Source of the DNA: Chrysochromulina tobinii
Taxonomy: Eukaryota; Haptophyta; Prymnesiales; Chrysochromulinaceae
Length of the DNA stretch: 26,845 nucleotides
Direction of reading: 5' to 3'
Assembly: GCA_001275005.1 (NCBI GenBank)
Contig: JWZX01002672.1
Location: 1 to 26,845, forward strand
A program made the position numbers and the translations under genes. The notes under the pieces are model-generated. The model did no database searches. It was not told the DNA's origin and was given only the letters and a program-made list of their open reading frames with translations. Shown one piece after another: positions 1 to 26,845 of this stretch (positions within the stretch are counted from its first letter, which is position 1; every line of letters starts with the position of its first letter).

Positions 1-42
1 TGGGCTGCAGGGCGGAGTTCATCCAACTTTCTAACCGTCGCA

Positions 43-286
43 ATGAGCGAGGCCATCGTCGAGGCGGCGCGCTCGCGCCGCCGGACGCAACGCCAGGAAA
101 CCGCTGATGCGCCTGAGGCATCCGCACCCGCCGAGCCAGCCGCCGCCGACCTAGCCAGTGCCTCTCGGGCGCGCTCACGGCGCGCGCGCGCAGAGGCCAC
201 GAGCGATACCATTGCTTCAGCAGCCGAAGCCGCGAGAGTGCCAGCTGCCGCGGACGACGTGGATAAGGGGACGGCACGCTCCCGCC

Positions 287-327
<41 letters not shown>

Positions 328-3300
328 GAAGCAGCAGCAGCACGCGACAATGAGGAAGCGAATGTGTCGGTGAGCGGCCGCTCACGTCGCGGGCGCGGGG
401 CACGAGCCGAGGCGGCTGCAGTCGACGAGTCGCCGTCGCCCACAAGCGTGACTGCCGACGCTTCGTCGCCCGCAGGCACAGCCCGCAGCGCGCGGCGCCG
501 CGGCGTGACAGAGCTGCCAATGGCGGACGCCGCCGACGTCGACGAGACGGACGAGGCCGCCAAGCCGCCGAAAAAGTCGTCGGCCCTCGAGCGCGCGCGT
601 GCCAAGCGAGCCGCTTCACGGCGGTCGGCCGATGGTCCCGAGGACGGCGTGGCCGACGCGGCCGCCGACGGCGAAGATGCCAAGAACGCCTCGGCCGGTG
701 CGAGCGCGCGCGCACTCCGCCGTGCAGCTGCCGCTGCCGCCGCCTCGAGCGCCGAGGATGACGAGACCATTGACGAGACCGAAGGCGCCGAGCAGCAGGG
801 CCAGACACTTTCCGGTACGTTGCGGCAGCGGATGGGCCTCCGCCCGCTTGCGGTGCTAACCGGCCTCAGGCGTGCCGTTGGCGCACGCGGCGAAGTGGCC
901 GGTCCCCTTGGCGCCGAGCGTCGCGCCGAGCGCCCACGGCCTTCGTCGGCGCCGGCCGAGCGCGCCGCCTCGGGCGCTAGCGTCGGCAAGCCGAAACTGG
1001 CCAACTTGAAGTCGGGGATCGGCGCGACGCTCGCGGCCATGAGAGCGGCTGGTGTGCACGCGGTCGGCGGCCTCCCAGCGTACCTCCGTCGAGGAGGGTC
1101 GAGCGACGTCGAGGATCTGCCCCCCTTTGAGCGCGCGCCGCTCTTCGACGACAAGGAGGCCGCGCTCGCCACGCTCGCGGGGCAGCTGACCTCGATCACC
1201 ATCCACCGCACCGACGAGTTGCCGCACGACTGGCGCATCGCGCACCCGATGATCCAAGTTTCGATCGTCAACGGCGCCACAGGCCACCTGCTGCGCAAGT
1301 CGGCCGTTGATCGCCCAGCGACCACGCGTCTTGAGATGTCTCACAACGGCGGCGTGGTCCCGTATCTGCTACCCATGCTCACCAAGCCGTTTGGGCTGCG
1401 AGGCGCGGCGACACGGCTGCCCAGCTGGGAGGAAGAGCTCCTCTTCGCCGAGGACTTTCTGTACCTGCTACACCCGCGCGTCTTCCTCCTCTTTGAGCTG
1501 TACGATTTCGATCCCGAGTCTCGCGAGCCCGGCGCTGCAGGTATGCGCCCGTTCGCGTGGGCCTTCCTCAAGCCCGTCTCAGGCCCGATGAGCCAGCCCG
1601 GCCATGCCAACCTGCTTCGGCCCATGCCCCTGCGGCTGCAGCTCCACCGCTGGCAGAAGGCTGTGCGGCCCCAGGCCAACCAGCACGCCGGGTGGGCGCA
1701 GTACCTTGCCGCTGGTCGACAGCCGTACTCGTCGACGGTCTATGTGACCATCAAGCCGCACGAGCCGCCCGACGTGCTGCCTGTGCGCTTCCCATACCGA
1801 CCGACGGCAGCCCATCACCAGGAGGAGGGGCGCCTCTCCTTCGAGCGCCTGCAACAGGAGACGGCGCGCGGCTACGGCACAGGTGCTTCGGCGCTTGGCG
1901 CATCCGTCGCGTCCGCATCGACGGTGTCAACGCTCTCGAGCCCGCGCCCCTCATTGTTCGCCAATCTTCCGGCGCGCGCGTCCAACAGCGCATGTCTCGT
2001 GCCCAACGAGCCGCTGCACACGTTCCCAGGCGGTGCGAACGGTGCGACGGCCGTTTCCATCAGCCCCAGCGGCTCGCTGCTTGCGATCGCGCTCGAGGAG
2101 CTCGGCCACGTGATGCTCGCAGTGCACGAGCTCGGCAGCGGCCGGCGGCGCATGCTCATGCATGCGCACCACCGTACCGTTCACGAGCTGTGCTGGAGCG
2201 CCGATGGCGACTCACTCCTCTCCGTCTCCGCCGACGGCACCGCCAAGCTCTGGCGGCTCCACCTCGATGAGAGCAGCGAGCCGCCCGAGGCGGCCGTCGC
2301 CACGCTCGGCCACCCCTCATTCGTCTACTGCGCGCGCATGCAACCGGTGGGGCCACTCGGAGCGCGCGGCACCCTCGGCGGCAGTGCGCCACTCCTCGTG
2401 CTCACGGGCTGCAACGATTGCGCGCTCCGGCTCTGGGACGCTGCCAAGGAGGAGCTGCTCGCCGTCAAGACGGAGCACAAGGCGCGCATCAACTGCATCA
2501 CGTGGGCGAGCGAGACCAATCTCATCTTCTCGGCCGACGCGAAGGGCGTCGTGCGCCAGTGGGAACTCGTCGGTCCTCAAGGCGCTGTCGAGCTCAAGGC
2601 GCTGCCGCCCATTGAGAAGAAGGAGCTTGATGGCGTCCCAATCAACTCGCTCTCGCTCCACCCCAACCGGCGGCGGCTGCTGCTCCAGACGCGTCAGAAC
2701 CAGATTCTCGCGCTCGACACGCGCTCGCAGCACTTTGCTGCGCGCTACCAGGGCAGCGCGTGCTCCGAGTACCACGTGCGCGCGAGCTACTCGCCAGACG
2801 GGCGCTACGTGGTCGCCGGATCCGAAGATGGTCGCTGGTATCTGTGGGCGGAGGAGTCGGGCAACCTGCTCCTCGACGGCCACGTGGTCGGCTTCTCGGG
2901 GCCGCTGCTGCAGATTGCGTGGGCCCCCACGCACCACGTTCTCGCCATGTGCGGCTACGGCGCCAACAATCCGGTGCGCGTGTACGCGTACGCAGCCGAT
3001 AAGCCCGCCCTCGACCCGCGCATCGACGAGCTGCGCCCCCCCCTGACACTGGGCCTGGCTGCGGAAGCCGCGGCTGCGGGCGGGGTTGCCGCCGCCTCCG
3101 CCATCGCCGAAGCCCCCGGCACAGCGCCAGTGCCAACGGATCGCTCAGCGCATCGGCAGGCGCGTCAAGAGGCGCGCGCTGCATCGCGCGTAGGCTTGGC
3201 AGCGCGCCTGGCAGCGTCCACTGGCCAGACAGGCGCGGGTCTCGACGCTGCTGTAAAGGCAATGTCAATCTCGGCGGACTCGGCGCTGCAAACGAAGGAA

Positions 3301-3414
3301 GGAGCTGCCTCGGGGGCTTCACCTACAGCGGCCGGCGCGGGGATTCTCGAGAAGTTATCGTCACGTCGGAAAGCCGCGGCCGCGGAGGCTCGTGCGAGAG
3401 ATGGTTCCAGTTAA
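43..3414 (+). CDS. AHI1-like: Jouberin (AHI1)-like WD40 repeat protein
   Basis: Single-exon gene of 1123 residues starting at the ATG at 43. Residues 1-380 are low-complexity, rich in Ala, Arg, Glu and Ser, with a poly-Ala run encoded by a GCC repeat. Residues about 398-570 match the conserved block that precedes the propeller in jouberin: an IQVSIVNGATGHLL strand, a LPSWEEELLF motif, then LLHPRVFLLFELYDFD and AFAWAFLK-type strands ending in STVYVTIKP. Residues about 655-980 form a WD40 propeller with clear repeats (SADGTAKLWRL, LTGCNDCALRLWD, AGSEDGRWYLW) and the jouberin-like HPSFVY motif between blades. The last 140 residues are low complexity. In animals AHI1 sits at the ciliary transition zone and is mutated in Joubert syndrome. 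A transition-zone role here is inferred from homology. The SH3 domain of vertebrate AHI1 is not visible. Family assignment is confident; the long N-terminus is unusual. Confidence 0.9.
284..325 (+). repeat. GCC trinucleotide run encoding poly-Ala
   Basis: A nearly perfect GCC repeat inside the jouberin-like gene encodes a run of about 14 alanines. It is a coding microsatellite and probably length-variable. Confidence 0.85.
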
Positions 3415-3932
3415 GGTGCACCAGCTCCGGCTAGCAGGCAGCTCGACCAATGGCGAACAGAAGTTCCAGTATCAGAAACGCTTGGTGTGAGAGAGATTGC
3501 GTGGTGCGGTGTGGCTGGCTGCGTTCTGCTTCACGGCGAGTCATCTGTCGTCCGGCGCCGCGCCAAGGTGTCGCGTACTGACGTCTACTCCAGGGCCGCA
3601 GGTCCGGAACACGTGATGCTTACGTGATGCTGCGCGTGGTCGTGTTGATGCGTGGTAAAATGGAACCCACGCACGCGGAAGACCGGACACCGCGCACCGC
3701 CACCGGGAATATACACACCGACTGACGACTCTGAGCCAGGTCGAGAGCGTCGACTACACGCGCAGCGGAGTCGAGTGCGCTGGCCGACGGTCTGTGAAGA
3801 CTGAACAGGACCGACGGCCCATAAACAAACATTGAACCGCGGTCGCGCTACGGCGGAGCTGGATCGGGGAACCGCGCGGCACTGGGTTTGGCCATCGGGT
3901 CGCCTTCGATGTTCGGCGTTGCGTCAGCCGCG
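3415..3932. other. Convergent intergenic spacer, no gene seen
   Basis: This 518-bp stretch lies between the 3' ends of the jouberin-like gene (+) and the coiled-coil gene (-), so it should hold both 3' UTRs. No ORF with coding character, RNA gene or strong hairpin was found. A short repeated gtgatgct motif occurs near 3613-3630. Confidence 0.6.
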
Positions 3933-5210
3933 TCACGACCTCGTTGCACGTAGCAGCTCTGCCTGTGCCAAGGCGAGGTCGGATGCGGCTGCATGGTGCA
4001 TGCGCTCGAACCGCCTGGCCTTCGTACGCTCTTGCTTGAGTTCAGCCTCGAGCCGCAGATTGGCCTCGTTCAGTTCCTGGAAGATGGCCAGCTTGTCCGC
4101 CTCAGCGCGCTCCTTGTCCTTTTGCAGCGTCTTCTGTCGCATCAGCGCCTCCCTGAGCTTCGCCTTGAGTGTCACCACCTCCGAGGCCAACGTGGGCACC
4201 AGAGGCGCTGCGACTGCGGCCGCACCGCCGCCGCCGCCGCCGCCGCCGCCACTGCTGGCGCCTGGGCCCGCGGCGCTCTCGAGCGCGTGCACGCGCTCTC
4301 GCAGCACCTCATTCTCGTCCATCCAACGGCCGAGCTCCTCATCTATGGCGCCGTTTTGCTTCTTGAGGCGCGACCGCTCCTGACGGAGCGCCTCGAGCTC
4401 CTGCTCCTTGACCGTGAGCTCGTACGAGTGGCGTTCGCGCAGCGCCTGCTCAGTGTCTGCGTGCTCGCTCGCCTGCCGATCGAAGAGCTCACGTAGCCGC
4501 CGAGCCTCCTCGAGGTACACCTTCGCCTGTATCTCGAGCTCCTTGACGCGCACCCCGCGCGTCTGGCCAGAGAGCTCGCCTATCTGCGCCTCCTTGGCCT
4601 GCAGCTCGTCCTGCAGCTCGCGTGTCTTTGCCTTGAGTGCGTGCAGCAGTCGCAACTCCGGCCGTGCCGCCGTCGGCCCCACGCCCTCAACGAGGCCGCC
4701 CGTGCGCAGAGCTTGCTCACCCTCGTGCTCCGCGCGGCGCAGCTCGACCTCCATGCGCTCCTTGGCAACGCGCAGCAGCTTGTTCTCCGCGAGGCTGGAC
4801 GCGAGCTGCTTCTTGAGCGTGAGCACCTGCTCGTTCAGTGCCTCCGTGTCATGCACTGGCCCTAGTCGGGTCGTCTCGCCACCTGTTCGCCTCTTGGCAC
4901 CCATGTCCGTGGCGTACGCACCCACTGGTCCAGCTGAGGAGGCGGCCGACGATACACGGCGCGAGGGCGCCTCCGCAAAGTACGTGGGGGCTGGTGCAGC
5001 AGCAGCCGTCCCTGGCTGCTGCCTTCGACCAAGGGTCGTAGTGTTTGGTCCCACTGCAACAGTTGCAGCAGCCGCCTCATCGGCGGCCGCTCGGCGTGCA
5101 AGTGCTTGGCGTTGCTTCCGTCGGTCGACTGCCAAACTGACCGGAGGCGCACCCGCTTGCCAGTGTACGACGCTCTCTCCAACCGTGCCTTCATACTCAT
5201 CGGCGTCCAT
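3933..5210 (-). CDS. Coiled-coil protein, unassigned
   Basis: The ATG chosen at 5210 opens MDADEYEGTVGE; the frame is open further upstream but without a better ATG. The product is 425 residues. Residues 1-115 are low complexity, rich in Ala, Thr and Gln. From about 120 to the C-terminus the sequence is almost continuous heptad-type coiled coil (Leu/Glu/Lys/Arg/Gln rich), for example LKAKTRELQDELQAKEAQI, broken only by a Gly/Ala run around residues 315-335. No catalytic motif, IQ motif or membrane segment is seen. The pattern is reminiscent of centrosomal or ciliary coiled-coil proteins, and the jouberin homologue next door would fit, but composition alone cannot assign a family. It is divergently arranged with the five-exon gene at 5420, 209 bp away. 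Confidence 0.75.
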   Translation of the reverse strand: MDADEYEGTVGESVVHWQAGAPPVSLAVDRRKQRQALARRAAADEAAAATVAVGPNTTTLGRRQQPGTAAAAPAPTYFAEAPSRRVSSAASSAGPVGAYATDMGAKRRTGGETTRLGPVHDTEALNEQVLTLKKQLASSLAENKLLRVAKERMEVELRRAEHEGEQALRTGGLVEGVGPTAARPELRLLHALKAKTRELQDELQAKEAQIGELSGQTRGVRVKELEIQAKVYLEEARRLRELFDRQASEHADTEQALRERHSYELTVKEQELEALRQERSRLKKQNGAIDEELGRWMDENEVLRERVHALESAAGPGASSGGGGGGGGGAAAVAAPLVPTLASEVVTLKAKLREALMRQKTLQKDKERAEADKLAIFQELNEANLRLEAELKQERTKARRFERMHHAAASDLALAQAELLRATRS

Positions 5211-5419
5211 TTTCGCCGCCAATTCACAGCCACATTTCCTGCGGGTGCGGGCGTCGAAAGCATGCAAAACGCTCTGTTTGTTCTCATCGTGAAAATCATT
5301 ACATGTATGTGTGACGGCCGAAAACATGCATTTTGTCAGGTGAAACAACTTGCATTTTCGATTTCAGAACGGTGGCTCAATGGGTTCAACGCTGAACGCC
5401 CTTTCGCCCGCCCTCGACG
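5211..5419. promoter_or_regulatory. Divergent promoter region
   Basis: A 209-bp spacer between two outward-facing start codons (5210 minus, 5420 plus), so it must hold both 5' UTRs and promoters. A TGCATTTT motif occurs twice (5328 and 5351 area). No TATA box is obvious. Confidence 0.45.
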
Positions 5420-8400
5420 ATGCACAACGCGGCGAAGGAGAGCGACTTCTTTATCACGATTCCCAAAGCTGCGAGCTCACTCGATGCGTCCCTCAACCGC
5501 TTTCCTGTCCCCTCGCCGGGCGAGGGGCACAGCATCGATAGCCCTGCTTTTATCTGGTCGAACAGTCCTGGAACAAGCTCCCCGCGCCGGGTCATTTACA
5601 ATGAGGCCACTCTTATGCCAATGTCAGCCCGAGTGAGCGTGAGTGAGCGCATTCGGCTGCCACCGCGACCGTCGACCACCACCCACGAGGTGCCACATGT
5701 TCGGCTACAGCCCTTGGACAAGCAAGCCCTGCCAACGACCAAGTCGCAGTCACCAAGGTGGTGGGACATGCCCAAGCATGTCGCAACGGAATGCGAGCGC
5801 TTCGATGGGAGGCATGGGGAGCTATCCGAGCGCGCGTTCGAACGGCTCGCCCACGTTGAGGACGACCTAACCAACGAGAAAGCGGATTGGTACTTTCGGA
5901 GGTACGACAGACGCTAGCGGGCGGCTGGGGCTCGGGGCTTGAGGAGGGTGGATGCCGGAGACGACATCTGATCGACTTGCTGCGTGTGCGAGTAGTGTGC
6001 GAGCTCGTCTTCTCTAGTGTGTGCTATGGGCTGATCATGGCATCCCTCTCACTGCTGTGCCTACACTGTGCCCCCTCTGTCATCACAGGTCCGTGTACGA
6101 GGTTCGCGCCAATCGGTTCTTTGTTCAGCCACTTCGAGGGAAGGGCGACGACAACAAACTCGGCAGTCGCTATGCGGCAGGGCTGCCCAAGGACCCGAAG
6201 CCGCCAGCTGGGAAACCTGGGCGCACTAGTCGCCGCAAGTCGAACAAGAATAAGGACAGCGATGGTGGGGGTGCGAAAGGGGGCTCGCGGATTAAAAAAG
6301 GTGATCAGCCGCTCAGTGATTCCGAGCGCCTCGCCGAGCTCAAGCGGTGCCAAGCGGCAGGCGAGCTTATTGGCGAGGAGCTCGCTGAGCTAGAGCGAGT
6401 GCCGGCTAAAGCAAAAGCCGCAAAAGCGGCGGCGGCGCGCAAAGGTGATGGCAACAACGGTGCCAGTCGCGGGCGCGATGGCAGCGGTCAGAGCGATGCC
6501 GAGCGCCTCACCGAGCTCACGACCCAAGCGGCGGGCGAGCTTATTGACGAGGAGCTCGCTGAGCTGGAGTGGCCGAATGGCACAGGCACTGGAAGTGGTG
6601 GTTTTGGAGAGCAGCACGGAGAACTTCACGGCGGTGGTGACGGTGGCGGTAGTGACGGCGGTAGTGGCGGCGGCGGCGGAGGAGGCCGTGGTGGTGGCAA
6701 AGGAGGTCTCGACGGCCTGGGTGGTGCCAACAGCGGTCGTGTGAGTGCTGCCCTTGGCACCAGCGGTGATGCACACAATGCTGATGACACCAATGCTGGT
6801 GCCATCAGTGGCCGAGGCGGCAACGGTAGCGACGGCGGAGGTAAAGCCAATGGCGAAGGTGCTAGAGCCAATCCTGGGCGTGGTGGATTCGGAGACGGAG
6901 ACGGCAGCAGCGGCGACGGCCGTGGCGGTGGCGGTGGCGGTGGCGATGGCGGTGGCTACGGTGGCTACGGAGCCGGAGCCGGAGCCGGAACCGGAAGAAG
7001 TAGTGACAGCTTCAGTGACGACAGCGACGATCAAGATGACGACGCAGATGACGCCGATGCAAGACGAGGAGGTGCAGGTTACTCAGAGGGAGTTGCAGGG
7101 GGAGGGCGTGGGATTCCGGACAAACCGGACAAATCACCACCACCGCCGAAGCCTAAAGCAGCCAAGGAGGTTGCCGCACCGAAAGTCAGTGTGGCTTCTG
7201 CTGGAGGCAAAACCGTCGCGCCAGCATGGATCGAGAGGTCGCTATTCAAGAAGTGCGTGCTAGCCGTGCAATCTGCCTGCAATCTGCCGCTGCGCTCCCC
7301 CGTGTGATCACGTCGAGTTACACAAGAGCGATGAAGACCGATACGCCATTCACCACTGTGACCACGTGCACTAAGTTCTCCCTTAACCTTGAGCCATGTA
7401 TGGTGTGGTCCCTGCGTGTGCGTGCATGTGTCCTGTTCGCAGGCGTGCGAACAATCTGCTCGATACGGACGAAGTGGCCACAGACTCGCTCGAATGCGAC
7501 TGGAAGTGGGCACTGGAGAACAAGATCGATCAGTTCATTGCCAAGGCCGATGGACGAGGCAAGACAGATCCCACAGGCGAGGCTGGGACGGAGGCCGTTG
7601 CCCGTGTGAAAGAGACACTCAGGGAGCACTATGCGATGATCCTCGGCATCTACGACTACTACGCTTCACTGAATGCCGATGGGGACGTCTTCACGATCGG
7701 TATGAACGAATTCAACGCGTTTCTCAACGAGTGCGAGCTCCCTATTCCCGGTTCCCTCGACTGCAACAAGCAGCATCTGGAGCAGGTATGCAGATTTACT
7801 CCCTGCAGGTCTTCTGTATAGGGTACCTGCAAGGACGCACAGAACTGCAGACACGCCTGTATCTCTGTGTGACGCACCTGATGATGAGCTGATCCTTCCC
7901 CTTTCTCATCGTGTGCGCGGCCGATCGTTCCTAATCCTTCCCCTTCCTTCCCCCATATCTCTTGTGCGCGGACATCAGCTCTTTGTCGCCATCGACTCGG
8001 GCCAGAAGGCAAAAGAGAAGTTCAACTCAAAACACGCGCTCTCTCGACAAGAGTTCCTGCAGTTCCTCGTGCGTGCGGCCGTGTCGCGCTACTGCAAGCC
8101 GCGCAAAAAAGGAGAGGAGCCGATCCACACAGATGTCTCAGCGGCCTTGCGCGAGCTCCTACTCAATCAGATGAAGCCAAACGTGGACCCTGCCGCCCTG
8201 CAAAACTCCAACGAGTTCCGCCAAAAGTTCCTTTACGTCCAGGAGACGGACGCTTTGCTCGCTCAGCACGAGAGCACGCTGCAAGCCCTGTACGATGTCT
8301 ACAGCGACGAGCAGCACGCGACGTCTGATCTCACGTCGATTTCCGGCATGCTCGGCATCACCCAGTGGCTCAACATGTGCGATCACCTGCAGCTTGTGGA

Positions 8401-9062
8401 CGAGGAGTTCACCATCCGCGAGATGACTTCCTGCTTCATGTGGGCGCGTATGCGCGTTGCCGACGAGACGAATATTGTCGAGCGCCGTAAGATGTGCAAC
8501 CTGAAGTTCGGTGTGCGGCGCCACACCATCACATAACCATGAAACCATCACAGCCCCACTATCCGTGGCCATTCGCACCCTTATCGAACCCCATTGACCA
8601 CACACGCCCAACACCTAGGCCCTTGCCTCTCCGTGCCTCTCCTTCGACGCAAGATTCATGAGTGCCCTGCATGCGTGCCATCCTTTTTTGCACTCAGTCG
8701 ACTTTTTGGAGGCGCTATGCCGCATGGCAACCATGAAAACCATGCCAACCGACGATGAAGTCGAGGCTGCCGGCTGCGCGGATGGTGGAGAAATGCTGCT
8801 CAAGATGGTGCCATCCGAGCGGCGCAATTTTGTGGTGCAGCGGCCGCAGAATTGGGATAGCGAGCCTCGACAGCCGATTTGGCGCTGTTTGTTTCATCTG
8901 ATCTCGCTGATCACCCGCTCTGTCGAGGGAGTGGTCACAGTGAAGGTTAAAGGGGTAGATCCAACCGTGAAGGCTGATCTCAGGCTGACCCGCGCCGAGG
9001 TGAAGACCTTCAAGAAGTTGGGGGGGTTGGCAGGAGCCGAGCAAAGCAGCCCAGGGCCGTAA
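5420..9062 (+). CDS. Five-exon gene: SHOCT-like repeats, Gly-rich linker, EF-hand-like C-terminal half
   Basis: My splice model is exons 5420-5901, 6089-7252, 7443-7785, 7979-8510 and 8698-9062. All introns are GT-AG, every junction keeps frame, and the sum is 2886 bases (961 residues plus stop). Exon 1 encodes a basic, Ser/Pro-rich start followed by a conserved-looking segment ending DWYFRR. Exon 2 carries two near-identical SHOCT-like motifs (about residues 240-263 and 299-321; core GELI.EELAELE) and then about 170 residues of Gly-rich linker ending in an acidic run. Exons 3-5 (residues 549-961) form an alpha-helical, degenerate EF-hand-like region: a SLNADGDVFTIG loop, then RQEFLQFLVRAAVSRY and KFVDFLEALCRMA, which look like EF-hand flanking helices. 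The seams LEQ/LFVAIDSG and NLKF/VDFLEAL read naturally, which supports the model. The calcium loops are imperfect, so binding is uncertain. I do not recognise a named family. Confidence 0.8.
5902..6088 (+). other. Intron 1 of the five-exon gene
   Basis: 187 bp, phase 2, donor gtacga, acceptor after a pyrimidine-rich tract ending catcacag. Confidence 0.85.
6324..6569 (+). repeat. Duplicated about 70-bp unit encoding SHOCT-like motifs
   Basis: Copy 1 (6324-6394) and copy 2 (6501-6569) share long identical stretches, with copy 2 three bases shorter. Each encodes an ERL.EL...AAGELI.EELAELE motif resembling the SHOCT (short C-terminal) motif. The close nucleotide match points to a recent in-frame duplication. 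Confidence 0.75.
6592..7006 (+). repeat. Low-complexity GGT/GGC tract encoding a Gly-rich linker
   Basis: Irregular GGN codon repeats within exon 2 of the five-exon gene give a Gly/Ser/Asp/Ala-rich linker. Reverse-strand reading frames across it are shadows rich in Thr, Ala and Val. Confidence 0.8.
7253..7442 (+). other. Intron 2 of the five-exon gene
   Basis: 190 bp, phase 2, donor gtgcgt, acceptor ttcgcag. Splicing joins SLFK to KRANNLLD and removes an in-frame stop at 7305-7307. Confidence 0.85.
7786..7978 (+). other. Intron 3 of the five-exon gene
   Basis: 193 bp, phase 0, donor gtatgc, acceptor gacatcag after C/T-rich sequence. Splicing joins HLEQ to LFVAIDSG. Confidence 0.85.
8511..8697 (+). 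other. Intron 4 of the five-exon gene
   Basis: 187 bp, phase 1, donor gtgtgc, acceptor gcactcag after a T run. Splicing joins CNLKF to VDFLEAL. Confidence 0.85.
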
Positions 9063-9576
9063 CCTCACCTCCCCCCGCGTTGTATGAGCTGTAAGGACAC
9101 GAATCGCGTGAGAGGAGGAGACACTCCATGTGCATGCAGTTTCATGTATAGTGTGCAGTTCGGCCACGGTGGCCGTCGGTGCACGGTGGACGCCACGCGG
9201 GGCCACCCCCGCCAGATGAGCGCTGAGACCGCGACCCGGCTCACGCCCGACCACGGCCGCGCTGGGCAGCCGACGCGGCGCCGCCCCCGGAGGCAGCCGG
9301 CCGCGCGCGGGTGACGGCGTCAGTTATAACTTATATCGTATACACGTATACATGTATCCAAGACGAAAGTCATGCGTGTCTGTGTCTGAGGTCAGAAGTT
9401 TTATTACTAAATGCTAATATTGCGCGGTCCTTGGCTGTGAGACTGAGAGGAGCGAAGCGTTCGCTGCGTCGGACTGACCGCTCCGTATGACTGGAGGATC
9501 TGGGTGCCCTCTGTCTAGAGACACTAGACTCTAGAGCCGCCCTTCGCCCTTCGAGCCGGGCCGCGGGCCGCTTTCC
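9063..9576. other. Convergent intergenic spacer with an AT-rich core
   Basis: 514 bp between the 3' ends of the five-exon gene (+) and the glycosyltransferase-like gene (-). Around 9321-9360 there is a sharp alternating-purine/pyrimidine AT-rich stretch with repeated gtatac/gtatcc-type words, unlike the GC-rich surroundings. No coding or RNA gene was found. Confidence 0.55.
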
Positions 9577-10992
9577 TCATGCACAGGACATATGCCCCAC
9601 CGCGCTTGCGTTCACGCGTGGCACGCAGCCGTTAGCATAGATGCGAGGAAAGCACAGAGCCCACTCGCCTTTGCCATCGTCCTTGTAGTACGAGTCCATC
9701 GTTGGGAGGTCCTCGGGGGCATGCTTCGAGAATGGGATTCTATGCAACTTGCCCACGCGCTCACGAAACTGCTCCACGCTCGGGGCGGCAAGAAAGTCCG
9801 AGTCCCCAGCCTCAGGACCATCGCTCGTATTTCGCGTAAGGTCGGTACAGCTCGCAGAGTACGCTGTGCGGAAGGCGTCGTGCATGCTCAGCATCGTAGG
9901 AGCCCACTCACGATCCATGAGCCACACCTTGTCGTTCCATCCGCCAAAGCCGCCGCATGCCTTGCCATGCACTGCGCCGCGTTCGAAGCGCGCAAGGTCA
10001 AGCGGCGCGAACCAATGCGCGTCCTCCCGCATCCAAAGCACCCAAGCATATCGGCCGGCAGCACGCTCGCGCTCATAGCCCTCGACTAATCGCCATCCGA
10101 TGAGTTCCTTCGCAAAGCGCGTGGCTACCGTCGTCTTCACATGCTCCGTGTAGCGCGAGAGCCGCTGAGGGAAGGCCGTGGGCAGCGTGACTGTCGGGCG
10201 CGGCGCGATTCGCAGCACTGCAGTGCGCGCACCAGCTGCCTCGACTGCAGACGCAATGCGTTCGGCCAAGGCGGAGTCGCTCAAAGCTGCCAACGCGGGA
10301 TGGCCGAGCGGCCGGCGACCGCGAAAGGCGCGCGCCATCGTCGTGTTCTCCAGGTACGCGAATACATCCACCGGTGTGCCCGCCGTGACCGTGGGTGCGA
10401 TCACGTTCGGCGGCACGGTCTCGAGCATCAAGCGGCTGCGGTGGCCTAGCATGAGAAGAGCGAGGCCGTGTGCAGCGCGTGCCCCGGCTCTGGAGGCCGC
10501 GACGGACACGGTAGCGCGGCGGCCGTGAGCTGATGATGGTCCCGGCAACTGAGGCGCCTGAGCGACTGTCGGGCGGCCACACAGGCGCACGGCTGATTGG
10601 CCTTGGCTCCTGGCACCGGCAGTTGCCTGCAACGGTGGCTGCTGCGCTGAGCGCAGCCGCTCAAAGCATGGAAGCGCGGTATCGCACCTTCCGAGGAAAC
10701 ATCTCGCACCGCGATGCAGCCATGCGGCGCAACCATCTCGCGCCTCGCAAAGGTTGCAGCAAGTGTCAGAATCGGTGGCTGGTTCGCCATGTGGAACGCC
10801 GCGCCCGCCCGTGGACGTCCTCCCTGAGGATACGCTTGCGCCAGACTCCGACGGCACGGCGGATAGATGCACAAACCCAAGGCCGGGCGTGACGCCTTGC
10901 CCACTATTTGCCTTGCAGGTCCCCGCCATTTGTGTGTGAACGCGGCAGTAGGGAGACTCCACGGCGGAACAGGGAGGGAGTGGTGTTGGCAT
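9577..10992 (-). CDS. PAN-like Cys-rich domain plus glycosyltransferase-like domain
   Basis: 471 residues from the ATG at 10992. Residues about 70-110 are Cys-rich (CCNLC at 78-82, then Cys at 88, 98, 103 and 109, with a GCAAW core), a pattern typical of PAN/apple-like carbohydrate- or protein-binding modules. Residues about 205-470 resemble uncharacterised algal and plant glycosyltransferase-like proteins: WVLWMREDAHWF at about 316-327 recalls the strand plus acidic metal-binding motif (here RED) of nucleotide-diphospho-sugar transferases. GGWNDKVWLMDR and a Cys-containing C-terminus follow. A secretory or Golgi role would fit the domains, but no signal peptide is visible at this start, so an upstream exon may be missing. 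Catalytic function is inference. Confidence 0.65.
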   Translation of the reverse strand: MPTPLPPCSAVESPYCRVHTQMAGTCKANSGQGVTPGLGFVHLSAVPSESGASVSSGRTSTGGRGVPHGEPATDSDTCCNLCEARDGCAAWLHRGARCFLGRCDTALPCFERLRSAQQPPLQATAGARSQGQSAVRLCGRPTVAQAPQLPGPSSAHGRRATVSVAASRAGARAAHGLALLMLGHRSRLMLETVPPNVIAPTVTAGTPVDVFAYLENTTMARAFRGRRPLGHPALAALSDSALAERIASAVEAAGARTAVLRIAPRPTVTLPTAFPQRLSRYTEHVKTTVATRFAKELIGWRLVEGYERERAAGRYAWVLWMREDAHWFAPLDLARFERGAVHGKACGGFGGWNDKVWLMDREWAPTMLSMHDAFRTAYSASCTDLTRNTSDGPEAGDSDFLAAPSVEQFRERVGKLHRIPFSKHAPEDLPTMDSYYKDDGKGEWALCFPRIYANGCVPRVNASAVGHMSCA

Positions 10993-11263
10993 CCAGCAAC
11001 AAAATGCCTGAAAAGGTAGTGACCGTTCCGTTTATGGTAAGAACCGTCCCGCAACACAAGTGGCGATCAGAGTCCTCACGCTAGTGGGTACTGCATTAAT
11101 GTGGAAGCCGGTCCGGTGTCTCGGGTGTCGAATAGTAGACGACGTTAGACATACCAGGGGGGTGACACTCGACAGAGACCGACAAAGCGGGGCGTGTCAC
11201 GGTCGCGGCGACGTTGCACCGAAACACGCACGCGCGGCCGACACTCGGGCTGTATACTTGTAT

Positions 11264-12997
11264 CTAGGACGTCGCGTTCTTCGCTCTGCCTCTGGTCGGA
11301 ACCGATCCAATCGCTTCATCCAGTTCGCGCTGCACATGGATGGCGAGGCTCACTGCCGCCACCACGGTGCAAATCATCACTAGCACACACGCAACGTGCC
11401 CCACAGTGCGACGGCTCCACGTCCAGGCGTGTGCAGCCTCGGAAGTGGAGACACCCACGAATTGAGTGACTAAGCTTCCCTTAGATGGAGCAGTGAAAGC
11501 AGCAAAGTACGCGTGCACGAGCCCGAAGACGCTCCCACGAGAGAGTGCCGAATTCCCAAAGAAGCGATGGAAGTCGTCCTCGCCACGGCCGCTGAAAGTC
11601 ATCACGTACGGCAAGATTGCGATGCCGAGATCGACGAGTGTCACAAGCAAGGAGGCGAATGTGAGCGCGCGTGGCGTGCGCGCTCCAAATAAGGCAGCCG
11701 CGAGCCCAGGCGATCGCTCAAAAGCACGACGTGGCGTCTCATGCACGAATGCGCGGAAGCAGTACGTGTCGGCTTCGAGTACGAAGCTCGCAGCCACGAC
11801 AGTGAGCGTGATGGAAATCGCGTCCGCTGACGGGGAGCTCAAGAGGAGCGCACACGCGAGTGAGAGCTGTATGGGGACGAGGAATGCGCGAACGGTCCAC
11901 GCCCCAAGTAGCACCAAGGCCGCGAGCGCGAAACCGCCACGTTCGGCGAGCGTCGACGACGTCCACGGTAAGTGGCAGCCCAGGAGCTCAAGCGGGTGCA
12001 CGGCGACTAGTAGCACTCGTGTGCTCCGATGGAGGATGAGAGCAAAGAGGAAGATGCAAGCGAGGCTGCAGAGCGCACGGAGGATGGGGTCGGTTGTTGA
12101 CGGAATGTACTGGCTCGAAGGCGAGGTGATCAGGGCGTTGGTCACGCGCACGAGCAGCCCCTCGTACACGCTGACTGCTGCCGCAGCTCCCGGGACGGCG
12201 CGCTCCAGTGCAATCTGGCCGGCTAGGTCGGCGAAGCCAAAACCCAAAACGAGCTGGGCGCACGTGGCCAACACGAGCTGGGCGAGTGTGGTAACACGAA
12301 GGACGAGCGGGCAGCCGTTGCTGCTTAGGGCACCTATCGCGATCGAGTAAGTGCTCTGCACGTTCTCAGCGTGGGAACTGCTGAGCCTCTTGTTCCGCGC
12401 ACGGTCCTCCGCGGCGCCGGTGCTGCGCGCTAGCAGCTCCTCCCTTTTGATCTCGAACTGCTCGGGAGTAATAGAGCCGTCGTCGAGCAGCACCTTGAGC
12501 TGCCTGAGCAGCGCAACGGGCAACGCCGGCGTGTGGGGATCTAGATGCCCACGAATCTCTGGCGCTCGCTCAGGCTTTCGGGGCAACTGCTTCTGCAGCT
12601 CGCGCATCTGCTCCTGAAGTGCCAGGACGTGCTCAAGTATTGTCGCTTCTGATGGAGCAGAAGCCCAGGCGCCGTCCATGTGGTGAGCATCCTCCGCCAG
12701 CAGTTGCCGCTGCAGCCAAGTTTCCTGCTCAATCTGAGGCCATCGCTTCAGCGGATCGGCCAGCTCCCCACTCATCTTATTGACCGAGGCTGCAGCACGC
12801 GCCCGTGTCTGCGAAAGAGCTGAAGCACGCGCCCGTGTCGGCGAAAAGGCTGCGTCAGCTGCACGATCAGGTGCGTCATCACCATCTCGTGCGTCTCGTC
12901 CGCCGAAATCTACGGGTAAAACTAAGTGCTTCAGGTCCATGTGCATGAGATCAAAGAGGCGCACTCGAAGCCTTTTTTGGCAACTCCACAAATTCAT
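11264..12997 (-). CDS. SHOCT-motif multi-pass membrane protein
   Basis: 577 residues from the ATG at 12997; a later Met at about residue 75 (MSGELADP) is an alternative start. The N-terminal 220 residues are soluble, with an Arg/Ala tandem duplication and a helical ILEHVLALQEQMRELQKQL segment. At about residues 160-190 lies a good SHOCT motif (LLRQLKVLLDDGSITPEQF). From about residue 225 onward the chain is strongly hydrophobic, with roughly seven to eight membrane segments, including stretches around LRALCSLACIFLFALIL, GGFALAALVLLGAWTV, ALTFASLLVTLVDLGIAIL and HVACVLVMICTVVAAVSLAI. I do not recognise the membrane family. The gene starts only 38 bp after the stop of the upstream same-strand gene, which is unusually tight for nuclear genes. 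Confidence 0.75.
   Translation of the reverse strand: MNLWSCQKRLRVRLFDLMHMDLKHLVLPVDFGGRDARDGDDAPDRAADAAFSPTRARASALSQTRARAAASVNKMSGELADPLKRWPQIEQETWLQRQLLAEDAHHMDGAWASAPSEATILEHVLALQEQMRELQKQLPRKPERAPEIRGHLDPHTPALPVALLRQLKVLLDDGSITPEQFEIKREELLARSTGAAEDRARNKRLSSSHAENVQSTYSIAIGALSSNGCPLVLRVTTLAQLVLATCAQLVLGFGFADLAGQIALERAVPGAAAAVSVYEGLLVRVTNALITSPSSQYIPSTTDPILRALCSLACIFLFALILHRSTRVLLVAVHPLELLGCHLPWTSSTLAERGGFALAALVLLGAWTVRAFLVPIQLSLACALLLSSPSADAISITLTVVAASFVLEADTYCFRAFVHETPRRAFERSPGLAAALFGARTPRALTFASLLVTLVDLGIAILPYVMTFSGRGEDDFHRFFGNSALSRGSVFGLVHAYFAAFTAPSKGSLVTQFVGVSTSEAAHAWTWSRRTVGHVACVLVMICTVVAAVSLAIHVQRELDEAIGSVPTRGRAKNATS
12794..12853 (-). repeat. Tandem 2 x 30-bp duplication in coding sequence
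   Basis: Units 12794-12823 and 12824-12853 differ at only a few positions and encode a repeated TRARA-containing segment near the N-terminus of the SHOCT membrane protein. Confidence 0.8.
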
Positions 12998-13035
12998 CAC
13001 ATCTCACCATATCAAGTAGCCCCACGCAAACCAAT

Positions 13036-13853
13036 CTAGCTGGCATCATCCTCGAAGTAGAGCTCGTCTGCGCTTGCACGTGGATCAGGCCTCTGAGGCT
13101 CAGAATCCGCGTCTATACGCTCGAGAGCAGGCGTTGACGCCAAGGGATGCACAGTTTGAGAGGCGAGCCGAGTGTGCGCCTCTGCGCGCCACCGAGCTTC
13201 TCTCTTTGCGATCCTGGCTGGCTCACCACCCACTAAAATCGACGCAGGTATCATCGATTCGGGCGGGACAGTCGCTGAGGAACTTATGGGAAGCTTCCGT
13301 TGTGCATCGTCGTCGTCGACATCGCGCAGATCTGCTTCGCCCGGGGCGGGCTCCGGCGCGGCCACGCGCAAAGCGAGCGGCGGCTCGAGAGCTCCTCGGC
13401 GTCTTGACAGAGTCTGCGCCTTGCGAGGGCGCGGGATCGCGCTTCGCGAGGCCGGTGCGTCGGCAGAGGATTCATGGGGAAATAGGCGTGCGAGTAGACG
13501 GTCCCTCTGCTCCTGCTGGTTCGCTCGGACTGACGCCACCGCCGCACTCGCTGCGCCACGAGGAACGACGGGACGCCAAACAAAGCCTGCCCCTGCCCCT
13601 GCCCCTACCCCTGCCCCTGCCCACTCGCCGTCCACAGGCCGAGCAGCAATGGTCTCCGAGGCGAGCTTGCATGCTGATTGCGACTGATGAGCAGCGATGG
13701 TCTCGCTGCCGCCGTCGCCCTGCCGAGCACTACCCTCGCGAGCTTTCGCCGCAAGAGCCTCTTCCGCAACGCCCGCTCCATCGACCTCTTCGTCGTCGTC
13801 CAATTCCTCCTCCGAGGTGGTTATCACATCGTCGTCGTCGTCGTCGTCGACGA

Positions 13854-13895
<42 letters not shown>

Positions 13896-16503
13896 TGGCT
13901 GCGACCTTCTCCTCCTCACCGCGCCCCTCCTGCACCTCCTCTGCCGTGCCCAACGGCTGTGATGGAGCTTCAACTGGTGCACGGGCAGAGGCCTTGAGCG
14001 GCCCGAAAGGGCGTCCCTGAGGTCGAGGCGCCGTGGCGGCACGGACCTCAGGCAGGACAGCGTTGCGTCTCGAAGGCACAACTTCCTTGGCCATCACTGG
14101 TGCCCCATTGGAGTGGTGGTCCGGAGCTGTGCCACCGTCTTCCTCATCCTCCTCTTGAGTCAATTGAGTCACCCAGACCTGCCGCTTTCGGTCCCATACA
14201 GTCCCGGTCCTCTCGTCCTCGTCGAGGTCATCTTCGGCCTCCTGTGCACCGAGAAAGGCAAATGCAGCATGCCGCCCTCCCTGCCCGAATAGAGATGGGG
14301 AGTGATTCCTTGGATGCTCGACGGCTTGGCTGCTTTGCGAACGATCAGGGCCAGCTGCCGTGCTAGATACCGAGGCTGCCGGCTCTCGAGCTGACGGCAC
14401 GGATGTTTTCGAGGCGTCCTGCTCCACCAGCATGTTCGCCGTCGCTACAGGCGCCATCGCCTCACTGCGCGTTGCCTGGACGATGTCTTGGTCCGCCATG
14501 GCTTCCATCACCCGCTGCCGCATCTGCGTGCCACGTCCGACGGCGCTCTTTGAGCTCTGAAGGGCACCACCACGGCTCTCGAGACCGTTGGCGGCTGCAC
14601 TCTCAGCTTGCGCTGCCCGGAGCTCGCGAAGCTGCGCCGACAGAGTGCCGAGGGCTTGGGTTTGCTGTCGCACGATCTCGCGCAGTCGATCAGCCTCAGT
14701 CGCAAGGGCTGCCTTCGACGATCGCTCCCGTTCTAGCTCGCGCTCGAGGTCTTGAGCGGCCTGCTCGATGCCCAGCTGCGCCTGCTGGAGGACCGAGTCG
14801 CGCTCGATGGTCGCCGCAGCGGCGGCGGCGGCAGCGGCGGCGGCAGCCTCTTCAGCCGCCTCCGCACGATGACGGAACTGAGCAAGCTCTTCATCGATCT
14901 GAGACGCGAGCAGTCGGAGAGACTCGGTGCGTTCGCTGTCATACTGGCCAGACGCGACAGCGGCTGCAAGCGCAGCGGCCGGAGAGGAATATGGCGACGG
15001 TGGCGCGGCCACGGCAGACATCGCCGCCTCAGTCGCTGGAGAAGTTGCTGTCGTCGCTCCTCCCTTGCCAAATTGAGGCGCATCCACAGGCGCCGAGGTC
15101 TGCATCGGCGCTACTGGCCCTGCAGCCACGCTGTCCCCCAACTGGCGTGCTGGCGTATTGGCGCCAAGCCGAACCCTTTCAATCGCTTCGGGGAGTTCCC
15201 CGCGCTCCCACCGATGGGCCTCGCGGACTGTACGTAGCAGACTCTCCACACTCGCGCCTGCGGCGACTAGAAAGCCCGCGATGGGCTCCTCAGTCGTGGC
15301 CATCCCAAGCTTCTGCCCGATCGACTGTCCCTCGGAGAGCAGTCGCTCGAGCCCCTTGCAGAGCGTGCTGACTATGTGCGACGCCGATGACTGCAGCGCC
15401 GCTGCCAGCACGGTCTGTGCCGAGCGGACAAGATGGGCTGGCAGCCGCACGACTCTGCCATCGGCTGCGCTGCCGGGGTCGCGTGCTGCCGCTGCTGCTG
15501 CATGCGCCATCGCCATCGCAGCGGGTGCGTCGCGACAGAGGCTTTCACACTCGCGACAGAGGCTTTCACACTCGGCGAAGAGCGTGTGCATCTTGCCGGC
15601 AAAGGCGTTCAGTGCTCGCCCGATGCGCGCCGCCGCCGCGTGCCAGATGGTCCGAAACTGCACCAACACCTCCTTGATGAGCCCCTCAACAGCCCTTGCA
15701 GGGACATACAACGCTTCTGAGCTCGCGTCTCCCAGCTCGCGAGTCGTGCTCACACAGCGCTGTAGGCTGCCGTTGCAGAGCTCATCGAGGCGCGCCCACA
15801 TCGCGCCCCAGCGAACGTCGTGCGAATCATGGCCGGCAGAGGGCTTGGCCAGCGGGCCTGTGCCCGCTGGAGCGGCGCGTGTAGAACTCGACGAGCTGCC
15901 GCCGCCGCCGCTGCCGCCGCTGAGCGGAACGCCCGCGGCACGCAGCACCTCTGCAGTGAGCACGTCCCGCGCCGCGACAAGCTCCGAAGCTGTGGCCGAC
16001 TCGGCGATACCGCAACCGCAGACAAGTGAGCTCGCCCCGTCGCCGATGGCGCGCTCGGCCGCCTCAGACGCACCGCGCAGCGCAGCGATAGCGGCGGCCG
16101 AGCATCGATCACTCGCTTCGCTGAGCATACTCGGTAGCTCACGCAGCTGGTGCCGGGCATTCGCGACTGTCTCCTCAAGTGCACTAGCATCCCCGTCGGG
16201 ACTATTCGCAGCGGTAGTGGAGGCGGTCGCGAGTCCATTTTCGCACACAGCTATGATTTCGTCGAGCTCGGCTGCCACGGCGCGGTGCATCGCTGAGAGG
16301 CCTGCTTCTAGCTCGTACGCTGCCGATTGGAGTGCTTCATCAGCCTCGACCTCGCCGCGCCACAGAGCACCGTGAATCTGCCGACGCAGCGTGTGCAGAC
16401 GGTCCTCATGCCGCCCGACAGCGACGAGCAGCGATCTTCGCGCCGTAGCGGATGGCAGCGTCTCCGGCGCCGGCTGATTTGCGAGAAGCTGGAAAGCCCG
16501 CAT
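13036..16503 (-). CDS. Large acidic coiled-coil protein, unassigned
   Basis: 1155 residues from the ATG at 16503; the frame is open a little upstream, but only with a non-ATG codon. Residues 1-450 are alpha-helical and Ala/Glu-rich with a repeated CESLCRE motif (about 307-324). Residues about 517-640 form a coiled coil containing a long poly-Ala run. Residues about 740-770 contain TGTVWDRKRQVWVTQL. An Asp/Glu-rich tract with long poly-Asp runs lies around 865-915, then a Gly-Ala hexanucleotide-encoded run and a basic C-terminal tail ending DELYFEDDAS. No enzymatic motif or membrane segment is seen. Acidic tracts of this type occur in chromatin, nucleolar and trafficking scaffold proteins, but none can be chosen from sequence alone. 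It lies 166 bp downstream of the Obg gene. Confidence 0.7.
13586..13622. repeat. CCTGCC hexanucleotide repeat (coding)
   Basis: About six copies with one variant. Read on the minus strand it encodes alternating Gly-Ala in the acidic coiled-coil protein. Confidence 0.8.
13830..13897. repeat. GTC/GAC trinucleotide runs encoding poly-Asp
   Basis: Two runs of the GTC trinucleotide on the plus strand, read as GAC (Asp) on the minus strand, form the acidic core of the 1155-residue protein. Confidence 0.8.
15530..15571 (-). repeat. Perfect tandem 2 x 21-bp duplication (coding)
   Basis: 15530-15550 and 15551-15571 are identical and give the doubled CESLCRE motif in the acidic coiled-coil protein. 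Confidence 0.85.
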
Positions 16504-16669
16504 GACGCCCAATACGGCGCTTTCTCGAGCGTCGCATCTCTGGGGACCTCGGTGAACATCAAAAGCAATTATCAAACGGTACAAAGGCTGAAGATACGTG
16601 ATCTCACAGCTTGGCCTCCGCGTGGCTCCGTTTCAGGTCCGTTCTCTCCGTTCTCTGTGATCTATGTGC

Positions 16670-18298
16670 CTACTCGACGTCGTCCGCGACGTCCAGAGCC
16701 TTTTCGAGCGCTTCCTTCAGGATTCGCATGCCCTTGCGCCGCATACCCGAGATGGGCACTACAGCGACGGGCGCTGCCGTCTCGTTGGCAGAGCGCCCGG
16801 CGCTCACGGCGATCGCGCGTGTCGCCTCTCTTTGGACGAGCTTCATCGCCTCTTCGCCGTCAGCCTCTAGCGGTATGTCGAGCTTGTTGAGCGCCACCAC
16901 GTGAGGCCGCTCGAGGTACTGCGGGTTATACAGGCGCAGCTCGCGCTTGAGCACGTCGTACTGCTCGCCCACCGAGGGCTCCTTGCAGTTCGTGTCGAGC
17001 ACGTATAGCACGACGCGCACTCGGCGCAGGTGGCGCAGGAAGAGCCTGCCGAGCCCCCGGCCCTGATGGGCGTCCTCGACCAGTCCTGGCAGGTCGGCTA
17101 GCACGGGCGGCGCACGCGTCGGGCTGCGGGTGCTAGCGGCGGTGGCAGCTGTGCTCGCGCTTGGCGATGCCGAGGCCTGTTGCATCGCCCCGAGGTTAGG
17201 CATGAGCGTTGTGAATGGGAACGGAGCCACCTCCGGCGTTGCGCGTGAGAGGGCTCCGAGTAGGGTCGACTTGCCCGCATTCGGGAAGCCGACGAAGCCC
17301 ACATCCGCGACGGTGCGCAGCACGAGCGAGAGGGCTACCTCCTGCGCGGGCCGCCCACGCGTAAGTCCCAGCAGCTCATCCTCGCTGGGCGCAAACGCGT
17401 CCTCATCCACATTGTCAAAGGCAGCCATCGGGTCGTCGGGCACCGAGGTGCGCGAGCTACCTCTCCGCCCGCTTCCCTTGCCGCTGCGACCGCCTGCATC
17501 CCGCGGTTTTCGCTCCTGGTTGAGGACGCACGGGCCGCCCTCGCCGCCCACGGCCACGATGAGCTCCTGCCGTGGAGCGACGAGGTCCCCGAGCACCTTG
17601 CCGCTCTTGGTGCGCACAAAAGTACCCGGCGGCACCGGAATACGCAGCACCTCGCCGTCGCGCAGCTTGACGGAGCTCACGCCGCCGGCGGCGCCGGCAC
17701 GCGTCACGCCGCCTGGCGCGCTGCCAGCACTACCGCTGTTGCCCATCTGTTCAACGAGCGCGCGCCATCGCTCTCGTGCTGCCGGCAGATCGCGCAGGCC
17801 TTGGGAGTCGCCCCCACGCGATGCCACCAGCACAGGGCGGCCGCGTAGGTGCAGCAGATCGCTCAGTGCTGGGTCCACGAAGAGCACCACGTTGCCACCG
17901 GCACCACCGCCAGGAGGCAGCTCGAAGTCGTCGTCAGACGTGCGCTTGAGCCGTGGGCCCTCACCACGTGCTGGGAGCGCGATCACCGCGCCATCGCCGC
18001 CGTTGCCGCTGCGCACCACCACCTCGACCTCGTCAAAGTACAGGTGCTTGAGCTTCTCGATGTCCTCGGGGGGCGCCTTGGAGGAGAGCCGCTTTGAGGG
18101 CTTGGAGTCTCCCTTGCGTGAGGCGGCCATGAGCACTGGATGGCTCCGTAGCAGCGGCCGTGGGAGCACGGCCGACGGCACGGACCTCCCTGAGAGCTCG
18201 TGCTTGTTGCGGCCCAGCGGTGAGCTGAGAAGGAAGCACATGACACAAGCCGGTCTCATCGCGCGACCTGCTGCTCCCCAAAAGGTCGTCAGCGTCAT
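16670..18298 (-). CDS. obgC-like: Obg-family GTPase, probably plastid-targeted
   Basis: 542 residues from the ATG at 18298; the open frame extends further only through the GTGA microsatellite using a non-ATG codon. An ATG at 18259 is an alternative start. The first about 60 residues contain a short hydrophobic stretch (PACVMCFLLSSPLG) and a basic Ser/Pro-rich tail, consistent with a bipartite plastid presequence. The Gly-rich Obg fold follows (FDEVEVVVRSGNGGDGAV, GGGAGGNVVLFVD, VPPGTFV), although the usual FRREK segment is altered. The G domain has G1 GFPNAGKS at 337-344, G2 PFTT, G3 DLPG at 402-405 and G4 NKLD at 471-474. There are species-specific insertions between the two domains and after G2. 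Plastid Obg proteins act in plastid ribosome assembly and membrane biogenesis. Plastid rather than mitochondrial location is inferred. Confidence 0.9.
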   Translation of the reverse strand: MTLTTFWGAAGRAMRPACVMCFLLSSPLGRNKHELSGRSVPSAVLPRPLLRSHPVLMAASRKGDSKPSKRLSSKAPPEDIEKLKHLYFDEVEVVVRSGNGGDGAVIALPARGEGPRLKRTSDDDFELPPGGGAGGNVVLFVDPALSDLLHLRGRPVLVASRGGDSQGLRDLPAARERWRALVEQMGNSGSAGSAPGGVTRAGAAGGVSSVKLRDGEVLRIPVPPGTFVRTKSGKVLGDLVAPRQELIVAVGGEGGPCVLNQERKPRDAGGRSGKGSGRRGSSRTSVPDDPMAAFDNVDEDAFAPSEDELLGLTRGRPAQEVALSLVLRTVADVGFVGFPNAGKSTLLGALSRATPEVAPFPFTTLMPNLGAMQQASASPSASTAATAASTRSPTRAPPVLADLPGLVEDAHQGRGLGRLFLRHLRRVRVVLYVLDTNCKEPSVGEQYDVLKRELRLYNPQYLERPHVVALNKLDIPLEADGEEAMKLVQREATRAIAVSAGRSANETAAPVAVVPISGMRRKGMRILKEALEKALDVADDVE

Positions 18299-18451
18299 GA
18301 CCCCGAGTGTGAAGGTCGTGAGTGAGTGATGAGTGAGTGAGTGAGTGAGTGAGTGAGTGAGTGTCTCGTTTATCAATCGTCTCTCATCTCAATTAGATGT
18401 CTCATCACTGTCTCATTCCCTACAAAGTCGCGTACAGTGAGCACGCGTGAG
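18299..18451. promoter_or_regulatory. Short divergent promoter with GTGA microsatellite
   Basis: Only 153 bp separate the Obg start (18298, minus) from the start of the small membrane protein (18452, plus). The interval contains a GTGA repeat and a downstream stretch with several TCTCAT words (about 18380-18415). Confidence 0.5.
18318..18363. repeat. (GTGA)n microsatellite
   Basis: About ten tetranucleotide units with one interruption. On the minus strand it lies in the presumed 5' UTR of the Obg gene. Confidence 0.9.
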
Positions 18452-18973
18452 ATGAAATCGGCGATGCTCATTGCGATTGCGCTCGTAGCGTCCGCACAAT
18501 CGCTCCAAATGTCTACGTGCACTAGTCACCTACTATCGCCTCGGCCGCTATTGCCGCGGCCGCTCCGCCATTCCATCATCCGGCTTGATGGGTCGGCCGC
18601 CTCGGATAGTGAGAAAGGTCTCGTTACGTTGGCTTCCCTCGACATCAATTCGCGGGACATCCTCGACTTTGAGCTCAACGAGAGAAACAAAGAACGCTTC
18701 CTTGAGGGCAAAAGTCAGTACGACTCCATCGAGGCGATGATCAAAGAGTATGTGGACTTCGAGGGCCGCGACAAGGGCATGTCTTATGCCGAGTGTGAAG
18801 ACCAGGTCCTTCGCTACCTGCAGAAGCGGGCGCTCCTGAGCGAGGGCGCCGACGGCCTCACAGACCCGCAGACAATCCTCACGCTCTTTCTGCTCGGTGC
18901 GCTCATCCTCGGCGTCGTTGGTAATGCCCTCGGCCTGACTAACATCCCTCTGCCAGGAAAGGACTTTGCGTAG
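18452..18973 (+). CDS. Small signal-peptide protein with one C-terminal membrane segment
   Basis: 173 residues from the ATG at 18452; the frame is open upstream only from a GTG inside the microsatellite. MKSAMLIAIALVASAQS is a classic signal peptide, followed by a basic Ser/Pro/Arg-rich stretch, as in bipartite plastid presequences of secondary-plastid algae. The mature part is soluble and charged (residues about 55-135, including SRDILDFELNERNKERFLEG and YVDFEGRDKGMSYAECEDQ). One membrane segment lies near the C-terminus (ILTLFLLGALILGVVGNALG). I do not recognise the family. A thylakoid or plastid-envelope membrane protein is the most likely reading. Confidence 0.8.
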   Translation: MKSAMLIAIALVASAQSLQMSTCTSHLLSPRPLLPRPLRHSIIRLDGSAASDSEKGLVTLASLDINSRDILDFELNERNKERFLEGKSQYDSIEAMIKEYVDFEGRDKGMSYAECEDQVLRYLQKRALLSEGADGLTDPQTILTLFLLGALILGVVGNALGLTNIPLPGKDFA

Positions 18974-19145
18974 CGTTGCTCATCGAATCATTTTGACTGC
19001 GCTCAACGTGTGCTGTAAGTCATGGTGTTTACTGTAAAAAGCTCTCGCCTGCCTCTGCCAGGACCTCAGAGTCTCCTGTTGGCTCCTGGGTCGCGGGTCT
19101 TGACGGATCTCGAATTTTGATGCGCTACATAGTATAAAATGGGAA

Positions 19146-19949
19146 ATGGATGACCTGGTGACCGCGCTGAGCCGACGTGGCTTCGACGTATTGGCACCAT
19201 TTCGCGTGTCGTGGTACAATGAATACATTCAGAAGCTCGGTCTCGCCACCGATGAGAACCACGTCGCTGGGTCCGCGTTCACTCTCGCACCGCTGCCCAA
19301 CCTCGGCCAGGACGATGCGCTGGCGCTGATCGTGGGAAACTCAAAGGCTATGTGGCCCAACATGCTGCGTTGGTTGAAGTCGCAGCCGGATCCTGCCGTG
19401 GTCAAAGATCCGGTCGACACGTTCAGTTCAGAGGTCATCAGTGCAGCGATCTCGAGCTTTGCCGCCGCTACGGATGGCAGGCCCGCGATCGCTCACGACA
19501 TGTTCTGGGCCTCGGACATGTCGGCAGCGCGGCTGGTTGATATGAATCGAGCAGCGTACGTGAGCGGTGTTTGCTACTTTAGCGATGAAATGTATCTGTC
19601 GATACACCCGACGTTCGGCACTTGGGTAGCCTTCCGAGCAGTTGTTGTGTTGGACATACCTGGCTCACAGCTCGGCCCAGGGCCGGCTTTGCTGCCACCT
19701 CTGCTCACTGACGAGGAGAAGGCCGCCGCCAAGGTCGCCTTTGCCGAAGCCCTCAAGGCATCCTCCGAGGTGGACATGAGTGTCGAGGTGGGCATGCCGC
19801 TCGATATCGCACAAAAGTGGGCGGCGATGCGCGACTGCGTGGCCCTCGGGCGCGAATACAAGTACGACGACAGCCAGAGCGAGTATCACTATACCAAGAA
19901 TCCGGAGTTGCTTGTGGCTGCGCTTGCGGCATTGGACACAGAGAGCTAG
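19146..19949 (+). CDS. MMACHC: MMACHC (cblC) homologue, cobalamin processing protein
   Basis: 267 residues from the ATG at 19146; an ATG seven bases upstream runs into a stop after four codons. Diagnostic features of the family are present: GFDVLAPFRVSWYNEYI near the N-terminus (about 12-28), a DPVD motif (about 88-91), the signature IHPTFGTWVAFRAVVVL at about 152-168, and a C-terminal REYKYDDSQSEYHY segment resembling the YS.EQ..Y region of the human protein. MMACHC binds incoming cobalamin in the cytosol and removes its upper ligand (decyanation or glutathione-dependent dealkylation) before delivery to methionine synthase and methylmalonyl-CoA mutase. Its presence implies that the alga takes up and uses vitamin B12. 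Length matches the conserved core of the human protein without its Pro-rich tail. Confidence 0.9.
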   Translation: MDDLVTALSRRGFDVLAPFRVSWYNEYIQKLGLATDENHVAGSAFTLAPLPNLGQDDALALIVGNSKAMWPNMLRWLKSQPDPAVVKDPVDTFSSEVISAAISSFAAATDGRPAIAHDMFWASDMSAARLVDMNRAAYVSGVCYFSDEMYLSIHPTFGTWVAFRAVVVLDIPGSQLGPGPALLPPLLTDEEKAAAKVAFAEALKASSEVDMSVEVGMPLDIAQKWAAMRDCVALGREYKYDDSQSEYHYTKNPELLVAALAALDTES

Positions 19950-20145
19950 ATGGAGAAGGCAGAGGAGATCGGGGACGATCTCGCCGCCCGAATCGGAATG
20001 CGAATGGGTGCCCCCGACGCCCCGAGCCGCCGGGCGGCCCGGGACGCACGGTGTCTCACGTGACCACGCGTATAACTATCGTGTTCGCGCCGTTCGGTCG
20101 GTACGACTAAATTACAGTTAGCGAATAGCACCCGGCCGCGCTCCT

Positions 20146-20183
20146 TACCGTAACGGTTAAACGGTTACCGTTAGGTTACCGTA
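20146..20183. repeat. Cluster of direct and inverted AACGG/CCGTT words
   Basis: Two AACGG and one CCGTT core, plus flanking ACCGT copies, lie within 38 bp. They include the inverted pair AACGGT/ACCGTT around a single T (20160-20172). AACGG is the core of MYB-type binding sites, but the location past the selenoprotein 3' UTR gives no clear promoter context. Confidence 0.5.
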
Positions 20184-20220
20184 GACGATAGTACTCACCA
20201 CACGGCGATCTCTGCTGTGC

Positions 20221-20270
20221 TCCGCTCGATGGGATGGCCTGTGGGCGGGCTGGGACCCCACGAGCATCAT
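20221..20270 (-). promoter_or_regulatory. SECIS element (selenocysteine insertion) in the 3' UTR
   Basis: Read on the minus strand, ATGA (20270-20267) begins the core. TGAT pairs with GGAG (20223-20220) as the quartet, including tandem G-A/A-G pairs. Helix II is GCTCG with CGAGC (5 bp), a bulged T, then TGGGGT with ATCCCA (6 bp, one G-U). Twelve bases after ATGA comes an unpaired CCCA, the CC variant of the usual apical AA. A 3-bp mini-stem GCC/GGC with an 8-base loop caps it, the form 2 SECIS architecture. Weaker pairing (CTCT with AGAG) could extend helix I below the quartet. The element begins about 100 bases after the TAG stop of the peroxiredoxin. It is what allows UGA to be read as selenocysteine. 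Confidence 0.88.
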
Positions 20271-20369
20271 ATGAGAGCCTGATGTGGAGGTGCGGGCGCG
20301 TCTTGAGTTGTGCACAGGGGGACTGGTGTTGGAGCAGACTGGACTCCTGCGTGCGCTCACGGCGGTGCT

Positions 20370-21172
20370 CTAGAGCTTCGCGATGAGATCGAGCACGTTC
20401 TCGATGCAGGAGGACTGCGGGAAGCTGTCACCGGCAGGGTCGACTTCGCCATTGGGGCCCTTCTCGGAGATCTCAAAGATCTTGATCTCGCCATCGACGA
20501 CGTAGATGGCGGAGCGCTTGCACCGCTTCGTGTGGAAGCCGAGCGCATAGTTGGGGCCCTCGCCCGCGCCGTACGGTTTGCCCTCGCCCGTCAGCATGAT
20601 GCCGAGCGCCTCGGTCAGGGCCGCCTGCGTGTCGGCGACGAACTCGATCAGTTCCGAGGCCGCGAGGCCCTGATCCTTTTTCCAGCTCTCCATCACCGCG
20701 CCGTCGTTGACGCAGAAGACGTAGACCTTCTCGATCCCCGCCGCCTCAAGCCGGCCGTCAATTTCGGCCTTCTTGAGTCCAGGGACCTGGCAAGTAGATC
20801 AGGTAGGCGTGAACGCACCCGGGAGCGATACGAAAAGCACCTTATGTTTACCCTGCGCGCAGCGAGCAGGACATGTCAATGCCGATCGCGGCGGGCACCC
20901 TCGCTTGCAGCACCCCGTGCACGCTCACAGGGCTGACTGGGCGTGCGGACCTCGAGAAGCTGTGAGACGGGCATCGCCTTTGTGAAGCCGACCTGGACCA
21001 CCGGCGTCGTTGGGAACTTCCGGAGACCAGCGCTGGCCTTGCCCGCAGCGATGAGCAGCTGACCGATGGCGGTGATCGGATCTGCTGGCCGCGACTTGAG
21101 AATCTGGGTAACCGCCGACGCGATCGCCTCTTGCACCTTACTCGCTTCAAGGTATGCTGCGCCGTCCGCCAT
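20370..21172 (-). CDS. Dpy-30/RIIa-type docking motif fused to selenocysteine-containing Prx5-like peroxiredoxin
   Basis: Two exons (21172-20951 and 20852-20370) joined by a 98-bp phase-0 intron give 234 residues. Exon 1 encodes a Dpy-30/RIIa-like dimerisation-docking motif (residues about 6-42; YLEASKVQEAI then LKSRPADPI), as in proteins anchored to axonemes or AKAPs. Exon 2 encodes the thioredoxin-fold peroxiredoxin of the type II/Prx5 class: KVLFVSLPGAFTPT, then UGA at 20801-20799, then STCQVPG, VNDGAVM, LGIMLTG and KRSAIYVVDGEIK. The UGA (residue 92) replaces the peroxidatic Cys of the PTC motif and makes a Sec-x-x-Cys pair with Cys95. The frame stays open on both sides, and a SECIS follows the TAG stop. 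The predicted role is reduction of H2O2 and alkyl peroxides, possibly tethered to the flagellum. The intron donor (gtccgc) is weak, and the upstream frame is open to 21457, so the N-terminus is less certain than the Sec call. Confidence 0.87.
20799..20801 (-). other. In-frame TGA read as selenocysteine (Sec92)
   Basis: TGA lies between the codons for AFTPT and STCQVPG, exactly at the peroxidatic cysteine position of Prx5-type peroxiredoxins (consensus PTC). Downstream codons continue the family for about 140 residues, so this is not the end of the protein. Confidence 0.88.
20853..20950 (-). other. Intron of the selenoperoxiredoxin gene
   Basis: 98 bp, phase 0, donor gtccgc after GAG, acceptor gcgcgcag. 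Splicing joins VSQLLE to GKHKVLF, matching the loop-to-strand order of Prx5 proteins. A stronger-looking donor (gtgagc at 20928) would put the exons out of phase. Confidence 0.7.
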
Positions 21173-21472
21173 CGTCGCGGCTCGCGACGGAGTCACGCGA
21201 CGCGAAGGACAGAGGTCAGTCGGCCGTGTCGAGTGGACGTGACGAAACTTCGTGTTCAACCCGTCCCCCCCTAGAGACATATGCGCACAAGCTCGCATGG
21301 CCAGTGCAGCCAAAGACGAAGGAGCGCCAACAAATGATTCGCGGCCAGAAGTTTTCAAAAAACTCAGCCAACACACACACACGGTCGTCCAATCTTCGTC
21401 CCGCTGAACTGAGGAGGTGTACCGAGTCGTGTCCGGGTGCGGATTTCCCGTCTCCAACCTACCTTAGGCCCA
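21173..21472. promoter_or_regulatory. Divergent promoter between selenoperoxiredoxin and IQ-motif gene
   Basis: A 300-bp spacer between outward-facing ATGs (21172 minus, 21473 plus). It includes a short (CA)n run at about 21370-21381. No TATA box was recognised. Confidence 0.45.
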
Positions 21473-22615
21473 ATGGCTCCCAAAAAGCCGCAGCTCTCGG
21501 CCCGAAAAGGCCAATTATCGCATCGGGACTTCAAGGACGCCACGGCCAAGGATTCCACGGCCAAGGGCTCTGAATCGGCAAGGTCGATGACCTTGAGTAC
21601 AGAGAGCGCCAAGCCCAAGAAGATGAAAGGCCTGGCGCTTGCGATCTCACAAATCCCTGTGCTGGACGATAGCGAGGTTGACGAGAGTTTGACTACAGAA
21701 GAGCTCATCGAGGCTCAAGAGCGCGCAGACGCCCTTGAGCATCAGATCGAGATGCAAAAGAGTCAGTTCGAGCAGCAGATGCAACAGTCGGCGCTTGCAA
21801 TGGAGGAGCTCTTCGATCAGCTTACGGCAATTCGCAAGGAGCGCGACGTGGCTGTCACGGCATTGCAAAGGGCCCTCGAGGAGCGACACGCGGACGGTGA
21901 TGCCGAGCTGTACTCTATGGGGGGTGCCATCACGAGTCCCAAGGGCGCCATGCAGGAGGTGCGGCTTCAGGCCCTTAAGGCTTCGTACGAAAAGCTGCAG
22001 CTCGATCACGCTCATTCCCGCCTGGAGTGCCGGCGGCTGAGCGCGGAGAATCGCCAGCTGCAGGCCGTCGTCGCCGCAATCAAGCAGCTCATCCTGGCAG
22101 AGCCGGTGGCGGTAGCAGCGCGCCGAACGCCGAACGCGGAGATGGAGGACGACATGGAGGAAACGGAGGAGACCTTCGCAGAAGATGTGAACCTTCACAG
22201 CGGGGCACCTACACAGCAGCCGACCCCAGCCACGGCCACCGCAACGGCGGCCGCAGCGGCCCCGTCAACAACGGAGCCCAAGGTGGGCATCCCTCCCCTC
22301 GACCTCGACCGGGCCGCGACGACGATCCAGTCGCACGTGCGTGGACGCGCGGCACGGGAGCAGGGCCGCTTGCTATGGGTAAGCTACGGAGATCGGAAGG
22401 ACAGCATCCGCTCTCCGCTTTCCGAGCTCCGAGCTCCATGGTACAGCTCGGAGCTCGGAGCTATCTCCGAGGAGGTGAGCCAAGCTGGCGTTGTTCGGGA
22501 TGGCGAGGATGACGCAGAGCCGCTGGCAAGCTTGAGGATCTCACGTGGCTCCATCGATCCAGTGGCGGAGGCGGCGGAGGAAGATTATTGGGCGGAGGAA
22601 GATGATGATGGCTAA
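21473..22615 (+). CDS. Coiled-coil protein with one IQ calmodulin-binding motif
   Basis: 380 residues from the ATG at 21473 (an upstream in-frame GTG is ignored). A basic Ser/Thr/Lys-rich start includes a repeated DATAKDSTAKG segment. A coiled coil covers about residues 78-150 (EELIEAQERADALEHQIEMQ) and about 168-215. An Ala/Thr/Pro-rich linker follows, then an IQ motif at about residues 281-300 (AATTIQSHVRGRAAREQ) and an acidic C-terminus ending in EEDDDG. A single IQ motif suggests calmodulin or centrin binding. It is head-to-head with the Dpy-30-selenoperoxiredoxin, and both could be cilium-related. The family is not recognised beyond these parts. Confidence 0.8.
   Translation: MAPKKPQLSARKGQLSHRDFKDATAKDSTAKGSESARSMTLSTESAKPKKMKGLALAISQIPVLDDSEVDESLTTEELIEAQERADALEHQIEMQKSQFEQQMQQSALAMEELFDQLTAIRKERDVAVTALQRALEERHADGDAELYSMGGAITSPKGAMQEVRLQALKASYEKLQLDHAHSRLECRRLSAENRQLQAVVAAIKQLILAEPVAVAARRTPNAEMEDDMEETEETFAEDVNLHSGAPTQQPTPATATATAAAAAPSTTEPKVGIPPLDLDRAATTIQSHVRGRAAREQGRLLWVSYGDRKDSIRSPLSELRAPWYSSELGAISEEVSQAGVVRDGEDDAEPLASLRISRGSIDPVAEAAEEDYWAEEDDDG
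22421..22459. repeat. Perfect 15-bp inverted repeat inside coding sequence
   Basis: Arms 22421-22435 and 22445-22459 are perfectly complementary around a 9-base loop (ccatggtac). Each arm is itself a doubled TCCGAGC-type word. The encoded protein segments are mirror-like (SEL... SSEL). Confidence 0.9.
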
Positions 22616-23044
22616 GGAGACAGTGCCGCGGCGGGGAGACGGTACTCCTGTGAGTCTGGGACGATTCGCACCCGACGGTCGGTACGCCGTACGGCTTTAT
22701 CCGACGTCGTTGCACGTTCCGCGCGCGCTGCGTCGATTTTGCGAGTATTTGAGTCGATTCAGTATATAACGTAATGGGGACGATCCCGTGTACAAGTTAC
22801 CGCATGTCATGTATGATCGATTATGGTGGTCCAGACGCGGAGAGTCTCAGGCATCTCAAGCGAAGGCCAAGCAGCCGAGAGAGTGACACCACCCTGCCCT
22901 CCCACCCTGCCGGGTGGGAGGGCAGGGCGGGTTCCGTGCAAATTCCGGGGGGCACCACACTATGCACGTTCACGCTTTCATGCGCATGCTCATTCATGCT
23001 CGGTGCATGGAATCATAGATACCATTGCTTCTTCATGAACAGTC
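22616..23044. other. Convergent intergenic spacer with a G4-forming hairpin
   Basis: 429 bp between the 3' ends of the IQ-motif gene (+) and a small membrane-protein gene (-). It contains the GC-rich hairpin listed separately and a TATATAA word near 22762. No gene was found. Confidence 0.6.
22892..22927. terminator. Perfect 16-bp hairpin whose arms are G-quadruplex motifs
   Basis: Arms 22892-22907 and 22912-22927 pair perfectly around the loop TGCC. The right arm is GGGTGGGAGGGCAGGG, a complete four-tract G-quadruplex motif, and the left arm gives the identical motif on the minus strand. It lies between two converging genes, where it could stall polymerases from both sides. The terminator role is inference; the structure is seen directly. 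Confidence 0.55.
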
Positions 23045-23470
23045 TCAGCTGACCGAATTGCTGAAGTCTTCTGCCATCCGATTCAACTCGTCGATGCTTG
23101 GACCACTACCAAAGACGCCAGCATTATTCAGGAGGAGGGTAATGACCGACAGGGTACCAATAACTCCAGGCAGCCAATTCAAAAAGCCGGGCACCTCAAT
23201 CTCTCTATCCAGCTTCTGCGGCGTGCCAAGGTCGGCCCACGATTTTGGCGCCTGGCCGATTGCGTTGAGTGCCTCGAGCTTGGCGTTCGCCGCCTCGAGC
23301 GCGTCCTTCGCTGACTTCCTTTCATCTGGTGTGGGCTCCCGCATACGTATTTTGGTCGCACTTGCCTGCGTGAAGCTCCAGCCAAGCGGCGTGCTCACTG
23401 ATACTTGGAGCGCCGCGGATTCGCTGAGCAGGAAGCTCGCAAGCATCGCGCACATCGCGCGACTCGACAT
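23045..23470 (-). CDS. Small signal-peptide protein with a C-terminal membrane segment
   Basis: 141 residues from the ATG at 23470; the frame upstream is open only from a GTG. The N-terminus (MCAMLASFLLSESAALQ) looks like a signal peptide, followed by a Ser/Thr-rich stretch, consistent with secretory or bipartite plastid targeting. A charged helix follows (TPDERKSAKDALEAANAKLE), then WLPGVIGTLSVITLLLNNAG, a likely membrane segment, and an acidic tail (SIDELNRMAEDF). Its overall plan resembles the small protein at 18452. No named family was recognised. Confidence 0.7.
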   Translation of the reverse strand: MSSRAMCAMLASFLLSESAALQVSVSTPLGWSFTQASATKIRMREPTPDERKSAKDALEAANAKLEALNAIGQAPKSWADLGTPQKLDREIEVPGFLNWLPGVIGTLSVITLLLNNAGVFGSGPSIDELNRMAEDFSNSVS

Positions 23471-24424
23471 CTCTCGCCTCGCAAAGGCGCTCGTCGCAGC
23501 GTCCGACGCGCCGTCCCAGGCACTTTTCACACCGCCACCGGTGTCCTCGATTCGATCACGACAGGCCGTGATCTTGCGCCGGCCGGCGTATGAATATAGC
23601 TGGTTTCAAACTACCTGACTAACAGTCTAACACAAAAAACATAACAATCGTGTCCCTTTCTCTGTCATCATTTCATGTGTGTGGTTATAATCACTGGGAC
23701 TTATAGGTCTACTTTTAACAAAGGAACGGTACATTTACATAACAACAGTGCGCACCTGGCACAATTGAGCTGGCAGAAGTGTGTGGCAGACACCGAGACA
23801 CGCGACTAGATAGCGAGCACCGAGTACTTTGTGATCATCGGCACAGTTCCACAGATTATTCAGAGTGACGCGTCACGGCGTCAGGCTCAGGGCGCGCTGG
23901 AAGCGTGTATGGAATCGTAGGGTCTAAGGGAGTAAGGTCTCTAACTCTATCAGGGCAATGTAGAATGTTGTATCAGTAATATTGTAATATCAGGGTCGAT
24001 GCACGTGTGAGTTGATAGCCTCAACGCTCGAGTCGTCCGCGCACGGCCTCTCATGAGTCATGTGTGTCCAGAGTCGGGGAAAAGTCGGGGAGCGCGGTCG
24101 AGTGGACGGGCATGCGGGAATCGGGATCCTTCGGGTATCCTTCGGGTATCCTTCGGGCCCGAGATACGGCATTTATACGGCATACTCGGCGGCGGTGTCC
24201 GGTGAAAATGATTACCAAAATGGTTCTTGGCCAGTTCTTGGTTGAGCTCGATATAAACTTAAACATCGGACAGCGCATGGAAAAAGTTACACGTTCGGTC
24301 TGTGTACGATTGTGAACGATTGTTTCCGCAAATTTATTATACGACGCACTCCTGGCTCTGTGGCATTAACAGAAAACGACATTTGGTATTGGGTGTAATA
24401 TCTATTACGCCCGCGTACCGTACC
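23471..24424. other. Long AT-richer intergenic spacer, no gene seen
   Basis: 954 bp with visibly lower GC than the coding regions, upstream of the small membrane-protein gene and downstream of the nucleotide-sugar transporter. It contains an 11-bp tandem repeat (24127-24157), duplicated atacggcat words (about 24164-24184) and acgattgt words (about 24306-24321). No ORF with coding character or tRNA-like fold was recognised. Confidence 0.55.
24127..24157. repeat. 11-bp tandem repeat, nearly three copies
   Basis: The unit TCCTTCGGGTA occurs at 24127, 24138 and 24149, the last copy losing its final two bases. Confidence 0.85.
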
Positions 24425-25468
24425 CTAGGATACGACCGAGTACATGATGACGGCGTTGAGAGCGGAGAGGCAGAGGCTCGAGAGCAGGACGTCGGGCGAC
24501 CGGTGATTGACTAGGAGCGCCTCAGCGAAGACAGTGAGCGCAATCGAGGACGAGGTGGCCACCACCTTGCCCACGGCACCGGCGAAGAGGATCGAGAGAG
24601 CGACGAGGATGCCGCCGCAGGCTGACAGAAGCGCTAAGAGCAAAGCATTCCACTCGAGAGACAGCCACGATTTTTGCGCAGTGGCACACTCGCGATTGAA
24701 GGTCGCGACGCCCATGTAGAAGACGGTAGAGAAGGCAGCGAGCTGCACGTTGCGCCGCCACATGATGAGCGGCGTCATCTCGAAGAGGTTCTGCATGTAA
24801 ACACACATGAGGCCCGAGAGCGCCGTCTCGAGCACAAGGCCACCCACGGCGAGCATATCGACGCCGTCTCGGTCGGGGATTTCCAACCCTAATCGCAGCG
24901 CCTCACCGGACTTCTGCGGGCGCGCCAGCATCTGCTCGTACCGCGTGATCGAGATGCATGCGAACACGAGCGCACTGAGCGCAAAGGTGCGCGGAGTGAG
25001 CAGCGCACGCTTGAGGAAGATACGTGCAAAGATGGGAGTAAAGACGATCTTGAGCTGAATGATGACGATCGCGAGCGCCGCTGGCAGGCGCGGTAAGCTA
25101 TAGAAGCTCAACAGGTTCATAACGCCATACGTAATGACCGGCCAAATGGCCATGTGCATCGTGTCAAGGTAGAGCCGGTATTGGTGCCAGCTGAACAGGA
25201 CTGAGCAGAGGAGCTTGAGCGCTTCGCTGTACATGAGCACCACCGAATCGCAAGTGTCGCTCCTCAAGTACGGCCTCAGCAGCACAAACGCAGCGCCCTG
25301 AGCTGCGAGGCACGCTGAGACAATGAATGCGATGATGTTTGTGGAATCAACTAAGGCCGGCTGCATGTGCACGTCCTCCTGTTCAGTGTGCTCTCGCTCC
25401 GCGGGCCTATCCAGTTTCGTGTACGGCAGCACCGCGGCCTGTCCCGAAGTCTTGCGCGTAGATATCAT
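24425..25468 (-). CDS. Nucleotide-sugar transporter (SLC35A / UDP-galactose, CMP-sialic acid type)
   Basis: 347 residues from the ATG at 25468, single exon, with about ten hydrophobic segments. Family signatures are clear: NLLSFYSLPRLPAALAIVII then QLK at residues 118-140 (the NNL..... Q.K region), EMTPLIMWRRNVQLAAFS near 230-246 (the W.RN.QL motif), and GGILVALSILFAGAVGKVVA then TSSSIALT at 285-312 (the GG...A....A....K..AT..S motif). The N-terminal 40 residues are a hydrophilic cytosolic tail. These proteins exchange a nucleotide sugar for the matching nucleoside monophosphate across the Golgi or ER membrane, feeding glycosylation. The substrate cannot be told from sequence. Confidence 0.92.
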   Translation of the reverse strand: MISTRKTSGQAAVLPYTKLDRPAEREHTEQEDVHMQPALVDSTNIIAFIVSACLAAQGAAFVLLRPYLRSDTCDSVVLMYSEALKLLCSVLFSWHQYRLYLDTMHMAIWPVITYGVMNLLSFYSLPRLPAALAIVIIQLKIVFTPIFARIFLKRALLTPRTFALSALVFACISITRYEQMLARPQKSGEALRLGLEIPDRDGVDMLAVGGLVLETALSGLMCVYMQNLFEMTPLIMWRRNVQLAAFSTVFYMGVATFNRECATAQKSWLSLEWNALLLALLSACGGILVALSILFAGAVGKVVATSSSIALTVFAEALLVNHRSPDVLLSSLCLSALNAVIMYSVVS

Positions 25469-25578
25469 TTGCCACCGACGGCCGGCGGGAGCGGCTTCTA
25501 AGCCTCGGCTCTATCGCTCTCGCGAAGTACCATTTGCCTCTTAGAGAAGCTGTTTCATGGTGGAAATTAGTTTGTACT

Positions 25579-25579
<1 letters not shown>

Positions 25580-25631
<52 letters not shown>
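25580..25631. repeat. (CAAG)n microsatellite
   Basis: About 12 perfect tetranucleotide copies. An open frame runs through it (repeated QASK), but this is more likely 5' UTR, intron or intergenic sequence than protein. Confidence 0.9.
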
Positions 25632-25729
25632 AGGACCGGAAGGGTCAGGCGACCTTCGGCGTGGCGCGACGAGTGTCGCACTGCCGCGCTTCTGACGATA
25701 TGTGGCTTCAAGCGGCTGCGGCAGCAATT

Positions 25730-26486
25730 GATGCTCTACAACCTGAAGATCTTGAAGAGCAGCGCGGGCTCTTCGACGGCGAGGAAGCCGTTTCAGAAGG
25801 CGAGCGAGACGCGCACGGCGCGCGTCTCAGTGAGCATGCTGCAGCGGGCTGCATGCCGACGGCGCACGTCCGGGCCAGCCCATATGCATGGTGTCGTGTG
25901 TACAGGTCGTGCGTGTCCCGTGTCCTGTGTCCATGCCATCCCTGTGTCCATGCCATCCCTGTGTCCATGCCATCCCTGTGTCCATGCCATCCCTGTGTCC
26001 ATGCCATCCCGAGGGCGGAGACATGAGAGAGGGCAGAGAGGGAGACGAGAGAGAGAGCGGAGCGCACAGCGAAGAGGAAGAGGCAGCGAAGGGCAAAGAG
26101 AGAGAGGGCGGAGGCCTCGCAGGCGGAATCAAGAAGAAGAAGCAGAGAAGAAGGTCGAAGGGCGCTGCTTCTCAAGTACATCGACAAGCTGCAGCTCGGC
26201 GTGAGCAACGATCTGAGCACGCGAGACAACTGAGTCCGGCACTGCCCTCTGGGGTATGAGTCTGAACCGAGTACGCGCGGGCTCGTGATCTAGCTCTGGC
26301 TCAATCTAGCTCAACCAGGCATCAGGCTCAATCCCCTCCCTTCCCCTTCCCTCCCTGTGTCTGTCCCTGGCAGGAGGCTGCTCGACTACTGCAAGGTGGA
26401 GCCCCTCGGCGGCTTCTTGCTGCGGCGTCCCCTGACCCGCGTGTGGTGCGGAGGGGGCATAGCTCTTTCCCACCAGCGCGCGGGCT
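25730..26486 (+). CDS. Fragments of an unassigned multi-exon gene (uncertain model)
   Basis: Three stretches show strong G/C third-position bias on the plus strand. The first is about 25700-25829, reading LMLYNLKILKSSAGSSTARK and ending at a GTGAGC donor. The second is 26123-26200, preceded by ctcgcag and followed by GTGAGC, reading ALLLKYIDKLQLG. The third starts after the ggcag at 26373, reading RLLDYCKVEPLGGFLLRRP. The first two join in phase 0. The third needs a different phase from the second with these sites, so at least one junction is wrong. The start at 25730 is only the first internal ATG; an upstream in-frame ATG at 25557 would translate the CAAG repeat. The family is not recognised, and the gene may continue past the window. 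Confidence 0.3.
25926..26010. repeat. 17-bp minisatellite, five perfect copies
   Basis: The unit TGTGTCCATGCCATCCC is repeated five times without change. It falls in the probable intron between the first two candidate exons of the last gene. Reading frames through it (repeated CHPCVHAIPVSMPS) are artefacts. Confidence 0.92.
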
Positions 26487-26845
26487 GCAGTACTGTATCC
26501 GCGGGAGGCACCGCCCACGCGCGAGGAGCCTGACAGCCTGTGTGCTCGGAGCGCGTGTGGACCGGAGAACCGCGGCAGGCTGGGCCGGGGCGCCGAGCGG
26601 GGGCTTGCCTGAGCGCGAGGGGTGAGGTGGCGCAAGCCGAAACCCCTCGCGACACCACGGTGTGGAGCGCGCGCCGAGCCAACCTCCCGGCATCTTTTTG
26701 ATTCCCATCCTGAGTCGAGCGGATGGCCGCTCCTCTCTTCGGTCGGACCACTGCACTCTGCCTACCGGCGAGTTGCATCACAGTGGGCCTTTGACATCGC
26801 GGGGGGCTCGAAACCAGCTTATCCACCCGGGCCTGCGTTCCTCCG
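26487..26845. other. Window end, no supported gene
   Basis: GC-rich sequence with overlapping open frames on both strands that are Arg/Ala/Pro-rich and look like shadows. It may hold further exons of the preceding gene, but none can be supported. Confidence 0.4.

Follow-up and report, generated by a model that had tools for sequence, protein, structure and literature searches.

A predicted Prx5-type selenocysteine peroxiredoxin gene with an N-terminal docking-like tag in the haptophyte Chrysochromulina tobinii

The excerpts of PMC7539508 counted peroxiredoxin (PRX) as one of the algal selenoprotein families of widest distribution and gave 96 selenoprotein genes for E. huxleyi; Sec-peroxiredoxins with a SECIS were predicted in unicellular algae (PMC7539508 and PMC2375036, excerpts of both, which named no Prx subfamily for them), and UxxC Prx-like proteins were described from the Sargasso Sea metagenome (PMC1088965, excerpts). 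The fusions of algal selenoproteins named in the excerpts of PMC7539508 were SELENOM-pVHL, SELENOM-ShKT, and GST-MSRA, and a docking-tag fusion was not among them. Growth of other Chrysochromulina species responds to Se according to the excerpts of PMC6254913, in which the word peroxiredoxin was absent, and the main text of the C. tobinii genome paper (PMC4580454) had no word starting with 'selen' or 'peroxiredoxin'. As for docking modules, the DPY-30/RI docking-domain signature consists of two prolines between two helices and a Tyr near the start (PMC12203939, excerpts), and the engineered RIAD/RIDD assembly uses a 44-residue docking domain as an enzyme tag (PMC6751169, excerpts). The gene presented here shared with the algal selenoprotein PRX family (excerpts of PMC7539508 and PMC2375036) the predicted Sec-peroxiredoxin and the SECIS; Sec-peroxiredoxins were already known in algae, and what was new here was the fusion with a docking-like tag.

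The window, i.e., the whole 26,845-nt stretch of C. tobinii DNA analysed (contig JWZX01002672.1), contained the Prx5 gene and its neighbouring frames as follows:

43-3414, plus strand: WD40 protein frame
16670-18376, minus strand: OBG-type GTPase frame
19146-19949, plus strand: convergent neighbour of the Prx5 gene, with an MMACHC match
20221..20270, minus strand: SECIS-like hairpin, form 2, with a CC-type apical bulge and an ATGA/GGA quartet around the helix
20370..20852, minus strand: exon 2, coding, Prx5 core, ending with TAG at 20372-20370
20790..20792, minus strand: TGC, Cys95 (UxxC, three residues past the TGA), candidate resolving Cys
20799..20801, minus strand: in-frame TGA, codon 92 of 234, a predicted selenocysteine codon at the peroxidatic residue (PGAFTPT-U)
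20853..20950, minus strand: putative 98-nt intron (GT..AG), placed from the sequence
20951..21172, minus strand: exon 1, coding, opening with the ATG at 21172; a stop-free frame of 74 aa that spans the tag, a linker, and the first Prx5 strand
21035..21172, minus strand: docking/dimerisation (DPY-30/PKA RI)-like tag, aa 1-46, recognised by its recurrence in the genome and by profile matches
24425-25468, minus strand: nucleotide-sugar transporter frame

The convergent neighbour matched MMACHC, which we take to act in cobalamin processing, at 30.4 bits (cut-off 27).

The window gene formed a frame of 234 codons with a single TGA once the 98-nt intron 20950-20853 was taken out. The intron was supported by the closest paralogue, C1835 (89% match), which read LLEGK unbroken with the same join as LLE|GK in the window gene; a second copy of it, as expected of an introner-like repeat, was not found in the genome. 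The original prediction had a frame open on both sides of the TGA, which was correct, but only after removal of this intron, which it had overlooked together with four TGA-bearing paralogues and the N-terminal tag. Within exon 1, residues 44-74 showed a 60% match with C1835, which aligned only from residue 44, and residues 1-46 had no counterpart there.

The product was assigned to the Prx5/type II peroxiredoxins by several comparisons: (i) the Pfam Redoxin model scored 44.9 bits (cut-off 26.6); (ii) exon 2 matched Prx5 and type II peroxiredoxin chains in PDB by sequence and profile searches; and (iii) an AlphaFold model of exon 2 had a mean pLDDT of 90.9, weakest (68) in the ten-residue block containing the TGA, and its ten best Foldseek rows were type II/Prx5 and related peroxiredoxins (E 3e-11 to 1.4e-10). 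In the alignment with the PDB chains, the TGA at 20801-20799 fell on the Cys of PGAFTPTC, just as had been proposed for the peroxidatic Cys, and the active-site motif, which we take to be named PxxxTxxC in Prx5/type II enzymes, was present with U for C (PGAFTPTU). R110 and R113 were invariant across the 32 rows of alignment A1 (exon 2 of the window gene plus 31 of 103 homologues). Compared to human PRDX5, poplar PRX D, and yeast Ahp1, the window Prx shared the fold, PxxxTxxC, and the conserved Arg, but it differed in that a predicted Sec replaced the peroxidatic Cys, an additional UxxC cysteine was present, an insert preceded GFHTKRCKR, and a tag was attached at the N terminus. Searches for patterns back-translated from protein P0001 gave 0 matches in the viral contigs, and the pattern FTPT-TGA-..-VPG gave 0 matches in the viral and genome contigs.

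The genome (53.2 Mb in 2253 contigs) contained seven Prx5-like places: five (L001 to L005) had one in-frame TGA, always exactly at the peroxidatic residue in FTPT-U or FTPV-U, and two (L006 and L007) had Cys in FTPTC. The Cys of UxxC was kept in C1835 and absent from L003 to L005. Between the window gene and C1835, exon 2 had a dN/dS of ~0.16, and purifying selection acted across the TGA region, before as well as after the TGA. The 103 database homologues could be sorted as follows: (i) 50 began at [MV]PG[LY], directly past the TGA; (ii) 13 had W and six had C at the position; and (iii) of the other 34, 31 aligned to exon 2 only past the TGA, the exceptions being P0005, P0010, and P0080. These protein starts and W residues suggested that the TGA is conserved in the database homologues as well. 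The 13 proteins with Trp at the peroxidatic position were P0075-P0078, P0083, P0085, P0087, P0089, P0090, and P0092-P0095, in which a TGA is suspected to have been read as W; some of them combined a signal-like start with a DEL/EEL end, so ER-located relatives may exist. A further protein, P0003 (136 aa, from a contig of 938 bases), looked like a chimera whose first part resembled paralogue L003 and the rest the window gene, and it is probably an assembly artefact.

The hairpin at 20270-20221 began 100 nt past the TAG. Its unconstrained RNAfold minimum-free-energy structure comprised 11 pairs interrupted by a single bulge; its apical bulge on the 5' side was 4 nt long (CCCA), and its mini-stem had 3 bp. 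This matched the SECIS fold described in the original prediction. A scan by SECIS rules (RTGA, at least 8 pairs, apical motif, and GA on the 3' side), which were fixed after the 3' flanks of the five TGA-bearing Prx genes had been viewed, placed this hairpin, with a score of 28, above all other structures on either strand of the window. When the 400-nt 3' flank was dinucleotide-shuffled, that score was reached in 3/3000 and 0/2000 cases. In a background of 526 400-nt pieces from 37 other loci, a score of 28 was reached by one piece, and a score of 22, the lowest among the five Prx hairpins, by seven. One background piece scored above the window hairpin (34): it lay on the minus strand of L029, at ~1600-2000 of the reverse complement, opposite the frame of GARS (the phosphoribosylamine-glycine ligase gene). 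By the same scan a hairpin was located 74-176 nt past the stop in 5/5 TGA Prx genes and in 0/2 Cys Prx genes; shuffles reached the respective scores of L001 to L005 in 0, 32, 1, 23, and 2 of 2000 cases, so two of the paralogue hairpins (32 and 23) were weak. The folding energy of the window hairpin was ordinary (z -0.22 with flanks and -1.11 for the 50-mer). No Rfam family matched it in the window, and no SECIS was reported by Rfam at a relaxed threshold in the seven Prx loci. Its apex was CC-type, with AA in most other hairpins of the genome, and when 13 hairpins of other loci were aligned with MAFFT, their arms came out misaligned. Judged by the rule scan, the shuffles, and the controls, and not by Rfam, the hairpin is a SECIS candidate that is presumably present in the transcript.

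The rule scan was also applied to GPx and Rdx loci, the latter of which we take to be of the SelW/T/H type; neither had been used for setting the rules. An in-frame TGA, one in each case, was found in 6/6 Rdx and 9/13 GPx matches. Twelve of these 15 TGA loci were scanned and 11 had a downstream hairpin, the scan reaching 1.9 kb, a distance at which chance matches are likelier and some may lie in coding sequence; L023, a GPx with TGA, had none. L014 and L015 scored identically and had the same hairpin match, and they may be assembly duplicates. One of the two GPx loci without TGA had no hairpin, and the other had a distant match. The Sec machinery was represented in the genome by tRNA-Sec (70.7 bits; cut-off 47), SepSecS (E 5.8e-124), and SelD (E 4.7e-86), and the EFSec search gave a selB-model match of 171 bits on C2186 (model cut-off 242). 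Taken together, tRNA-Sec, SepSecS, SelD, and the TGA-bearing GPx and Rdx genes suggested that the genome uses Sec widely, and a large selenoproteome is likely in C. tobinii.

The evidence above bore on several readings in which the TGA would not encode Sec. Existing annotation implies that the TGA lies within a 54-nt intron (GTG..CAG), the removal of which would leave a protein without the catalytic residue: the deposited C. tobinii protein P0002 was identical to the C1835 frame minus exactly VLFVSLPGAFTPTUSTCQ, i.e., precisely 18 residues, so that the gene caller evidently took 54 nt for an intron, and the window has this GT..AG stretch as well. However, 11 of these 18 codons differed between the window gene and C1835, all synonymously and with the TGA in both, and what would be removed is the conserved active-site motif of Prx, which is retained by more distant paralogues; a genuine intron at this place is therefore highly improbable. 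The failure of gene callers at such genes, foreseen in the original prediction, was apparent from this false 18-residue intron and from the starts just past the TGA in nearly half of the homologues. The accompanying claim that the gene was unannotated held for the close paralogue, the protein of which lacks the 18 Sec-containing residues; for the window gene it stands on a database search only, in which no full-length protein was found among proteins 0.55-1.75x its length. One nonsense mutation would likewise leave a frame that is intact except for a lone TGA, and a pseudogene or a sequencing error might have turned a Cys codon into TGA; against this, the TGA stood at the same residue in five separate loci, selection acted on either side of it in exon 2, and each of the five 3' flanks carried a SECIS-like hairpin, so that this origin has practically no probability, in line with the earlier view that a frameshift or pseudogene was unlikely. 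Ordinary readthrough of the UGA as another amino acid (e.g., Trp), yielding a non-catalytic enzyme, would agree with the W of the 13 homologues, which itself possibly arose from gene calling with TGA=W or from TGG; this reading is very unlikely in view of the tRNA-Sec, SepSecS, and SelD genes, the SECIS-like hairpins, and the Cys found in six other homologues spanning the position. The reading of the window gene as a Prx5-type selenoprotein gene, as originally predicted, was supported at the sequence level, apart from the lack of an Rfam match and the EFSec match under its model cut-off.

The N-terminal tag recurred across the genome. A search with the first 74 residues of the window gene gave 27 places with E <= 1, the window included (a 28th match was the tagless C1835). 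Searching with the GARS copy gave 33 places with E <= 1, of which 21 had E <= 0.001; the window and the place of the query itself are counted in both figures. The tags of the window gene and the GARS gene (C1988) shared 72% of residues, and their DNA was closely similar between the ATG and about codon 41, with little similarity before or beyond this segment, which fits copying of a coding segment. Thirty of the 33 places were examined, and 27 frames, i.e., those other than L036 (the window), L058, and L062, were scanned with Pfam; a second Pfam domain exceeded its cut-off in 15 of the 27, all being predicted single open frames. These 15 frames fell into two groups: (i) 12 with a tag at E <= 0.001, namely, GARS, EPSP synthase, DJ-1/PfpI, APH-like kinase, AGM1-type phosphoacetylglucosamine mutase, GATase class I, LRR-kinase, SMP-30, SAICAR synthetase, 2OG dioxygenase, GST, and riboflavin kinase, the tag being C-terminal in the GST and riboflavin kinase frames; and (ii) three with a weaker tag (E 0.01-0.09), namely, class II tRNA synthetase, DUF6815, and adenylate kinase. 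In the EPSP synthase frame L037 (G000:C284:10698-10826), the tag was internal rather than at an end. The purine enzymes GARS and SAICAR synthetase and the class I glutamine amidotransferase (L029, L046, and L042, respectively) shared the tag of the window Prx. Searches of the protein database gave one match for the GARS tag and five for the SAICAR tag, again on enzymes.

A profile built from 21 copies matched the N terminus of the phosphopyruvate hydratase of 7n6g (E 1.7e-5), the PKA RI-alpha D/D (E 6.7e-4), DPY30 (E 0.0033), and FAP385 (E 0.0045); we take the first to be the Chlamydomonas axonemal enolase and FAP385 to be a Chlamydomonas axonemal protein. In alignment A5, composed of the window tag and 20 of the other 29 tag sequences, P29 and P32 were invariant and Y7 was present in at least 90% of the 21 rows; the tag thereby had the Tyr and the two prolines of the superfamily signature, its helices coming from a low-confidence model. 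The window tag alone scored 13.6 and 12.6 bits with Pfam Dpy-30 (PF05186), under the cut-off of 22, and a genome search with that model at E <= 1 gave 19 places, the window not among them; because of this single-sequence score under the cut-off, the tag is called docking-domain-like and not a Dpy-30 member. Compared to DPY-30, PKA RI-alpha, the 7n6g enolase, and FAP385, the tag shared a length of ~45 residues, a predicted arrangement of helix, two-proline linker, and helix, and an early Tyr, but the window copy fell under the Pfam cut-off and the module was found here on many metabolic-enzyme frames. A limited literature search turned up no paper naming both Dpy-30 and haptophytes, and the literature matches listed included none combining Dpy-30 with a peroxiredoxin or a selenoprotein.

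The selenoprotein might be real and its tag nevertheless not a docking module, i.e., a generic helical leader or a segment outside the mature protein. The Pfam score of the single sequence under the cut-off favoured this, as did the poor AlphaFold model of the tag (pLDDT 58.5), for which no structural match was found (best E 9.1). The module occurred, however, at 21 places at E <= 0.001, the window gene included; its two invariant prolines and near-invariant Tyr in 21 copies are as in DPY-30/RI domains (PMC12203939, excerpts); and its profile matched both the PKA RI-alpha D/D and DPY30. A non-docking tag is accordingly unlikely, while keeping a far better chance than any reading that denies Sec.

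The window gene very probably encodes a selenocysteine peroxidase with a docking-like tag, as predicted from the TGA at the peroxidatic residue and the SECIS-like hairpin. Hydroperoxides would be the substrates that this enzyme reduces, and the tag likely serves to tether it. Both Sec insertion and tethering are predictions from sequence, and the steps may be pictured as follows: (i) the 98-nt intron would be spliced out; (ii) the 3' hairpin, acting as a SECIS, would recruit SBP2/EFSec, and UGA 92 would be read as Sec; (iii) in the Prx5 pocket, with its Thr of PxxxTxxU and its conserved Arg, the selenolate of Sec would attack the peroxide; (iv) a thiol, perhaps Cys95 of UxxC, would resolve the product, and thioredoxin or glutathione would recycle the enzyme; and (v) the tag would dimerise the enzyme and dock on an amphipathic helix of a scaffold, like the docking domains of DPY-30 and PKA RI. 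A wider proposal, which we put forward tentatively and regard as doubtful, is that a mobile docking tag, spread to ~20-30 genes by coding-segment copying, brings metabolic enzymes (of purine synthesis, the shikimate pathway, amino-sugar metabolism, GST, and others) together on one shared scaffold, along with at least one selenocysteine peroxidase. RIAD/RIDD is man-made, whereas the C. tobinii tag is natural and its partner helix hypothetical; if the proposal were true, the tag would be a natural counterpart of RIAD/RIDD, and selenium-dependent peroxide removal would be an integral part of the complex, or else of the flagellum or haptonema.

Five predicted Sec-peroxiredoxin genes are hereby added to the haptophyte C. 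tobinii, and such genes are of a kind that gene callers erase, be it by a false intron or by a start placed just past the TGA. With numerous enzyme frames carrying the docking-like tag, a predicted selenoenzyme among them, DPY-30/RI-type physical assembly of metabolic and antioxidant enzymes in protists becomes testable.
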